64,000 nucleotides of DNA from Pseudoselenomonas ruminantium. Its GTDB lineage: Bacteria > Bacillota > Negativicutes > Selenomonadales > Selenomonadaceae. Below, piece by piece: positions 1-64,000 of the stretch. A program made the position numbers and the translations under genes. Positions within the stretch are counted from its first letter, which is position 1. Each line of letters opens with the position of its first letter. Where the stretch lies: NCBI GenBank assembly GCA_015058655.1, contig SVBX01000016.1:1-64000 (forward strand), written 5' to 3'. Under the pieces are notes generated by a model. That model was not told the DNA's origin. It saw only the letters and a list, made by a program, of their open reading frames with translations, and searched no databases.

Positions 1-165
1 AGCGCCTTGAGACGCTGGCCTGTATTAACCCCTTATAGGGGCGAGCAAACCACCCGTTGGACGGGTGGTTCTGATTGGTGTTTCAACGAGGCGGGAGATA
101 TGCGCTCCCGCCTGTTATGATATTCGCTACCCCCACCTATAGAGGTGGGGGACATCTTCTTCCGA
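1..165 (+). repeat. Three-hairpin dispersed element, copy 1
   Basis: Three perfect hairpins follow one another at 48-70 (stem AACCACCCGT), 89-113 (stem AGGCGGGAG) and 130-151 (stem CCCCCACCT). The linker and second stem at about 80-101 (core TTTCAACGAG, then GCGGGAGATA) recur at 14934-14955 and, inverted, at 36410-36431. The third hairpin recurs at 14983-15004. No coding sequence is visible. The layout resembles the hairpin-rich ends of IS200/IS605-type elements or their guide-RNA scaffolds, but no TnpA or TnpB is present, so that origin is only an inference. Confidence 0.6.
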
Positions 166-284
166 GTTATAACGGCGTGGGGAGAAGGTGGCAATGACCT
201 TGTAATGATTTTTAATAATATGGCACATTTTTCCGGCAGAGGAAATCGTAATTGATTGATGTCTGAATTTTTTAATTAATTATC

Positions 285-322
285 GTGATGGGTAAATTTT
301 TACCCATCACTCATGTTATAAT
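285..322 (+). promoter_or_regulatory. Palindromic operator and -10 box upstream of the WYL regulator
   Basis: Positions 285-310 form a perfect inverted repeat with 12-bp arms (GTGATGGGTAAA and its complement) around a 2-nt centre. A TATAAT box follows at 317-322. The palindrome therefore overlaps the expected -35 and spacer region, a position suited to repression. It is the only strong palindrome before the operon that begins with the WYL regulator, so autoregulation is the simplest inference. Confidence 0.6.
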
Positions 323-370
323 TAACTCAAAGATAGGGAAAGGAGTAACAAAACCACGGGAGGGATGCAA

Positions 371-1363
371 ATGGATGTGTACGCCAGGGACAACAAAAAG
401 ATGCTTAACATGCTGATACTGGAGATTCTGAAAAAATACACCGATGCCGACCACAGGCTGACTCAACGGGAAATCATCGGCCTACTCAAGCTAAACTATG
501 GCACGGAATGCGACAGACGTTCTATCCGCAACAATATCCGCTCCCTCAAGGACATGGGTTACGAAATAGCCACGGAGCGGGGATGTTATCTGGCAGAGCG
601 AGAATTTGATGATGCGGAACTGCGGATGCTTATTGACAGCGTTCTATTCTCCAAAAATTTGTCGGGAGCGCAAGCTGAGCGACTCATCACGAAACTCAAA
701 GGATTAGGCAACCGCTACTTTCACGCTAAAGTCGCTCATGTTTGCAATTTGCCGGAACTATTCCACTCGGATAACAAACAGGTCATGCTGGCATTGGATG
801 CGTTGAATGATGCCATTGAAGAAAAGAAGAAGGTCAGCTTCATTTACAACCGTTACGATACAGACTTCAAACTGCACCCAAGGCGGGATGAACCGTATAT
901 CGTTAATCCTTACCAACTGGTGGCTAGCAACGGGCGTTATTATCTTATCGGCAATTACGACAAATACAATGACTTATCTCATTACCGCATTGACCGCATC
1001 ACCTCCATTGCAATTTTGTCCGAGCCAGCCAAACCCAAAAAGGAAGTTCGTGAATTATCCCTGGGTTGGAGTCTTCCCAAGCATATGGCGGAGCATATTT
1101 ATATGTACAGTGGGGACAGCGTGACGGTGAAATTTATCGCCGATACTGATTTGATAGATGAACTGATTGATTGGTTCGGAAGGGACATCCGCGTCAAGGA
1201 AGAATCTGAAAGCAAAATGATGGTGACGCTCAAGTGTAATGAGTTCGCTATGAAATATTGGGCGTTACAATACGGTGAGCATATTGAAATCAAGGAGCCA
1301 GAAAGTTTGCGTAGAACCGTCAAAGCGGCTGTTTTGAATATGGCAAAAAAATACGCCGAATGA
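371..1363 (+). CDS. WYL-domain transcriptional regulator with N-terminal HTH
   Basis: This is a predicted cytoplasmic DNA-binding regulator of 330 residues. An N-terminal winged-helix region (about residues 10-75, with LTQREIIGLL and DRRSIRNNIRSLKDMGY) is followed by a WYL-type ligand-sensing region (about 150-215, including VNPYQLVASNGRYYLIGNY and HYRIDRI). WYL proteins commonly sense nucleic-acid or nucleotide ligands and often control defence or DNA-damage genes. I chose ATG 371 because the GGGAGGG at 358-364 is spaced properly from it, whereas ATG 365 would abut that site. It lies 19 bp upstream of an ADP-ribosylglycohydrolase gene and downstream of a 26-bp palindrome, so it probably regulates its own operon. 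The family is clear; the ligand and targets are not. Confidence 0.88.
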   Translation: MDVYARDNKKMLNMLILEILKKYTDADHRLTQREIIGLLKLNYGTECDRRSIRNNIRSLKDMGYEIATERGCYLAEREFDDAELRMLIDSVLFSKNLSGAQAERLITKLKGLGNRYFHAKVAHVCNLPELFHSDNKQVMLALDALNDAIEEKKKVSFIYNRYDTDFKLHPRRDEPYIVNPYQLVASNGRYYLIGNYDKYNDLSHYRIDRITSIAILSEPAKPKKEVRELSLGWSLPKHMAEHIYMYSGDSVTVKFIADTDLIDELIDWFGRDIRVKEESESKMMVTLKCNEFAMKYWALQYGEHIEIKEPESLRRTVKAAVLNMAKKYAE

Positions 1364-1382
1364 TTAGGAAGGGAGCAAAATC

Positions 1383-3005
1383 ATGTATGGAGCGATTTTG
1401 GGCGACATTATCGGTTCGCCATACGAATTTGACCGGGGAGCGAAAATCAAGTCATTTCCCTTGTTTGTCAAAAAATCTCGTTTCACCGATGACACGGTGA
1501 TGACCGTAGCCGTAGCGGATGCTTTGCTCTACGTGGGAAAAGAGGGCGAGGAAGAGAAGGTTGGCGCAGCAGTAGTTTCCTCCATGCAGCGTTGGGGTAG
1601 GAAATATCCCAAAGTAGGTTACGGCGGCAATTTCCGTGAATGGCTCAAGGAGAAGAACCCCATGCCCTACAGCAGTTTCGGCAACGGTTCAGCAATGAGA
1701 GTGTCTCCTGTAGGTTGGCTTTACGGCTCTATAGAGCGCACGAGAGAAGTTGCTCGATGGACGGCAGAGGTAACTCATAATCACCCTGAAGGTATTAAGG
1801 GCGCAAAGTCTATAGCAAGTGCCATTTATCTCGCACGAATGGGAGAATCCAAGGAGACCATCAAAAATTACATAGAGGATGAGTTCGGCTACAATCTCTC
1901 TCGCACACTGCAAAAAATTCGCCCTGTCTGCCATATGGACGTGACTTGCCAGGGTTCGGTGCCGGAGGCCATCATTGCTTTCTTGGAAGCTACAGATTTT
2001 GAAGATACTGTGCGAAACGCTGTGTCTATCGGTGGTGATACGGATACCACGGCTTGCATTGCCGGAAGTATTGCCGAAGCTTATTATGGACTTATGCCGA
2101 ATTTGGAAGAAGAATGCTTAAAGCGTATCCCTGAGGAAATGAAAACTGTACTGCACCGTTTTGATCGCGTCAGGGGAAAGGCAATCCAAGGCGAGCCCAT
2201 TATCGAAGCTGCGATTCTTCGTTATCATAAGAATAGTTCCCCGGAAAATAAAATGGCGGTGCTGAATTCGATTTATATGTGCATGAAGGAAGATGGCTGT
2301 TTTCTGCTCCCGTCAAGCGAAGTACGGGTATTTGACGAATGTGTTGCAAACGGAGATTATGATGGCTCAATAAGTATTGAGGCTTATACCTCGGATTGCG
2401 AATTCTTCATGGGTTTAGACGAAGAGGACGGAAATGATACCACAGAGATAAAAATTTTTGATCTGCTATCCTTTATTGCTAATGCAACGGATGAGGATGC
2501 GGGCGTAGATATCAACTACGCAAAAAAATTCTACTTGGATCGGGACATGGCAAAGAGGATTCTGGCCGGAAAAAAGGAAGGCCTATTCAAACCCATTGAG
2601 CCAAGCTCCAAGGATCATCCAGTAAAGGTTCAGCTAGCGGTAAACGATATTACGGAAGAATTGATAGACGGTGTCAAATATTGCTTTATCTGCAGCCATG
2701 ATTACGCTAATTACTGTGAGCTTTATCATAGGAATGGTGCAGTATATTCGGTCAATCTCGATGACTATGGGTGTTACAAGAAGCTGTGCAAGGCTTTTCC
2801 GGCATTCCGAGAATTTCGGAACAGTAAGAGTAGCAGGATGGGAACATGGATATGGGGTTATGTTGGTGGGAGCTGTGTGCTGCTGATTCATGAGGATGTG
2901 TTGTCTGCCTATCAGGAAAAGACGGGTACGACCGAGTATTGGGATTGGAGTCCTGATGATGCGTATAAGACAATATGTGAGCTTATAGGGAGGGAGAATA
3001 AATGA
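1383..3005 (+). CDS. ADP-ribosylglycohydrolase (DraG/ARH family) with unknown C-terminal half
   Basis: Residues 1 to about 265 form an ADP-ribosylglycohydrolase domain, which removes ADP-ribose from proteins or other acceptors using two metal ions. The signature metal ligands are visible: FTDDTVM near residues 34-40 and SIGGDTDTTACIAG near 215-228, plus GDIIGSPYEF at the N terminus and HNHPEGIKGA. The protein has 540 residues, about twice a minimal DraG. Residues 270-540 match nothing I recognise; they are acidic and rich in aromatic residues, with no membrane segment or signal. The gene follows the WYL regulator closely and its stop overlaps the next start (ATGA at 3002-3005), implying translational coupling. 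The hydrolase assignment is firm; the substrate and the role of the C-terminal half are unknown. Confidence 0.88.
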   Translation: MYGAILGDIIGSPYEFDRGAKIKSFPLFVKKSRFTDDTVMTVAVADALLYVGKEGEEEKVGAAVVSSMQRWGRKYPKVGYGGNFREWLKEKNPMPYSSFGNGSAMRVSPVGWLYGSIERTREVARWTAEVTHNHPEGIKGAKSIASAIYLARMGESKETIKNYIEDEFGYNLSRTLQKIRPVCHMDVTCQGSVPEAIIAFLEATDFEDTVRNAVSIGGDTDTTACIAGSIAEAYYGLMPNLEEECLKRIPEEMKTVLHRFDRVRGKAIQGEPIIEAAILRYHKNSSPENKMAVLNSIYMCMKEDGCFLLPSSEVRVFDECVANGDYDGSISIEAYTSDCEFFMGLDEEDGNDTTEIKIFDLLSFIANATDEDAGVDINYAKKFYLDRDMAKRILAGKKEGLFKPIEPSSKDHPVKVQLAVNDITEELIDGVKYCFICSHDYANYCELYHRNGAVYSVNLDDYGCYKKLCKAFPAFREFRNSKSSRMGTWIWGYVGGSCVLLIHEDVLSAYQEKTGTTEYWDWSPDDAYKTICELIGRENK

Positions 3006-3595
3006 CATTTTTACCCATGCAGATTAACGATGAAATATTGAATACCATAAGTGATTATCAAAATGACCGTGAGGGGATTCCTGCCGGATGGATTTACTTG
3101 GGCAACGATAACGAACGGTATGCGCTTGGGCAGCCAGGGAAGCGCAACATTCTCGTATTGGGCGTAAACCCCAGTACGGCCAAGCCTGGAGATGATGATC
3201 CCACCATCAGAAATGTACGCAGGATTGCAGAGAATAAAGGCTTTGATGGTTGGATTATGATTAATCTTCATCCACAGAGAACTCCCCATCCTGAAGAAAT
3301 GGAGGAGAAAGCTGTTTGGAGTGAAAATAATTCGCTGGTTATAAAGGCCGTGATGAGAAAGTTTCAGATACACTCCATATGGTGTGCATGGGGCAATATG
3401 ATTGATATACCCGGCAAGAGATTTCTGTATGATGCGCTTGCTAATATTTATGATGTCCTTGGTGAATCTTTCAAATGGTACAGCTTCGGCAAATTAACCA
3501 AGCATGGCAATCCCCGCCATCCCCTTTATATGTCTCTCACTCATGAGTTTCAGGAGTTCGATGTGCGTGGATATTTATTGCGGAAAGATATGTAA
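3002..3595 (+). CDS. DUF1643 domain protein
   Basis: This 197-residue soluble protein carries the DUF1643 signature: NILVLGVNPSTAKPGDDDPT near residues 50-70, then MINLHPQRTPHP and WCAWGN. The family has no established biochemical role; members are frequent in mobile and accessory regions. It overlaps the ADP-ribosylglycohydrolase gene by four bases and shares its operon, which ties it to ADP-ribose or NAD-related metabolism by context only. The residues preceding the motif (GWIYLGNDNERYALG) fit the family's usual N-terminal strand. No signal peptide or membrane segment is visible. Confidence 0.82.
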   Translation: MTFLPMQINDEILNTISDYQNDREGIPAGWIYLGNDNERYALGQPGKRNILVLGVNPSTAKPGDDDPTIRNVRRIAENKGFDGWIMINLHPQRTPHPEEMEEKAVWSENNSLVIKAVMRKFQIHSIWCAWGNMIDIPGKRFLYDALANIYDVLGESFKWYSFGKLTKHGNPRHPLYMSLTHEFQEFDVRGYLLRKDM

Positions 3596-3616
3596 TGCAC
3601 GTAAAGGTAAAATATT

Positions 3617-3952
3617 ATGGCTGAGCAAATCATTCTAAAAGAATCTATGCTACACGAAGATTCTGTAAAAAACATTCGTGTCAATGCGGATTTTTTCTCC
3701 GATGGTCGAAGCTATGTATCAGAGCATTGGGCATGGGAAGGAACAACTAATGTGACTTACTATTTTGCCGCCGATGGTATCGAGGAGAATCAATCCGCTT
3801 TGGAGGAGTATTTGGTGTCCGTTGGCAAATTAATTGCCAAGGAAGATCACTACATGGGGATAATGACTCTCGATGTGGAAGGTGTGAAGGTATACTCTGT
3901 GACGGTGACTGTTGGGCAGGAGGACACTTTGTACTGCGAGGCAAGAATGTAA
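3617..3952 (+). CDS. Uncharacterised small acidic protein
   Basis: This is a 111-residue protein with no family I recognise. It is acidic and mixed in character (SYVSEHWAWEGTTNVTYYFA, then an alternating stretch near the C terminus, GVKVYSVTVTVGQEDTLYCEA), suggesting a small alpha/beta or beta-rich fold. It has no signal peptide or membrane helix. It lies 21 bp downstream of the DUF1643 gene on the same strand and 21 bp upstream of the two-repeat gene, so it probably belongs to the WYL-headed operon. The start ATG at 3617 has only a weak ribosome site (AAAGGTAAA at 3603-3611). Confidence 0.6.
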   Translation: MAEQIILKESMLHEDSVKNIRVNADFFSDGRSYVSEHWAWEGTTNVTYYFAADGIEENQSALEEYLVSVGKLIAKEDHYMGIMTLDVEGVKVYSVTVTVGQEDTLYCEARM

Positions 3953-3973
3953 ACATTAAAGAGAGATGTTATC

Positions 3974-4404
3974 ATGGCAGTGTCTAGGAAAAACTGGAGA
4001 GAATACATCACTAAGGAACATCGAGAGTTTATGCTCCATGTTTTCGGCACGACTGATATTGACGAGATTGACAGGCACAACACTGAAATCATCGATTATT
4101 CCGATGAAAAACTCATACCGTATATTTGTGGCGAGTACGGCGAAGAGAACAGCGAACTGGCCGAGGATATTATTGACTTCCTATGCATGTCTGCATTGCC
4201 GAAGATGTCGGACAAGCATAGAAATTCATGGTGGATGTGTTCGGCACGGACAGCATTGAGGATATTCGGCAGGGGGATGAGAAATCCAACTGGACTTATG
4301 TCGATGAAAAAATCGAGCCGTATCTTTGCGGGGATGATGCAGAGTTAAGAGAAATCGCCGACGATGTTGAGATGTTTGTCCATGCATGTTATGCTGTGAA
4401 ATAG
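3974..4404 (+). pseudogene. Two-repeat acidic protein broken by a one-base frameshift
   Basis: The first frame encodes a unit with HREFMLHVFGTTDIDEIDR, IDYSDEKLIPYICGEYG and SELAEDIIDF. After codon HR near 4220 the original frame becomes nonsense. The other frame continues from about 4222 to a stop at 4402-4404 with a clear second unit: KFMVDVFGTDSIEDIR, YVDEKIEPYLCGDDAEL and REIADDVEMF. The units align over about 55 residues (FM-VFGT, DEK--PY-CG, ---DD/EDI). The break looks like loss of one base in the Arg codon that matches CGA in repeat one. The intact product would be about 142 residues. The function is unknown; the gene ends the WYL-headed operon. Confidence 0.72.
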
Positions 4405-4579
4405 TATAAGCGGCTGTTACTGAGATGCCAGCCAAGAGAGGAGCTGACAGAGTTCATCAAAACGCTAAGAGGGCGGAGGTCGATGCTGACAGAGTTTTGA
4501 GCGTGTATTGTAAAAGGTGGACTGACGGGAGCGCAGCAGTGATGGGATTTTGAACAGAAGAAAGGTTTGTGGTTGCAAG

Positions 4580-5347
4580 GTGAAGCAGATTGTTGTTATT
4601 ACCGGTGCTTCCAGTGGTTTAGGGGCAGGTTATGCGCGTTTCCTTGATGATGAAGGATTGTCTGAGCTATGGCTGGTGGCCAGACGTAAGGAGCGGCTGG
4701 AAAAACTGGCGGAGAGTTTGAAAACTCCCTGCAAGTGCCTGTCCCTGGACCTTGCAAGCCGGTCTGCTTTGGATAATCTGCAAAGGATATTGAAAGCAGA
4801 GTGCCTGGCAGAAAATACAAAGATAAAATATCTGGTGAATGCTGCCGGTTTTGGCTGTATTGGGCTAAGCAGGGAATGTCCCGGAGAAAGGTTGCAGCAG
4901 ATGGTTGACTTGAACTGTCGGGCGGCGCTGGCGGTGACAGAAATGTGCATTCCTTATATGGGGAAGGGGAGCCATGTCCTGCAAATAGCATCCTGCTCGG
5001 CTTTTCAGCCCATTCCCAATTTGGCAGTGTATGCAGCTAGTAAAGCTTTTTTGCTTTCCTACAGCCGAGCCCTTAGTGTAGAGCTGAAGGATTTAGGCAT
5101 TTCTGTTACGGCAGTTTGTCCGTTTTGGATCAAGGATACTGAGTTCGTCACCAAAGCAAGGGAGACAGATAAGCATGGTGCCTACTTTGATATGCCTGGA
5201 GCTACCAATGTAAAGAAGGTGGTAGAAAAATCCATGGCTGCAGCCAAAAGTGGCACCGTGGTTTGCACGCCTGACCCTGTGAGCAGCATCCATAGAGTCT
5301 TGGCATCGTTGCTGCCTCATCGGTTGCTGGCCAGGATGTGCAAATGA
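4580..5347 (+). CDS. Short-chain dehydrogenase/reductase (SDR)
   Basis: This is a classical SDR of about 255 residues, expected to be cytoplasmic and to use NAD(P)H. The cofactor motif VITGASSGLGAGYA lies near residues 6-19, an NAAG motif (YLVNAAGFG) near 95, and the catalytic pair in YAASK at Tyr151 and Lys155. It most resembles the DltE/YqjQ-like group; the substrate cannot be read from sequence. A GTG start at 4580 fits the family's short N terminus; an in-frame TTG at 4550 would add ten residues, and neither has a strong ribosome site. It stands alone on the plus strand between the broken repeat gene and a secreted protein. Confidence 0.85.
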   Translation: MKQIVVITGASSGLGAGYARFLDDEGLSELWLVARRKERLEKLAESLKTPCKCLSLDLASRSALDNLQRILKAECLAENTKIKYLVNAAGFGCIGLSRECPGERLQQMVDLNCRAALAVTEMCIPYMGKGSHVLQIASCSAFQPIPNLAVYAASKAFLLSYSRALSVELKDLGISVTAVCPFWIKDTEFVTKARETDKHGAYFDMPGATNVKKVVEKSMAAAKSGTVVCTPDPVSSIHRVLASLLPHRLLARMCK

Positions 5348-5478
5348 AGTGATTTCAGAAAATGAAAGAATCAAGCGGTGAAACCGTTGAGGATTTAATC
5401 AAATTTTAATGGAGCTGTAAGTGTATTTTAAGGTGTGCAGTTTATACTTTTAGCATACTTGAAAGGATGTGACATCTG

Positions 5479-6876
5479 ATGAATAGTATCAAAAAGATAA
5501 AGTGCAGGTCTTTAGCGATTGCTCTGCTGCTGGCATTGGGAACGGGCACAGCAGCATTTGCAGCTTCTGGGAGTGCCATTATGCCGGATATGCCTGCGCA
5601 AAATGCGGAGAACCACATGACTCCGGGGCCACCTCCTGAAGGAGGCATGCCCGTGGGATTTCCTGGAGGGCAGCATAAAACAGCCTCCGATTTATCTGCA
5701 ACTGTTCTGGTGGACGGAGAGAATCAGTCTTTAGATAAGCAGGCGTATGCTTCTGCGACTACGGATGAGAGTGCGGTATTGGTTCGTGGTGGGGGCAGCC
5801 TGAATCTGTCAAATGCGAAGCTGCACAAGAACGGGGACTCTTCAAGTGAAGATGCAAGCAATTTTAATGGTCAGAATGCAGTTTTTCTCTGTGCGGATAA
5901 TAGCACGGCTCATTTGAGCGATGTTGTTTTGGAGTCTGATGCTGATGGTGCAAATGCAATCTTCTCTACCGGGGAAAAAAGCATAGTGACGGCAGAGCAT
6001 ATTAAAATCCACACAAAAAACAATTCTTCCAGAGGGTTGGATGCTACTTATGGTGGAACCATCAAGGCTAGAGATGTGGAGATTGTTACAGAGGGCGCAC
6101 ACTGTGGTGCTTTGGCTACTGACCGTGGAGAGGGCAATGTGCTGGTGAATGGGGCTAATATCAAGACCAGCGGCGAAGGCAGTCCCTGTATCTATTCTAC
6201 AGGCAATATACAACTGACCAATGGTGTTGGTGAAGCTACGGGCAGTGAGATTGCTGTCGTGGAGGGGAAAAACTCCATCACTCTGAATAATGCAGACCTG
6301 ACTGGCCATATCAAGCATGGTGTAATGCTCTATCAGTCTTTTTCTGGGGATGCCGGAGTAGGTATGGCAAAATTTATGGCCAATGACTCTAAGCTGACTA
6401 ATCAATCATCTGGGCCTATGTTCTATGTTACCAACACGACTGCGGAAGCAAGTCTTAAAAATACACAGCTGATACAGGCTGGAGGTTCCAAGACTTTGGT
6501 GCAGGTAACCAGTGATCGTTGGGGCGTGACGGAGAAAAATGGCGGGAATTTTACTCTGAATGCAGAGAATCAGCTTTTGGAAGGAGCGGTACTGGCAAAC
6601 AGAATCAGTCAGGTCACGCTCAATTTGGGCGATGGCGCTGTGTTTAACGGCTCTGCAAATCCTGATAATCAGGCAGACAGCATGGTGGTGAAGCTTAAGT
6701 CTGGGGCAACCTGGGAACTTACCGAGGATTCTTATGTGACCACGCTGGTTGATGAAGATGAAAACTTCAACAACATTAAGTCAAATGGTCACAACATTTA
6801 TTACAGCAAGGCAGAAAATAGCTTTGGCGGCAAGACCATAAAGCTTCCTGGCGGAGGCAAGCTGGTGGCAAATTAA
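5479..6876 (+). CDS. Secreted beta-helix-like protein
   Basis: This 465-residue protein begins with a signal peptide (basic NSIKKIKCRS, hydrophobic LAIALLLALG, cleavage after AAFA near residue 29). A Pro/Gly/Met-rich linker (TPGPPPEGGMPVGFPGG) follows. The rest is a long run of short, Asn-, Ser- and Gly-rich strand repeats (SLNLSNAKL, TAHLSDVVL, TIKARDVEI, SITLNNADL, EASLKNTQL), typical of right-handed parallel beta-helix surface or periplasmic proteins. The tail NSFGGKTIKLPGGGKLVAN resembles the end motif of such adhesin-like proteins. There is no transmembrane anchor, LPXTG or autotransporter barrel. A GAAAGGATG ribosome site precedes the ATG. The molecular function is unknown; adhesion or polysaccharide binding is a guess. 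Confidence 0.72.
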   Translation: MNSIKKIKCRSLAIALLLALGTGTAAFAASGSAIMPDMPAQNAENHMTPGPPPEGGMPVGFPGGQHKTASDLSATVLVDGENQSLDKQAYASATTDESAVLVRGGGSLNLSNAKLHKNGDSSSEDASNFNGQNAVFLCADNSTAHLSDVVLESDADGANAIFSTGEKSIVTAEHIKIHTKNNSSRGLDATYGGTIKARDVEIVTEGAHCGALATDRGEGNVLVNGANIKTSGEGSPCIYSTGNIQLTNGVGEATGSEIAVVEGKNSITLNNADLTGHIKHGVMLYQSFSGDAGVGMAKFMANDSKLTNQSSGPMFYVTNTTAEASLKNTQLIQAGGSKTLVQVTSDRWGVTEKNGGNFTLNAENQLLEGAVLANRISQVTLNLGDGAVFNGSANPDNQADSMVVKLKSGATWELTEDSYVTTLVDEDENFNNIKSNGHNIYYSKAENSFGGKTIKLPGGGKLVAN

Positions 6877-6893
6877 AGTAACTGATGGCATGT

Positions 6894-6928
6894 GGGACTG
6901 CGAGAGTAAAAGGGGCTCTTGCAGTCCC
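6894..6928 (+). terminator. Rho-independent terminator after the beta-helix gene
   Basis: GGGACTGCGAGAG pairs with CTCTTGCAGTCCC (13 bp with one G-U pair) around a 9-nt loop, followed by a modest T-containing tail. It lies 18 bp past the stop codon. Confidence 0.65.
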
Positions 6929-6960
6929 TTGCTTATTGACGGGCCGTGATAAGATGGTTC

Positions 6961-6989
6961 TTGACAACTGATATGTGGAATGATATGAT
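6961..6989 (+). promoter_or_regulatory. Sigma-70-type promoter for the 7.1 kb gene
   Basis: TTGACA at 6961-6966 and TATGAT at 6984-6989 are separated by 17 bp, about 90 bp upstream of the next gene. No operator palindrome is evident. Confidence 0.65.
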
Positions 6990-7075
6990 GAAAATATTTA
7001 GAATAATGTGATAAACAAAAGGAGCGATCGTGAAGATATCATGCGACAAAAATAAAAGAAAGGAACTGACAGGCA

Positions 7076-7477
7076 ATGAAAGAATGGTTAAGCGCACTCA
7101 AAGTAGCCAAGGACATTGTAAGAGGGGGGATATCAGCCTATAAGGCAGGAGAAATGGTGGATGCGTTGATTGCAAAATCTGTGGGCGACTATGATGCAGT
7201 GCTTACCGAGAACGAAAGGGATCTTTATGAGCAATACAAAAATGCAACGGATGAAGATAAAAAGGCAAATCTTCGGTTAGCCTACCTTGACAGTCTGGAG
7301 GATAATCTATCGCTCCCAGAGAATTTTCGCATGGAGGTCAAGGATAAAGCTCGAGAATATAGAAATGCGGAGAACTTTGCTTTGGAGAGCATGGAAAACA
7401 CCATGATGGAATATGCAGACACTGAGGAAGATAAGTCGATTATCAAAAATACTGTGAGTGATTTAAAGCTGAAGTAA
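7076..7477 (+). CDS. Uncharacterised helical protein
   Basis: This 133-residue, strongly charged, predicted mostly helical protein (SVGDYDAVLTENERDLYEQY, TDEDKKANLRLAYLDSLEDN, EVKDKAREYRNAENFALES) has no signal peptide or membrane span and no family I recognise. It has a good ribosome site (AAAGGAACTG upstream of ATG 7076) and its own promoter at 6961-6989. The next gene (SH3 protein) begins 36 bp downstream, so the two are probably co-transcribed. A cytoplasmic stress or regulatory role cannot be inferred from sequence. Confidence 0.62.
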   Translation: MKEWLSALKVAKDIVRGGISAYKAGEMVDALIAKSVGDYDAVLTENERDLYEQYKNATDEDKKANLRLAYLDSLEDNLSLPENFRMEVKDKAREYRNAENFALESMENTMMEYADTEEDKSIIKNTVSDLKLK

Positions 7478-7513
7478 AAGAAAATTAATCACTCAAAACG
7501 AAGGGAGATTACT

Positions 7514-8014
7514 ATGGGTACAAATTATATCAAAGAGGTATTGAAAACGGCGTTGTTTCTTTTGGCAACAATGTGTCTGGCTGTTCCATCCGCAAGTGCT
7601 GTGGAAACTATATATAACCAGGAAGGAAATCTGCATGTTGTAGGATGTGAAGAATGGATAAGTTTGCGTTCCATACCGTCAGTGATGGAAGGAGAGGTAC
7701 TGGCACGGATTCCGTTGGGGCAATTAGTACATCATATAGATGACTATGACAATCCAGAATTTGCACATGTGAGCTATAAAGGGATAGAGGGATACGCTCT
7801 TCGGGCATATCTTTCGCCACGTGCCACAATATATAAGGTTGCACGCTGTGAAGAATGGATAAGTCTCAGGGATACACCCTCTTTGAATGGTGAAACAGTA
7901 GATCAAATTCCTTTGGGGACATATGTTATTTTTGTCAAAACTTCAACGGATGATTTCTGGTATGTCAATTACAATGGAAAACTGGGATATGTCTTAAGCA
8001 GATATTTGGATTGA
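7514..8014 (+). CDS. Exported protein with two bacterial SH3 domains
   Basis: This 166-residue protein has a signal peptide (VLKTALFLLATMCLAVPSASA, cleavage near residue 29). Two tandem SH3-like repeats follow: GCEEWISLRSIPSV...IPLGQLV...GYALRAYL and RCEEWISLRDTPSL...IPLGTYV...GYVLSRYL. Bacterial SH3 domains usually bind cell-wall peptides or modulate partner enzymes. No catalytic domain is fused, so it is likely an envelope-binding protein. AAGGGAG precedes ATG 7514. A strong hairpin terminator follows at 8066-8107. Confidence 0.85.
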   Translation: MGTNYIKEVLKTALFLLATMCLAVPSASAVETIYNQEGNLHVVGCEEWISLRSIPSVMEGEVLARIPLGQLVHHIDDYDNPEFAHVSYKGIEGYALRAYLSPRATIYKVARCEEWISLRDTPSLNGETVDQIPLGTYVIFVKTSTDDFWYVNYNGKLGYVLSRYLD

Positions 8015-8065
8015 ATTGGTGGGGTTATGCTGTATGACAATGTATATGTGGGAAAAATAAATCAA

Positions 8066-8107
8066 AGGCAAAAGCCGCCATTCCAAACGGGAAGGCGGCT
8101 TTTGCCT
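8066..8107. terminator. Strong bidirectional terminator
   Basis: A perfect 14-bp stem (AGGCAAAAGCCGCC and its complement) encloses a 14-nt loop. It lies between the plus-strand SH3 gene and the minus-strand Hsp20 remnant. Confidence 0.8.
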
Positions 8108-8152
8108 TATGATGATTTACGGATATGCGTGAAAAATAGGGAGAGTTGACTG

Positions 8153-8365
8153 TCAGCCAGCACAGGATATAGGAATCTGGTGGAGGGTTTCCGGCTGTGT
8201 CTGAGCTTTGGGGAGCTGGACTTTCAGTACGCAGTCCTTGAATTCTGCCGTGGCTTTGGAATCATCAATGCCAGCAATGTAAAAGGAACGGGAAATCTGG
8301 CCGCAGCTGCGCTCCCGACGCAAATAGTTACCTGACTCATTCTGCTGGTCATTGTTTTCCTCCAT
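8153..8365 (-). pseudogene. Hsp20 (alpha-crystallin) C-terminal remnant
   Basis: The minus strand reads GNYLRRERSCGQISRSFYI, AGIDDSKATAEFKDCVLKV and QLPKAQ, a clear match to the second half of the alpha-crystallin domain of small heat-shock proteins (usual pattern: R-ER--G-F-RSF, then GVL-V-LPK). Only about 70 residues remain of a normal 140-150. The frame upstream is closed by a stop, and the conserved G in GVL is a C. The N-terminal region and half the chaperone domain are missing, so this is a decayed gene. Confidence 0.75.
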
Positions 8366-8671
8366 AAGTCAAAAAGAAAACTGTTTAGGTGTCCTTTTTC
8401 ATTTTCACTGAGGCTGGCCTTAGCAGTTGGTAAGGCAGGCGGTTTCAGTTGCAAGTGCATCGTAACCTGACAAGGTTGTAAAAGGATTGAACTGTGACGC
8501 AAGTTTTTCTATGGCATAGGCATATGCTTGGTGGAAACCGGGCACGAAAGGTGTATAATCATGGTAAGAGATGACAGCACTCTTATTCTGCGTAGAAGTT
8601 ACTGATGGGGGATAATCCTATGACCCATCCGAGCGATACGGTTATGAACAGTTGCATCTGGTGTTCCTCCC
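8366..8671. other. Gene-free spacer
   Basis: This stretch upstream of the Hsp20 remnant and downstream of the endonuclease IV stop holds no reading frame with family resemblance, no strong hairpin and no recognised repeat. It may contain the decayed N-terminal part of the Hsp20 gene. Confidence 0.4.
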
Positions 8672-9517
8672 TTATATCCAATCGGATGCGCATGAACTTT
8701 TTCGTAAAAGAGCAATCTCCCGGGCATAGCCGTCAAGGTCGTTGGGTGTTTCCAGTATAAAGGGCAGTTCTCGCAGTTGCGGATGATTGATAATCTGGGT
8801 CAAGGCTTCAATTCCTATAAAGCCCTCGCCAATGCAAGCATGACGGTCTTTGTGGGAGCCACAGGGATTCAAGCTATCATTGAGATGGATGGCTTTTATA
8901 CGGTCTAAACCAATTATGTTGTCAAAATTTGCCAGCACTCCATCCAAATCGTTGACTATATCGTAGCCACTGTCCCAAATGTGGCAGGTATCCAGACAGA
9001 TGCCAAGCTTATCCTGAAGTTCTACCTGTTTGATGATGTCTTGCAATTCCTCGAAGGAGCGGCCTACTTCCGTGCCTTTTCCTGCCATAGTTTCCAGTAG
9101 GACTGTTGTGGTCTGAGTGGGGCGCAGGACACGATTAAGTTCTGCAGCAATCATTTCAATGCCCTGTTGGCTGCCCTGGCCTACATGGCTGCCGGGATGG
9201 AAATTGTAATAGTTGCCTGGAGTAGCTTCCATCCGTTGCAGATCATCGGCGAGGATTTCGCGGGCAAAGGCGCGTATACTCTCTTTGGCGGCGCAGATGT
9301 TCATGGTGTAGGGCGCATGGGCCACCAGTTTTGTGAAATGGTGTTCTGCGGCGTAGGTCAGAAAGGATTGGACATCCTCGTGGTCGATGTCCTTTGCTTT
9401 GCCGCCACGGGGATTGCGGGTGAAGAAAGCAAAGGTGTCAGCTTTGATGCTTGAAGCTTCTTTGCCCATGGCAAGATAGCCTTTAGCTGATGATAGATGA
9501 CAGCCGATGTGGAGCAT
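8672..9517 (-). CDS. nfo: Deoxyribonuclease IV (AP endonuclease)
   Basis: Endonuclease IV of 281 residues cleaves DNA 5' to abasic sites in base-excision repair and uses a trinuclear zinc centre. The ligand motifs are present in order: [11 protein letters not shown] near the start, HPGSHVGQG near 106-114, [40 protein letters not shown] and GEGFIG, and a late LETP. The length matches the family. GGAGGAACC lies just upstream of ATG 9517. It is monocistronic and divergent from the kinase gene at 9566, with only 48 bp between the two starts. Confidence 0.96.
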
Positions 9518-9565
9518 GATGGTTCCTCCTTGTCATAATGATGAAATCAAGGGAGATAAAGTAAA

Positions 9566-10447
9566 ATGCATAACATCTTAAATAAGATAGTACGTCGTTG
9601 TTTTGGTCAGGCGGCAAGCATTGAATGGTCAGAACCGGTTCCTGGTGGTGATATCAATGAAGCATATCACTTGTTGCTGACCAGCGGAGAAGAGGTTTTT
9701 CTGAAGCTGAATGCCAGGGCTGCGGAAAACTTCTTTCCAGCAGAAGCATATGGCCTGAAGTGCATGAAGGAATGCGGTGCCAACATGCCTGAGGTGCTGG
9801 CTACGGGAAAACTAACCGATGGAGCGGGGTATCTGATGCTTTCGTATGTGAGAAGTTCATCTCGTAAATCTGACTATTGGAGCTACTTGGGCTATATGCT
9901 TGGGGACATGCATAGGGCGGAAACACGCAGATTCATTAAGGAAGGAAATTTTGGCCTGGACAGGGATAACTTCATAGGTGCCACAAAGCAGGTCAATCAG
10001 CCAAAGGCTGGCTGGATTGAGTTCTTCCGGGAAAACAGGCTGGGATTCCAAATCAAACTGGCAGACCTTTATTTTGATAAGGAGGATAAGCGGCGCTTGT
10101 GTAGAATACTTGACCATCTAGAAGAATTCTTGACAGAGCCGGAGTTTCCTTCTTTGCTGCACGGTGACCTATGGGGAGGCAATGTGATGGCAGACAGTCA
10201 AGGCATGCCCATGCTTATAGACCCTGCAGTTTATGTAGGGCATCACGAAGCAGATCTGGCCATGACAGAGTTATTTGGGGGATTTGCTCCTGCGTTTTAT
10301 GACGCTTATCATGAGATTATCCCCAAGGAGTCGGGATATGCGGATAGGCGTGATCTATACAATCTATACCATTTGCTGAATCATCTTAATCTGTTCGGTG
10401 GGTCATATCTGGTTTCAGTAAGACGCATTTTGAAACGGTATACTTAG
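9566..10447 (+). CDS. Fructosamine/ketosamine kinase family protein
   Basis: This 293-residue cytoplasmic enzyme belongs to the fructosamine-3-kinase-like family, which phosphorylates glycated amines or proteins to promote deglycation. It shows the glycine-rich N-terminal loop (PVPGGDINEAYHL), the ATP lysine region (EVFLKLNARA), the catalytic HGDLWGGN near residues 199-206 and the metal motif LIDPAVYVGHHEADLA. The length is normal. It is divergent from nfo and has AGGGAG upstream of the start. The exact substrate is not predictable. Confidence 0.87.
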   Translation: MHNILNKIVRRCFGQAASIEWSEPVPGGDINEAYHLLLTSGEEVFLKLNARAAENFFPAEAYGLKCMKECGANMPEVLATGKLTDGAGYLMLSYVRSSSRKSDYWSYLGYMLGDMHRAETRRFIKEGNFGLDRDNFIGATKQVNQPKAGWIEFFRENRLGFQIKLADLYFDKEDKRRLCRILDHLEEFLTEPEFPSLLHGDLWGGNVMADSQGMPMLIDPAVYVGHHEADLAMTELFGGFAPAFYDAYHEIIPKESGYADRRDLYNLYHLLNHLNLFGGSYLVSVRRILKRYT

Positions 10448-10499
10448 AAGGTCGTTATATGGTACATGTTGATTTAGGAAAATATGAAGGGGTAATCTA

Positions 10500-11033
10500 A
10501 TGAAAATGAATAAGAGATTTATGAGCCTTTTATCAGTATTAGCTATTGGAACTTTGTGGCTTAACACTGTTGATGCAGCCGAGAAGCCCCTGGGGATGCC
10601 TAATCCTATGGTATCCTATGATAGTGTGGCAGATGCGAAAATAGCGGCAGGATTTCAGCCTTTGTACCTTCCTTCTATAAGCGGTTATCATGTGAATAAG
10701 GTCTGGGTCATAGCAGGTGATGTGATAGATATAGAGTATATGTCAGACATAGAGCCTGTGGGCAAATTCCGTCTTCGCACAGCCCGTTGCACTGAGCTAA
10801 TGAATGATAATATCAGTGGTGTATATGGAGCAAAGTGGGAGAATAAAAAGATTAATGGACTTTCTGTAGCTATAGCAGAGGTTCCTGATGAAAAAAGCAA
10901 GTCTGTTGGCTATGCTGCTCATTGGAGATACAACAATATGCTTTTTTCTTTAAGTGGTGATAATCTGACCTATAGAGAGTTTTGGCGCTTGTTGGAGCAT
11001 GGCTTAGTGGAACTTAGCCAAAACTATTTTTAA
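10500..11033 (+). CDS. Exported DUF4367-like protein
   Basis: This 177-residue protein has a signal peptide (basic KMNKRF, hydrophobic MSLLSVLAIGTLWL, cleavage after VDA near residue 26). The mature part has the pattern GFQPLYLPSISGYHVNKVWV...DIEYMSDIEP...RTARCTELMNDNISGVYG, similar to DUF4367 domains of periplasmic or anti-sigma-associated proteins; I offer this as a resemblance only. AAGGGGTAATCTA precedes the start. It is followed immediately by a decayed acetyltransferase. Confidence 0.6.
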   Translation: MKMNKRFMSLLSVLAIGTLWLNTVDAAEKPLGMPNPMVSYDSVADAKIAAGFQPLYLPSISGYHVNKVWVIAGDVIDIEYMSDIEPVGKFRLRTARCTELMNDNISGVYGAKWENKKINGLSVAIAEVPDEKSKSVGYAAHWRYNNMLFSLSGDNLTYREFWRLLEHGLVELSQNYF

Positions 11034-11034
11034 G

Positions 11035-11286
11035 AGATACATAGATGAAGTATCTAAAGAAGCGGCAATTCGCGAATTATTCGGGAGTTTAGACGAAAAT
11101 CCCGCCATACTCTCCTTGTTTATTTGTGACAACGGCAGGAATATCCATGTGGGCGATAATTTTCTTGCCAACTGCAATGTGACGATTCTCGATGTAGATG
11201 AGGTATGTATAGGAAACCATGTCATGATTGGCCCCAATACGCTTATCAGCACCATGTCGCCCCATGACACCTATGGGGCGGCGTAG
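11035..11286 (+). pseudogene. Sugar O-acetyltransferase (Maa-like) remnant
   Basis: The frame from 11035 to the stop at 11284-11286 reads AAIRELFGSLDENPAIL, FICDNGRNIHVGDNFLANCN, VTILDVDEVCIGNHVMIGPN and LISTMSPHD, the middle of a left-handed beta-helix maltose/galactoside acetyltransferase. About 60 N-terminal residues and the catalytic C-terminal part of the helix are missing, and there is no start codon. It is a truncated fossil lying against the preceding gene. Confidence 0.75.
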
Positions 11287-11329
11287 TAAAATAGAAAGCG
11301 GAGACTCACTTTGAAATGGAGAATATAAG

Positions 11330-12262
11330 TTGCGAAATCTGCTTATTGGCTCTATATTGCTGTCCTTAGCCGGAAGCATATGGGGAGCTATGTTCATTGC
11401 TGTCCGCCTCACGGTGGGGGTAATCACACCTGTGGCACTGGTGTGGATGAGGTATGGCGTTGCTTTGATGCCCATAGTGCTGATTATGCTTCATCAGAAA
11501 ATTTCATGGGAAATAGAGCGCAGAGACTGGAAATTGATACTTGTTACGGCTCTGACTGGGCAGACACTATCCATTGTTACCCAGGAATCTGGCACAATGC
11601 TGACTTCGGCGCAGCTAGGATCGGTGATAACAGCAGCGACACCGGCATTCATGGTGGTTTTTGGCTGCCTGATGCTGCATGAGCGGTTCAATCTGAGCCG
11701 ACTTATGTCTGTTATCCTGGCTACTGCAGGCGTATTGCTCATAGTGGTGGATCCGGAAAATCTGCACACTGGCAGTCTGCTAGGTGGCGTATACCTCTTT
11801 ATAGCGGCTGTCACTTGGGCTTTGATGTCCATACTCTTGAAGATGCTCAGCCGCTACTCTGTCTTTGCCCTAACATTCTATGGCGTGCTGATATCATTTA
11901 TGGTGCTGACTCCCTATGGGCTTTGGTGGCTTTTTAACGAAGCTGACCTGAGTGCGATGGCTATGCCGCAAATATGGGGTTCGGTACTCTATGTAGGCAT
12001 TGTTTCAACCACAGCAGGCTTTGTTCTATGGAGCAAAGGCCTGACTTACATGGATGCGTCCATCGGTGGCCTGTTCATGTTTTTCCAGCCGATAGTGGGA
12101 ACTATCCTTGGGTACTGGTTACTGGATGAAGCTATGACCAGATACTTCCTGCCTGGCTTTGCTCTTATTTTAATTGGTGTAGTGCTGGCCATGAGAGGTG
12201 GCAACACAACAGCAGAAGAAAAACTGGCGCGCAGCCGCAAAAATGGGGTACTGCATGAGTGA
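11330..12262 (+). CDS. EamA-family (DMT) transporter
   Basis: This 310-residue membrane protein has about ten transmembrane helices arranged as two EamA repeats (GSILLSLAGSIWGAMFIAVR first; GVYLFIAAVTWALMSILLKM second). Family members export metabolites or amino acids; the substrate is unknown. I chose a TTG start at 11330 because TGGAGAA lies about 8 nt upstream and no earlier ATG exists in frame. The stop codon lies inside the left arm and loop of its own terminator. It is monocistronic. Confidence 0.86.
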   Translation: MRNLLIGSILLSLAGSIWGAMFIAVRLTVGVITPVALVWMRYGVALMPIVLIMLHQKISWEIERRDWKLILVTALTGQTLSIVTQESGTMLTSAQLGSVITAATPAFMVVFGCLMLHERFNLSRLMSVILATAGVLLIVVDPENLHTGSLLGGVYLFIAAVTWALMSILLKMLSRYSVFALTFYGVLISFMVLTPYGLWWLFNEADLSAMAMPQIWGSVLYVGIVSTTAGFVLWSKGLTYMDASIGGLFMFFQPIVGTILGYWLLDEAMTRYFLPGFALILIGVVLAMRGGNTTAEEKLARSRKNGVLHE

Positions 12263-12292
12263 AAACAACTTATGCAGCACCCCATTTTTTTA
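12242..12292 (+). terminator. Terminator overlapping the EamA stop codon
   Basis: AATGGGGT-A-CTGCAT pairs with ATGCAG-C-ACCCCATT, followed by TTTTTT. The stop codon at 12260-12262 lies in the loop. Confidence 0.8.
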
Positions 12293-12316
12293 GCGGTAGT
12301 TTTTTTCATGGCAACC

Positions 12317-12463
12317 TCACTTTGTGGGCCGATTTTCGTTGCCCCAATCGCACAGCTTGTCTAATACCTGTACCAGTGAATGGCTTCGCTCTGTCAGGGA
12401 ATATTCTACCTTCGGTGGCATTTGGTTATAAACATAACGCTTAATCAGTCCATCTGAAGCCAA
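12317..12463 (-). pseudogene. HxlR-family regulator C-terminal remnant
   Basis: Reading the minus strand, the last 48 residues match an HxlR winged-helix regulator: LASDGLIKRYVYNQMPPKVE, YSLTERSHSLVQVLDKLCDW and GNENRP. The recognition-helix part and N terminus (about 60 residues) are gone; upstream sequence is unrelated. HxlR proteins commonly sense electrophiles or redox state and sit divergent from reductase genes, which fits the flavodoxin remnant immediately beside it. Confidence 0.78.
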
Positions 12464-12481
12464 TATTGGAACAGTGTCCAC

Positions 12482-12643
12482 ATGGGGGCGCCGGGCGAGG
12501 CTGCGCAGGATGCTGAGGGCCTGCAGACCATGCGGACACTGGCACGCAATATGACCTTCCTGATGAAGAGCATCCAGCTGGGCAAGGAACAGTTTGGCCT
12601 GCCGGAAAAAGAGCCGTGGCAAGCCACCAACTTTATCCGCTGA
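12482..12643 (+). pseudogene. Flavodoxin-family reductase C-terminal remnant
   Basis: The plus strand reads GAPGEAAQDAEGLQTMRTLA, RNMTFLMKSIQLGKEQFGLP and WQATNFIR, then a stop. This is the conserved tail of NADPH-dependent FMN reductase/flavodoxin-like proteins (usual end pattern: EGL--MR-L--NM--LLK-I--GK, then TNFIR). The flavin-binding body is missing. Together with the abutting HxlR tail it looks like the scar of a deletion that removed most of a divergent regulator-reductase pair. A short protein from ATG 12482 is possible but unlikely to be functional. Confidence 0.72.
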
Positions 12644-12690
12644 CTGGTGGTGAGGCTTCGGCTGCTGGCTTGTGCAATAGGATCGAGAGA

Positions 12691-12720
12691 AAATGACCGT
12701 TATGTTGACGGTCATTTTTT
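12691..12720 (+). terminator. Terminator after the flavodoxin remnant
   Basis: AAATGACCGT pairs with ACGGTCATTT around TATGTTG and is followed by a T run. Confidence 0.75.
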
Positions 12721-12731
12721 TACGAATAATA

Positions 12732-12788
12732 TTGACATCATGTCATTATAAATATATAATAGTTATGTATAAAGATTACATGGTGTCA
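12732..12788 (+). promoter_or_regulatory. Promoter with twin TGACA-N3-TGTCA operators, copy A
   Basis: TTGACA at 12732-12737 and TATAAT at 12755-12760 are spaced 17 bp. A perfect 6-1-6 palindrome (TGACATCATGTCA, 12733-12745) overlaps the -35. An imperfect second site (TTACATGGTGTCA, 12776-12788) lies downstream of the -10, centred 43 bp from the first. The same architecture recurs at 14807-14863. It drives the Tat flavodoxin gene. Confidence 0.75.
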
Positions 12789-12810
12789 TTTATTTACAGG
12801 AGTGGTGTGT

Positions 12811-13491
12811 GTGAATAGACGAGAGTTTTTGAAAGTCACCACTGCGGGCGCTATAACCTTGTTTTTGTCAGGCTGCGGTCTGTCAGCCTTGACTGATGGT
12901 GAGGCTAAGAAAAATGTGGTGCCGGAAAAAGGAAGCGTGTCGGGGGGAACAAAAATGAAAATTGTCGTGATTACCAGCAGTCCGCATCCCAAAGAAGAAT
13001 CAACCTCCATTTACTTGGCGGACAGGTTTACAGAGGGCGCCAGAAGTGCTGGCCATGAGGTCTTTACCTTTGATGCAGCCCATGAGGAAACGCATCCCTG
13101 CCAGGGTTGTGACAAATGCGGCATGGACGGCCCCTGTATCTTTAAGGATGCCATCGAAAATAAGCTGATGCCCAAGATGCTGGAGGCTGACCTTATTGTG
13201 CTGACGACACCTCTTTACTATTTCGGCATGTCGGCGCAACTGAAAGTCATTGTGGACAGATTCTATTCCCGCACGGGAAAATTGCATGGCAAGAAATCTA
13301 TCATGATGGCTACGGCCTACAACAGCGCTGACTGGACGATGGAGGCGCTGGTCAATCACTATGAAACACTGGTACGCTACATGGAGTGGCAGGATGTGGG
13401 CCAGGTGATGGCTACCGGCTGCGGAGCACGTTCCTTGGTGGAGAAATCTTCCTTTGCCGATATGGCGTATAAAATTGGGGCTGCGCTATGA
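12811..13491 (+). CDS. Tat-exported lipoprotein of the NADPH-dependent FMN reductase/flavodoxin family
   Basis: This 226-residue protein starts at GTG 12811 (AGGAG at 12798-12802). The N terminus carries a twin-arginine motif (NRREFLK) and a lipobox (LFLSGC, Cys22), so it should be exported folded and lipid-anchored outside the cytoplasmic membrane. From about residue 48 a flavodoxin-like fold begins (MKIVVITSSPHPKEES). It carries the cysteine-rich motif CQGCDKCGMDGPC near residue 97, as in iron-sulfur flavoprotein/FMN reductases, and TTPLYYFGMSAQLKVIVDRF. The family is normally cytoplasmic, so export is unusual. It ends without the usual TNFIR tail found in the nearby remnant. It is probably an electron-transfer or quinone-reductase partner. 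Confidence 0.82.
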   Translation: MNRREFLKVTTAGAITLFLSGCGLSALTDGEAKKNVVPEKGSVSGGTKMKIVVITSSPHPKEESTSIYLADRFTEGARSAGHEVFTFDAAHEETHPCQGCDKCGMDGPCIFKDAIENKLMPKMLEADLIVLTTPLYYFGMSAQLKVIVDRFYSRTGKLHGKKSIMMATAYNSADWTMEALVNHYETLVRYMEWQDVGQVMATGCGARSLVEKSSFADMAYKIGAAL

Positions 13492-13571
13492 ACCCGGGCA
13501 GAGACGGGCATATTCTTGCGATAGAAGCGGGCGATCGGCGGGCGGAATAGCTGCGCTCTCGAAAATTTTGC

Positions 13572-13602
13572 TTGACTTGAAGTGAACTTCAAGTGCTAGA
13601 GT
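13572..13602 (+). promoter_or_regulatory. MerR-type promoter, copy A
   Basis: TTGACT (13572-13577) and TAGAGT (13597-13602) are separated by 19 bp, the long spacer typical of MerR-activated promoters. The spacer holds a perfect palindrome, ACTTGAAGTGAACTTCAAGT (13575-13594). A run of about 37 nt around it is identical to 20542-20578. It would drive the CMD-cupin gene. Confidence 0.8.
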
Positions 13603-13672
13603 GGCAGTCAGAGGGGGAAAGCAGCAGGAAAAGGAAGCCTGGATGAAGAAGAAAATCATTGCGGCAGGACTA

Positions 13673-13834
13673 GGGCGTGTTGATTAATTCACTAAGCCCA
13701 TCTTCACGTATCTTGACTGTCCCTGCTGCGTTGACAAATCCTCGACATAGCACCGCTATGCCTCCGGTTTGTCGCCTTGCAATGGACAGCCAATCTACGC
13801 AAATCTGGGCCAAGTTCATTTAATCAACACGCCC
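13673..13834. mobile_element. 162-bp TA-target MITE, copy 1, inside the CMD-cupin signal-peptide codons
   Basis: Perfect 15-bp terminal inverted repeats (GGGCGTGTTGATTAA at 13673-13687 and its complement at 13820-13834) bound a 162-bp element flanked by TA on both sides (13671-13672, 13835-13836). It encodes no transposase. A second copy of identical length lies inverted at 24607-24768. A TA duplication is typical of IS630/Tc1-mariner-type mobilisation. Removing the element and one TA restores an open signal-peptide reading frame from ATG 13643. Confidence 0.88.
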
Positions 13835-13887
13835 TAGCAGCCGCAACTTTTATGACAGCGAATTTATTTACCGTGGAGGCAGCAGCA

Positions 13888-14694
13888 ATGGGAGATACGA
13901 ATAAACGTGCAGCAGTGAAGGTAACACAGACGGCAGGACGGCAGCAGCTCGGTGAGTTTGCCCCGGATTTTGCCCGTTATAATGACGATATTCTCTTTGG
14001 CGAGGTCTGGTCGAAAAATGATATTCTGTCCTTGCATGACCGCAGCATTGTGACGGTATCGGCACTGGTAGCCAGCGGGATGGTGGACAGCTCCCTGAAA
14101 TATCATTTGCAGTCGGCCAAGAAGAATGGTGTCACCAAAGCAGAAATGGCTGAAGTCATCACTCAGCTGGGCTTCTATGCCGGCTGGCCCAAGGCCTGGG
14201 CGGCCTTCAATCTGGCGAAAGAGGTTTATAACGAGCCGGCAGCTGAGAATGCGAAAACGAATGGAAACGCTGGTATGGATCTGGCAGCCATCCAGGCAAC
14301 CAGCATGTTCCCGGTGGGCGGCGAAAATGTCAACTATGCCCAGTATTTTGACGGCAAGAGCTATCTCAATATGATTTCCACCGAGCAGGTGGTCATCGGC
14401 AATGTGACCTTTGAGCCGGGCTGCCGCAACCATTGGCATATCCATCATGCTGACAAGGGTGGCGGGCAGATGCTCCTGGTCACCGCCGGACGTGGCTGGT
14501 ATCAGGAGTGGGGCAAGCCGGCGCAGGAGCTGAAGGCCGGTGATGTGGTGCATATCCCTGCCAATGTCAAGCACTGGCATGGCGCGGCCAAGGATTCCGC
14601 CTTCCAGCATCTGGCCATAGAAGTGCCGGGAGAGAATGCTTCCAGCGAATGGTGTGAACCGGTAGAGGAAAAAGAGTACAATAAGTTGCCGTAA
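13888..14694 (+). CDS. Carboxymuconolactone decarboxylase-cupin protein, export signal disrupted by a MITE
   Basis: The protein combines an N-terminal carboxymuconolactone decarboxylase-like (AhpD-type) domain (about residues 14-100, LHDRSIVTVSALVASGM) with a C-terminal cupin (metal motif CRNHWHIHH, then AGDVVHIPANVKHWHG). Such fusions occur beside aldo/keto reductases and flavodoxins and are linked to electrophile or aromatic metabolism. The ancestral gene began at ATG 13643 and read MKKKIIAAGL, then AAATFMTANLFTVEAAA, a clean signal peptide, but a 162-bp element splits it at residue 10 and introduces a TAA. Translation can still start at ATG 13888, which has GGAGG 8 nt upstream, giving a 268-residue cytoplasmic form. 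An in-frame TTG inside the element (13777) is a weaker option. The enzyme core is intact. Confidence 0.8.
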   Translation: MGDTNKRAAVKVTQTAGRQQLGEFAPDFARYNDDILFGEVWSKNDILSLHDRSIVTVSALVASGMVDSSLKYHLQSAKKNGVTKAEMAEVITQLGFYAGWPKAWAAFNLAKEVYNEPAAENAKTNGNAGMDLAAIQATSMFPVGGENVNYAQYFDGKSYLNMISTEQVVIGNVTFEPGCRNHWHIHHADKGGGQMLLVTAGRGWYQEWGKPAQELKAGDVVHIPANVKHWHGAAKDSAFQHLAIEVPGENASSEWCEPVEEKEYNKLP

Positions 14695-14706
14695 GAGGCA
14701 AAAGGG

Positions 14707-14734
14707 AGAGCTTGCTTGAGGCAGGCTCTTTTTG
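14707..14734 (+). terminator. Terminator after the CMD-cupin gene
   Basis: AGAGCTTGC pairs with GCAGGCTCT (one U-G pair), followed by TTTTT. Confidence 0.75.
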
Positions 14735-14806
14735 CTTGCGAAGGGCTATTTTTACTTTGAAGGTTGCTCCAGGTGACAAAAATTGAAGCTGGCTTCATAA
14801 ATAATG

Positions 14807-14863
14807 TTGACACAGTGTCATTTTGAATATATAATAGTAAACAAGAAAGGTTACATGGTGTCA
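14807..14863 (+). promoter_or_regulatory. Promoter with twin TGACA-N3-TGTCA operators, copy B
   Basis: TTGACA at 14807-14812 and TATAAT at 14830-14835 have a 17-bp spacer. A perfect 6-1-6 palindrome (TGACACAGTGTCA, 14808-14820) overlaps the -35. A second site (TTACATGGTGTCA, 14851-14863) is identical to the downstream site of copy A and again centred 43 bp away. It lies upstream of the amidohydrolase operon, with a repeat element in the leader. Confidence 0.75.
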
Positions 14864-14887
14864 TTTTTATACAGGGGGAGGAATTAT

Positions 14888-15004
14888 AAGGCCATTGTTC
14901 CAGTTTTGCCGAAGGCAAAACTTCCTCTTGGCCTTTCAACGAGGCGGGAGATATTAACTCGCCGCCTGTTAGTAAGTTACCGCCCCCACTTATAGAAGTG
15001 GGGG
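14888..15004 (+). repeat. Three-hairpin dispersed element, copy 2
   Basis: A compound hairpin (outer stem AAGGCCA/TGGCCTT at 14888-14935, inner stem GTTTTGCC/GGCAAAAC) is followed by the shared core TTTCAACGAG-GCGGGAGATATT (14934-14955), a second hairpin (14942-14967) and a third (CCCCCACTT stem, 14983-15004). The third hairpin and the following GGGGGACATCTT match copy 1. It sits in the transcribed leader between promoter B and the amidohydrolase gene. Confidence 0.62.
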
Positions 15005-15022
15005 ACATCTTGTACTCGTTAT

Positions 15023-15133
15023 ATGCCAGGGATTTCGGCCGAGGGGATGCTGGCATGGCAGACAGAAGGCGTAGCAGCCTGTGCAGGCTGTTGGCAGTCA
15101 GGAAAGGAGCAGATGAAGCTTGAAACGGCGTGA
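15023..15133 (+). other. Short open frame, possible gene remnant
   Basis: An ATG at 15023 opens a 36-codon frame (MPGISAEGMLAWQTEGVAAC, then AGCWQSGKEQMKLETA) ending at 15131-15133, overlapping the start of the amidohydrolase. It looks protein-like (a Cys-Ala-Gly-Cys pair) and could be the tail of a lost first gene of this operon or a leader peptide. I recognise no family. Confidence 0.3.
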
Positions 15134-16184
15134 TTTTTTGAAAGTCGGTGCTTTGAGCGCTTTGGCCCTGCTGGGCATGGGCGAGGTTTGGCGGAGCGAT
15201 GCCCAGGCGGCTTCGGCGGGGGCAGTGAAACTGCCGTCAGGCCGCAAAATAGATATCCATGCTCACGCCATGCTGCCTGCTTATACTGAAGGGCTGAAAA
15301 AGCTGGGCATAGATCCTCTGGCGGAGGAGGGCTTTCCCTTGCCCCAGTGGTCGGCGGAAGCTCACCTGGCTTTTATGGCTGAGGCGGGGATTGACTACAC
15401 CGTCTTATCCTTGGCGACACCGCATATCTATAACGGAGATGAAGCGCTAACCTGTGAGGTGGCCAGGCAGATCAACGAGGAGACGGCAGCCTTGTGCCGT
15501 CAGTACCCGGACAAATTCGGCTTTGTGGCCACGGTGCCCTTCCCAAGCATAGATGGTTCCTTGCAGGAAATCGCTTATGCCATGGAGAAACTGGGAGCCT
15601 TGGGAGTAAAAGTTCCCAGCAATGCCCGCGGCATTTATCTGGGGGATGAGCGTTGGGAAGAGATCTTTGCAGAGCTCAATCGGCGCAGGGCGCTCACCAT
15701 CATCCATCCCAGCCCTGCACCGCAGTTGCCGAGGCAGGGGACGGTGACAGGCAAGGTCATGGCCTTGTACGAATATCCTGCCGATACCACCCGGGCCATG
15801 GTGAATCTCCTGGCCAGCGGCATGCTGGCACGCTATCCCCAGGTGCGGGTCGTGGTGCCGCATTGCGGTTCCTTCCTGCCCTATATGAAGCAAAGAGCCA
15901 AAGCGATGTTCCAGATGCTGGCAGGCATGAAGATGATGGAGCCGGTGGATATGGAACAAAGCATTGGCAGCCTGTACTTTGACCTGGCCGGCGATCCTAC
16001 GCCGGATGCCCTGCCCATGCTGCTGCAGATAACCGATCAGGCGCACATTCTCTACGGCAGTGACTATCCCTATGTGCCCGCCAGGGCCTTGCTGGGCAAA
16101 AAGACCGCCCTGGATCAGGAACTGGCAAGGCGGGGGTGGCTGGAACAGGTATATTGCCAAAATTCACAAAGGTTAATTCACTAA
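15120..16184 (+). CDS. Tat-exported amidohydrolase (ACMSD-like amidohydrolase_2 family)
   Basis: This 354-residue metal-dependent hydrolase/decarboxylase has a twin-arginine signal (KRRDFLKVGALSALALLGMG, cleavage near AQA at residue 31), predicting export. The TIM-barrel metal motif IDIHAHAM places ligands at His47 and His49. Further ligands fit IIHPSPAP (about residue 195), VVPHCGSF (about 248) and the late Asp in YGSDYPY (about 315). The family includes aminocarboxymuconate-semialdehyde decarboxylases and related aromatic-acid enzymes. TTG at 15120 is the only start that keeps the Tat motif; AAGGAG lies 15 nt upstream. It opens a run of redox genes transcribed in the same direction. Confidence 0.85.
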   Translation: MKRRDFLKVGALSALALLGMGEVWRSDAQAASAGAVKLPSGRKIDIHAHAMLPAYTEGLKKLGIDPLAEEGFPLPQWSAEAHLAFMAEAGIDYTVLSLATPHIYNGDEALTCEVARQINEETAALCRQYPDKFGFVATVPFPSIDGSLQEIAYAMEKLGALGVKVPSNARGIYLGDERWEEIFAELNRRRALTIIHPSPAPQLPRQGTVTGKVMALYEYPADTTRAMVNLLASGMLARYPQVRVVVPHCGSFLPYMKQRAKAMFQMLAGMKMMEPVDMEQSIGSLYFDLAGDPTPDALPMLLQITDQAHILYGSDYPYVPARALLGKKTALDQELARRGWLEQVYCQNSQRLIH

Positions 16185-16217
16185 AATAAAGAAGTTTGCC
16201 AAAAGGAGTGTATCAAA

Positions 16218-16418
16218 ATGCCATTTATTGCTGTAAAGACCGCCAAAGCAACGACGGAACAGAAAGCCAAATTGATTGCCGATATTACGAGGGTGGCCAG
16301 TGAGGATTTGGGCATGCCGCCTCAGGCGTTTTTCGTGCTGGTGGAAGAAAACGAGCCGGAAAACTGGGGCGTGGGGGGCAAGACGCTGCCCCAGATAGCC
16401 GCCGAGAAGAACAAGTGA
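16218..16418 (+). CDS. 4-oxalocrotonate tautomerase family protein
   Basis: This 66-residue tautomerase has the catalytic N-terminal proline (Pro2, exposed after Met removal: MPFIAVKTAKATTEQKAKLI). Proteins of this size form hexamers and interconvert enol and keto acids in aromatic catabolism or dehalogenation. No signal peptide is present, so it is cytoplasmic, unlike several neighbours. AAGGAG lies 10 nt upstream of the start. The stop overlaps the beginning of the next gene's upstream frame, consistent with one transcript with the amidohydrolase and flavin reductase. Confidence 0.9.
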   Translation: MPFIAVKTAKATTEQKAKLIADITRVASEDLGMPPQAFFVLVEENEPENWGVGGKTLPQIAAEKNK

Positions 16419-16432
16419 GAGGAGCTTCAGCC

Positions 16433-16987
16433 ATGAAGAAAGACATCGGTTCAGTACTTGGTTTATATCCTACGCCGCTGGTGGTTGTAGGGGCTATGGT
16501 GGACGGCAAGGCCAACTGGCTGCTGGCCGGACATGTGGGCATCATCGGTCATGACCGGGTGATGGTGAGCATGGCCAAGCCTCATTACACCAATAAGGGC
16601 GTGAAGGAAAACAGGGCTTTGTCCTTGAATATTGTCAGCGAAGCCATGCTGCCGGCGGCTTCCTATGTGGGCAAGGTCAGCGGTGCCAAGGTGGACAAGT
16701 CGGAAGTGTTCGCCTATACCACAGGGGAATCCGGCGCCCCTCTATTGACCGAATCTCCCCTGACCATGGAATGCAGCGTGGAAGATATTTACGAGACGGA
16801 AACCTTTGAAAGCTTCATCCTGAAAATCGACCACACCTTTGTGGAAGAAGATAAGCTCACGGAAAAGGGCAAGATTGACTACCGCAAGCTGCAGCCCATT
16901 CTATTTGAAATGCCTACTTATGAGTATGTGAAAACGGGAGAGGTGCTGGGCAAGTGCCTTGGTTTTGCGGAACAGTATCAGAAATAA
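16433..16987 (+). CDS. Flavin reductase-like protein
   Basis: This 184-residue protein of the flavin reductase/FMN-binding split-barrel family has PTPLVVVGAMVDGKANWLLA near the start, VSMAKPHYTNKGVKENRALS and a central LSLNIVSEAMLPAASYVGKV. Such proteins bind FMN and reduce flavins or act as flavoprotein oxidoreductases. I chose ATG 16433 because GAGAGG at 16417-16422 is spaced for it. It is cytoplasmic and in the operon with the tautomerase. Confidence 0.87.
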   Translation: MKKDIGSVLGLYPTPLVVVGAMVDGKANWLLAGHVGIIGHDRVMVSMAKPHYTNKGVKENRALSLNIVSEAMLPAASYVGKVSGAKVDKSEVFAYTTGESGAPLLTESPLTMECSVEDIYETETFESFILKIDHTFVEEDKLTEKGKIDYRKLQPILFEMPTYEYVKTGEVLGKCLGFAEQYQK

Positions 16988-17014
16988 ATGCAGAGAAGGG
17001 AGCGTGTTTCTGTC

Positions 17015-17961
17015 ATGAGTGAGAAATTGGCTAAGTTAGCTTTGGGAACCTGGTCGTGGGGGTCTGGCACTGTTGGCGGTGACCAGGTTTTTGGCAACCA
17101 TCTGGAAAAAGAGGATCTGCAACCTGTTTTTGAAGCGGCCCTGCAGGTGGGACTGAATCTGTGGGATACTGCCACAGTTTACGGCATGGGAGCTTCAGAA
17201 GAAATATTGGGAAGCCTGATGCGGCAGCGAAAAAGGGACGAGGTGGTTGTTTCTACGAAATTTACTCCTCAGATTGCCGGCATGTATGAAGATTCTATGG
17301 CTAAGATGGCTGAAGCAAGCTGCCAGCGCTTGGGGATTGAAGTGATTGATATTTACTGGATTCACAATCCCCTGGATGTAGAAAGGTGGACTCCGGAGCT
17401 GATTCCCCTGCTGAAATCAGGCAAGGTCAGGCAAGTGGGCGTCTCCAATCACAATCTGGCACAGCTCAAGCGAGCCAACGAGATACTGGGCGCTGAAGGC
17501 TTTAGGGTAGCAGCGGTGCAGAATCATTTGAGCCTGATAAATCGTTTTTCCGAGCAGGCAGGAATTCTTGACTATTGCCGGGAAAATAAGATTGAATTCT
17601 TTGCCTACATGGTCTTGGAGCAGGGGGCTCTTTCCGGCAAGTACGATGTGGAGCATCCCTTCCCGGCAGATTCTGACCGGGGGAAGATGTATAATCCCCT
17701 CCTGCCTCAACTGGCAAAGCTGACCGCTGCCCTGCAGGAAGTGGGGGCTGCCCATCATCTGTCAGTGTCCCTTTGGCAATAGCCTGGGCCATTGCCAAAG
17801 GGACACTGCCCATCATCGGGGTGACGAAGATTCATCATGTGGCAGATGCGGCGGCTGCTGCCAAGGCAAGCCTTTCCGAGGCAGAAGTAAGGCACTTGGA
17901 AGCTGTGGCTGACAGTGCAGAGCTGTCAATGGCCCGGGACTGGGAAAAGATGATGTATTGA
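17015..17961 (+). pseudogene. Aldo/keto reductase with a frameshift inside a palindrome
   Basis: Residues 1-254 are a normal aldo/keto reductase barrel: LALGTWSWG, LWDTATVYGMG (catalytic Asp and Tyr), VVVSTKF (Lys), IYWIHNP (His) and VGVSNHN. At about 17775 the frame runs into a TAG. The missing C-terminal part continues in another frame as AIAWAIAKGTLPIIGVTKIH, ending WEKMMY at 17961. The break lies within a perfect inverted repeat at 17763-17808. The lost stretch carries the NADP 2'-phosphate-binding segment (GVTK), so the enzyme is probably inactive unless the reading is restored. The family usually has SQVAIAWAIA here, suggesting a local rewrite plus loss of one base. Confidence 0.85.
17763..17808. 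repeat. Perfect inverted repeat with 18-bp arms within the aldo/keto reductase gene
   Basis: CAGTGTCCCTTTGGCAAT (17763-17780) is exactly complementary to 17791-17808 around the 10-nt loop AGCCTGGGCC. It is inside coding sequence, not in a terminator position, and contains the frameshift. Confidence 0.92.
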
Positions 17962-18017
17962 GATTGTAGCAGCAGCTTGTGTTTTGCTTGCATCAGGTCA
18001 TGAAAGGCGAGAAGAAA

Positions 18018-18764
18018 ATGATGGATTTCAAATTGAATCTGAAAAAGACTATGTTGTTGGCCTTGGGTGGAATTTTTATGGCAAGTTCCCTGTCATTTGC
18101 TCAGCCTATCCGCACGCCGGAAGGGAATATGCCCATGGTTCACTGGGCGGTGCTGGAAAGCACTCCCGGCAATATGCAGGCCATGGGGGAAATCGGCGCT
18201 CGTACCGTGGCGCCGCAAACTGCCAAGGAGGCTGGCACTTATGCGCTCTATGGTGCTATCGATGCAAAGAATCACGACCTGATGCGCTTGCTGGAAATCT
18301 ATGAAAGCTACGAGGCTTACCGCATCCATAGCACCAGCGAGGCTTTCCAGGATTATCGTGCGGCACGGCTGCCGATGCTGAAGAGTCTCAAGATATTGGA
18401 GGCTAATGGCATCGCCCTGGAACAAAAAAACAGTGGCGTAGCAACGGTGGTCTTTATGCATCGCTATGAGGTCAAGCCGGAAAATCTGGCTCAGTACCAG
18501 GAACTGGCAAAGCAGGAGGCAGTCCGTGCTGTCAGAGATGAGGCAGGCGTGCTGGGCATGTTTGTGACTTCGGAGCACGACAATCCCCATGTGATCCATA
18601 CCATGGAAATGTACGCAGATCAGGCAGCATATGAAAAATATGCAGGCTCTGCTGCCTACAAGGACTTACAAAAGCAGACCCAGGGATTTTTCGTGAATGT
18701 TCATGAGGTGGTCAATCTTCCTGCCAAGATTACGCTGAGCCAGAAGGGGTTCCGCCATTTCTGA
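18018..18764 (+). CDS. Exported protein with two ABM (antibiotic biosynthesis monooxygenase/YgiN-like) domains
   Basis: This 248-residue protein has a signal peptide (LNLKKTMLLALGGIFMASSL, cleavage after SFA). Two ferredoxin-like ABM repeats follow. The first has MVHWAVLESTPGN...YALYGAI and LEIYESYEAYRIHSTSEAF. The second has TVVFMHRYEVKPENLAQYQE, AGVLGMFVTSEHDNP and MEMYADQAAYEKYAGSAAYK. Single-domain relatives act on quinols and related aromatics or protect against them. Export of an ABM protein is unusual and matches the exported flavodoxins, amidohydrolase and ancestral CMD-cupin nearby. ATG 18018 or 18021 is the start, downstream of AAAGGCGAG. Confidence 0.82.
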   Translation: MMDFKLNLKKTMLLALGGIFMASSLSFAQPIRTPEGNMPMVHWAVLESTPGNMQAMGEIGARTVAPQTAKEAGTYALYGAIDAKNHDLMRLLEIYESYEAYRIHSTSEAFQDYRAARLPMLKSLKILEANGIALEQKNSGVATVVFMHRYEVKPENLAQYQELAKQEAVRAVRDEAGVLGMFVTSEHDNPHVIHTMEMYADQAAYEKYAGSAAYKDLQKQTQGFFVNVHEVVNLPAKITLSQKGFRHF

Positions 18765-18832
18765 AACTTGGCAGGGGAGGCAATCTGACTGATTCAAAAG
18801 ATAGATGGAGTGAAAGTTGGAGGCGCGCAGCA

Positions 18833-19876
18833 ATGAAGTATACAAAACTTGGCAAGAGTGATTTGGAAGTATCCCGCATCTGCCTGGGCTGCATGGGGTT
18901 TGGCAATGCGGCTACGGGACAGCATAGCTGGACGGTGGATGAAGATGCCACCAGGGAGATTGTCAGGCATGCTTTGGCGCAGGGCATAAATTTCTTTGAT
19001 ACCGCCATTGCCTACCAGAACGGCACCAGCGAGGAGTACCTGGGCGGGGCCTTGAAAGATTTTGCCTCCAGAGACAAGGTATACGTGGCGACCAAATTCC
19101 TGCCCCGCAGCCAGCAGGAAATCGAGGCGGGGGTCAGCGGTCAGGAGCATATCGCCAAACAGCTGGATCTGAGCTTGCAGCATCTGGGCATGGACTATGT
19201 GGATTTGTATATCTACCATATGTGGGACTACCAGACACCTCTTTACGATATTCTTGAGGGCCTGAACCGGCAGGTGAAGGCCGGCAAAGTCCGTTATATC
19301 GGCATTGCCAACTGCTATGCCTATCAGCTGGCCAAGGCCAATGCCCTGGCAGAGAAGGAGGGCTTTGCTCCCTTCGTGTCGGTGCAGAACCATTACAACC
19401 TGCTGTTCCGCGAGGAGGAGCGGGAAATGGCCAAACTCTGCCAGGAGGACGGAATTGCCATGACCCCCTACAGCGCCCTGGCCAGCGGGCGGCTTTCCAG
19501 AAGGCCCGGGGAAACTTCCAAACGCCTGGTGGAGGACAGCTATGCCAAGCTGAAATACGATGGCATGGCTGAGGCCGATGAAAAGATCATCCTGCGGGTG
19601 GCGGAACTTGCTGACAAATACGGAGTCTCCATGACGGAAATCTCCCTGGCCTGGCTGCTGACCAAGGTGACGGCGCCGGTGGCAGGAGCTACCAAGCTGC
19701 ACCACATCGATGGCGCGGTCAAGGCGGCAGACCTTGAACTGACGGACGCAGATCTTGCTTATCTGGAAGAACTCTATATCCCGCACAAGCTGGTGGGGGT
19801 AATGGCACAGAATACCAGTGGCGGCAATAAGAAGGAGCAGGTCTGGATGAAAAATGCGCCCAAGGGGATGCAGTAA
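18833..19876 (+). CDS. Aldo/keto reductase
   Basis: This intact 347-residue NADPH-dependent aldo/keto reductase shows MKYTKLGKSDLEVSRICLGC at the N terminus, catalytic FFDTAIAYQNG, VYVATKF and YIYHMWD, the substrate-loop VSVQNHYNLLFREEE and the cofactor region APVAGATKLHH. It resembles the YajO/Tas-like group (class 11-12). It lacks a signal peptide. The stop abuts the next gene (the DUF4405 ATG follows immediately at 19877), implying coupling. It may compensate for the frameshifted aldo/keto reductase upstream. Confidence 0.93.
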   Translation: MKYTKLGKSDLEVSRICLGCMGFGNAATGQHSWTVDEDATREIVRHALAQGINFFDTAIAYQNGTSEEYLGGALKDFASRDKVYVATKFLPRSQQEIEAGVSGQEHIAKQLDLSLQHLGMDYVDLYIYHMWDYQTPLYDILEGLNRQVKAGKVRYIGIANCYAYQLAKANALAEKEGFAPFVSVQNHYNLLFREEEREMAKLCQEDGIAMTPYSALASGRLSRRPGETSKRLVEDSYAKLKYDGMAEADEKIILRVAELADKYGVSMTEISLAWLLTKVTAPVAGATKLHHIDGAVKAADLELTDADLAYLEELYIPHKLVGVMAQNTSGGNKKEQVWMKNAPKGMQ

Positions 19877-20542
19877 ATGAAGCGCTTAGGGGTGACGACC
19901 TGCTTGCCACTGCTGTTTTTGGCGGTGATGTGCTTCCAGTATCTTCCCAAGCTGCTGCATGAAATCCTGGGCGTGGCCTGGTTGCTGCTTATCCTGCTGC
20001 ATTTGTATCAGAATCGCAGCTGGCTGAGAAACTTGCATCAGGGCAGCTGGGGATTTAGTCGGCTTTTGGGCACAGTCATCAATGCCTTGCTTATAGCAGG
20101 TGTGCTGGCGGTGGTTATGTCCGGCCTGGGGATTTCCAACTACCTGCTCAAAGAGGTGATGCCACTGGCTATCCAGCGCAGCATTGCCCTGCATCAGTAT
20201 CATGTTTCACTGCCCTACGCCCTGCTGATTCTGTGCGGCTTGCACTGGGGCCTGCACTGGCAGGGCTGGCAAAAGCAGTGGCAGAAGAAGATAAACCTGT
20301 CGCTGTCGCCACTGGCCGGGCGGCTCTTGTCTTGGGGGGCTGTGGCTGTGGTGCTAGTCATGGGCGTGTGGGGGTCCTTTATGAACCGGGTGGGGGATCG
20401 GTTGCTGATGAAACACATCTTTGCGACAGAGGCGACCAATCAGCCTGGGGAAATCTATGTGCTCTTATTGTTCGGAATGTTGGGTCTTTATGTGCTGGCA
20501 GGCATCGCCATAGGCAAGGCCGTCAAATACAGGCGGCCTTAA
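19877..20542 (+). CDS. DUF4405 membrane protein, probable b-type cytochrome-like
   Basis: This 221-residue membrane protein has about five to six helices and conserved histidines within or next to them: LHEILGVAWLLLILLHLYQN (two His 13 apart), IALHQYHVSLPYALL and LHWGLHW. The His spacing and the pattern LHEILG...HLYQNRSWL are those of the DUF4405/cytochrome b561-like families, which carry heme b across the membrane. It could pass electrons from membrane quinol to the exported flavodoxins and reductases of this cluster (inference). It starts directly after the aldo/keto reductase stop codon. Confidence 0.75.
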   Translation: MKRLGVTTCLPLLFLAVMCFQYLPKLLHEILGVAWLLLILLHLYQNRSWLRNLHQGSWGFSRLLGTVINALLIAGVLAVVMSGLGISNYLLKEVMPLAIQRSIALHQYHVSLPYALLILCGLHWGLHWQGWQKQWQKKINLSLSPLAGRLLSWGAVAVVLVMGVWGSFMNRVGDRLLMKHIFATEATNQPGEIYVLLLFGMLGLYVLAGIAIGKAVKYRRP

Positions 20543-20551
20543 AAATTTTGC

Positions 20552-20582
20552 TTGACTTGAAGTGAACTTCAAGTGCTAAAGT
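20552..20582 (+). promoter_or_regulatory. MerR-type promoter, copy B
   Basis: TTGACT (20552-20557) and TAAAGT (20577-20582) have a 19-bp spacer containing the same perfect palindrome as copy A (ACTTGAAGTGAACTTCAAGT, 20555-20574). It lies 30 bp upstream of the lipoprotein flavodoxin start and after the DUF4405 stop. Confidence 0.82.
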
Positions 20583-20611
20583 GACATTTAGAAAGCGAAA
20601 GGAGCAATAAG

Positions 20612-21235
20612 ATGAAAAAAATATGGCTGATTGGTTTAAGTATGCTGATGATGTTTGGTCTCTTGGGCTGCGGTTCCGATACGGGCAAGGCAGAGCAGAA
20701 GGCATCTGCCCCTGCACCGCAGAAAGTGGCAGAGACAGCGGCCCCTGCCGCCAAGGGCAAAATCCTGGTGGCTTATTTTTCGGCCACGGGCAATACGAAG
20801 CAGCTGGCAGAAGGTGCCGCCAAGGCTTTGGGAGCGGATCTCTATGAAGTCCGTCCTGCTAAACCCTACACCAGCGAGGATTTGAACTACAATGACGAGA
20901 GCACACGGGCAACCGTAGAGCAGAAGAACGATCAGGCCCGCCCGGAGCTGGCTGACAAAAATGCGCCGGTGGCCAATTATGACACCATCGTGCTGGCCTA
21001 TCCCATCTGGTGGGGCCAGGCACCGCGCCTCATGGACACCTTTGTGGAAAGCTATGATTTCACGGGGAAGAATATGACGGCCATCTGCACCTCTGGCGGC
21101 AGTGATGTCGGCTCCAGCGCTGACTATCTGCAGAAGCTCACCAAGGGCCAGGCCAACTGGAAACCGGGCAAGCTGCTCAGCCCGCGTGCCGGTGAGCAGG
21201 AAATCAAGAGCTGGTTTGCCGACTTGGGGTTCTGA
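20612..21235 (+). CDS. Lipoprotein flavodoxin
   Basis: This 207-residue protein has a Sec signal with lipobox (LMMFGLLGC, Cys20) and an Ala/Pro/Lys-rich linker to about residue 48. A flavodoxin domain of the FldA/flavodoxin_4 type follows: ILVAYFSATGNTKQLAE (FMN phosphate loop), VLAYPIWWGQAPRLMDTFVE and MTAICTSGGSDVGSSAD. It is an exported, membrane-tethered one- or two-electron carrier, an unusual location for a flavodoxin. The gene has its own MerR-type promoter and AAAGGAG ribosome site. The metallophosphatase follows 75 bp downstream. Confidence 0.88.
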   Translation: MKKIWLIGLSMLMMFGLLGCGSDTGKAEQKASAPAPQKVAETAAPAAKGKILVAYFSATGNTKQLAEGAAKALGADLYEVRPAKPYTSEDLNYNDESTRATVEQKNDQARPELADKNAPVANYDTIVLAYPIWWGQAPRLMDTFVESYDFTGKNMTAICTSGGSDVGSSADYLQKLTKGQANWKPGKLLSPRAGEQEIKSWFADLGF

Positions 21236-21310
21236 GCAAGCGGCAGGCCGGGAAGTCAGGGATGAAGAAGATTTTTGCGGCAGGATGAGTCTTATTGGCA
21301 GGGGGAACTT

Positions 21311-22600
21311 ATGAAGCAGAATATGAACAGGCGGACTTTTATCATGGGCGGCCTGGGGGCTTTGACCATGCTGGCAGGCGGCATGTATTTCGCCGAGGGG
21401 TCCCTGTACCGCAAAGCGACCAACAGTGTGCGCCGCCTGGCCGGGGAGGTGGATGAGCAGTTTTTGCGGCAGCTGGTCACGACAGACCCTGCCCATAGCC
21501 GGACCATCATGTGGCAGGCCGAGAATGTCCTGGAAAACCCCGTCATCGAATACCGCCGCAAGGGGCAGGAGGATCTCAAAGGGGTTTCGGCCCAGGAGGA
21601 TTTTTTCACCGATGACGGGGTAAAGAATAACCAGTACAGGGCAGAACTGAAGGAACTTGAGGCAGATACGGACTATGAATACCGCGTGGCAGGGAATGGG
21701 GCGGCAGGTGAGTGGCACCCCCTTCGCACGGCGGGAGAAGGGGCCTTTGAGTGCCTGATTTTCCCCGACTCCCAGTCCAGTGATTACAGCGATTGGGAAG
21801 AACTGGCGCAAGGTGCCGCCCGGCGCCATCCTGAAGCCGCCTTCTTCATCAACATGGGAGATATCGTGGACAATGGCGAGGACCATACCCAGTGGCAAGC
21901 CTGGTTCCACGGGGTGAAGGGCCTCATTGACTGCAGACCCTTTGTCCCCTTGATGGGCAATCACGAAACCTACGACCAGAATTGGCAGGTGCGCCTGCCG
22001 GAGGCTTACCTGAAATACTTTGTGGTGCCTGAGAATGGCAGCCGTGATTTTTCCCGCTACTATTATTCCTTTGACTACGGTGATGTGCATTTCATAGTGC
22101 TGAACAGCCAGTGGGATGAAACGGAAGCCTTCAAGCCGGGGTTGCTGGCAGAGCAGATGGAGTGGCTGCGGGAAGATGCCAGCCGCAGCAGCAAGAAGTG
22201 GAAGATTGTGCTGATTCATAAGGATGTGTTGCAATACCGTATCCACAATCGTCCCGAACGGCAGGAGGACATTTCCGAAGTTGGTGAGGCCTTCATGCCC
22301 CTCTTTGATGAACTGGGCATAGACCTGGTCTTTACCGCCCACTTGCACACCTACCGCAACCGGGGGCATATCAAGAGCTTCCAGCGGGATAGCCAGGGGC
22401 CTCTCTACATCCTTACGGGGGTGGCAGGCAATGTCCGCTATCCCGACCTGTGGATTGACCATGAGCTGGATGAGGTGGTGGCCCCCCAGCCGGAAACGGA
22501 CAACTATCTCACCATGCAGGTGACAAATGAAGAACTAATAGTCAAATGCTTCTTGCCGGATGGGCAGGAAATCGATAAAGTGACCATGAACAAAGCTTGA
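21311..22600 (+). CDS. Tat-exported metallophosphatase with N-terminal Fn3-like domain
   Basis: This 429-residue protein has a twin-arginine signal (NRRTFIMGGLGALTMLAGGM). An N-terminal purple-acid-phosphatase-like beta domain (TIMWQAENVLENPVIEYR, DTDYEYRVAG) precedes a calcineurin-type phosphoesterase core: CLIFPDSQSS, FINMGDIVDNGEDH, PLMGNHETYD, WKIVLIHKDVL and FTAHLHTYRNRG. These hold the usual two-metal ligands (Asp, Asn-His, His, His-x-His). The substrate is unknown. It is probably co-transcribed with the lipoprotein flavodoxin. I chose ATG 21311 because AGGGGGAAC precedes it. Confidence 0.87.
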   Translation: MKQNMNRRTFIMGGLGALTMLAGGMYFAEGSLYRKATNSVRRLAGEVDEQFLRQLVTTDPAHSRTIMWQAENVLENPVIEYRRKGQEDLKGVSAQEDFFTDDGVKNNQYRAELKELEADTDYEYRVAGNGAAGEWHPLRTAGEGAFECLIFPDSQSSDYSDWEELAQGAARRHPEAAFFINMGDIVDNGEDHTQWQAWFHGVKGLIDCRPFVPLMGNHETYDQNWQVRLPEAYLKYFVVPENGSRDFSRYYYSFDYGDVHFIVLNSQWDETEAFKPGLLAEQMEWLREDASRSSKKWKIVLIHKDVLQYRIHNRPERQEDISEVGEAFMPLFDELGIDLVFTAHLHTYRNRGHIKSFQRDSQGPLYILTGVAGNVRYPDLWIDHELDEVVAPQPETDNYLTMQVTNEELIVKCFLPDGQEIDKVTMNKA

Positions 22601-22604
22601 TCTT

Positions 22605-22784
22605 TTGGGAATCGTGGTGCAGGATTTCAAGGCAACTCTGCAGGAAATGCTTGCTTATGAGGGCGTACACTCCATGGAAGGGAAACCGGAAAAATGGGTG
22701 CAGCTACCGGACGGGCTGGTACTGGAGCTCTTCCAAGAAAAGCCGGGATCCATTGAAAAGGTACTGGCTATCGAAGTGAAATGA
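22605..22784 (+). other. Small open frame, possible gene fragment
   Basis: A 59-codon frame from TTG 22605 reads GIVVQDFKATLQEMLAYEGV, then KWVQLPDGLVLELFQEKPGS and ends VLAIEVK. The phrase with LPDGLVLELFQ is reminiscent of VOC/glyoxalase-type beta strands, so it may be a remnant of such a gene, but I cannot confirm the family. It follows the metallophosphatase stop by four bases. Confidence 0.35.
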
Positions 22785-23008
22785 AGGTTGGAATTTTTCC
22801 GTTTTGCAGGGAACAGAACATGCTGTGGCAAAAATAGTTAGATGTGTATGGCATAGTGCATGGAAGGGGAGCTTACAATGCCTGTAATGCCAAGCATTTT
22901 TTCGATTATGACAAATACAAGTCCTTCGTTTTCAAAACACATATAACTGAAAGCCTGATGACCGTAAGAGTGGTAAGGGGGCGGCCTATATAATAAGGGA
23001 GGCGTTTG

Positions 23009-23392
23009 ATGATGAGCATTATCAGTGGTTTGATTGGCAATGCTACCGAAACCAGCATTGTGGATGTAAAAAAAGATTATGGCAAACTGCTGGGACGCAA
23101 TGAAGATATCATTCAGGCCTATCAGTGGGTCAGAGATTTGCTGATTTTTACAGACTTCAGGCTGATTGTGGTGGATATTCAGGGAGCAACGGGCAAGAAA
23201 GTGGATTACCATTCTATCCCTTACAGAAGCATTCGTCATTTTGCGGTGGAGTCCACAGGGCACTTCGATTTGGAAGCTGAGCTAAAAATCTGGGTATCCG
23301 GCCTTGGCGCAGAACCGTTGACCTACACTTTCAGCAGGGATGCTGATGTCTACAAGGTTCAAGCCTTGCTGGCCGAATGCATAGGAAAGTAA
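23009..23392 (+). CDS. Bacterial PH-domain protein (bPH_1 type)
   Basis: This 128-residue cytoplasmic protein matches the bacterial pleckstrin-homology family: LGRNEDIIQAYQWVRDLLIF, TDFRLIVVDIQGATGKKVDY, SIPYRSIRHFAVESTGHFDL and a C-terminal helix. The family is widespread and of unknown function; PH-like folds bind peptides or lipids. GGGAGG at 22997-23002 supports ATG 23009 (or 23012). It is monocistronic, with a terminator at 23425-23465. Confidence 0.85.
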   Translation: MMSIISGLIGNATETSIVDVKKDYGKLLGRNEDIIQAYQWVRDLLIFTDFRLIVVDIQGATGKKVDYHSIPYRSIRHFAVESTGHFDLEAELKIWVSGLGAEPLTYTFSRDADVYKVQALLAECIGK

Positions 23393-23424
23393 CATGGTTT
23401 ATTTATTCTGTGCGTTCATAAATA

Positions 23425-23465
23425 AAAGCCTATTGGTCATTTGAAGATGGCCAGTAGGCTTTTTC
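23425..23465 (+). terminator. Terminator after the PH-domain gene
   Basis: AAGCCTATTGGTCA pairs with TGGCCAGTAGGCTT (mismatches near the middle), followed by TTTTC. Confidence 0.7.
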
Positions 23466-23710
23466 AGTTTAATCTCCTCAGGCTCTTAAGCAGTTGTGCT
23501 TTTGCTACGATACATAACACAAGTGTGTTTTTTCATGGAGAGAAGAAATGTACGGCTGGAAAGAATGTCGGAACGCAGGTAATCCTGAATGAAAAGCAAC
23601 AGAATCTGGTCAATGTTCATAAATTCCTCCCTGGTGTATGGCCGCGCAAGATATGCATAAAACTTTGTTATCATAGCACTGGTACCGCAAATTCTACATG
23701 AAAAAGCATC
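23466..23710. other. Gene-free spacer
   Basis: Short open frames exist on both strands here, but none has a plausible ribosome site or family resemblance. No strong hairpin or repeat is seen. Confidence 0.4.
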
Positions 23711-23917
23711 ATGTATCAATGCGTCGGTGATGGGATATGGCCAGCCATCATAGTAAGCGGAACAGCAATGGCAGCGTCCATGCCGTTGTTGTTATGTTTC
23801 TTTGCAGTTTATCTTAGTACTACTATGAGCAAATTTTGTAATAGGCAGGCAGGGGCAGGACAAAAGGAAGACGAATCTAATAATGTAGTGATTTTAGAAA
23901 GGAGCAGATTACTATGA
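23711..23917 (+). CDS. Possible small membrane protein
   Basis: A 68-codon frame contains one hydrophobic segment (WPAIIVSGTAMAASMPLLLC, extended by FFAVYL) and a polar tail. Its stop overlaps the next start as ATGA (23914-23917), which suggests translational coupling with the TlpA-like gene. There is no good ribosome site before ATG 23711; ATG 23768 is another option. I recognise no family, so this is uncertain. Confidence 0.3.
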   Translation: MYQCVGDGIWPAIIVSGTAMAASMPLLLCFFAVYLSTTMSKFCNRQAGAGQKEDESNNVVILERSRLL

Positions 23918-24465
23918 AGGCATTATTGCAGGCAGGGGGAATTCTGATGCTTGCGGCAGGCTTTTTCTTGGTGGGATGCAACTCTGGAGCAACAGAGCAG
24001 CCAGTAACGAAAGCCGCTGCCCAGCAGGGTCAGAAGGACTTCCCTTCTTTCAAGGCTAGGGACTTGCAGGGAAATGAAGTGACAAATGAAATCTTTGCCC
24101 AAAAGAAAATCACGGTGTTGAATATCTGGGGGACCTTCTGCCCGCCCTGCATAGGCGAAATGCCGGATCTGGGGGCATGGGCCAGGAATATGCCAGAGGG
24201 AGCCCAGATAGTGGGCCTTATCTGCGATGTCAGGGACGCGCAGGATGCTGAAACTATAGGAACAGCGAAGAGTATTCTGAGCAAGGCTAACGCAGAGTTT
24301 GTGAACATAGTGCCAGATGAAGCTCTCATGAAGTACCTTGAGGATGTAGAAGCTGTGCCTACGACCATTTTCGTGAATGCAGAAGGAAAAGTGGTGGGCA
24401 GTCCCGTGGTGGGGGCAAATGTAGATGCCTACAAGGCCTTTGTGGAGAAGTATCTCCATGAGTGA
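23914..24465 (+). CDS. TlpA-like thioredoxin-fold lipoprotein
   Basis: This 183-residue lipoprotein (lipobox FFLVGC near residue 22) carries a TlpA/ResA thioredoxin domain. The redox motif is in NIWGTFCPPCIGEMPDL (CPPC), with the cis-Pro region in EAVPTTIFVNAEGKVVG. It would transfer reducing equivalents outside the membrane, for example to cytochromes or extracytoplasmic cysteine proteins. AAAGGAG lies upstream of ATG 23914. It is followed, with overlap, by a CXXC mini-protein and a ferredoxin-like membrane protein, a recurrent three-gene set in anaerobes. Confidence 0.92.
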   Translation: MKALLQAGGILMLAAGFFLVGCNSGATEQPVTKAAAQQGQKDFPSFKARDLQGNEVTNEIFAQKKITVLNIWGTFCPPCIGEMPDLGAWARNMPEGAQIVGLICDVRDAQDAETIGTAKSILSKANAEFVNIVPDEALMKYLEDVEAVPTTIFVNAEGKVVGSPVVGANVDAYKAFVEKYLHE

Positions 24466-24607
24466 GGGAAGGATGAGGCTGCTTTTACAAGGGGGAATCA
24501 TGCTACTGGCTGCCATCAGCATGGCTTATGGTGTTAGCCGGGGAGAGGACACCATCGTCCTGCAGAAAGCTGTGCGAGTCTGCATGGAATGTATCGGACT
24601 AGGCTAG
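24458..24607 (+). CDS. CD1871A-family CXXC mini-protein
   Basis: This 49-residue membrane peptide has one hydrophobic helix (LLLQGGIMLLAAISMAYGV), the motif SRGEDTIVLQKAVRVC and a C-terminal CMECIGLG. This matches the short CXXC proteins known from clostridia as the CD1871A family. It overlaps the TlpA stop by 8 bases (ATG 24473 is an alternative start). The final stop TAG (24605-24607) uses the TA target dinucleotide plus the first G of a MITE. The function is unknown; by context it is part of a membrane thiol-redox relay. Confidence 0.8.
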   Translation: MSEGRMRLLLQGGIMLLAAISMAYGVSRGEDTIVLQKAVRVCMECIGLG

Positions 24608-24768
24608 GGCGTGTTGATTAAATGAGTTTTCCCCAGATTTGCGGGGATTGGCTTTCCATTGCTAAACGACAAATCAGAGGCATAGTTGTGCCATGTCGAG
24701 GATTTGTCAAAGACGCAGAGACAGCCAAGAACCGTGAAGATAGGGGGAGTAAATTAATTAACATTCCC
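24607..24768. mobile_element. 162-bp TA-target MITE, copy 2
   Basis: The left end GGGCGTGTTGATTAA (24607-24621) is identical to copy 1. The right end (24754-24768) matches its complement at 12 of 15 positions. The interior is the reverse complement of copy 1 with scattered changes, and the total length is again 162 bp. The left flank is TA. It separates the CXXC mini-gene from the membrane ferredoxin gene. Confidence 0.85.
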
Positions 24769-24786
24769 GAGGAGGGGGCATGTGAC

Positions 24787-25644
24787 TTGCGGCAATCCAT
24801 CAGGCGCAAGCTTATCCAGACGCTTGCCTTTTTCATGACCAACCCCCGGCTGGACAATTTTCTGTCTGGCAAGCTCTACAAGGGAGAGTGGAAAAGCCTG
24901 TGCGTGCCTGGGCTCAACTGCTACTCCTGTCCTGCGTCTGCCTTTGCCTGCCCCATAGGAGCCTTGCAGGCAGTCATCGCATCGGCGGGTTTCCAGTTCA
25001 GCTTTTACATTACGGGCTTCTTGCTGGCCGTGGGAGTTGTCTGGGGGCGTATCATATGCGGCTTTCTCTGTCCTTTCGGACTGTTTCAGGAGCTCTTGCA
25101 TAAGGTACCCCTACCGAAGTGGAATCTGTGGACGCCTCTGCTTTATGTGAAATACTTTATACTGATAGTGTTTGTCCTGCTGCTCCCCCTGCTTTGGACA
25201 GACTTTTCCGGTGCGGGCCGTCCCGCCTTCTGCGAGTACATTTGCCCAGCGGGTACCCTGGAGGCGGGATTATCGCTTCTGGCGGTCCGTCCTGAATTCC
25301 GACAAGTACTGGGAGTCCTCTTTGCTTGGAAAGTCCTGATACTGGCGCTTGTTATCATAGGAAGCATGATGAACTATCGGTTTTTCTGCAAGCTCCTTTG
25401 TCCTTTAGGAGCCATCTATGGACTTTTGAACCGCATCAGCCTTTATCGTTTGCAGCTCAAACAGGAAGCCTGCGTGGCCTGCGGCAAGTGCAAGAGTGCT
25501 TGCGCAATGGGGGTGAATCCTGTCGGAAATCCTGGGGCAACAGAATGCATCCGTTGCGGAGAATGCGTGACCGCTTGCTCACGGCAAGCCTTGTTTCTCG
25601 GATTTTCAACAGATACAAGGAAAAATAATCAGGGAGGAGCTTGA
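24787..25644 (+). CDS. Polytopic 4Fe-4S membrane protein (NapH/CcoG-like)
   Basis: This protein has about 285 residues and several membrane helices bearing paired cysteine motifs: CYSCP, CGFLCPFGLFQELL, CEYICPAGTLEAG and CKLLCPLGAIYGLL. A cytoplasmic two-cluster ferredoxin tail carries CVACGKCKSAC and CIRCGECVTAC. It would move electrons between cytoplasmic ferredoxin and the outer face, here plausibly to the CXXC peptide and TlpA-like lipoprotein. I set the start at TTG 24787, which has GAGGAGGGGG about 9 nt upstream; the longer open frame extends into MITE sequence and is not protein-like. Confidence 0.87.
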   Translation: MRQSIRRKLIQTLAFFMTNPRLDNFLSGKLYKGEWKSLCVPGLNCYSCPASAFACPIGALQAVIASAGFQFSFYITGFLLAVGVVWGRIICGFLCPFGLFQELLHKVPLPKWNLWTPLLYVKYFILIVFVLLLPLLWTDFSGAGRPAFCEYICPAGTLEAGLSLLAVRPEFRQVLGVLFAWKVLILALVIIGSMMNYRFFCKLLCPLGAIYGLLNRISLYRLQLKQEACVACGKCKSACAMGVNPVGNPGATECIRCGECVTACSRQALFLGFSTDTRKNNQGGA

Positions 25645-25716
25645 ACAGGCAAATTGCCTTCCGCTCCTTCGGTAATGAAATGTGACAAAACGAGCATAAT
25701 ATGAATGATTTTTTTC

Positions 25717-25752
25717 AAGGGCGTGCTCTGCCTGTGAGGTAGGGCACCCCTT
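25717..25752. terminator. Bidirectional terminator between converging genes
   Basis: An imperfect hairpin (AAGGGCGTGC-TCTGCCT against AGGTAG-GGCACCCCTT) lies between the converging membrane ferredoxin and methyltransferase genes. Confidence 0.6.
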
Positions 25753-25761
25753 TGCATAAGT

Positions 25762-26355
25762 TCACTGCATACGATAGACCAGCAACTTCTCCCTGGCATC
25801 GCTGCTGCTATCTAAGCGACAGTCCAGTGTGTCCAGCAATTGCAGACGGGGAAGCCTATTCAGATAATCCAGATAGGATTCTGATGGGTAATAGAAAAAA
25901 AGCAGGATTTCTCTGGGCTGTTCTTGCAGGGAAACAAAAAGGTTGGCCATCACAATGCGCAGTAGATCCACTGAAAAAGGATTAAAGAAAAAAGCCCGAT
26001 CAGCTCCTGATGGTACGGCAAAGTCTGCTGCATCAGACTGCACAAATTTTACGAAGTGTCCTTTGGCAGCCTGCTTTTTATTGAGCTCTGCCCGTTCCAG
26101 CAGACGGGGATTATACTCGATGCCGATGGAAAGGCACTTGGTCTGAGATGAGAGGAAAAAACTCACCCGTCCTTTGCCACAGCCATAGTCCAGAACAGTG
26201 TTGCCTTTTCCTATATATCCAGTACCCGCAAGCATTTCCAACACCCTGTAGTCAGTGGGTTCATAGGGGAAATGGGTCAGATCAGAGATGCTATCATCGC
26301 GACCGGTGGTCTTGATGCCGAGAATCGTGTCCCATTCTTGGTCATAATCCTTCAT
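25762..26355 (-). CDS. Class I SAM-dependent methyltransferase
   Basis: This protein of about 197 residues has the SAM-binding motif VLDYGCGKGRVSFFLS and, further on, GIEYNPRLLERA (acidic end of strand 2) and AFFFNPFS (motif resembling NPPF/NPFS of base or small-molecule methyltransferases). No membrane or export signal is present. I preferred the ATG at 26355 because AAAGGAG lies 10 nt before it; an upstream ATG at 26400 is less likely. The substrate is unknown. Confidence 0.82.
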   Translation of the reverse strand: MKDYDQEWDTILGIKTTGRDDSISDLTHFPYEPTDYRVLEMLAGTGYIGKGNTVLDYGCGKGRVSFFLSSQTKCLSIGIEYNPRLLERAELNKKQAAKGHFVKFVQSDAADFAVPSGADRAFFFNPFSVDLLRIVMANLFVSLQEQPREILLFFYYPSESYLDYLNRLPRLQLLDTLDCRLDSSSDAREKLLVYRMQ

Positions 26356-26397
26356 TTGGGAATGGCTCCTTTGCAAAGTTATATGGTTCAAGTATAA

Positions 26398-26544
26398 CAT
26401 ATCGACCTCCATCGCCCTAAAAGTTATGTTGCGCCCAAGAGATACAGCGTCATCAAGCGAGCCAAGGAAGGCAATGCTGCCCGAAATACATATTTATCTC
26501 TTACGGGGTTGCAGGCAGGAGACAAAACAAGTAAAATAGATTAA
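26398..26544 (+). pseudogene. Orphan C-terminal coding remnant
   Basis: A frame without a start codon reads RPKSYVAPKRYSVIKRAKEG, NAARNTYLSLTGLQAGDKTS and KID before a stop at 26542-26544. The composition is protein-like and the frame is closed upstream by TAA. I do not recognise the family. It lies just upstream of dapF and may be the tail of a deleted gene. Confidence 0.35.
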
Positions 26545-26576
26545 ATAATCGTTGAACAAAAGGAGGAACTCTTCCT

Positions 26577-27419
26577 ATGGAGATGAAATTCACGAAGTGG
26601 CAGGGGTGTGGCAATGACTTTGTGTTAGTTGACTGTTTAGATAATTCCCTAAATAGAGATTACGCCTCTTTTGGCAAAGAACTCTGTGATCGCCATTACG
26701 GCATTGGAGCAGACGGGATTCTAGTAGTTGAGCCTTCTAAAAAAGCGGATTTCCGCATGCGCATCATCAATGCAGATGGCAGCGAGGCAGAAATGTGTGG
26801 CAACGGCATCAGATGTTTTGCTCGTTATCTTTATGATTTTGGGCGTACTTCCAAGACAGAATTCACCATAGAAACCGGCGCAGGCATATTGGTACCAGCC
26901 CTGGAATTGGAAAACAACAAAGTGACTGGTGTACGGGTGGATATGGGCGAGCCTGTCCTCGAAGGCGATGACATACCCGTCAAGGGGTTCGGCAAAAATA
27001 AAGTCGTAGACGAGCTTTTGACTGTGAATGGCCAGCGTTATAATATGACCTGCGTCTCTATGGGTAATCCTCACTGTGTAATTTTCGTAGATGATACCGA
27101 CAACTTTCCCATTGAAAAGCTCGGTTCTTTTTTTGAGCATCACGAGGCTTTTCCTCGCAAGACTAATACAGAGTTCGTTACAGTGCGTGACAAGAATCAT
27201 ATGCGCATGAGAGTATGGGAGCGTGGAGCTGCTGTTACGCTGGCCTGTGGGACAGGTTCCTGTGCTTCGCTTGTGGCAGGTGTTCTGACTGGGCGTACAG
27301 AAAGAAATGCAGAGATTGAACTGGATGGTGGCACTCTACAAGTAGAGTGGGCATACAATAACCATTTATTCATGACTGGACCAGCAGAACTCGTTTTTAC
27401 TGGCAATCTGGACATCTAA
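26577..27419 (+). CDS. dapF: Diaminopimelate epimerase
   Basis: This 280-residue cytoplasmic enzyme converts LL- to meso-diaminopimelate in lysine and peptidoglycan synthesis without cofactors. Both catalytic cysteines sit in their conserved motifs: [12 protein letters not shown] (about residues 77-88) and [13 protein letters not shown] (about 222-234). Other family blocks include [14 protein letters not shown] at the start and [21 protein letters not shown] precedes ATG 26577. It opens a plus-strand run with remA, gmk, rpoZ and coaBC. Confidence 0.97.
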
Positions 27420-27447
27420 AGCAAGTCCTGAAAAGGGAGGTCTGGGC

Positions 27448-27711
27448 ATGGACATAAAACTTATAAATATAGGCTTTGGCAACATCGTAGCAGCTGGGCG
27501 CGTCATAGCAGTGGTCAGCCCTGACTCTGCTCCTATCAAGCGCATCATACAGGAGGCGCGAGACAGTGAACGGCTCATTGATGCCAGCTATGGCAGAAGA
27601 ACGCGTTCAGTGATTATTATGGACAGCGATCATGTGGTGCTGTCTGCAGTACAGCCAGAAACAATTGCCCACCGCATGGCAGACGATAGCAATGATGATG
27701 TACAAGAGTGA
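27448..27711 (+). CDS. remA: DUF370/RemA-like DNA-binding protein
   Basis: This 87-residue protein of the RemA/YlzA (DUF370) family shows [56 protein letters not shown] and QPETIAHR. In Bacillus, RemA binds DNA as a ring-like oligomer and activates matrix and osmoprotection genes. Here, as in many Firmicutes, it lies directly upstream of gmk and rpoZ. The acidic tail (DDSNDDVQE) is a local feature. Target genes in this organism are unknown. Confidence 0.93.
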
Positions 27712-27736
27712 TATTTAATAGGGGTAGAAGAATATT

Positions 27737-28330
27737 ATGAAACAGGGATTATTGATTGTAGTGTCAGGACCATCAGGCACGGGAAAAGGCACAGTTTGTG
27801 GCAAGTTGTTAGCAGAAACCCCTCAGCTGGCTTATTCCATTTCTGCCACTACCAGACAACCACGTGAAGGGGAGGTGGATGGGCAGAATTACTACTTCCT
27901 TACCCGGGAGCAGTTCGAAACAGAAATTGCAGCGGGAGGGTTTCTGGAGTATGCTGATGTCTATGGTAATTATTACGGCACACCTTTAAAAAAATTAGAG
28001 GAGCGTCTTCAAGCAGGTCAGGACATCCTGCTTGAAATCGACACCCAGGGGGCGTTGAATGTCATGAAGAAATGTCCGAATGGAATTTTTATCTTTCTTT
28101 TGCCTCCTTCTATGCCAGAATTAGAGAGACGCATCAAAGGGCGTGGTTCTGAGACTAAGGAGTCATTGGAGCGTCGCCTGGGAGCTGCCCGAGAAGAAAT
28201 ATCTATAGGCAAAAAATATACCTATGTGGTAGTGAATACTACGGTTAAGACAGCAGTTAAGCGCATACAGGCCATTCTTGACGCCGAACATAGCCGTGTT
28301 GAGCGTAATGATGACCTGTTTGAGATTTAA
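27737..28330 (+). CDS. gmk: Guanylate kinase
   Basis: This 197-residue enzyme phosphorylates GMP to GDP. It shows the P-loop VVSGPSGTGKGTV near residues 7-19, the GMP-binding TTRQPREGEVDGQNYYF, and EYADVYGNYYGTP. The length is normal. It lies 25 bp after remA and 24 bp before rpoZ, a conserved order in this lineage. Confidence 0.97.
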   Translation: MKQGLLIVVSGPSGTGKGTVCGKLLAETPQLAYSISATTRQPREGEVDGQNYYFLTREQFETEIAAGGFLEYADVYGNYYGTPLKKLEERLQAGQDILLEIDTQGALNVMKKCPNGIFIFLLPPSMPELERRIKGRGSETKESLERRLGAAREEISIGKKYTYVVVNTTVKTAVKRIQAILDAEHSRVERNDDLFEI

Positions 28331-28354
28331 ATTTTATTACGAGGTGCAAAACTT

Positions 28355-28591
28355 ATGAAAGCAAACAAAGAAGTAGTAATGAGCATGGTAAACCCTTCAA
28401 CGGATGCTCTGATGAAGAAGGTCAAAAGTCGTTATGGATTGGTAGTGCTGGGAGCCAAGCGTGCCCGCCAGCTCCTGGATGGTGAGGAATTGAAAGCCAC
28501 TCAGGCAAAATCTACTAAAAATGTGACCAACGCCCTAGAGGAAATCGTTGAGGGTAAGATTGGCTATAGCATTGACAAGACAGTTCTCTAA
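28355..28591 (+). CDS. rpoZ: RNA polymerase omega subunit
   Basis: This 78-residue omega subunit, which helps assemble RNA polymerase, shows MVNPSTDALMKKVKSRYGLV, LGAKRARQLLDG and TNALEEIVEGKI. The GARGTGC-type ribosome site (CGAGGTGC) precedes ATG 28355. It is encoded directly after gmk, as usual, and overlaps or abuts the coaBC start region. Confidence 0.94.
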   Translation: MKANKEVVMSMVNPSTDALMKKVKSRYGLVVLGAKRARQLLDGEELKATQAKSTKNVTNALEEIVEGKIGYSIDKTVL

Positions 28592-28595
28592 TGCC

Positions 28596-29837
28596 ATGGA
28601 AAATCAACTTTTGCATGGAAAAAAGATTGTGGTGGGGGTCACCGGAGGTATTGCCGCTTACAAAGCAGTAGAAGTAGTAAGCCGCCTACGCAAAGCAGGT
28701 GCAGAAATCCATGTGATGATGACCCGTGAGGCCACAGAGTTCGTAACTGAACTCACTTTTCGAGAGATTAGCGGGCAATCTGTATCTTGCGACATGTGGG
28801 CCAAAGTACAGCAGTACAATGTAGAGCATATTGCTCTGGCTAATCTGGCTGACTTGATGTTAATCGTGCCAGCTACTGCCAATGTTCTGGCTAAAACAGC
28901 AGCAGGCATTGCGGATGACCTACTGACCACTACGATACTTGCCACTCAGGCACCAGTATTCTTCGCCCCTGCTATGAATACCGGTATGTACAATAATCCC
29001 GCCACACAGCATAATATCGCTATCCTGATGGAACGAGGAGCACATATTATCGAACCTGACACAGGACATTTGGCTTGCGGCACAGAGGGCAAGGGACGCT
29101 TGCCTGAACCTGCCACCATTGTGCAGGAAGTGTTTGATTACTTTTGTAAAGAAAAATCCTTGCAAGGCAGACGGATTCTCGTTACTGCTGGAGGTACAGA
29201 AGAGGCACTGGATCCTGTACGCTTTCTGGGGAACCGCTCTACAGGGCGTATGGGATATGCCATTGCAGAAGAAGCCTCCAAGCGTGGAGCAGAGGTAATT
29301 CTTGTGACAGGACCGACTAATCTATCAGTACCTGCGGGAGTGCGCGTCGTTAAAGTGCGCTCTGCTATAGAGATGGAGCAAGCCGTGCTGAGGGAATATG
29401 ACAAAACTGATGTGGTCATCAAGTCCGCAGCTGTGGCTGACTATCGGCCCAAGGAAACCGCTGCTCAGAAAATCAAGAAAAGCGAGGGAGAATTAACTAT
29501 AACGCTGGTGCGTAACCCAGATATTCTTTATGAGCTGGGTCAAAGGAAAAAACATCAGGTGTTGGTTGGTTTTGCTGCAGAAACTAATGACCTTGCAACC
29601 TATGCCAAAAGGAAATTAGCCAAGAAGAATCTTGACTTTATCGTGGCAAATGATGTATCTGCTAGCGATGCTGGTTTTGGCACAGACAACAATCGTGTGC
29701 AGATTTTTTATCGCGATGGCAGAGAGGAGTCTCAGCCGCTTATGTCCAAGGCAAAATTGGCAGGGATTATCTTAGACAGAATATATGAGCATCTAAATGA
29801 AATGTCACAAGGGATAGAGCTATTTCCTAAAAGATAG
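28596..29837 (+). CDS. coaBC: Bifunctional phosphopantothenoylcysteine synthetase/decarboxylase
   Basis: This 413-residue bifunctional CoA-biosynthesis enzyme couples cysteine to 4'-phosphopantothenate (CoaB) and decarboxylates the product using FMN (CoaC). The N-terminal CoaC flavoprotein domain has VGVTGGIAAYKAVEV, EHIALANLADLMLIVPATAN, APAMNTGMY and GHLACGTEGKGRL with the active Cys. The CoaB part has VTAGGTEEALDPVRFLGN and STGRMG, KSAAVADYRP and ANDVSASDAGFG. I take ATG 28596 as the start; the longer frame overlaps rpoZ. Confidence 0.96.
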   Translation: MENQLLHGKKIVVGVTGGIAAYKAVEVVSRLRKAGAEIHVMMTREATEFVTELTFREISGQSVSCDMWAKVQQYNVEHIALANLADLMLIVPATANVLAKTAAGIADDLLTTTILATQAPVFFAPAMNTGMYNNPATQHNIAILMERGAHIIEPDTGHLACGTEGKGRLPEPATIVQEVFDYFCKEKSLQGRRILVTAGGTEEALDPVRFLGNRSTGRMGYAIAEEASKRGAEVILVTGPTNLSVPAGVRVVKVRSAIEMEQAVLREYDKTDVVIKSAAVADYRPKETAAQKIKKSEGELTITLVRNPDILYELGQRKKHQVLVGFAAETNDLATYAKRKLAKKNLDFIVANDVSASDAGFGTDNNRVQIFYRDGREESQPLMSKAKLAGIILDRIYEHLNEMSQGIELFPKR

Positions 29838-29850
29838 ATGCATTTACTCC

Positions 29851-29879
29851 TTGACAACTGTCAGAAAATAGTTTATGAT
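29851..29879 (+). promoter_or_regulatory. Promoter for the metK leader
   Basis: TTGACA (29851-29856) and TATGAT (29874-29879) with a 17-bp spacer precede the SAM riboswitch. Confidence 0.8.
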
Positions 29880-29910
29880 TCTATGTATGTGGTAATCGAA
29901 CTGAATATTT

Positions 29911-30052
29911 CCTCATCAAGAGCGACGGAGGGACGGGCCCAATGAAGTCGCGGCAACCATTGGATATTTCCAAAACGGTGCCAATTCCTTTAGGCGAGAC
30001 CTATAAGATGAGAGTGTGTATGTGGGGGCTCTCGTGAGTGGGAGCTCTTTTA
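29911..30052 (+). promoter_or_regulatory. SAM-I (S-box) riboswitch with terminator upstream of metK
   Basis: The aptamer at about 29911-30013 shows the S-box core: CTCATCAAGAGCG, GGAGGGACGGGCCCAATGAA, GCGGCAACC, GGTGCCAATTCC and closing AGATGAG. A terminator hairpin (30026-30047, then TTTTA) follows. High S-adenosylmethionine should favour termination and so reduce metK expression. The gene and the sensed ligand agree. Confidence 0.93.
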
Positions 30053-30114
30053 TTGTTGTCGTTTCTAAAGACAGGGGAATTATTCAGTGCTCTTATGCAA
30101 AGGAGGCAACTTTT

Positions 30115-31305
30115 ATGAGCAAGAAGCGTATGCTGTTCACTTCTGAGTCCGTTACTGAAGGGCATCCAGACAAGATGGCCGATCAGATTTCTGACGCAAT
30201 ACTGGATGCTATTATCGCTCAGGATCCACAGGGCCGCGTGGCCTGTGAAACACTGGTGACTACGGGGCAGGTACATGTTGTTGGTGAGATATCCACCAAT
30301 TGTTATGTGGACATTCCCAAAATTATCAGAAATACAGTACAGGATATAGGATATACCAGAGCCAAGTATGGTTTTGACTACGCCACTTGTGGCATTCTGG
30401 TTTCTCTGGATGAGCAGTCGCCGGACATTGCCCAGGGGGTGAATACGGCACTGGAAGCCCGCGAAGGTGATATGTCAGTAGAGGAAGCTACTGGTGCAGG
30501 TGATCAGGGCATGATGTTTGGATATGCCACCAATGAAACCCCCGAATTTATGCCCCTGCCCATAGCTTTAGCGCACCGCCTGGCCCGTCGCTTGACAGAA
30601 GTGCGCAAGAACGGCACTTTACCCTATCTGCGCCCAGACGGCAAGACACAGGTAACGGTGGCTTATGAAGATGGCAAACCTGTGGCTGTAGAGACTATCG
30701 TCATTTCCACCCAACACGATGAAGATATGACCTTGGAGCAGATTCGGAAAGACCTCATTGAGCAGGTCATCAAGCCTATTGTTCCTGCAGCTCTCTTGAG
30801 CGATGGCACCCGCATTTTCGTAAACCCAACAGGCAAGTTCGTCATTGGTGGACCGCAGGGTGACTCCGGTCTTACAGGCCGAAAGATTATTGTGGATACA
30901 TATGGTGGATGGGCTCGCCATGGAGGTGGCGCCTTCTCTGGCAAGGATCCCACAAAGGTTGATCGCAGCGCTGCCTATGCCGCTCGCTATGTGGCCAAGA
31001 ATATCGTAGCTGCAGGTCTGGCTGACAAGTGCGAAATCCAGCTGGCTTACGCCATTGGTGTGGCATATCCTGTGTCCGTCATGGTGGACACTTTCGGCAC
31101 AAATAAAGTTGCCGAAGAAAAGATTGAAGAACTTGTAGGGAAGCATTTCGACCTGCGTCCTGCTGGTATCATCAAGATGCTGGATTTGCGTCGCCCCATC
31201 TATCGTCAAACTGCAGCTTATGGTCACTTCGGCCGCACTGATGTCGATCTCCCATGGGAGCACACGGACAAGGCTGATGCTTTGAAAAAAGATGCTGGAA
31301 TTTAA
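30115..31305 (+). CDS. metK: S-adenosylmethionine synthetase
   Basis: This 396-residue enzyme makes SAM from methionine and ATP. Signature motifs are [32 protein letters not shown] and [20 protein letters not shown], plus [19 protein letters not shown]. The start is ATG 30115, with AAAGGAGGC 7 nt upstream. Expression is governed by the S-box riboswitch in its leader. A terminator lies at 31347-31375. It is monocistronic. Confidence 0.98.
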
Positions 31306-31346
31306 CCAGTAACAACAGTTTAATACAGAACTTGTGAAATATCGAG

Positions 31347-31375
31347 AAAGGGCCTTAAAATAGGGCCCTTTTTCC
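31347..31375 (+). terminator. Terminator after metK
   Basis: AAAGGGCC pairs with GGCCCTTT around TTAAAATAG and is followed by a short T-rich tail. Confidence 0.8.
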
Positions 31376-31497
31376 TTTGTCAAGAACGAAGGTTTTGTGA
31401 TAAAATATTTAGTATCTGTATTTTGATTAAAAGGCTGGCTTTTACCAGTAAAAGGTGGCTTTTTACTGAGCTATTATGAAAGTAGAGGAACGAAGAG

Positions 31498-33990
31498 TTG
31501 GTTGAATTATTAGCGCCTGCAGGCAGCCGTGAAGCACTGGTGGCAGCCGTAGAAAGTGGTGCCAATGCCATATATCTGGCGGGAAACATGTTCGGAGCCA
31601 GGGCCTACGCCAGCAATTTTGATAAAGAAGGACTAAAGGAGGCTATTCATTTCGCCCACTTAAGGGGAGTACTCATAAATGTAACAGTCAACACTATTGT
31701 AGGAGATGAAGAACTGCCTGCCTTGCGGGATTATCTAAGGTTTCTCTATGAAGCCGGAGCCGATGCGGTGTTGGTACAAGATCTTGGAGTTGCAAAGATA
31801 GCCAGAGAGATAGTCCCAAAACTTCCCCTCCACGCTAGCACTCAGATGACAGTTCACAGCTTAGAAGGTGTTTTGGCCCTGCAAAGATTGGGCTTTACCA
31901 GGGTGGTGCTGTCAAGGGAACTTTCCCTGAGAGAAATTCGCCATATCTGCAGTCATTCACAAGTAGAAATAGAAGTCTTCATGCATGGTGCTCTTTGCGT
32001 ATGCTACTCAGGTCAGTGCTTGATGAGTAGCATGATTGGTGGACGCAGCGGAAATCGTGGACGCTGTGCCCAGCCATGTCGCTTGCCATACGATTTGGTT
32101 GATGAAAAAGGAAGAGATCTTCTGGGGGATTCAGCAGGCAAGTATCTCTTATCCCCAAAAGACATGAATACTATTGATATCCTGCCAGAACTAATAGAAG
32201 CAGGAGTAGCTTCACTAAAGATTGAGGGACGCATGAAACGGCCTGAATATGTAGCCACGGTAGTCAGAACTTATAGAAAGGCAATTGATCGTCACTACGC
32301 CGGTGAAGGTTATATGGTGACAGATGAAGAACACAATAATCTGGCTCAGATTTTCAACCGAGATTTTACAACTGCATATCTCCTTGGTCATCCTGGCAGA
32401 GATATGATGAGCGACAGGCGGCCAAACAATCGTGGACTGATGATAGGCCGTGTGGAACATTATGACCGTAACACCGGCAAGGTTTCTGTTAAACTTGCCG
32501 GTTCTCTGGCCGTTGGTGATCAAGTTGACTTCTGGGTCAAGGTTGGTGGTCGTGTCACGGCTGATATCAAGGAGCTTTGGGATGACCAAGGTAGAAAAAT
32601 AGCTAAAGGTTCAGCCGGGAATTTGGTAAGCTTTTCTCTGCCAAAAACCGTTCATGCCCATGACAGGATTTTCAAGGTTTATGACGCTGCTTTAATGGAA
32701 GCAGCCAGGGGAAGCTATAAAAGCGGTGCTCCCCAGCGCCGCATAACCATAGCCGCAGAAGTATCTGTGGCAGAAGGAACCCCCCTGCAGATTATTTTCC
32801 GCGACATGGACGGACATGAATCTTCTGTTGCTACTGACTTTGTGGCAGAGGCAGCACGCAAGAGGCCTTTGAGCGAAGATGTTATTCGCAAGCAAGTGGA
32901 CAGGCTTGGAACTTCAATCTTTGCTTTAAAGGATTTTTCTTGTCACATAGAGGGGGCGGTCATGGTTCCTATGAGCGAAATCAATGAAGCTCGCCGTAAA
33001 GCAACAGAAGGCTTGGAGACCGCACGCCTTTTAGATCTGCCTCCGCATAACTATCCATCTATGCAACATTGTGTGGCCTGGCCTTCAGAAAAAGTGCCTA
33101 ACCCTGATAAAACCGCCAAACTGATGGTCAGCGTTGATTCGATAGAGCAGATGGACGCAGCTATTGCAGGTGGTGCTGATGGCATTCTCTTTGGCGGTGA
33201 GAGTTATCATCACAAGCACCTCAGTGAAGATGACTACATAAGGGCTTGGGACCTGGCCAATAAGCTGAAAGTACGTTTTGATGTCAACACGCCCAGAATC
33301 CTAAGAATGAATGCCCAGAAGTCAGTGGAAAACCTGTTGAGATGTCTAGAGATGTATCCACCTGCTACCGTACATGTCCACAATATTGCTACCTTGGCCT
33401 TAGTTAAAAGGCTTACGGATTTTCCAATACATGCGGATTACTCACTAATCTCCTACAATAACATGACCCTTGATGCACTGAAGGGAATGGGTGTTACAGA
33501 AGCAACCCTGTCTCCAGAACTCAGTGCCACACAGATTAAGAAGTTAGCCAAGGAAAGTCCCATCCCCCTTACTGCTATTGTACATGGCAGATTAGAACTT
33601 ATGGTTTCCGAGTACTGTGTAACGGGCTGTTTTCTCGGAAGTGCAGGGTCTTCTCCTTGCAGTCAGCCATGCAGCAAAGAGCATTATTATCTTAAAGATC
33701 GAAAAGAAGCTCTATTCCCACTGGTTATGGATCAGTACTGCCACATGCATGTGCTTAACAGCAAGGTCCTTTCCATGCTGCCTCATGCCATGAAATTCCT
33801 GCCTGCCGGACTAGCTACCCTGCGCATAGAGGGAAAGCACATGACCGCCGAAAAACTTAAGCAGATAACCAAGGCCTACAAGGTGGCCATGAATATGCCT
33901 TCAGAACTTGATGAATCTCAGCAGGACTGGATAACCAAACAAGAGGGCAATGATATTACTAGAGGGCATTATTTCCGTGGTGTCCTGTAA
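31498..33990 (+). CDS. U32-family peptidase-like protein (long form with DUF3656)
   Basis: This 830-residue protein of the U32 family has an N-terminal TIM barrel (LLAPAGSREALVAAVESGAN) and the signature EVFMHGALCVCYSGQCLMSS with GNRGRCAQPCR, cysteines that can hold an iron-sulfur cluster. The long C-terminal part (with a second CSQPCSKEHYYL motif) is the DUF3656-containing form. E. coli RlhA, a U32 relative, is needed for hydroxycytidine in 23S rRNA, so an RNA-modifying role is at least as likely as proteolysis. The start is TTG 31498 (GAGGAAC upstream). It lies directly before mutS2. Confidence 0.9.
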   Translation: MVELLAPAGSREALVAAVESGANAIYLAGNMFGARAYASNFDKEGLKEAIHFAHLRGVLINVTVNTIVGDEELPALRDYLRFLYEAGADAVLVQDLGVAKIAREIVPKLPLHASTQMTVHSLEGVLALQRLGFTRVVLSRELSLREIRHICSHSQVEIEVFMHGALCVCYSGQCLMSSMIGGRSGNRGRCAQPCRLPYDLVDEKGRDLLGDSAGKYLLSPKDMNTIDILPELIEAGVASLKIEGRMKRPEYVATVVRTYRKAIDRHYAGEGYMVTDEEHNNLAQIFNRDFTTAYLLGHPGRDMMSDRRPNNRGLMIGRVEHYDRNTGKVSVKLAGSLAVGDQVDFWVKVGGRVTADIKELWDDQGRKIAKGSAGNLVSFSLPKTVHAHDRIFKVYDAALMEAARGSYKSGAPQRRITIAAEVSVAEGTPLQIIFRDMDGHESSVATDFVAEAARKRPLSEDVIRKQVDRLGTSIFALKDFSCHIEGAVMVPMSEINEARRKATEGLETARLLDLPPHNYPSMQHCVAWPSEKVPNPDKTAKLMVSVDSIEQMDAAIAGGADGILFGGESYHHKHLSEDDYIRAWDLANKLKVRFDVNTPRILRMNAQKSVENLLRCLEMYPPATVHVHNIATLALVKRLTDFPIHADYSLISYNNMTLDALKGMGVTEATLSPELSATQIKKLAKESPIPLTAIVHGRLELMVSEYCVTGCFLGSAGSSPCSQPCSKEHYYLKDRKEALFPLVMDQYCHMHVLNSKVLSMLPHAMKFLPAGLATLRIEGKHMTAEKLKQITKAYKVAMNMPSELDESQQDWITKQEGNDITRGHYFRGVL

Positions 33991-34013
33991 AAAAATTGAG
34001 GAAAATCATCTCT

Positions 34014-36389
34014 ATGGAACAAGAAGCATTTAAGACATTAGCATATGATAAAATCAAGGCCATGCTTGTTGGCTGTGCTAGTTCTGGTTTGGGCAAGAAA
34101 CTGGCACGCAAACTGGCACCAAGTGCCGATTTTGATGAAGTGGAACAACGCCTGGCAGAAACTGATGAAGCAGTCCTTATTATGGAAACTGCATCACCTC
34201 CTCTCGGCGGCATACTAGATGTAAGTTCCAGCTTGCAAAAAGTTAAGCTAGGAGCTATTTTGGATTTAGGTGAGCTTGTCGAGATACGAAGTACCATGTA
34301 CGCCATGCGTAATGTGAAGTATTTTTTCCGTGACCTAACTTTGGAGGTTCCTCTTTTAAAGGAAACTGCCAGGAGCATGGAGATTCTAGGGGAGCTAGAG
34401 CGCCATTTGGAAAATACCATCGATGAGCATGGAAATATCCGTGAAGATGCCAGCGTAGAACTTCGGCGCATAAATAGGGAAATTAAGGCAACTCAAACCC
34501 ATATCAAGGATAAAATATCAAACATCTTGCATTCGGCAGAATACCAGAAATTTTTTCAAGATGCTATTGTGACAGTGCGTAACGAACGTTATGTAATTCC
34601 TGTAAAACAAGAATATCGCTCACATTTCCCAGGAATCGTCCATGACCAGTCTGCTAGCGGTTCGACCCTCTTCATCGAACCTATAGCAGTGGTGGAAATG
34701 AATAATGATGCCAAGCAACTGGCTTTGGCCAGAGAGCAGGAAATCAACCGCCTGCTTAAGGCATTGACCCAGGAAATAGGCCACAACAAAGAGATACTGG
34801 AAGCCAACTGCGATATCCTGGCTACAATTGACTTTACCTTTGCTAAAGCAAAATTAGCGAAGTGTATGGGGGCTGCCCGTCCGCGCATGAACCAAGAAGG
34901 GCGCACCGTCCTTAAACAGGCCCGTCATCCACTAATAGATAAGGATAAAGTAGTCCCCATAGATATTGTGCTTGGCACAGAATATTCTATGCTTCTTGTG
35001 ACCGGTCCAAACACCGGTGGTAAGACTGTCAGCATGAAGACCCTGGGGGTGCTAGTGCTTATGGCCCAGTCTGGACTTTACTTGCCTGTAGCACCTGAAT
35101 CAGAACTTTCTGTTTATCAAAATGTCTACGCTGATATCGGTGACGAGCAAAGCATTGAACAGAGCTTGTCCACATTTTCTGCCCATATGACCCATATCGT
35201 GAAAATACTTGAGCAGGTGGAAAAGGAAGACTTGTTGCTTTTGGACGAGCTTGGTGCAGGTACTGATCCGGAAGAGGGCGCAGCGCTTGCTATGTCCATT
35301 TTGGAGCGATTGCTGGAAATAGGTACAGCTACTGTAGCCACCACTCATTATTCAGAACTTAAGACATTCGCCTATAGCCGCACCGGAATAGAGAATGCCT
35401 GTGTGGAATTTGATGTGAAAACATTGCGTCCCACTTACAGGCTGCTCTTGGGTACCCCAGGTGCAAGCAATGCTTTTGCCATCAGTCGTCGTTTAGGACT
35501 TTCTGAAGCTATTATCCTGCGCGCACATCAATTGGTGGCGGCTGATCACGCCCAGTTTGAAAATGTAATCAACGAACTGGAACAAGAAAAGATGATGTAC
35601 GAACAGCGCAATGCAGATATCATGGAAAGGCAACAACGAGTAACGGCACTGCAACTCAAAGTTGAGCGTACCAAAGAAGAACTTTCCAAACAAAAAGGCG
35701 AAATTATCCGCAAGGCCCGGGAACAAAGCGCAGCTATGATACGCCGTACCCGCAGAGAGTCTGAAGAAATCATCAAAGAGCTGAAAGAACAGTTCCAGGA
35801 CATGGGAATAAAGAAACGACAACAGGCTATACAGGAGGCAAGAGCAAAACTCACAGCGGCTTCAGCTAAAGCCAATCCAGGCATCATGGCTCAGAAGGGC
35901 TTGGGAAAGCCTGTGGATGTAAAAAAAATCCAGCCGGGAGATACAGTCTATGTGAAAAACCTTGACCAAAAGGGCATGGTGATTGATATTAATGGAAAGG
36001 AACTAGAGGTGCAACTAGGCAGTCTAAGAACTAAGGTAAAGGCGTCAAAATGCACATTCGTATCCCATGCCAGTCAGACAGAACCTGCCTATGCTCCTGG
36101 CAGCAGTAAGCGTCAAAGTACTAGTTTTCTTCAAAGGACTGCCAACATAAGCAGAGAAATAGACATTCGCGGCATGATGGTGGACGAAGCTGAGCTTATC
36201 CTTGGAAAATTTCTTGATGATGCTGTCATGGCAGGTCTCAGCCAGATCTTAGTAATACACGGCAAGGGCACTGGTGCCCTTAGGAAAGGCGTACAAACTT
36301 ACCTCAAAAGACACAAAAATGTGCTTTCCTTTAATTTTGCGGATATCAATGAAGGCGGTACTGGTGCCACTGTTGTTAACTTAAAGTGA
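34014..36389 (+). CDS. mutS2: MutS2 endonuclease/ribosome-collision ATPase
   Basis: This 791-residue MutS2 shows the Walker A TGPNTGGKTVSMKTLG, Walker B LLLDELGAGTDPEEGAAL, a long coiled coil (EQEKMMYEQRNADIMERQ) and a C-terminal Smr domain (DIRGMMVDEAELILGKFLDD, VIHGKGTGALRKG). It lacks the mismatch-recognition domain of MutS1. MutS2 suppresses recombination and, in Bacillus, splits stalled ribosomes. The start is ATG 34014 with TTGAGGA upstream; an upstream in-frame TTG at 33996 is less likely. It follows the U32 gene by 23 bp. Confidence 0.96.
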   Translation: MEQEAFKTLAYDKIKAMLVGCASSGLGKKLARKLAPSADFDEVEQRLAETDEAVLIMETASPPLGGILDVSSSLQKVKLGAILDLGELVEIRSTMYAMRNVKYFFRDLTLEVPLLKETARSMEILGELERHLENTIDEHGNIREDASVELRRINREIKATQTHIKDKISNILHSAEYQKFFQDAIVTVRNERYVIPVKQEYRSHFPGIVHDQSASGSTLFIEPIAVVEMNNDAKQLALAREQEINRLLKALTQEIGHNKEILEANCDILATIDFTFAKAKLAKCMGAARPRMNQEGRTVLKQARHPLIDKDKVVPIDIVLGTEYSMLLVTGPNTGGKTVSMKTLGVLVLMAQSGLYLPVAPESELSVYQNVYADIGDEQSIEQSLSTFSAHMTHIVKILEQVEKEDLLLLDELGAGTDPEEGAALAMSILERLLEIGTATVATTHYSELKTFAYSRTGIENACVEFDVKTLRPTYRLLLGTPGASNAFAISRRLGLSEAIILRAHQLVAADHAQFENVINELEQEKMMYEQRNADIMERQQRVTALQLKVERTKEELSKQKGEIIRKAREQSAAMIRRTRRESEEIIKELKEQFQDMGIKKRQQAIQEARAKLTAASAKANPGIMAQKGLGKPVDVKKIQPGDTVYVKNLDQKGMVIDINGKELEVQLGSLRTKVKASKCTFVSHASQTEPAYAPGSSKRQSTSFLQRTANISREIDIRGMMVDEAELILGKFLDDAVMAGLSQILVIHGKGTGALRKGVQTYLKRHKNVLSFNFADINEGGTGATVVNLK

Positions 36390-36409
36390 GTTATAACAGA
36401 CAATGAGAC

Positions 36410-36478
36410 AATATCTCCCGTCTCGTTGAAACACCATTTTCCCAGTTTTGTCTTCGACAAAATCGGAAAAATGGTGTT
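36410..36478 (-). repeat. Dispersed hairpin element, copy 3 (inverted)
   Basis: Read on the minus strand, a 49-nt hairpin (36430-36478; outer stem AACACCAT, inner stem TTTTGTC-GAA-GACAAAA) is followed by the shared core TTTCAACGAG-ACGGGAGATATT (36410-36431), one mismatch from copies 1 and 2. The CCCCCAC hairpin is absent. It sits between mutS2 and the PBP gene, and its outer end runs into a TATAAT-like sequence (36478-36483). Confidence 0.6.
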
Positions 36479-36512
36479 ATAATAATAAGCATATTGTTTA
36501 AGGAGGCTGCTT

Positions 36513-38624
36513 ATGGATAAAAGTTCAAACACAAAACAACAGAAGCGCCGGCCGGTTAAGAAAAATGGTAGCTCTGCTGGACGCATTTTCATGGGCTTCA
36601 TAATTGTGATTCTAGTCATGATAACGGGCATAGGCTGTGGTTTCCTGACTGCCAGCATGAATACTAAACCTGATTTAGCAAGTGACATTCAGCCACCGGC
36701 ATCTTCACAGATTTATGACATCAACGGCAATGAAATTGCAAATGTTCATGCTGCTGAAAATCGCAGACCTATAAAGATTTCCCAAGTACCAAAAGATTTG
36801 CAGAACGCCTTTGTGGCCGTAGAGGATAATCGCTTTTACGAACACATGGGAGTAGATCCTCGTGGCATCATGCGAGCACTCTGGTCAAATGTAAGGGGTC
36901 AAGCTATTTCCGAAGGTGGATCTACCATAACTCAGCAGTTGGCCAAGAATGCCTATCTCACTCAAGACCGCACCTTGAAACGAAAGGTCCAGGAAGTTTT
37001 CCTTGCTTTGCAGCTAGAGCGTCAGTATACCAAGCAGGAAATTCTTGAACTGTACTTAAATCAGATTTATTTCGGCCAGGGAGCCTATGGTGTTCAGGCT
37101 GCAGCCAAAACTTACTTTGGCAAGAATGTAGAAGATTTGGATCTCAATGAATGTGCCATGCTAGCTGGTATTCCTAAAAGCCCTAATTACTATTCTCCAA
37201 CCAACAATCTCCAAGCGGCGGAGGAGCGCAAAGCCGTAGTACTGGATCAGATGGAGAAATATGGCTATATAAACGCTTCACAAGCCTCAAAAAGCAAAAA
37301 AGAAGAATTGAAGCTTGTAAAACCGACGAAGAACAACGAAACAACGGAAGCGTCCTATTTTATAGACTATGTTACTCAAAAACTTATAGACAAATATGGA
37401 GCGGATGCGGTTTATAAAGATGGCTTGAAAATTTATACCACCATTGATATGGATATGCAACGAGCAGCAGAAACAGCTATGAAAAACCTGCCTACCTATA
37501 TCAAAGATGGCAATGGCATCGAACAGCCCCAAGGTGCGCTGGTGGCTATCGATCCCCATAACGGATATGTGAAGGCTATGGTAGGTGGACGCGGTACAGA
37601 CCAGTTTAACCGTGCTACCATGGCAGAACGACAGCCGGGCTCTGCCTTTAAGCCTTTCGTTTTTGCTGCTGCTTTGGAAAATAATTTTACTCCTAATACT
37701 GTCATTAACGACAGCCCTGTGAAAATAGGCGATTGGGAGCCTCAAAATTATGACCGCAGTTTTAGCGGTAAGGTTTCATTGCGCGAAGTAGCCAGGAATT
37801 CTCTCAATGTACCTACGGTAAAAATTGCCCAAAAACTAGGTATAGACAAACCTATATACTACGCTCAGGAAATGGGAATCACAACATTTGTGTTAGAAGG
37901 CCCCCAAAATGACCGAAATCTTGCCACCAGCCTGGGAGGACTTACAAAAGGGGTGACCCCCATGGAACTAACTAGCGCTTATGGGACATTTGCCAATAAG
38001 GGGATTCATGTGGAGCCTGTAGTTATCGTGAAAGTTTTGGATAGAAATGGCAAAGTTATTGAACAGGCTGAGGAGAAACAACGCAGCGTCATCAGTGAAA
38101 ACAGTGCTGCCGAATTAACTAGCATGCTGCAGACAGTTATTCAAAAAGGCACTGGTACTCACGCTAATATTGGCCGTCCGGCTGCAGGAAAAACTGGCAC
38201 CACCAGTGACTATCATGATGCCTGGTTTGTAGGATACACTCCAGATTTGGTAGCTGGGGTTTGGGTAGGCAATGACAATAATGCCTCTTTGCATAGCATG
38301 ACAGGAGGACAGACTCCTGCTGAAATCTGGAAAGCTTTCATGAGCAAGGCTCTTGCTACTGTTCCTGCCAAGAACTTTGATGGCAGTGTAGCCGGTAAAA
38401 ACGATGCAGTAGGAGAGTTGGAAGATGATGAAAAAACAACGGTCAAGCAAAAGCCTTCAGAACTAAAAAAAGAAATTGTCAAAGAAAATGTAGAGGAAGC
38501 TCCTGTGAAAGGTGGACAGAATCCACCAGCCCAGAATCATTCGGAGCAGAAACCTCAACCGCCAAAAACAGAACCCGTATCTGATGCTCCTGAACGTGGT
38601 GGCGGAGTAGGAAAAGGACGCTGA
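36513..38624 (+). CDS. Class A penicillin-binding protein (PBP1A-like)
   Basis: This 703-residue bifunctional peptidoglycan synthase has a cytoplasmic basic tail, one membrane anchor (GRIFMGFIIVILVMITGIGC) and a GT51 glycosyltransferase domain (VEDNRFYEHMGVDPRGIMRA, GGSTITQQLAKNAYL). The transpeptidase carries active Ser in PGSAFKPFVFA, SLN in ARNSLNVPT and KTG in AGKTGTTSDYHDAWFVGY. The C-terminal tail is Pro/Lys/Glu-rich and probably disordered. AAGGAGG precedes ATG 36513. Confidence 0.95.
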   Translation: MDKSSNTKQQKRRPVKKNGSSAGRIFMGFIIVILVMITGIGCGFLTASMNTKPDLASDIQPPASSQIYDINGNEIANVHAAENRRPIKISQVPKDLQNAFVAVEDNRFYEHMGVDPRGIMRALWSNVRGQAISEGGSTITQQLAKNAYLTQDRTLKRKVQEVFLALQLERQYTKQEILELYLNQIYFGQGAYGVQAAAKTYFGKNVEDLDLNECAMLAGIPKSPNYYSPTNNLQAAEERKAVVLDQMEKYGYINASQASKSKKEELKLVKPTKNNETTEASYFIDYVTQKLIDKYGADAVYKDGLKIYTTIDMDMQRAAETAMKNLPTYIKDGNGIEQPQGALVAIDPHNGYVKAMVGGRGTDQFNRATMAERQPGSAFKPFVFAAALENNFTPNTVINDSPVKIGDWEPQNYDRSFSGKVSLREVARNSLNVPTVKIAQKLGIDKPIYYAQEMGITTFVLEGPQNDRNLATSLGGLTKGVTPMELTSAYGTFANKGIHVEPVVIVKVLDRNGKVIEQAEEKQRSVISENSAAELTSMLQTVIQKGTGTHANIGRPAAGKTGTTSDYHDAWFVGYTPDLVAGVWVGNDNNASLHSMTGGQTPAEIWKAFMSKALATVPAKNFDGSVAGKNDAVGELEDDEKTTVKQKPSELKKEIVKENVEEAPVKGGQNPPAQNHSEQKPQPPKTEPVSDAPERGGGVGKGR

Positions 38625-38720
38625 ATTTTTATTTTCCTTGCAGGAAATATGAGATACTGCTAGAATATTATAAACAAGGAATGTAAAATAAAGTTTGTAT
38701 GATTTTATGGAGGAACAGAA

Positions 38721-38930
38721 ATGGCAAGACAGAAAAATTACGACCAGAAAATTGCAACCTTGAAGGAAAAGATTGCCACCAAGACTGAGCAGCTCAAGAA
38801 TCTTAGGAAAGAGCTTACCGAACTTGAACAGGCAGCCGCCCAGAGTAAGATTCAGGAAATTGCCGATCTCATCAATGAGAAAAATATTGATCCTGCAGAG
38901 GCTTTGAAAGCGCTTCATGAGCGCTTCTAA
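38721..38930 (+). CDS. Small coiled-coil protein
   Basis: This 69-residue protein is almost entirely a charged heptad helix (KIATLKEKIATKTEQLKNLR, KELTELEQAAAQSKIQEIAD) with a short C-terminal helix (DPAEALKALHERF). The pattern resembles small DUF4315-type or mobilisation-accessory coiled-coil proteins, but I cannot assign it. GGAGGAAC lies just upstream of ATG 38721, and a terminator follows at 38946-38980, so it is very likely an expressed single gene. Confidence 0.72.
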   Translation: MARQKNYDQKIATLKEKIATKTEQLKNLRKELTELEQAAAQSKIQEIADLINEKNIDPAEALKALHERF

Positions 38931-38945
38931 TTAGTAAAAGAGAAA

Positions 38946-38980
38946 AATGCTTCCCGCTTGTATGTGGGAAGTATTTTTTT
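38946..38980 (+). terminator. Terminator after the coiled-coil gene
   Basis: AATGCTTCCCGC pairs with GTGGGAAGTATT (with G-U pairs) and is followed by TTTTTT. Confidence 0.82.
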
Positions 38981-39077
38981 ACTGTTCTTTTAAGGTTGCT
39001 TGCCTCCCAAAAGAATGGTATGATATACAGCATAACGATGCCATTATTTCACCGTAAAATATAAAGGAGAGATTTTT

Positions 39078-40286
39078 TTGGCTAATGTATTTGATACATT
39101 GACGGAACGCGGTTTCATAGCCCAGTGCACCAACGAAGAAGAATTACGCAAAATTTTTGACAAAGAACAGGTTTCCTTCTACATTGGTTTTGACCCCACC
39201 GCAGACAGCCTCCATGCAGGCCATTTCATCGCCCTAATGGCCATGGCCCATATGCAGAGGGCAGGCCATCGTCCCATCTGTCTGGTAGGCGGTGGTACAG
39301 GCACCGTGGGCGACCCATCAGGTCGCACGGATATGCGCCAGATGCTGACGGATGAAATCATCGAACACAACTGCGAATGCTTCAAGAAACAGATTGCCCG
39401 CTTCATTGATTTTTCCGATGACAAGGCCATAATGGTGAACAATGGCGACTGGCTCAGAAAGCTTAATTACATCGAACTTCTGCGCGAGATAGGGGCTGAC
39501 TTCACTGTTAATCGCATGCTTTCAGCTGAATGCTACAAGCAGCGTTGGGAAAAAGGCCTAACTTTCTTGGAATTCAACTACATGATTATGCAGGCTTACG
39601 ACTTCCTGGAATTGAACCGCCGCTATGGTTGCAAACTGGAAATGGGTGGCGATGATCAGTGGTCCAATATCATTGCTGGTGTAGAACTCTGCCGTCGCAA
39701 GCTCAGCACTCCTGTCTACGGCCTCACCAATAAGCTACTCACCAAGAGCGATGGCAAGAAGATGGGCAAGACTGCAGGCGGTGCCCTGTGGTTGGATGCA
39801 GATAAGACCTCTCCTTACGAGTTCTACCAGTACTGGCGCAATATAGACGACGCAGATGTAGAGAAATGCCTCTCACTGCTCACCTTCCTGCCAATGGACG
39901 AAGTGCGCCGCTTAGGTGCCATGAAGGATCAGCAAGCCAACGAAGCCAAGGCCGTGTTAGCTTATGAAGTCACCAAGATTGTCCACGGCGAGGAAGAGGC
40001 CAATAAGGCCAAGCAGTCTGCCGAAGCTCTTTTTGGCGGTGCCGGAAATATTGCTGATATGCCCACTGTGGCAGCAGCTACAGGCGACAAACTGCTAGAT
40101 GCCTTGGTGGCAGGCGGGGTGTTTGCCTCCAAAGGCGAAGGCAAGCGCTTAATTCAACAGAATGGCTTAAGTCTCAACGATGCCAAGGTCACGAATATTG
40201 ATTATGTGCTCAAGGAAGAAGACTTCACTGATGACGCTGCCATCGTGAAGAAGGGCAAGAAGAAATATTACAAGTTGACTAAATAA
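39078..40286 (+). CDS. tyrS: Tyrosyl-tRNA synthetase
   Basis: This 402-residue class Ic synthetase charges tRNA-Tyr. The HIGH-type motif appears as [18 protein letters not shown], the KMSKS-type motif as [15 protein letters not shown], and the tyrosine pocket includes YIGFDPTAD and [11 protein letters not shown]-terminal S4-like domain ([15 protein letters not shown]) completes it. The start is TTG 39078 with AAGGAGAG upstream. No T-box leader is evident in the short upstream region. Confidence 0.96.
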
Positions 40287-40296
40287 ATTTAACGAT

Positions 40297-40336
40297 AAAA
40301 ATGAGCTGGCAGAAAACTGCCAGCTCATTTTTATTG
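40297..40336. terminator. Bidirectional terminator between tyrS and the MFS gene
   Basis: A perfect 16-bp stem (AAAAATGAGCTGGCAG and its complement) with an AAAA loop serves both converging genes. Confidence 0.88.
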
Positions 40337-40344
40337 ATTCTTTT

Positions 40345-41688
40345 TCAGTTATCCAGAACGGCTTCCAGTTCTTCCAGCGTCTTCTGCTTGCTCTCATGTC
40401 CCAGGGCAAGCACAACCGCCGAGATGATGACGAAGACGGAGGCGAACATCAGGAAAATCGTGTTCATGCCGAAGCTGCCAGCAATCATCACGCCCACTAG
40501 CATGGGAGCCAGCATGCCTCCGATGCGGCCGAAGCCTGCGGCCCAGCCACTCCCCAAGGCACGCATGGCGGTGGGATATTGTTCCGGGGTATAGGTATAG
40601 ATGACACCCCAGGCACCAAGGTTGAAGAAACTCATAGCCGCGCCCCATACAAGAAGCGTCTCGGAGGAAGAGGCGTTGCCGAAGAAGAAACTGCAGACAC
40701 CGCTCATCAACAGGAACAGGGAGAGGGTATACTTGCGGCCGATGACATCCACCAAATAAGCGGCGGCAAAGTATCCAGGCAACTGAGCCAGAGTCATGAT
40801 GAGCACATACTCGAAGGTCTTGACCACTGCAAAGCCCTGGGCAAAGACGATGGAGGGCAGCCACATGAAGATGCCATAGTAACTGAAGACAATGCCGAAC
40901 CATGCCAGCCAGAGCATTAAAGTTCTCATGCGGAACTGGCGGTTCCATAGCTTGATGAAATGAGGAGTTTCTTCCTTGACTTGTCCCTTTTCTATGGGAT
41001 TAAGTTCTCCATTGAAAGGTTGGCTCACTACCGCCAACTTCTTCTCAAGGTGGAGAATTATTTCTTTGGCTTCGTCTACCTTGTTATGGGAAAGGAGGTA
41101 TCGCACGGATTCAGGCATGTGCAAACGAATCAGGAACACATAGAGGGCAGGCATGGTGCCGATAACGAAGGCAATCTTCCAGCCAAACATAGGGATGAGC
41201 AGGTAGGCGATGCAAGCCGCTACCAGCCAGCCCAAAGCCCAGAAGCTTTCCAATAGTACAATGAAGCGCCCCCGCAGGTGGGAGGGAGCATACTCGCTCA
41301 TCAGGGTGGCTGCCACTGGCAGCTCTCCGCCCAGACCGAAACCAACTAAAAAGCGGAAAAACAGCAGGGATTCGTAACTCCAGGACAGGGCGCACATGCC
41401 CGTAGACAGGCTGTAGAGCAGCACCGTGATAGAAAAGACCTTCTTGCGTCCTATGCGGTCAGCCAGCGTCCCAGCCAGCACTGCGCCGAGCGCCATGCCA
41501 ATCAGACCAATGGAGCCAATCCAGCCCATCTGGGCAGGAGTCAGGCTCCAGTCTTTCGCCAGCACCGGCAGCACAAAGGCTATGAGCCCCGTGTCCATGG
41601 AATCAAATAGCCAGCCCAGGCCGGTCACAACTAACAGTTTGTACTGGAAAGAACCCACCGGGAGCTTTTCCAAGCGTTCAAGAATCAT
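40345..41688 (-). CDS. MFS transporter (sugar/aromatic-acid or NiaP-like)
   Basis: This 447-residue, 12-helix major-facilitator protein has the family marks GWLFDSMDTGLIAFVLPVLA in helix 1, the loop motif GTLADRIGRKKVF, VGFGLGGELPVAATLMSEY in helix 4, the large central cytoplasmic loop and a second DVIGRKYTL motif. The helix 1 and 4 motifs place it in the group of aromatic-acid/niacin importers (NiaP/AAHS-like). A TGTCTTGACA palindrome lies upstream (41736-41745). The substrate is unconfirmed. It is monocistronic on the minus strand. Confidence 0.86.
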   Translation of the reverse strand: MILERLEKLPVGSFQYKLLVVTGLGWLFDSMDTGLIAFVLPVLAKDWSLTPAQMGWIGSIGLIGMALGAVLAGTLADRIGRKKVFSITVLLYSLSTGMCALSWSYESLLFFRFLVGFGLGGELPVAATLMSEYAPSHLRGRFIVLLESFWALGWLVAACIAYLLIPMFGWKIAFVIGTMPALYVFLIRLHMPESVRYLLSHNKVDEAKEIILHLEKKLAVVSQPFNGELNPIEKGQVKEETPHFIKLWNRQFRMRTLMLWLAWFGIVFSYYGIFMWLPSIVFAQGFAVVKTFEYVLIMTLAQLPGYFAAAYLVDVIGRKYTLSLFLLMSGVCSFFFGNASSSETLLVWGAAMSFFNLGAWGVIYTYTPEQYPTAMRALGSGWAAGFGRIGGMLAPMLVGVMIAGSFGMNTIFLMFASVFVIISAVVLALGHESKQKTLEELEAVLDN

Positions 41689-41735
41689 GTACTAAGACCT
41701 CTTTCTGTGATATAGATGTATAATGACTGTTCTGC

Positions 41736-41796
41736 TGTCTTGACACCTAAACAAACAGCATGTATGCATTTTACTATACAGAAAAAAATTGTCAAG
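41736..41796 (-). promoter_or_regulatory. Candidate promoter and operator of the MFS gene
   Basis: On the minus strand a TTGACA lies near 41791-41796 with a weaker TAAAAT about 16 bp on. The palindrome TGTCTTGACA (41736-41745) sits between that promoter and the start codon, a repressor-like position. It resembles operators of niacin-responsive repressors, but I am not certain of that consensus. Confidence 0.4.
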
Positions 41797-41871
41797 TCAT
41801 TTTCCTGGGCGTATACTATGTCGTATAGGTGCAAGTGATGGAGATTTTCAATAAAGCGAGGGATCTATAAT

Positions 41872-42273
41872 ATGGAGATAAAAGAGATTAAGCCAGGCAT
41901 GAAGCATGAAGTGACGGATAGGGTGACAGAAGATAAGACGGCCAAGGTCATGGGCAGTGGCAGCTTGCCGGTCTATGCTACGCCTGCTATGTGTTGCCTA
42001 ATGGAGAGGGCAGCGGCAGAACTGGCCACCAGCCTGTTGCCCCAGGGGTATACCTCTGTAGGAGGTTCCCTCAATATACTGCATAAAGCTCCTACACCTT
42101 TGCGAGGGCGCATCAGGGCTGAGGCTGTAGTTGAGTCCGTGGATGGACCCAAGATTACCTACAGGGTGGCAGCCTATGACGAAGCGGGTATTATAGGCGA
42201 GGGCAAGCACGAGCGCTTTGCAGTGAATGAAGAAAAATTCATGGGCAAAGCCTCTGCTCGTATTCGGTCTTGA
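41872..42273 (+). CDS. Thioesterase family protein (FlK-like hotdog)
   Basis: This 133-residue hotdog-fold protein is related to fluoroacetyl-CoA thioesterase: PVYATPAMCCLMERAAAELA has the Thr/Glu region, and VGGSLNILHKAPTPLRGRIR holds the His. It is probably an acyl-CoA housekeeping thioesterase. It is divergent from the MFS gene. A weak ribosome site (GCGAGGGATC) precedes ATG 41872. Confidence 0.87.
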   Translation: MEIKEIKPGMKHEVTDRVTEDKTAKVMGSGSLPVYATPAMCCLMERAAAELATSLLPQGYTSVGGSLNILHKAPTPLRGRIRAEAVVESVDGPKITYRVAAYDEAGIIGEGKHERFAVNEEKFMGKASARIRS

Positions 42274-42361
42274 GAGAAAAGCCTGTCCATACATTGACGG
42301 CAAGGCGTGGAAATGATAAACTAGTGTAGGTTTAGTAATAAAAAAGGAGCGGTGTTCTTTT

Positions 42362-43093
42362 ATGTCAGGACATTCTAAATGGGCCAACATCAAGCGGAAG
42401 AAGGGCGCTAATGACGCTATCCGCGGCAAGATTACGACAAAGATTGGCCGTGAAATCACTATAGCTGTGCGCATGGGCGGCGGAGATCCTACTGGCAACA
42501 TGCGTCTGAAGTTGGCTCTTTCCAAGGCAAAAGCCAACAATATTCCCAAGGACAACATCAATCGTGCTATCCAGAAGGGGTTGGGCGCTACCGAAGGCAG
42601 CAATTATGAGGAACTGATGTATGAGGGCTATGGCCCTGGCGGTACGGCTGTCATGCTGGATATCCTCACGGATAACCGCAACCGTACGGCTGCAGATGTG
42701 CGTCATCTGTTTTCCAAGTATGGCGGCAATCTGGGCCAGGATGGTTGCGTGGCCTGGATGTTCAAGAAGAAGGCCGTCTTCCTCGTGGAGAAAGAAACCT
42801 TCGATGATGAGGATGCCCTGATGGAGATTGTCCTCGAGGCCGGCGCTGATGACATGAAGGTGGAGGACGAGATCTTCGAGATCACGGCTGAGCCTGAGGC
42901 CTTTGATGCCATCGAGGCAGCTCTGGGAGAGAAGGGCATTGAAACGGCTTCTGCAGAAGTCACCATGGTGCCTGACAACACGGTTCATCTGGAGGGCAAG
43001 GATGCAGAGAAGATGCAGACCTTGATTGATGCACTGGAAGACAATGATGATATCCAGAATGTCTACAGCAATCACGAGATTGACGAAGATTGA
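42362..43093 (+). CDS. YebC/TACO1-family protein
   Basis: This 243-residue protein starts with the invariant SGHSKWANIKRKKGANDAIR and continues with TRMRLKLALSKAKANNIPKD-like and YEGYGPGGTAVMLD blocks. YebC/PmpR proteins were described as transcription factors and more recently as translation factors that relieve ribosome stalling. AAAGGAGCGG precedes the start. It lies upstream of the ruvC-ruvA-ruvB set, a common arrangement. Confidence 0.95.
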   Translation: MSGHSKWANIKRKKGANDAIRGKITTKIGREITIAVRMGGGDPTGNMRLKLALSKAKANNIPKDNINRAIQKGLGATEGSNYEELMYEGYGPGGTAVMLDILTDNRNRTAADVRHLFSKYGGNLGQDGCVAWMFKKKAVFLVEKETFDDEDALMEIVLEAGADDMKVEDEIFEITAEPEAFDAIEAALGEKGIETASAEVTMVPDNTVHLEGKDAEKMQTLIDALEDNDDIQNVYSNHEIDED

Positions 43094-43160
43094 TTGTCTG
43101 GTTAATATTTGAGAGGGGCGGCCGGTTTGGCCGCCTATCTTGCGTATATACGGAGATTTT

Positions 43161-43658
43161 ATGCTTGCATTAGGAATAGACCCAGGTACTGCCATCTGTG
43201 GCTACGGCTTTGTGGAGCAGGTAGGTAGCCGCCTGGTGCCCCGTCAATACGGGGCCATCACCACCAGCCCTAAGATGCCCGTGGAGGAAAGGCTCATGAA
43301 GCTCTATGATGAACTGGATGCGCTCATCAAGGAGAATCGGCCTGATGTGATGGGGGTGGAGCAGCTTTTCTTCAACCGCAATATCACCACGGCTATTCCC
43401 GTGGGCCAGGCCAGGGGCATCGTGCTGCTGGCTGCAGCCAAGAACGGCTTGCAGCTGGTGGAGCGCACCCCCCTGCAGGTGAAGCAGTCCGTCACGGGCT
43501 ATGGCAAGGCCACCAAGGAACAGGTCATCTACATGGTCACCAAAATCTTGAGCCTGAAGGAACCGCCTCATCCTGATGACACGGCAGATGCTCTGGCTAT
43601 CGCCATCTGCACTACCCACTGCATGAACAGCATTGCCTGGCGCAACAAGCTGGGCTGA
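43161..43658 (+). CDS. ruvC: Holliday-junction resolvase RuvC
   Basis: This 165-residue endonuclease cuts four-way junctions made by RuvAB. Catalytic acidic residues lie in LALGIDPGTAICGYG (Asp7), MGVEQLFFNRN (Glu) and PPHPDDTADALAIAICT (two Asp). ATG 43161 is preceded by CGGAG at the right distance. A GC-rich hairpin (GGCGGCC stem, 43117-43135) lies between yebC and ruvC and may attenuate read-through, though it lacks a T run. A short inverted-repeat element separates ruvC from ruvA. Confidence 0.96.
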   Translation: MLALGIDPGTAICGYGFVEQVGSRLVPRQYGAITTSPKMPVEERLMKLYDELDALIKENRPDVMGVEQLFFNRNITTAIPVGQARGIVLLAAAKNGLQLVERTPLQVKQSVTGYGKATKEQVIYMVTKILSLKEPPHPDDTADALAIAICTTHCMNSIAWRNKLG

Positions 43659-43673
43659 TTTTAAGAACTGGCA

Positions 43674-43799
43674 ATAAATAAATTTTAGGATAGGACGCAG
43701 GATAAATCTCCATAGACTATGCCGACTGACGAAGTTTGCCCTTTAGGGTACAACGACGCATATGGATATTTAGACAAGTCAAATCTAAAATTTATTTAT
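43674..43799. mobile_element. 126-bp inverted-repeat element (MITE-like) between ruvC and ruvA
   Basis: Perfect 15-bp AT-rich terminal inverted repeats (ATAAATAAATTTTAG at 43674-43688 and its complement at 43785-43799) flank a non-coding, less AT-rich interior. The ends and interior differ from the TA-target MITE of this window. No clear target duplication is visible. It interrupts the otherwise compact ruvC-ruvA spacing. Confidence 0.6.
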
Positions 43800-43828
43800 G
43801 AACAGCTCCTTAGCAAAGGAATTGGACT

Positions 43829-44425
43829 ATGATTGGCTATTTACGAGGCAAGGTTACATATCTGATGGCGGACTATGCCTTCCTAGAGGTGCAGGGGGTG
43901 GGGTACCGCCTGTTTATTTCCGAAACCACCCGCAGAGAGCTCAGGCTGAATGAGGAAGCGCAGCTTTTCACCTATCTGAGCGTCCGCGAAGATGCCCTGC
44001 AGCTTTACGGCTTTGCAACCCAGAGGGAGTACGACACCTTCCTGCTGCTTATTTCCGTCTCCGGCATTGGCCCCAAGGTGGCTCTGGGAATTCTTTCCCA
44101 TATCACCCTGGACGGCCTCTGTAGGGCTATCCATAACAAGCAGACCACCATCCTCACCAAACTGCCGGGCATCGGCAAGAAATCAGCTGAGCGTTTGGTG
44201 CTGGAACTGAAGGATAAGGTTTCCTTCATGGGGGAGGCTGAGGAAGAACTGGTGCTTGTCAGCGAAGACGAGGTGGCAGATGACAAGATTGCCGAGGCAC
44301 AGGCGGCGCTGATTTCCCTGGGCTACACCCAGGCTGAGATAGCACCGGCCTTGAAAAAAGCCGCAAAAGGCAAGGATACGGCAGAAATCATCAAGCTGGC
44401 TCTGAAGCTTTTGAGCAAAGCCTAG
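43829..44425 (+). CDS. ruvA: Holliday-junction DNA helicase subunit RuvA
   Basis: This 198-residue RuvA binds the four-way junction as a tetramer and recruits RuvB. It shows the N-terminal OB fold (MIGYLRGKVTYLMADYAFLE, VQGVGYRL), two helix-hairpin-helix motifs (ISVSGIGPKVALGILS, KLPGIGKKSAERLVLELKDK) and the C-terminal RuvB-binding domain (EAQAALISLGYTQAEIAPAL). The stop TAG shares its G with the first base of a collapsed MITE. Confidence 0.97.
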   Translation: MIGYLRGKVTYLMADYAFLEVQGVGYRLFISETTRRELRLNEEAQLFTYLSVREDALQLYGFATQREYDTFLLLISVSGIGPKVALGILSHITLDGLCRAIHNKQTTILTKLPGIGKKSAERLVLELKDKVSFMGEAEEELVLVSEDEVADDKIAEAQAALISLGYTQAEIAPALKKAAKGKDTAEIIKLALKLLSKA

Positions 44426-44451
44426 GACTTGTTGAATTAATCAACACGCCC
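44425..44451. mobile_element. Collapsed MITE: two terminal repeats joined head to head
   Basis: GGACTTGTTGA followed by ATTAATCAACACGCCC is a 27-bp near-palindrome. It equals a left and a right end of the TA-target MITE fused with loss of the whole interior. It is preceded by TA (44423-44424) and lies between ruvA and ruvB. Confidence 0.65.
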
Positions 44452-44468
44452 TGAGGAGGGAGGTCACT

Positions 44469-45494
44469 TTGGAAAGTTTCAATGACATGAGTTTGGAGGA
44501 CAGCCGCATCGTGTCCATGGGGGAGCAGCAGATGGACGACTGGCAGTACAGTCTGCGCCCCCGCAAGCTCAGCGAATACATAGGACAGGACAAGGCCAAG
44601 AACAATCTGGATATTTTCATCAGAGCGGCCCTGAACCGCGGGGATGCTCTGGATCATGTGCTGCTTTACGGCCCGCCGGGGCTGGGAAAGACCACTCTGG
44701 CTGGTATCATCGCCAATGAGCTGGGGGTGAATTTTCGCCAGACCTCCGGCCCTGCCATCGAAAAGCAGGGGGATTTGGCAGCACTTCTGACCAACCTGCA
44801 GGAGAGGGACGTGCTTTTCATAGATGAGATACACCGCCTTTCCCGCAGCGTAGAAGAAGTTCTGTACTCCGCCATGGAGGACTACGCCCTGGATATCATC
44901 ATCGGCAAGGGACCCAGTGCCCGCTCCATACGCCTGGACATTGCTCCCTTTACCCTGATAGGCGCCACCACCAAGGCAGGCGCCCTGGCGCCGCCTCTCC
45001 GTGACCGGTTCGGGGTTATTTCAAGGCTTGAGTACTACACGCCGGAAGCCCTGGTGCATATCGTGAAGCGGGCGGCAGAAATTCTGGAAATCCCCATTGA
45101 GGACCAGGGGGCGCTGGAAATCGCCCGCCGCTCCAGGGGGACTCCCCGTATTGCCAACCGCCTGTTGAAGCGGGTGCGGGATGTAGCCCAGATTGAAGGG
45201 GAGGGCATCATCACTGACGAACTGGCCGATAAGGCCCTGCGCATGCTGGAAGTAGACAAAGCAGGGCTTGATCACACGGACAGGCGCATGCTAAGCACCA
45301 TGATCTGCAAATTCGGCGGCGGCCCTGTGGGCCTGGATACCCTGGCTGCAGCCATCAGCGAAGCTACAGATACCATCGAGGATGTTTACGAACCCTTTCT
45401 CATACAGCTGGGCTTTATCAATCGCACTCCCCGAGGCCGGGTGGTGACCAGGGCCGGCTATGAGCATCTGGGGATACCCTATCCGGCTGACTGA
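44469..45494 (+). CDS. ruvB: Holliday-junction DNA helicase RuvB
   Basis: This 341-residue AAA+ motor drives branch migration. It has Walker [17 protein letters not shown], Walker [13 protein letters not shown], sensor 1 [20 protein letters not shown], the arginine finger region and a C-terminal winged helix ([13 protein letters not shown]). The start is TTG 44469, preceded by GAGGAGGGAGG. queH follows 9 bp after the stop. Confidence 0.97.
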
Positions 45495-45503
45495 GGTGAG
45501 ACT

Positions 45504-46127
45504 ATGAAATTGCTGTTGCATATGTGCTGCGGTCCCTGTTCCTGCTATCCTGTCAAAAAGCTGAGGGAGGATGGCATAGAGCCGGTGGGCTATTTCTTCA
45601 ATCCCAATATCCATCCTTACAAGGAATGGGAAAGGCGGCTGCAAACTGCCAAGGAATTTGCAGCAAAGGTGAAAATGGAAATCCACACTGACGAGGAATA
45701 CCGCCTGCGGGACTTTTTGAAGAGGGCCCTCATAGCGGAGACAGAACCCAATGGACGCTGCACGATGTGCTACACCTGGCGGCTGGAGCAGGCAGCGAAA
45801 TTTGCTGCCGCCCATGGCTTTGAGGCCTTTACCTCTACCCTTTTTTACAGCATTTACCAGCAACATGACCTCATGCGCCGTACGGCAGAGCATTTCGCGG
45901 AAATCTACGGGGTGAAGTTTTACTATGAGAATTTCCGTCCCGGCTGGCAGGAGGGCATAGATATCAGCAGGGAGCTGGAGCTCTACCGCCAGCCATACTG
46001 CGGTTGCATTTTTTCCGAAGAAGATAGATATTCAAAAGCTATCCGCAAGGCACGGAGAAAAGAAAACAAGGCTAAAAAGCGTGCCAGGTTGGAAGCTGTT
46101 GCTTTAGGGAAAGGAGTCACCCTATGA
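45504..46127 (+). CDS. queH: Epoxyqueuosine reductase QueH
   Basis: This 207-residue QueH (DUF208) performs the last step of queuosine synthesis, reducing epoxyqueuosine in tRNA. It replaces the unrelated QueG in many anaerobes. Cysteine motifs that hold its 4Fe-4S cluster and metal are HMCCGPCSCYPV, RCTMCYTWRLEQAA and QPYCGCIFSEEDRY. The lysine-rich C terminus may aid tRNA binding. It overlaps the SpoIID-like gene by four bases; queA lies one gene further on. Confidence 0.94.
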   Translation: MKLLLHMCCGPCSCYPVKKLREDGIEPVGYFFNPNIHPYKEWERRLQTAKEFAAKVKMEIHTDEEYRLRDFLKRALIAETEPNGRCTMCYTWRLEQAAKFAAAHGFEAFTSTLFYSIYQQHDLMRRTAEHFAEIYGVKFYYENFRPGWQEGIDISRELELYRQPYCGCIFSEEDRYSKAIRKARRKENKAKKRARLEAVALGKGVTL

Positions 46128-47287
46128 AAAAGTCTTTCCTTGCACTGTATTGCCTGTTTTCTAGCCTGACCATACCATCTATTGCTGAAGCAGCCTGGCA
46201 GCCACAACTAGCTATAGGGCTCTGGTCAGGACAGGAGACAATAACCCTCAAACTTCCCTGCAAGAGTAAAATTTTTTTTGAGGGAGAGGAAAAATCTATT
46301 ATGGAGTTGGCAGCTGGCAGCCAGCTTTCCATAACCCACAATGGCAGCCATTTCTTGGCCAACGGCAAAAATTTGAAGGCAGAAGGAAAGGGATTGGTTA
46401 TCAAGGCAGAATCCGCCAAGGTTCGTGACTATTACTTCACAGCCAGACAAAATGATTATCGTGGATCTGCCAAAATCATAATCAAGCATGGCAAACTTTC
46501 CTTGATAAACCTAGTAGATACAGAAGACTATCTGAAAGGGGTATTGCCTGAGGAAATGCCCACTGACTGGCCGGTAGAAGCACTGAAAGCACAGGCAGTA
46601 GCAGCTCGTACTTATGCCCTGCAGCATCGAAAAAGGCATGAAGGTGACGGCTTTGACCTGTGTACTAATACCCACTGCCAACAATATCTAGGAAAAAGGT
46701 CAGAAAAACCGGCCGCAAGCAAAGCCTTGGAAACTACAGCCGGAGAAGTGCTTACTTATCAAGGCAAGCTTATAGATGCCTTTTTCCACACAGATTCCGG
46801 TGGCATGACAGAAAACAGCGAAGATGTCTGGGGAGCAAAAATGCCTTATCTCAGAGCAGTCAAAGAAAAAGAACTCTATACGAAACCTTGGAAAACTGTC
46901 CTTACCGCCGAGCGGGCAGCCTCTCTGGTGGGGAAAAAAAGCCACAAGGATATTGGTGATTTAAAAAAAGTAGAACTATCTTCTCTGAAGATTGGTAGTT
47001 CTGGCAAAGACCGCAGTCACTCCGGCAGAGTAAAGCAGGCAGTTTTTGTGGGAAGCCGTGGCAAAGTAACAATAAGTGGCAATGACCTGCGTAGTCTCTT
47101 TAGCTTGCGCAGTACCTTGTTTGATATGCACCTTAGCCATAAGCAACTCACTGTAGAAGGCTACGGCTGGGGACACGGTCTGGGGCTTTCTCAATGGGGA
47201 GCAAAAAAGTGGGCAGAGAACGGAAAAAAATACAACGAGATACTAGGTCATTACTATCAACATACTGAACTGAAAAAACTTTATTGA
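46124..47287 (+). CDS. SpoIID/LytB-domain exported protein
   Basis: This 387-residue protein has a signal peptide (SFLALYCLFSSLTIPSIAEA) and a SpoIID/LytB domain: NLVDTEDYLKGVLPEEMPTD, LKAQAVAARTYAL, ATAGEVLTYQGK-like and HTDSGGMTENSEDVWG, ending with YGWGHGLGLSQWGAKKWAE. SpoIID proteins are lytic transglycosylases acting on peptidoglycan stripped of peptides; non-sporulating relatives remain in cell-wall roles. Its start overlaps the queH stop (ATGA). Confidence 0.92.
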   Translation: MKKSFLALYCLFSSLTIPSIAEAAWQPQLAIGLWSGQETITLKLPCKSKIFFEGEEKSIMELAAGSQLSITHNGSHFLANGKNLKAEGKGLVIKAESAKVRDYYFTARQNDYRGSAKIIIKHGKLSLINLVDTEDYLKGVLPEEMPTDWPVEALKAQAVAARTYALQHRKRHEGDGFDLCTNTHCQQYLGKRSEKPAASKALETTAGEVLTYQGKLIDAFFHTDSGGMTENSEDVWGAKMPYLRAVKEKELYTKPWKTVLTAERAASLVGKKSHKDIGDLKKVELSSLKIGSSGKDRSHSGRVKQAVFVGSRGKVTISGNDLRSLFSLRSTLFDMHLSHKQLTVEGYGWGHGLGLSQWGAKKWAENGKKYNEILGHYYQHTELKKLY

Positions 47288-47317
47288 ACTGATTAACGGA
47301 AAAGAAGGATTTTAAGC

Positions 47318-48400
47318 ATGTTATTATCGGATTTTGACTACAACCTGCCAGAAGAGCGCATTGCCCAGACACCTATAGAGCCACGCAATGCTTCACGACT
47401 GATGGTGCTGAACCCGCAGGACAAGTCGATACAACACAAACACTTTTATGACCTAAAGGAATTCCTGGTACCTGGAGATACCCTAATCTTCAATGATACC
47501 AGGGTGCTTCCTGCCCGCCTGATAGGTCATCGCGCCCAAACTGGTGGCAAGGTGGAGGTTTTCCTGTTGCGCCGTCTGGATACCACGCATTGGGAAACAT
47601 TAGTAAAACCAGGAAAAAAAGCCAGACCTGGCAATGAGATAGTGTTCAGTGATGAACTTTTCTGTTTGGTCACTGAACATACGGACTTTGGCGGCCGTAT
47701 TGTGGAATTCAAATTTGATGGTATTTTTGAAGAGATTCTGGACAGATTAGGTGAAACGCCTCTGCCTCCGTACATACATGAGAAACTGGAGGATAAGGAG
47801 CGTTACCAGACTGTTTACAATCGGGAAGAAGGTTCCGCTGCTGCGCCTACTGCAGGCTTGCATTTCACCAAAGAACAGATGCAGGAACTCAAGGATATGG
47901 GGATAAATCTTGGATTTGTAACCCTTCATGTCGGATTAGGCACCTTCCGTCCCGTCAGCACAGAAAAGATTGAAGAGCACGAAATGCACAAAGAGTACTA
48001 TTCAATTTCCGAAGAAACTGCAGAGCTAATTAAGCATACCAAGGAATCAGGTCATCGTGTTATCGCCGTAGGCACAACTTCTATACGCACTTTAGAATCT
48101 GCTGCTATAGCTCAAAATGAAATTAGCGGAAAAAGTGGTTGGACTCAGATTTTTATTTATCCTGGCTATGATTTCAAGATTGTAGATGCCATCATAACAA
48201 ATTTCCATCTGCCAAAGTCCACTCTTATCATGTTAATCAGTGCTTTTGCCGGAAGAAAGTTTATTCTTGATGCGTACAAAACTGCAGTTAAAGAACAGTA
48301 TAGATTCTTTTCATTTGGCGATGCAATGTTTATACAGTGCAAGCAAAGCAAAACAGAACTTGAACAAGATTTAATGGAATTAGGAATTCCTAAAAAATAA
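47318..48400 (+). CDS. queA: S-adenosylmethionine:tRNA ribosyltransferase-isomerase QueA
   Basis: This 360-residue enzyme transfers and isomerises ribose from SAM to preQ1-tRNA in queuosine synthesis. Family blocks are [59 protein letters not shown] and [18 protein letters not shown]. The length is slightly above the usual 340. With queH two genes upstream it forms a split queuosine set. Confidence 0.97.
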
Positions 48401-48433
48401 AATTCATCTTCCATGTAAATGAGGTGAAAAAGC

Positions 48434-49135
48434 TTGCAGGAAGAAACAAAAGCCAAAGTAGAATCCGAGATAAAGGATTGGAAATATTTACAGGAACTAC
48501 CTGATACATGTCATAGTTTTCACCTCATTCGTGAAACTAAAATCATAGAGAGCACGTATGATATTTACAGCTATGTTCATCCAGACATTCATAAAAAGGC
48601 GGTTGTATACTATCACGAAGAAACTCATGAATATAAAGTGCGTGTATACATTGGTCTGATTGAATTTTGTTGCATAGAATTTATCACAGCTAAGTTGTCC
48701 GATTTTGAACAATTGCTCAAAAAAAATTTTGATGATTTGCTGAGCAATATGGAAAAATACAATCCTGCAAGTCTAAGCAGTATAGTTATTAACAGTGGAA
48801 TAATAGAATGGGGAAGGAGCTATAATCTACCCCAAAACTGTGAAGGATTCGAGCTTTTCATCAGTCCCGGCACCCCAGAGAAAATCAATAATGGCTCCTA
48901 TGTAATAATCAATTATGCCGATTTCGGCATAGAGAGTGATTTTTCCATTTATTACAATATTTACCGTGACGAATTTTTTGGAGAAGCACGCATTTGGTCT
49001 ATCCCCGATGTTAATTATGATTTCGACTCTACTTCATTAGGTGAATTGGAAGAAAAACTACGCATATACATGGTTCCGCGCTTGCAGGAAATCAGACAAA
49101 TAGCTATGAAAGAAACTGCATCAAAGGAGAAGTAA
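48434..49135 (+). CDS. Uncharacterised protein, partner of the NdpA-like gene
   Basis: This 233-residue, acidic, soluble protein has no family I recognise. It reads as two similar halves of mixed alpha/beta character: DWKYLQELPDTCHSFHLIRE, IYSYVHPDIHKKAVVYYHEE and IEWGRSYNLPQNCEGFELFI, SDFSIYYNIYRDEFFGEARI. Each half begins with W-------LP--C--F-L, suggesting an internal duplication. The start is TTG 48434 with GAGGTGAAAAAG upstream. It is 4 bp from the next gene, encoding a nucleoid-associated protein, so the two are probably one functional unit. Confidence 0.7.
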   Translation: MQEETKAKVESEIKDWKYLQELPDTCHSFHLIRETKIIESTYDIYSYVHPDIHKKAVVYYHEETHEYKVRVYIGLIEFCCIEFITAKLSDFEQLLKKNFDDLLSNMEKYNPASLSSIVINSGIIEWGRSYNLPQNCEGFELFISPGTPEKINNGSYVIINYADFGIESDFSIYYNIYRDEFFGEARIWSIPDVNYDFDSTSLGELEEKLRIYMVPRLQEIRQIAMKETASKEK

Positions 49136-49139
49136 AAAC

Positions 49140-50141
49140 ATGATTATCATAGATAAAGCTGTACTGCATATCATGGATTTAAGCTCTGGCATGACAGTGT
49201 ATTCTGATGAAGAATTATCCATCAAAGACAGCATTGAAACATTCCTGCTGAAGCATATAGAAAAATCCTGGGGGAGCCAGGAAGCAAAGCCTGGGACTTT
49301 CTATGAAGACAGCTCATTTAGGGAAAAGCTCAACGCGTATGTTTCTGGGAAATCGGACTTCATTTCCTTCAGTAAAGAAGTGGGACATACCTTCGAAGAA
49401 GCTTTCTGCCACGCGGAAGAGATGGCTTCAGCTGATCTGATTATGGCGGATGTGCGCATCGATGATCGACGCCAGATAGTTATCTTCAAGTGCAACAGCC
49501 ATATCGGCTATATCCATCAAGTCAATCAAACAGAAAATGGCGTAAAAAATGAGATAATAAACCACTATGCCATTATGCCTAACCTCACTCAAAAAATGGA
49601 TGAATTTGCCTTTATTGATGTAGAAAATCAAGAGATTTCTGTTAGTGCCAAACGCTATACCATTGATGGAAATCGCATCTTTGTTTTCCCAGAGATATTG
49701 CTGGAATGTTCGTTGACGCCTTCGCCAAAAGAAGCTATCAAGAGCCTGGATAAAACAGTCAAAAAAGTGGCCGAAGCATATGGACAGAATGCAGCTGCTT
49801 TATCAGCTGCAGCCAAGAATTGTGTGGCTGAAACTATGCAAAGTGTCGATGAGCTTGACATGACAGCCATAGGCAAGGAAGTTTTCAAGGACAATCCTTC
49901 CATGCAAGCTGATTTTGAAGCAACCATTCAGGAAGAAGGCTTTGAAAAACCTGTTAAAATGAATCAAGAAAGCACTTTGAAAAAAATGTGCAAACATAAA
50001 TTGAAAACTGATACAGGTATAGAGTTGACTATCCCTACTGACTACATGGATAATATCGAATATGTGGAGTTTAACAACAATGATGATGGAACTTTATCCA
50101 TCACCTTGAAGCATATTTCCAATATAGTAAGTCGCAATTAA
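49140..50141 (+). CDS. Nucleoid-associated protein (NdpA/YejK family)
   Basis: This 333-residue protein of the 37-kDa nucleoid-associated family begins with IDKAVLHIMDLSSGMTVYSD and continues with the usual LIMADVRIDDRRQIVIFKCN and YIHQVNQTENGVKNEIINHY blocks and a central charged helix. The family is enriched near mobile and defence loci in some genomes, but its function is poorly defined. AAAGGAGAAG precedes the start. It is coupled to the unknown gene at 48434. Confidence 0.85.
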   Translation: MIIIDKAVLHIMDLSSGMTVYSDEELSIKDSIETFLLKHIEKSWGSQEAKPGTFYEDSSFREKLNAYVSGKSDFISFSKEVGHTFEEAFCHAEEMASADLIMADVRIDDRRQIVIFKCNSHIGYIHQVNQTENGVKNEIINHYAIMPNLTQKMDEFAFIDVENQEISVSAKRYTIDGNRIFVFPEILLECSLTPSPKEAIKSLDKTVKKVAEAYGQNAAALSAAAKNCVAETMQSVDELDMTAIGKEVFKDNPSMQADFEATIQEEGFEKPVKMNQESTLKKMCKHKLKTDTGIELTIPTDYMDNIEYVEFNNNDDGTLSITLKHISNIVSRN

Positions 50142-50163
50142 AACAAGAAAGGAAGTTTTTCGT

Positions 50164-51408
50164 TTGGTATTTTCCGAGAAGTTGCTGTCCTTAAAGAATG
50201 AGGTTTTACAGGAATCTAAGCCACTGTTCAAAAAAGTGGAGGCGATAGCAGAGGCCAATACCTTGAAAGTTTTGGATGCTATGCGAGAGTGCAAAGTATC
50301 TGACAGCCATTTCAATACCACATCCGGCTATGCCTATGATGATATAGGCAGGGGCAAGCTGGAGGAACTGTATGCCAGAATTTTTGGTGCTGAGCGCGCT
50401 CTGGTGCGTACTCAGTTTGTCTCCGGTACTCATGCTCTGGCCACGGTACTCTTTGGCATCCTGCGACCCGGTGATGAGCTGATATCCTTGACGGGCAAGC
50501 CCTATGATACCATGCAGACGGTTATTGGCTACGACAACCCCTCTCCAGGCTCCTTGAAGGAATTTGGCATCAAGTACAAGGAACTGCCCATGGAAGAGGG
50601 TAAAGTTGTGGTTGATAACATCAACCACATTGTAAGCAAAGATACCAAGTTGGCTCTTATTCAGCGTTCCCGTGGCTACAGCATGAGGAATCCGCTTTCT
50701 ATTGAAGATATCAAGGAGATTACGGCAGAGGTGCACCGTATAAATCCCGACTGTATCTGCTTTGTGGATAACTGTTACGGTGAGTTCGTGGATGTACTGG
50801 AGCCAACACAGGTAGGGGCCGATATCATGGCAGGTTCCCTGATCAAGAATCCTGGCGGCGGCATAGCGCCTACGGGTGGCTATATTGCAGGCAAGGACAA
50901 GCTGGTGGAGTTGGCTTCCTACCGCTTGACGGCACCTGGCATGGGCGATGAACTGGGGGCGAGCCTCTCAAACAACCGCTTGCTGTTCCAAGGATTGTTC
51001 CTGGCACCGCATGTGGTGTCCCAGGCCATCAAGGGAGCTATCTTTGCTGCCGGTATGTTTGCGAAGCTGGGCTACAAGACTTTGCCTTTGCCAGAGGATG
51101 TACGGGGTGATATCATTCAAGCCATCGAGCTGGGCTCAGCCGAGAAGCTGATAGCTTTCTGCGGAGGCATTCAGAAGTATTCGCCGGTAGATTCCTTTGC
51201 CACGCCAGAGCCCTGGGATATGCCAGGATATGCCGATCAAGTTATCATGGCAGCAGGAACCTTCGTGCAGGGCGCTTCCATAGAATTCAGCGCCGATGGT
51301 CCTTTAAGAGCACCATATAATGTTTACCTTCAAGGTGGCCTGACCTTTGAACATGCCGTCATCGGCATCATGGGGGCAGCTCAAGCTATCGAAGATTTGC
51401 AGGGCTGA
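50164..51408 (+). CDS. Methionine gamma-lyase family (aluminium-resistance-like) PLP enzyme
   Basis: This 414-residue fold-type I PLP enzyme of the family annotated as aluminium resistance/YnbB shows HFNTTSGYAYDDIGRGKLEE, VRTQFVSGTHALATVLFGIL, ICFVDNCYGEFVD (Asp holding the ring nitrogen) and GSLIKNPGGGIAPTGGYIAG with the Schiff-base lysine. It resembles cystathionine/methionine gamma-lyases, but the true reaction is unsettled. The start is TTG 50164 (AGAAAGGAAG upstream). A terminator lies at 51471-51499. Confidence 0.9.
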   Translation: MVFSEKLLSLKNEVLQESKPLFKKVEAIAEANTLKVLDAMRECKVSDSHFNTTSGYAYDDIGRGKLEELYARIFGAERALVRTQFVSGTHALATVLFGILRPGDELISLTGKPYDTMQTVIGYDNPSPGSLKEFGIKYKELPMEEGKVVVDNINHIVSKDTKLALIQRSRGYSMRNPLSIEDIKEITAEVHRINPDCICFVDNCYGEFVDVLEPTQVGADIMAGSLIKNPGGGIAPTGGYIAGKDKLVELASYRLTAPGMGDELGASLSNNRLLFQGLFLAPHVVSQAIKGAIFAAGMFAKLGYKTLPLPEDVRGDIIQAIELGSAEKLIAFCGGIQKYSPVDSFATPEPWDMPGYADQVIMAAGTFVQGASIEFSADGPLRAPYNVYLQGGLTFEHAVIGIMGAAQAIEDLQG

Positions 51409-51470
51409 TAAAAATCTTGCAATGGCGAACAAAAGATATTAAAATAAATTAAGCAGATAATTGAAAAGAC

Positions 51471-51499
51471 AGCAGGTCAGTCCCATGACCTGCTTTTTC
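51471..51499 (+). terminator. Terminator after the methionine gamma-lyase family gene
   Basis: AGCAGGTCA pairs with TGACCTGCT around GTCCCA and is followed by TTTT. Confidence 0.8.
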
Positions 51500-51509
51500 C
51501 TCCAAATCT

Positions 51510-51539
51510 TACTGTGTTGTATTCCTGTACAACACAGTA
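51510..51539. repeat. Perfect 12-6-12 palindrome upstream of the recombinase gene
   Basis: TACTGTGTTGTA, a 6-nt centre TTCCTG and the exact complement TACAACACAGTA form a 30-bp symmetric site. There is no T run, so it is not a terminator. Two roughly 11-12-bp arms around a 6-bp spacer are the geometry of Xer/dif-type core sites, though the arms do not match the dif consensus. It could equally be an operator for the gene 46 bp downstream. Confidence 0.6.
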
Positions 51540-51585
51540 GAGCGCCGAGACAAGACATTAATAATATTTTCAGCGAGGATTTTTC

Positions 51586-52638
51586 ATGAAAAAAATGGAT
51601 GATAATATCAACCACATTTCCGAGGAAGATTTTTCTGTTGTTCCTGCAGCAAATCATGGTTCGCTGGCCCATATTGCAACCAGTCAAACTATCGACCCAG
51701 ATTACTTTGCCGCTCATTACTATGAATTCTTACCACGATATATTGCTAACGGCAATCCCAGCAGCAACACACTTACAACATATTGTTCCTGGATAGACCA
51801 CTTCATTGCCTGGTGCTTGGATTGCAATATGCATCCATTATCAGTATCGGATTATCAGATGCGCCTGTTTCGTGAATACCTGCTAAGTGAAAATTATCAG
51901 CCAGGTACCAATCATACGGCCTTTATGGCCATTCGTTCTTTCTTTTCTGCCGCTCAGCAGCTTGGACTTATCAATGCCAATCCCTGTCAAGATGTAAGCG
52001 TTGCCAGCACAACTTCTCATAATCTATTAAATTTCTACAGTCAGGATCAGATGCGAGAAATCTGTGAATTCTTTGACCAGGAGCCCGATCCCTTTATACG
52101 CAATCGAAACATACTTATTTTGTACCTTATGGGCGTTGAAGGCTTGCGTAACATCGAAGTTCACAGGCTTTGCCGGGAAGACATCCGTTGGGACATCAAA
52201 ATCATCATGATTCGGGGCAAGGGTGCTGCAGGGCGTCTTGATCCCATCTATCCCTGCTCTGAAACTTTTGATATATTGAAAGCCTACCTAGATGCAATTC
52301 CCTCTGACAAACCTATAAAAAAAGAGGGTTCTCTCACGCCTCTTATCCTGTCAGACTCAAACAACAACGATCTAGGACGTATTTCCCGCAATGGACTGCG
52401 CTACATCATGAACAAAGCCTTAAAAATAACAGGTCTTAAGCAACCTGGTCAAACATGCCATATCTTCCGTCATAGCTGTGGCACAAATCTTTACCAACAA
52501 ACCAAAGACCTGCGCGTAGTTCAGGATACACTCCGCCACCGCGATCCGAAAATAACGGCTCGTTATGCCCATGTAAATCAGCAACTCAATAACCGCGTTA
52601 CTTCTGGGCTTGCATTGCGAAGCGATGGTGAACAGTAA
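51586..52638 (+). CDS. Tyrosine recombinase (XerC/D-like)
   Basis: This 350-residue tyrosine recombinase has an N-terminal SAM-like DNA-binding domain (NTLTTYCSWIDHFIAWCLDC, AIRSFFSAAQQLGLINANPC) and a catalytic domain with the Arg in VEGLRNIEVHRL, a beta-hairpin Lys (IRGKG), HxxR in CHIFRHSCGTNLYQ and the nucleophile in ARYAHVNQQ. The approximately 50-residue N-terminal extension is longer than in XerC/D. It could resolve chromosome dimers or serve a mobile element. A perfect 12-6-12 palindrome lies just upstream. Confidence 0.9.
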   Translation: MKKMDDNINHISEEDFSVVPAANHGSLAHIATSQTIDPDYFAAHYYEFLPRYIANGNPSSNTLTTYCSWIDHFIAWCLDCNMHPLSVSDYQMRLFREYLLSENYQPGTNHTAFMAIRSFFSAAQQLGLINANPCQDVSVASTTSHNLLNFYSQDQMREICEFFDQEPDPFIRNRNILILYLMGVEGLRNIEVHRLCREDIRWDIKIIMIRGKGAAGRLDPIYPCSETFDILKAYLDAIPSDKPIKKEGSLTPLILSDSNNNDLGRISRNGLRYIMNKALKITGLKQPGQTCHIFRHSCGTNLYQQTKDLRVVQDTLRHRDPKITARYAHVNQQLNNRVTSGLALRSDGEQ

Positions 52639-52657
52639 GACACGGATTTTAAACAAC

Positions 52658-52702
52658 AAAAAGCCGTCAGCCCCCTTTCTAGTGGATGGCTGACGGCTTT
52701 TT
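52658..52702. terminator. Bidirectional terminator between the recombinase and hisIE
   Basis: A perfect 15-bp stem (AAAAAGCCGTCAGCC and its complement) separates the converging genes. Confidence 0.88.
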
Positions 52703-52712
52703 GCTTAAGTTG

Positions 52713-53429
52713 TCACATATCCGGCCTTACACCGGTCTTGCCAGTGAATTTATGGTAGCTTCCGCCCTTGCGGCGCTTCATTAATTCGTTGAAAAGTTCT
52801 TCCGGAGTAATATTATGATAGGCCAAAAGCACCAGACAGTGGTACCAAAGATCTCCCATTTCATAAACAATTTCTTTCTTTTCTTGGTTCTTAGAGGCAA
52901 TTACCGTTTCTACGGCCTCTTCGCCGACCTTTTTGAGTATCTTGTCCTGTCCTTTTTCAAACAGGTAATTAGTATATGAGCCTTCCACAGGATTCAGGCG
53001 ACGATCCTGAATCACTTCGTAAAGGTCGTTAAGCACCTTGGCTAAAGCAACTTGTGGTTCCTGAGGTAATACTGCAATGCCTTTTTCTTCAGTCCCCATT
53101 AATTTTCTGCCGCTGAAACAGGAATAGCTTCCGGTATGGCAGGCCACACCCGTTTGGTGTATCCGGAGAAGCAAGGTGTCGCCGTCACAGTCGTAGGATA
53201 TTTCCTTCACCTTCTGTACATTGCCGGAGGTTTCTCCCTTTTTCCATAGCGCCTGACGGCTACGGCTGAAATAATGGGCATAGCCTGTCTCAAGTGTCTT
53301 TTTCAGCGACTCCTCATTCATGTAGGCCAACATGAGCACCTGACCATTTTCTTCCTGCACAACTGCAGGCACTAAGCCTTTTTCATCAAACTTGACCATT
53401 GAAATATCAATGTTTGCTGCGTCAATCAT
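52713..53429 (-). CDS. hisIE: Bifunctional phosphoribosyl-AMP cyclohydrolase/phosphoribosyl-ATP pyrophosphohydrolase
   Basis: This 238-residue fusion performs steps 2 and 3 of histidine synthesis. The HisI half has [36 protein letters not shown] and [20 protein letters not shown] with zinc cysteines. The HisE half has [15 protein letters not shown] and [18 protein letters not shown]. It overlaps hisF by four bases and is the last gene of this short his unit. [22 protein letters not shown]-like tail (last 20 residues) is a minor extension. Confidence 0.96.
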
Positions 53430-54196
53430 AATCTTACCTCCACTCCTCTTGAACGCAGGTATTCCTTCACCTGCTTGATGGTAAATTGTCCATAATGGAA
53501 AACTGAAGCGGCCAGTACGGCATCTGCCTTGCCTTCCGTGAGCACCTCATAGAAATGAACCAGTTCCCCTGCCCCGCCTGAGGCTATCACCGGCACGGAC
53601 ACTGCCTCAGAAACGGCTCGGGTCAAGGGTATATCGTAACCTTCCTTGGTGCCGTCGGCATCCATGCTGGTGAGCAGTATTTCTCCCGCCCCCAAAGCCA
53701 CGGCTTTTTTAATCCATTCGAGGCAGTCAAGTCCCGTAGGGGTTCTGCCACCGTTGATGTAGACTTCCCAACTGTTTTCGCTGCTCCGCCTGGCATCAAC
53801 TGCCAAAACTATGCACTGCCTTCCAAACTTTTCCGCCCCTTCCCGGATAAGCTCCGGCCTTTTTATGGCCGCTGTGTTGACGGATATCTTGTCTGCACCG
53901 GCCTTCAATAATGCCCGCATATCATCTGTGGTGCGTATGCCGCCGCCGACGGTAAAAGGAATAAAGACCTTAGAAGCGCAATCCCTTGCCACATTTACAA
54001 TGGTATCTCGCTTGTCGCTGGAAGCAGTGATATCAAGGAAGGTCAGCTCGTCAGCACCTTCCTCGTCGTATTTGGCCGCCAATTCCACCGGGTCGCCAGC
54101 ATCCCGCAGACCAACGAAATTAGTGCCTTTGACCACCCTGCCATCCTTTACATCCAGACAGGGGATAATGCGTTTAGTATAAGTAGATTTCTGCAT
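53426..54196 (-). CDS. hisF: Imidazole glycerol phosphate synthase, cyclase subunit
   Basis: This 256-residue TIM barrel makes imidazole glycerol phosphate and AICAR from PRFAR using ammonia from HisH. The catalytic Asp lies in [19 protein letters not shown], with [24 protein letters not shown] and a second Asp in [14 protein letters not shown]; the phosphate site ends with [13 protein letters not shown]. It starts the pair hisF-hisIE. HisH and the other his genes are not in the window. Confidence 0.97.
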
Positions 54197-54301
54197 TAGA
54201 TTCTTCCTCTCAGTTGGCGGCTATCTGTTTAACGGATATAAGCAACTTATCATATTATAACGCAAATTTGCTTTATTTTCCACCAAGGCAGGAACTGCAA
54301 A

Positions 54302-54333
54302 AAGCTTCAAGCCATAAAAAGGGCTTGAAGCTT
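54302..54333 (-). terminator. Terminator of the pyr operon
   Basis: AAGCTTCAAGCC pairs perfectly with its complement. On the minus strand the stem is followed by TTTT, 12 bp after the pyrE stop. Confidence 0.85.
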
Positions 54334-54344
54334 GGAGAAATTCC

Positions 54345-54923
54345 TTATTTCTTTCCCGTACTGCCTCTCTTGGTCATTTCAATTCCCTGCTTGCAAAGAG
54401 GACATTCCTCAGGCTGATAGGTTTCCACATCCATATGCAGAAGTGCAGTGCAGGGAACTTCACCGAAATCGGCCTTGCCACCGCTGCGGTCAACCAGCAT
54501 GCTAACAGCTACGGGCACGCCACCGTGAGCCTTGACTACCTCGATGACTTCCTTGATGGAGCCGCCAGTGGTGACAATATCCTCCACAATCAGCACCCTC
54601 TCACCCTCATGCAGGGAGAAGCCTCTGCGGAAGGTCATTTTGCCATCCACCCGCTCGGTGAAGATGGCGCGTGTGCCCAGGGCCTTGCCTGTCTCATGGG
54701 CCAGCAGGATACCGCCGGTCACAGGGCCAACCACGGTCTCTATATTGGCACTTTTGAATTTTTCTGCCATAGCTTCGCAAAGCTGCTGAGTGTACTTAGG
54801 CTGCTGCAACACATTGAACTTTTCCACATAGTGAGGGCTGTGCAGACCTGAGGTCAGCAGGAAATGGCCATCCATGATGGCACCGGTCTTTATCAAGAGT
54901 TCTTTTACTTCTACTTCAGTCAT
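54345..54923 (-). CDS. pyrE: Orotate phosphoribosyltransferase
   Basis: This 192-residue enzyme adds PRPP to orotate. The PRPP motif RVLIVEDIVTTGGSIKEVIE is clear, with LTSGLHSPHYVEKFNVLQQP and GPVTGGILLAHETGKALGTR upstream. The C-terminal CPLCKQG pair suggests a small extra metal-binding end. It is the last gene of the pyrimidine operon, one base from pyrF. Confidence 0.97.
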   Translation of the reverse strand: MTEVEVKELLIKTGAIMDGHFLLTSGLHSPHYVEKFNVLQQPKYTQQLCEAMAEKFKSANIETVVGPVTGGILLAHETGKALGTRAIFTERVDGKMTFRRGFSLHEGERVLIVEDIVTTGGSIKEVIEVVKAHGGVPVAVSMLVDRSGGKADFGEVPCTALLHMDVETYQPEECPLCKQGIEMTKRGSTGKK

Positions 54924-55646
54924 TTATTTTACCTGCTCCATTTCTTTAATAATATCCTGAGCTGCTTTGACGGGATTTTCTGCTGCCCTGATAGGACGCC
55001 CTATTACCAAATGTGTAGCACCTGCTCTCAGGGCTGAGGCAGGTGTAGCAATACGGCTCTGATCGTCAAGGCTGCTGCCTGCCGGACGCACCCCAGGTGT
55101 AACAATGAGAAAATCATTGCCACAGGCTTCTCTTATCATAGCCGCTTCCTGCGGAGAGGCCACCACACCGTCAAGGCCTGCCTTTTGTGCTAATCTGGCC
55201 AGATGCACAACTATGTCCTTTATCTGCACCTTTTCAGAAAAGCCCAGTTCTGCCCATTCGTCTTCGCTGATGCTAGTGAGCACCGTCACGGCAACGAGTT
55301 TCGGGCATGGTACATTGGCATCTTCCGCTGCCTTATGAAGCCTATCGGCGGCAGTTTTCATCATGGTGTAGCCGCCCTCGGCATGGACATTTAGCATATC
55401 AGCGCCCAAATCCATCAATGAGCACAGGCCGCTGCCGACGGTGTTGGGAATGTCGTGCAGCTTCAGGTCAAGAAAGACTTTCTTCCCTTTTTCCTTCAGC
55501 CAGGTCACAGACTCCCTGCCCACGCTGTAGTAAAGCTCCATGCCTACTTTATAGGAGCTTACGCTATCCCCAAGCTTATTTACCAAAACCCTGACTTTGT
55601 CCATGTCGTGAAAGTCAAGGGCTGCTATCAAGCGCTCATCTGCCAT
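54924..55646 (-). CDS. pyrF: Orotidine 5'-phosphate decarboxylase
   Basis: This 240-residue enzyme decarboxylates OMP to UMP. The catalytic Lys-Asp-Lys-Asp motif lies in VFLDLKLHDIPNTVGSGLCS, with ALDFHDMDKVR near the N terminus and VTPGVRPAGSSLDDQSRIAT toward the end. I chose the ATG at 55646 because AAAGGAG lies 8 nt upstream; a longer frame begins at 55682 but lacks a site. It is encoded directly between pyrE and pyrD. Confidence 0.96.
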   Translation of the reverse strand: MADERLIAALDFHDMDKVRVLVNKLGDSVSSYKVGMELYYSVGRESVTWLKEKGKKVFLDLKLHDIPNTVGSGLCSLMDLGADMLNVHAEGGYTMMKTAADRLHKAAEDANVPCPKLVAVTVLTSISEDEWAELGFSEKVQIKDIVVHLARLAQKAGLDGVVASPQEAAMIREACGNDFLIVTPGVRPAGSSLDDQSRIATPASALRAGATHLVIGRPIRAAENPVKAAQDIIKEMEQVK

Positions 55647-55665
55647 CTTCAAAGCTCCTTTGTCG

Positions 55666-56589
55666 TCATTCTTCAAGCCCATCTACCAGTTCTGCAATAT
55701 TCTTCAGTCCGTGGCTTTCCAGATATTTATCCAGTCCCTCGCAGATTTTCATGGTCACTGCCGGGTCGGCAAAGTTTGCCGTGCCCACAGCTATGGCATC
55801 TGCCCCTGCCAGGAAGAACTGCACAGCGTCCTGCCAGGAGGAAATGCCTCCCATGCCGATAATAGGCACATTTACTGCTCTTGATACCTGATAAACCATG
55901 CGCAGAGCCACCGGCTTCACGCATGGGCCGGATAGGCCTCCTGTGATATTGCCCAGCACAGGCCTGCGGCGTTCAATGTCTATTTCCATGCCCATGAGGG
56001 TATTGATGAGGGAAATGGCATCTGCTCCTGCTACCTCCACAGCTTTAGCTATCTGCACAATATCCGTAACATTAGGGGAAAGTTTGATAATGACAGGCTT
56101 TGAGATATGTCCCTTAGCCTCCTTCACCACGGCTGCTGCCGCAGCAGGGTCGGTGCCAAAGACAATGCCCCCATCTTTTACATTGGGACAGGAAACATTC
56201 AGTTCAAGGGCCGCCACGCCTGGCACATCCAGCTTTTGGGCTAATACGCCATATTCCTCCACGGTGCTGCCGGAGATATTCACAATGACATTCATGCCAT
56301 ATTTTTCGATGCGGGGCAGGGTTTCGCTCAGGAAGATATCCACACCGGGATTCTCCAGGCCGATGCAGTTCAGCATGCCTGCACCTCCCGCCGTTTCCGT
56401 GATGCGCACGCCTTCATTGCCACGGCGTGGCTTCAAGGTAGTGCCCTTCACCATAACTCCGCCCAAAAGAGACAGGTCCACGAAATCAGCAAATTCCTCA
56501 CCAAAACCAAAGGTGCCGGAAGCAGTGAGCACCGGTGCATTCATTTCTATGCCCAGAAGATTTGTGTGAAGGCGTTCCAACTTCTTCAA
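55666..56589 (-). CDS. pyrD: Dihydroorotate dehydrogenase, class 1B catalytic subunit
   Basis: This 307-residue FMN protein oxidises dihydroorotate to orotate. The class 1 active-site Cys lies in [17 protein letters not shown], and other blocks are [29 protein letters not shown] and [20 protein letters not shown]. Pairing with pyrK makes it the NAD-linked 1B type. A TTG start at 56589 is supported by GGAGGTG upstream and overlaps pyrK by four bases. Confidence 0.97.
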
Positions 56590-57413
56590 AAAAACACCTC
56601 CTCAGCAGGAAAAACCGGGCCATCCTTGCATACCTTCCGCCTGCCGGACAAGGTATCTATGGAGCAGGAAAGGCAGGCCCCCAGGCCGCATCCCATGCGG
56701 CGCTCCAAAGATACTTCACAGGACACGATTTTTTCCCTGCACACCTTGTAGACATTTTTCATCATAATCTCAGGCCCGCAGACCATCACCTTGTCATAAT
56801 CGCTTTTGGTAAGGATCTGCGGCAACAGATCTGTTACAAACCCTTTAAGGCCCAAGCTGCCATCATCTGTGGTCAGATATATGTTATCGGTGCAAGTTGC
56901 AAAAAGCCTCTGCCAGAAAAGCTCCTCTGCAGTGCGCCCCCCCATCAGCACATCAACCTTGATGTTATGTGCTGACATCCACTGGGCACAGTACAGCAAA
57001 GGAGACAAGCCCATACCACCTCCTACCAGCAGAGGTTTTTTTGTCTCTTTGCTGAAGCCATGACCCAACGGGCCCAATACCTTCACCACAGCTCCATCCC
57101 GCAAAATCGACAAGGCATCAGTCCCCTTGCCTACTATCCGATAAATGAGGCTGATATTCCCCTGTATAGTGTCAACCTCTGCCAACCCCAACGGACGGCG
57201 AAGCAATGTCCCCCCCTGCTGCAATCCTACTTGCACAAATTGACCGGGATGGGAGCGCAGGGCTATGCTGGGAGCTTGCAATACCAGTTTGCATACATAT
57301 TCACTTAACCGTGTTTGAGACAATACCTGTGCCACCACATCTACTTTGGCAGGCAACCCTGTATTGCCCGCTACTATTTCTGTCAGGTTTTGTGGTCTAT
57401 CATGCAAGGTCAT
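56586..57413 (-). CDS. pyrK: Dihydroorotate dehydrogenase B, electron-transfer subunit
   Basis: This approximately 275-residue PyrK carries FAD and a 2Fe-2S cluster and moves electrons from PyrD to NAD. The FAD domain has [11 protein letters not shown] and [11 protein letters not shown], the NAD domain [17 protein letters not shown], and the cluster cysteines lie in [13 protein letters not shown] with a later VCKDGPVF. The start is ATG 57413 (AGGGGGTGG upstream), overlapping the end of carB. Confidence 0.95.
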
Positions 57414-60400
57414 CGCCACCCCCTACATAATCCTGCACAGCCAGGGAGTACACCAGGCGGCGCTCACGCATGAAGGAGAGCACCCGCAATACTTCCCAGG
57501 CAGTATCCAGAGAAGTCAGGCAGGCAATGCCATGCTCCACGGTAGCTCTGCGGATGCGGAAGCCGTCCTTGGCCGAGTGCTTGCCCTGGGTCAGAGTGTT
57601 GATGACCATGTTAATCTGGCCCTGTTTGATCATCTGGATAATATCCGTGCTGCGCTCGTGAACCTTGCCTACCACATCAACATCAATGCCCATGCTCTTG
57701 ATGGCCTTGGCAGTGCCTTCCGTAGCTACCAGGCGGAAATCCAGATCTGCGAAAGCCTTGGCCAGCTGTTTCATTTCGTCTTTGTCCTTGTCCGCCACCG
57801 TAAAGAGCACACAGCCCTTGACAGGCACATTGAGACCGGAGCCTACCATGGCCTTATACAGGGCACGGGCATAATGGTAGTCGATGCCCATGACCTCACC
57901 GGTGGACTTCATCTCAGGTCCCAGAGAGATATCAACATCCGTCATCTTGGCAAAGGAGAAGACAGGAGCTTTCACCGCCACATAGGGCTTGGGATCTGCC
58001 AGACCGGACTTATAGCCCATGCCCTTGAGGGTCTCCCCCATGGCAATGCGGGTAGCCAGGTTTACCATCTTGATATCCGTGACCTTGGAAAGGAAGGGTA
58101 CCGTTCTGGAGGAACGGGGATTCACTTCGATGATATAGACCTCACTGTCCACCACCACAAACTGGATGTTCAGCAGGCCCTTCACATGCAGGGCGGTGCC
58201 CAGCCGCTTGGTATAGTCGATGATGGTATAGATAACCTTGGAAGACAAGGTGCGGGGCGGATAGACTGCGATGCTGTCGCCGGAATGTACCCCTGCCCTT
58301 TCAATGTGCTCCATGATGCCGGGTATCATTACATCTACTCCATCGGAGATGCCGTCAACCTCCACTTCGGTGCCCTGCATATAGCGGTCTACCAGCACCG
58401 GGTGATCCGGGGTTACCTTTACAGCGCGGCTCATATAGTCCCTAAGCTCTGCCTCATTGTAGACAATCTCCATGGCCCTGCCCCCCAGCACATAGGAAGG
58501 ACGCACCATAACAGGATAACCGATATTTGCTGCGCCATTCACCGCATCTTCCAAATTGGTGACGCTGATGCCCTGGGGGCGGGGAATGCCCACCTGGGTG
58601 AGGACTTCGTCAAAACGTTCCCTGTCCTCAGCCCTGTCGATATCATCTACGGCGGTACCAAAGACCTTCACGCCGGCTTTCTGCAGGGAAGCTGCCAGAT
58701 TGATGGCGGTCTGACCGCCGAACTGGACGATAACTCCCTCAGGCTGTTCCTTGTCGATGATATTCAACACATCTTCCGTGGTCAGCGGCTCAAAATACAG
58801 GCGGTCGGAAATATCGAAGTCCGTACTGACCGTCTCCGGGTTGTTGTTGATGATGATGGCCTCGATGCCCATTTCACGCAACGCCCAGACGGAATGTACC
58901 GAACAGTAGTCAAACTCCACGCCCTGGCCGATGCGGATAGGGCCGGAGCCAAGCACAATTACCTTGCGGGCATTGCTAGTCTGCACCTCGTCCTGCTCCG
59001 CATTGAAGGTGGAGTAGTAGTACGGGGTAGCTGCCTCGAACTCGGCAGCGCAGGTATCCACCATCTTGTAGCAGGGCAGCAGTCCCTGTGTCTTGCGCAG
59101 GGTGCGGATTTCATCCGCAGTTTTGCCACTGACTTCTGCAATGGAGCGATCAGCCAGTCCCACCTGCTTGGCAGCAGCCAGCAGGCTGGGAGTAAGAGGC
59201 TCCCCTGCCAGTTTCACTTCAATGTCGGTGATATTCTTGATCTTGTTCAGGAACCAGTTATCCACCTTGGTAATGGCATGGATTTCTTCAACCGTGGCAA
59301 TGCCGCGGCGCAAAGCTTCGGCAATGACGAAGATGCGCTCATCATTGACCCGGGCCAGATTCTTCCTCACCCTTCCATCATCCCAGGTGGCGATTTTTTC
59401 CATACTGAGCCTGTGAACGCCGATTTCCAGAGAACGAACAGCCTTCAGCAATGCACCCTCGAAGCTGCGGTCAATGCTCATGACTTCGCCGGTAGCCTTC
59501 ATCTGGGTACCAAGGGTCTTATCCGCATAGACAAACTTGTCAAAAGGCCAGCGGGGGAATTTCACCACGCAGTAGTCCAGAGCAGGTTCGAAGCAGGCTT
59601 TGGTCTTCTGAGTTACAGCATTGGTTATTTCATCCAGGGTATAGCCGATGGCAATCTTGGCGGAAACCTTGGCGATGGGATAGCCCGTAGCCTTGGAAGC
59701 CAAGGCCGAAGAACGGCTTACCCGAGGGTTGACCTCGATGACATAGTAGCGGTTGCTGTTGGGATCCAGCGCATACTGAGCATTGCAGCCACCTTCGATG
59801 CCCAGTTCGCGGATAATCCGCAGGCTGGCAGAGCGCAGCATCTGATACTCGTGGTCAGAAAGGGTCTGTGAGGGTGCCACCACGATGCTGTCGCCTGTGT
59901 GCACGCCTACAGGGTCAAAGTTTTCCATATTGCAGACGGTGATGCAGTTGTCATTGCCGTCACGCATGACTTCGTATTCGATTTCCTTCCAGCCAGCCAC
60001 ACTGCGCTCAATGAGCACCTGGCCAATCATGGAATAGTTGAGGCCCTTGATGACAATATCAATGAGCTCCTCTTCGTTCTCTGCAATGCCGCCGCCTGTG
60101 CCGCCCATGGTGTAGGCAGGGCGTACGATAACGGGATAGCCGATGCCATTGGCAAAATCCACGGCAGAGGGCACATCCTCCACAATGGTGCTTTCCGGGA
60201 TAGGCTCGCCCAGCTTCTGCATGGTTTCCTTGAAAAGCTCCCTATCCTCAGCCTGTTCGATTGCCTTAAGAGGAGTTCCCAGAAGCTCCACGCCGTATTT
60301 ATCCAGCACACCCTTTTCTGCCAGTTGCACAGCCAGATTTAGACCAGCTTGGCCGCCCAGGGTGGCCAGTAGGCCGTCCGGCTTTTCCTTGGAGATGATT

Positions 60401-60627
60401 TCCTCCAGGAAATCCACGGTCAAGGGCTCGATATAAACCCTGTCGGCAATATGGGCATCTGTCATGATGGTAGCCGGATTGGAGTTCACCAGCACCACTT
60501 CCAACCCTTCTTCTTTCAGGGCGCGGCAAGCCTGAGAGCCTGCGTAGTCAAACTCCGCTGCCTGGCCGATGATAATAGGGCCTGAGCCAATGACCATGAC
60601 TTTTTTGAGATTTTCCTTCTTTGGCAC
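57400..60627 (-). CDS. carB: Carbamoyl-phosphate synthase, large subunit
   Basis: This 1075-residue synthase makes carbamoyl phosphate from ammonia, bicarbonate and two ATP. Two ATP-grasp halves are visible: the first opens [20 protein letters not shown], with [15 protein letters not shown] and [20 protein letters not shown]; the second repeats [31 protein letters not shown] and [19 protein letters not shown]. The C-terminal allosteric domain ([20 protein letters not shown]) completes it. It lies 3 bp after carA. Confidence 0.98.
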
Positions 60628-60630
60628 AGC

Positions 60631-61707
60631 TTATTCCCCTCTCATCATATCCATAAATTCGTCGAACAGGTACATATTGTCATCAGGGCCAGGCGAAGCC
60701 TCCGGGTGATACTGCACGGAGAAAATTGGCAGTTCCTTGTGGCGCATGCCCTCCACTGTACCGTCATTCACATTCACATGAGTGACCTCCAGAGGCAAAT
60801 TCCGCAGGGATTCTTCCCTCACCGCGTAGCCGTGGTTCTGGGAGGAAATAGTGACCTTGCCCGTACGCAGATCCTTCACCGGCTGATTGGAGCCGCGATG
60901 ACCGAATTTCAGTTTGTAAGTCTCAGCCCCCATGGCCCGGGCCAAGAGCTGATGCCCCAGGCAGATGCCGAAGATGGGCTTCTTGCCCAGCAGTTTCTTT
61001 ACCTCAGCCACAATATCATCCACATCAGCAGGGTCGCCGGGGCCGTTGGAGAGGAAGATGCCATCCGGGTTCAGCGCCAGCACTTCTTCTGCGGTGGTGC
61101 CGGCGGGCATGACCGTCAAGCGGCAGCCTTTGGCGGTCATGGAGCGCAGGATATTCTGCTTCACACCAAAGTCCAACGCAACTACATGGGGAGGATTTTC
61201 TCCCTCAGCCGCTATTTCGTAGGTTTCCTTGGTAGTAACTTCCTTTACTACCTGGGTCTCTATGGGCACAGCCAAGAGCCGGTCAATTTCTTCCTTGGAA
61301 GCGTCCTCAGGCACAATGATGCCCTTCATGGTACCTGCAGCGCGGATATGGCGGGTGACAGCCCTGGTATCTACACCATAAAGGCAGGGAATTTCCTGCT
61401 CCTGCAAGAGATCTGCCAGGGAGTGCTCATAGTGCCAGTTGCTGCCATCTCTGCAAAGTTCACCAATGATAAAGCCTCCCACGAAGGCTCTGCGGGACTG
61501 CATGAAAAGCTCTGCCGTACCGTAGTTGCCCACCAAAGGATAGGTCAGGGTCAGAAGCTGGCGGCAGTAAGAAGGGTCAGTAAGGCTCTCCTGATAGCCC
61601 GTCATGCTGGTGTTGAACACCACCTCTCCGGTAGCTCTGGCAGTCCCCAGCAATTTGCCGGAAAAAACCATACCGTCCTCTAAGATAAGTTTTCCTTTTT
61701 GCTCCAA
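60631..61707 (-). CDS. carA: Carbamoyl-phosphate synthase, small (glutaminase) subunit
   Basis: This approximately 358-residue subunit hydrolyses glutamine for CarB. The N-terminal domain ([40 protein letters not shown]) is followed by a triad glutaminase: Cys in [18 protein letters not shown] and His/Glu in [16 protein letters not shown] set a TTG start at 61707, since a GAGGTGA site lies 5 nt before it; the longer frame to 61746 lacks one. Confidence 0.95.
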
Positions 61708-61771
61708 AGAAGTCACCTCATTTACTCTGAAAGCCCGGTAAATCAAACTTGCCGGGCTTGTTTAGGGGCTG

Positions 61772-63061
61772 TTATCCAACGACCTGGCCATCACGCATGA
61801 CGATGCGGCCAGCCACAATGGTCAGCACAGCCTTGCCCTTCAGCCTGCGGCCGACAAAGGGGCTGTGGCTGCCCTTGGTATAGAATTTCTCTGCCTCGAC
61901 TGTCCATTCCTGTTCCGGGTCAATGACTGTCACATCTGCAGCCTTGCCCACCGTCAGGGTGCCTGCCTCCAGGCCAAAGACTTTGGCCGGCTCATAGCTC
62001 ATTTTAGAAATCATCAGGGGCAAATCAATTTTTCCTTCATGGTATAAATCTGTCAGCATAATGCCCACGGAAGTCTCCAGTCCGGGGAAACCGCTGGGTG
62101 CATTAGCATATTCCTTGTCCTTCTCCTCCTGGGCATGGGGCGAGTGATCAGTGACAATGGCATCTATGGTGCCATCTTTCAGGCCTGCCAGCAATGCTTC
62201 ACAGTCTGTTTCGGCCCGCAAAGGCGGGTTGATTTTCGTGGAACTGTCGAAAAGCTCTACGCACTCATCCGTCATGGTCAGGTGCTGGGGCGTAACCTCT
62301 GCCGTGACCTTCACGCCCCGCTTCTTGGCTTCCCGCACCAGTTCTACAGAACGCGCGGAGCTGATATGAGCCACATGAAGTCTGGCATCGGCATACTCTG
62401 CCAGCAGGATATCACGGGCCACTGCAATATCCTCTGCTACCGTAGGACGCCCCTTGAGCCCCAGCATGGCGCTGCGATGTCCCTCGTTCATGACGCCCTC
62501 AGCGCAGAGCGTGGTTTCCTCCTCATGGTTGATTATGATTTTGTCAAAGCCATGGAGATAGTCAAAGGCGTTCAGCATGACTTTTGCGGAGGAATCAAAA
62601 TGACCATCATCGGAGAAAGCCACGGCACCTGCTTGGAGCATATCTCCCATCTCTGCCAGTTCTTCGCCCTTCTGGCCTTTGGTAACTGCACCGATAAGCT
62701 CGATATGGATAAGCCCCGCTTCCCTGGCTCTTTCCTTCAGACTGCGGATAAGGGCCGCAGAATCCACCACCGGTTTGGTATTTGGCATAGTAGCTACGCG
62801 GGTGAAGCCACCTGCAGCAGCAGCCTTGGAGCCGGAGATAAAGTCCTCTTTTGCCTCCTGCCCTGGCTCACGGAAGTGGACATGCATATCAATGAGGCCG
62901 GGAGCTACCACTTTGCCGGAAGCATCGTAGACCTCTGCGCCCTCTGCCTCCAGGTCCTTGCCTATGGCGGCAATCTTGCCGTCCTCAATCAGCACATCTG
63001 CCACCTGGTCGAATTTATTCTCCGGATTGATGACCCGGCCGCCCTTCAGTAAAATCTTCAT
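61772..63061 (-). CDS. pyrC: Dihydroorotase
   Basis: This 429-residue class I dihydroorotase cyclises carbamoyl-aspartate. Zinc ligands sit in GLIDMHVHFREPGQEAKEDF (HxHxR), and further family blocks are FTRVATMPNTKPVVDS, LHVAHISSARSVELVREAKK, VTPQHLTMTDE and VTDHSPHAQEEKD. It overlaps pyrB by four bases and lies 64 bp upstream of carA. Confidence 0.97.
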   Translation of the reverse strand: MKILLKGGRVINPENKFDQVADVLIEDGKIAAIGKDLEAEGAEVYDASGKVVAPGLIDMHVHFREPGQEAKEDFISGSKAAAAGGFTRVATMPNTKPVVDSAALIRSLKERAREAGLIHIELIGAVTKGQKGEELAEMGDMLQAGAVAFSDDGHFDSSAKVMLNAFDYLHGFDKIIINHEEETTLCAEGVMNEGHRSAMLGLKGRPTVAEDIAVARDILLAEYADARLHVAHISSARSVELVREAKKRGVKVTAEVTPQHLTMTDECVELFDSSTKINPPLRAETDCEALLAGLKDGTIDAIVTDHSPHAQEEKDKEYANAPSGFPGLETSVGIMLTDLYHEGKIDLPLMISKMSYEPAKVFGLEAGTLTVGKAADVTVIDPEQEWTVEAEKFYTKGSHSPFVGRRLKGKAVLTIVAGRIVMRDGQVVG

Positions 63062-64000
63062 GCCTGCTTACCTCCCGTGAGTACCAAGGTGAAAAGTGCC
63101 ATACGCACTGCCACACCGTTCTGAACTTCCTCCTGAATAGCGGAATTATCGCCATAGGCCACGAAGGGAGAAATCTCCCATCCCTTGTTCATGGGGCCGG
63201 GGTGCAGGATCAGTACATCATCCTTGGCCAGCTTCAATCTGTCATTATTCAGGCCGAAGATGCGGGCATACTCGCGGGTCGTGGGGAAAAGCCCCCCCTG
63301 CATGCGCTCCAGCTGGATGCGCAGTACCTCGATAACATCAGCTGCCTCGATGGCATCTTCCACCCGCTCATGCACCACCACGCCAGGCTCCTCATACAGG
63401 AAACGGGGCAGCAGGGTTTTGGGCCCTGCAATGTGAACTTCCATGCCCATCTTGCGCATGCCGTGGATATCAGAGCGAGCCACGCGGCTATGGAGCACAT
63501 CACCGATGATGGCCACCTTCAGTCCTTCCAGCCTGCCTTTGTGCTGCTCGATGGTGAAAAGGTTCAAGAGCGCCTGGGAAGGATGGGCATGGGCACCATC
63601 ACCGGCGTTCAGGATAACAGGTGCAGCAATCCTGGAGGCATATTCTGCAGCTCCCTCTGCCTTGTGGCGCATGACAATGGCATCCACGCCCATGGCCTCA
63701 ATGGTGTAGAGAGTATCCCGCAGGCTCTCCCCTTTCACGATGCTGCTGGTGCCGGCGGTGATATTCACCACATCAGCCCCCAGGTACTTGCCTGCCAGTT
63801 CAAAAGAGGTACGGGTACGGGTGCTAGGCTCGTAGAACAGGGTGACGATGGATTTCCCCCGCAGAGCCGGTACCTTCTTGATATCGCGGTGAATGATATT
63901 CTTCATTTCCTTCGCCGTATCAAGTACCAGCCGTATTTCCTCCGTTGAAAAATCCTCCAGCCCCAGGATATTGCGTCCCCGCAGGGAAACCTTGTTCTTA
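63058..64000 (-). CDS. pyrB: Aspartate carbamoyltransferase catalytic subunit (start beyond the window)
   Basis: This condenses aspartate with carbamoyl phosphate. Motifs are VTLFYEPSTRTRTSFELAGK (carbamoyl-phosphate site), MRHKAEGAAEYASRIAAPVI, NAGDGAHAHPSQALLNLFTI and LHPGPMNKGWEI. The frame continues upstream of its first internal Met (63906) as NKVSLRGRNILGLEDFSTEE to the window edge without a start codon, so only a few N-terminal residues and the operon leader lie outside. No pyrI regulatory gene follows; pyrC does. Confidence 0.95.
   Translation of the reverse strand, partial: KNKVSLRGRNILGLEDFSTEEIRLVLDTAKEMKNIIHRDIKKVPALRGKSIVTLFYEPSTRTRTSFELAGKYLGADVVNITAGTSSIVKGESLRDTLYTIEAMGVDAIVMRHKAEGAAEYASRIAAPVILNAGDGAHAHPSQALLNLFTIEQHKGRLEGLKVAIIGDVLHSRVARSDIHGMRKMGMEVHIAGPKTLLPRFLYEEPGVVVHERVEDAIEAADVIEVLRIQLERMQGGLFPTTREYARIFGLNNDRLKLAKDDVLILHPGPMNKGWEISPFVAYGDNSAIQEEVQNGVAVRMALFTLVLTGGKQA

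Follow-up and report, generated by a model that had tools for sequence, protein, structure and literature searches.

How an aldo/keto reductase (AKR) gene came to lose its reading frame exactly within a perfect palindrome is the question raised by this locus. It lies in the window, by which we mean the whole analysed stretch of 64,000 nucleotides, and belongs to a genome of 3.1 Mb in 50 contigs that is rated 99.99% complete and whose nearest named relatives by sequence are Selenomonas ruminantium strains. The 5’ part of the gene (MSEKLAK...LSVSLWQ*) is located at 17015–17782 on the plus strand. Its ORF opens at 16988, but the MSEK start at 17015 is the conserved one, and the TAM6421 orthologue likewise begins with MSEK. 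The frame is ended by a TAG at 17780–17782, inside the palindrome. The 3’ part (AIAWAIAKGTLPIIGVTK...WEKMMY*) is located at 17773–17961 on the same strand in another frame, in which the family sequence of the same gene resumes. When placed on the Pfam profile Aldo_ket_red (length 291) the 5’ piece matches positions 1–241 and the 3’ piece positions 243–290. Since the two pieces cover these parts of one domain, only the join is missing. Both the reading frames and the Pfam placement agree with the initial annotation of this DNA, which had described a single frame break located in the left arm of an inverted repeat.

The inverted repeat comprises positions 17763–17808. Its arms are 22 nt long (left arm 17763–17784, right arm 17787–17808, both given on the plus strand), are separated by a 2-nt centre (TG) and are complementary at 21 of 22 positions. 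The outer 18 bp, corresponding to 17763–17780 on the left, are perfect; the sole mismatch is found at 17781 and is followed by 3 more bp toward the centre. The coordinates and the perfect 18-bp arm given in the earlier description, with the frameshift inside, are exact. In the ancestral frame the right arm codes for AIAKGTL. Folding of 17755–17816 as single-stranded DNA gave -22 kcal/mol, in comparison to -7.85 ± 1.96 for shuffled sequences (z = -7.2). With a 2-nt centre and a 4-nt loop in the predicted fold, the arms are near enough to each other to fold at a replication fork. The palindrome is flanked by a 12-bp direct repeat, CTGCCCATCATC, with the left copy at 17748–17759 and the right copy at 17806–17817 on the plus strand, the latter overlapping the end of the right arm. 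The two copies are read in different codon phases, and only one other close repeat of this kind occurs in the window. Continuous copying was considered as the origin of this direct repeat and rejected, because fold-back would yield an inverted copy; the repeat is therefore unexplained by fold-back copying.

As background we used 447 kb of the source genome, consisting of the window and 20 other stretches (383-kb sample), and counted hairpins with a loop of up to 12 whose arms were perfect over 14 bp or more. Twelve hairpins were detected, and the 11 besides the one in the AKR gene are intergenic or located at a gene end; two of these 11 fall in called ORFs, close to the ORF start. A second hairpin of the AKR type, internal to a coding sequence, was not found in the 447 kb. 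Among 15 window genes with clear coding sequence (21 kb) the longest perfect arm was 10, and it was also 10 in 90 codon-resampled genes. A perfect arm of 18 bp that holds the sole frame break of its gene is not expected by coincidence. Elsewhere in the window, perfect inverted repeats with arms of 18 and 16 bp (40295–40334 and 52657–52703) are located between predicted ORFs and are terminator-like.

We compared the break site with 32 distinct orthologous sequences. All 32 read through the site in one frame, and neither the palindrome nor the frame break is present in any of them. An orthologue with the same perfect palindrome and an open frame, which had been named as the case that would speak against a palindrome-templated mutation, was sought among these sequences and none was seen. 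Where the source genome has CTT-TG, the orthologues encode Gln (Glu in one). Complementarity in the orthologues ranges from 0 to 5 of the 8 outer-arm positions and from 3 to 9 of the 10 inner-arm positions. The initial annotation had given SQVAIAWAIA as the family norm for this segment. This holds for distant relatives (Bacteroides, Clostridia), whereas in Selenomonadaceae the segment is (S/A)VAQVGTAWAIS or a close variant of it. The nearest orthologues with an intact gene are only ~70–76% identical, so that the ancestor had to be inferred; two of them are found in the genus besides the source genome (six genomes), at ~71–76% DNA identity.

The direction of copying can be read from genome G183, in which a 3’ remnant of the AKR gene precedes the very gene that lies downstream of it in the window. 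In the right-arm region the DNA of this syntenic remnant is nearly identical to that of the source genome (TGGGCCATTGCCAAAGGaACgCTGCCCATCAT versus TGGGCCATTGCCAAAGGgACaCTGCCCATCAT, two silent differences). Its left-arm region codes for SVAQVGTA, unlike the left arm of the source genome, which differs from all orthologues. Because G183 keeps the right-arm DNA and not the left, the right arm is ancestral and served as the template, while the left arm is the altered copy. Counted by eye, the left arm of G183 agrees with 6 of the 10 inner-arm positions and with about 2 of the 8 outer-arm positions. The new left-arm sequence is the reverse complement of the right arm, so that one event replaces several edits. 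With G183, TAM6421, G005, G025 and G165 each taken in place of the ancestor, linear derivation of the left arm took 12–13 edits (10 for G005), in comparison to 1–3 with one switch, the switch itself being uncharged. A single copying event thus saves 9–11 edits against these five real relatives. In a scan of the gene in 153 windows, with one edit charged per switch, the saving was 8 edits at the palindrome and at most 4 at the best unrelated site.

We therefore consider it very probable that the break is a real loss-of-function frameshift caused by a single template-switch (quasipalindrome) event. The palindrome-templated mutation put forward in the earlier description is the best explanation, given that break and palindrome are absent in orthologues, the right arm is conserved and one copying event saves edits. 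During replication the growing strand, having reached the left arm, would have switched to the right arm as template before resuming on its own. The left arm would thereby have received a stretch of 5–18 nt complementary to its partner, one base fewer than were replaced, resulting in a perfect 18-bp hairpin and the TAG stop. That it was one event is what we infer from the comparison, and the copying may have taken either of two routes. Fold-back within one nascent strand would need the bottom strand, on which the right arm is synthesised first; an intermolecular strand switch would need the top strand. The E. coli work on quasipalindromes (PMC7202029, PMC6357072) cites an intermolecular case on the leading strand (Rosche et al. 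1997). GC skew is positive at the locus, but it follows gene orientation, and for this reason we make no claim regarding the replication strand. At about 52000 in the window both the sign of the GC skew and the gene orientation change (plus strand before, minus strand after).

The length of the copied tract would depend on the ancestor. The minimal tract is CTTTG (17771–17775, plus strand), where orthologues have the Gln codon (Glu in one) and the next codon, six bases in total. The tract could have been as short as these 5 nt if the ancestor already read SQVAIAW. With an AQVGT-like ancestor a longer tract, TCCCTTTGGCAAT (17768–17780, plus strand; 13 nt replacing 14), is likely and could extend to 17763, since in that case the Ala codon before CAG-GTN and the Gly-Thr codons after it would have been overwritten as well. 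If the ancestor was AQVGTAWAIS-like, the copied tract may therefore have measured 13–18 nt and the ancestral sequence may have been only faintly palindromic. It had been expected that the ancestor would carry a palindrome differing only at the frameshift site; close relatives, which read AQVGTAWAIS, suggest a longer copied tract, and such an ancestor is not required. Whichever ancestor is assumed, the remaining mismatch at 17781 sets the boundary of the copied tract on the side of the loop. It is conceivable, at somewhat less than an even chance in our estimation, that the switch was primed by a loop-side anchor of a few bp and copied 13–18 nt, so that the palindrome was made almost from nothing rather than by correction of a near-palindrome. 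If so, short coding hairpins would be a by-product of fork errors needing little prior symmetry.

The allele was read from the assembled consensus of a draft genome, and hairpins are difficult templates. In a draft of 50 contigs a sequencing, library or assembly artefact, i.e. a fold-back chimera or a hairpin-induced error present in the consensus only, is the most probable of the alternatives; we regard it as unlikely. A chimera could reach the consensus only by dominating the reads, the genome is rated nearly complete, and the contig is clean elsewhere: no indel was seen in ~3.8 kb of flank that aligned to genome G004, which argues against an indel-prone assembly at this locus. Furthermore, real loss of this gene is expected a priori, because other lesions have destroyed it in three relatives. 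The same-genus G004 lacks 17011–17987 (plus-strand coordinates), with 17010 joined to 17988 and flanks that are 98.4% and 96.4% identical. In G001 ~17026 is joined to ~18002, so that ~17027–18001 is missing and the first AKR codons are kept (GTGAGTGAGAAA). G001 and G004 are the two closest genomes, 96–98% identical on both flanks, and in each the deletion measures ~975 bp; since the junctions differ, these losses look like separate deletions. In G183 the gene is cut to its 3’ end (~70 codons), beside a carboxymuconolactone-decarboxylase-like ORF. With two relatives having deleted the gene differently and a third keeping the 3’ end only, the AKR gene appears to be under repeated loss, which makes a real mutation likelier than an artefact. 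As the gene is dispensable in the group, such a mutation could also persist.

Dispensability would also suit independent small mutations, i.e. loss of a single base together with substitutions close by in a decaying gene, which by chance completed the palindrome, and the C-terminal part of the gene is indeed fast-evolving. The last third, from ~30 codons before the break (17675–17958 in the window), is far more diverged than the rest: dN against TAM6421 is 0.105 over codons 1–220, rises to 0.39 over the 32 codons that follow and is 0.34 over the final 61, in comparison to 0.156, 0.27 and 0.13 between TAM6421 and G005 for the same three segments. This divergence could stem from relaxed selection or from recombination with a distantly related copy (mosaic origin). 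Long-standing neutrality was judged unlikely, because dN is far below dS and a second lesion is absent. Since this third is unusually diverged, part of what sets the left arm apart may have arisen independently of the event. A coincidence of independent mutations would nevertheless take at least 3 edits within 6 bases, or 10–13 with respect to real relatives, and nearly all of these edits raise complementarity; in a synonymous-codon control the full 8+9 quasipalindrome arose in 5 per million samples. We consider this explanation very unlikely. A functional hairpin, acting as a programmed frameshift signal or as a transcription terminator that truncates the enzyme, would be in line with the strength of the hairpin, the stop codon within it and an N-terminal part of the AKR that is not accelerated. 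It is present in none of the 32 orthologous sequences, however, and the truncated protein would be without the conserved GVTK segment. An intrinsic terminator was rejected because the stem is followed by CCCATCAT and not by a T-run. Programmed -1 frameshifting was likewise rejected, as the shift site lies within the stem rather than 5–9 nt upstream of it, an in-phase slippery heptamer is absent (TCC CTT TGG) and the site is not conserved in orthologues. A functional role is thus highly improbable. The 12-bp direct repeat on both sides of the palindrome could be read as the target duplication of an inserted REP- or MITE-like mobile element, but the palindrome occurs in single copy in the genome, its sole match on each strand being itself; moreover, the right arm consists of coding sequence conserved in the family, and the protein alignment is continuous with no insert. 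We rejected such an element, whose probability we regard as practically negligible.

The single template switch that we prefer is a natural instance of a mutation class that is already known. Quasipalindrome mutations perfect a palindrome by copying of one arm into the other (PMC6357072, PMC7202029, PMC8604942). Such mutations are also reported to become more frequent when replication is mildly inhibited. Laboratory work in E. coli favours intramolecular copying with a leading-strand bias (PMC7202029, PMC6357072), and loss of function via template switching has been documented in T4 rII, E. coli rpsL and thyA, and yeast CYC1 (PMC8604942). The AKR case shares with the E. coli quasipalindromes (the thyA and rpsL hotspots and the lacZ reporters QP5 and QP6) the copying of one arm of a short inverted repeat onto its partner, simultaneous changes at several bases with a net indel, arms that end up perfect, and the inactivation of a gene (or, in E. 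coli, its restoration) (PMC7202029, PMC6357072, PMC8604942). In contrast to these measured hotspots, the AKR case is a natural event deduced from comparison with relatives of a Selenomonas-like genome, and its ancestral arms are uncertain and possibly far less complementary. Multinucleotide mutations attributed to template switching in Saccharomyces coding genes are similar in that arms are homogenised within the coding sequence and were found from orthologues; in the wild strains they are amino-acid replacements, whereas the AKR case breaks the frame (PMC8604942). In template switching that gives rise to RNA hairpins a perfect stem also arises in one event, but there the product is a structured RNA, while the AKR hairpin arose as a by-product within a protein gene on its way to loss (PMC8794818). 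Perfect inverted repeats within coding sequences are also described for Nematomorpha mitochondria; they are numerous, up to 284 bp long and coding in both arms, in contrast to the one event that destroys the frame here (PMC6649704).

The AKR locus thus offers a readable natural gene loss by replication template switching beyond laboratory hotspots, in which the direction of copying can be inferred from relatives and in which the same gene was independently deleted in close relatives. Frameshifts of draft genomes that sit in hairpins need not be sequencing errors, and a cheap screen suggests itself, namely for perfect palindromes in coding sequence that contain a frame break.

When searching for an intact allele we obtained no match of the same species in viral contigs. 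Among plasmids only pSRC1 of TAM6421 was recovered, at 79% over part of the gene. This 285-kb plasmid (NC_017078.1) carries the intact AKR orthologue within a redox-gene cluster, and because the TAM6421 copy sits on a plasmid the gene may move between replicons.
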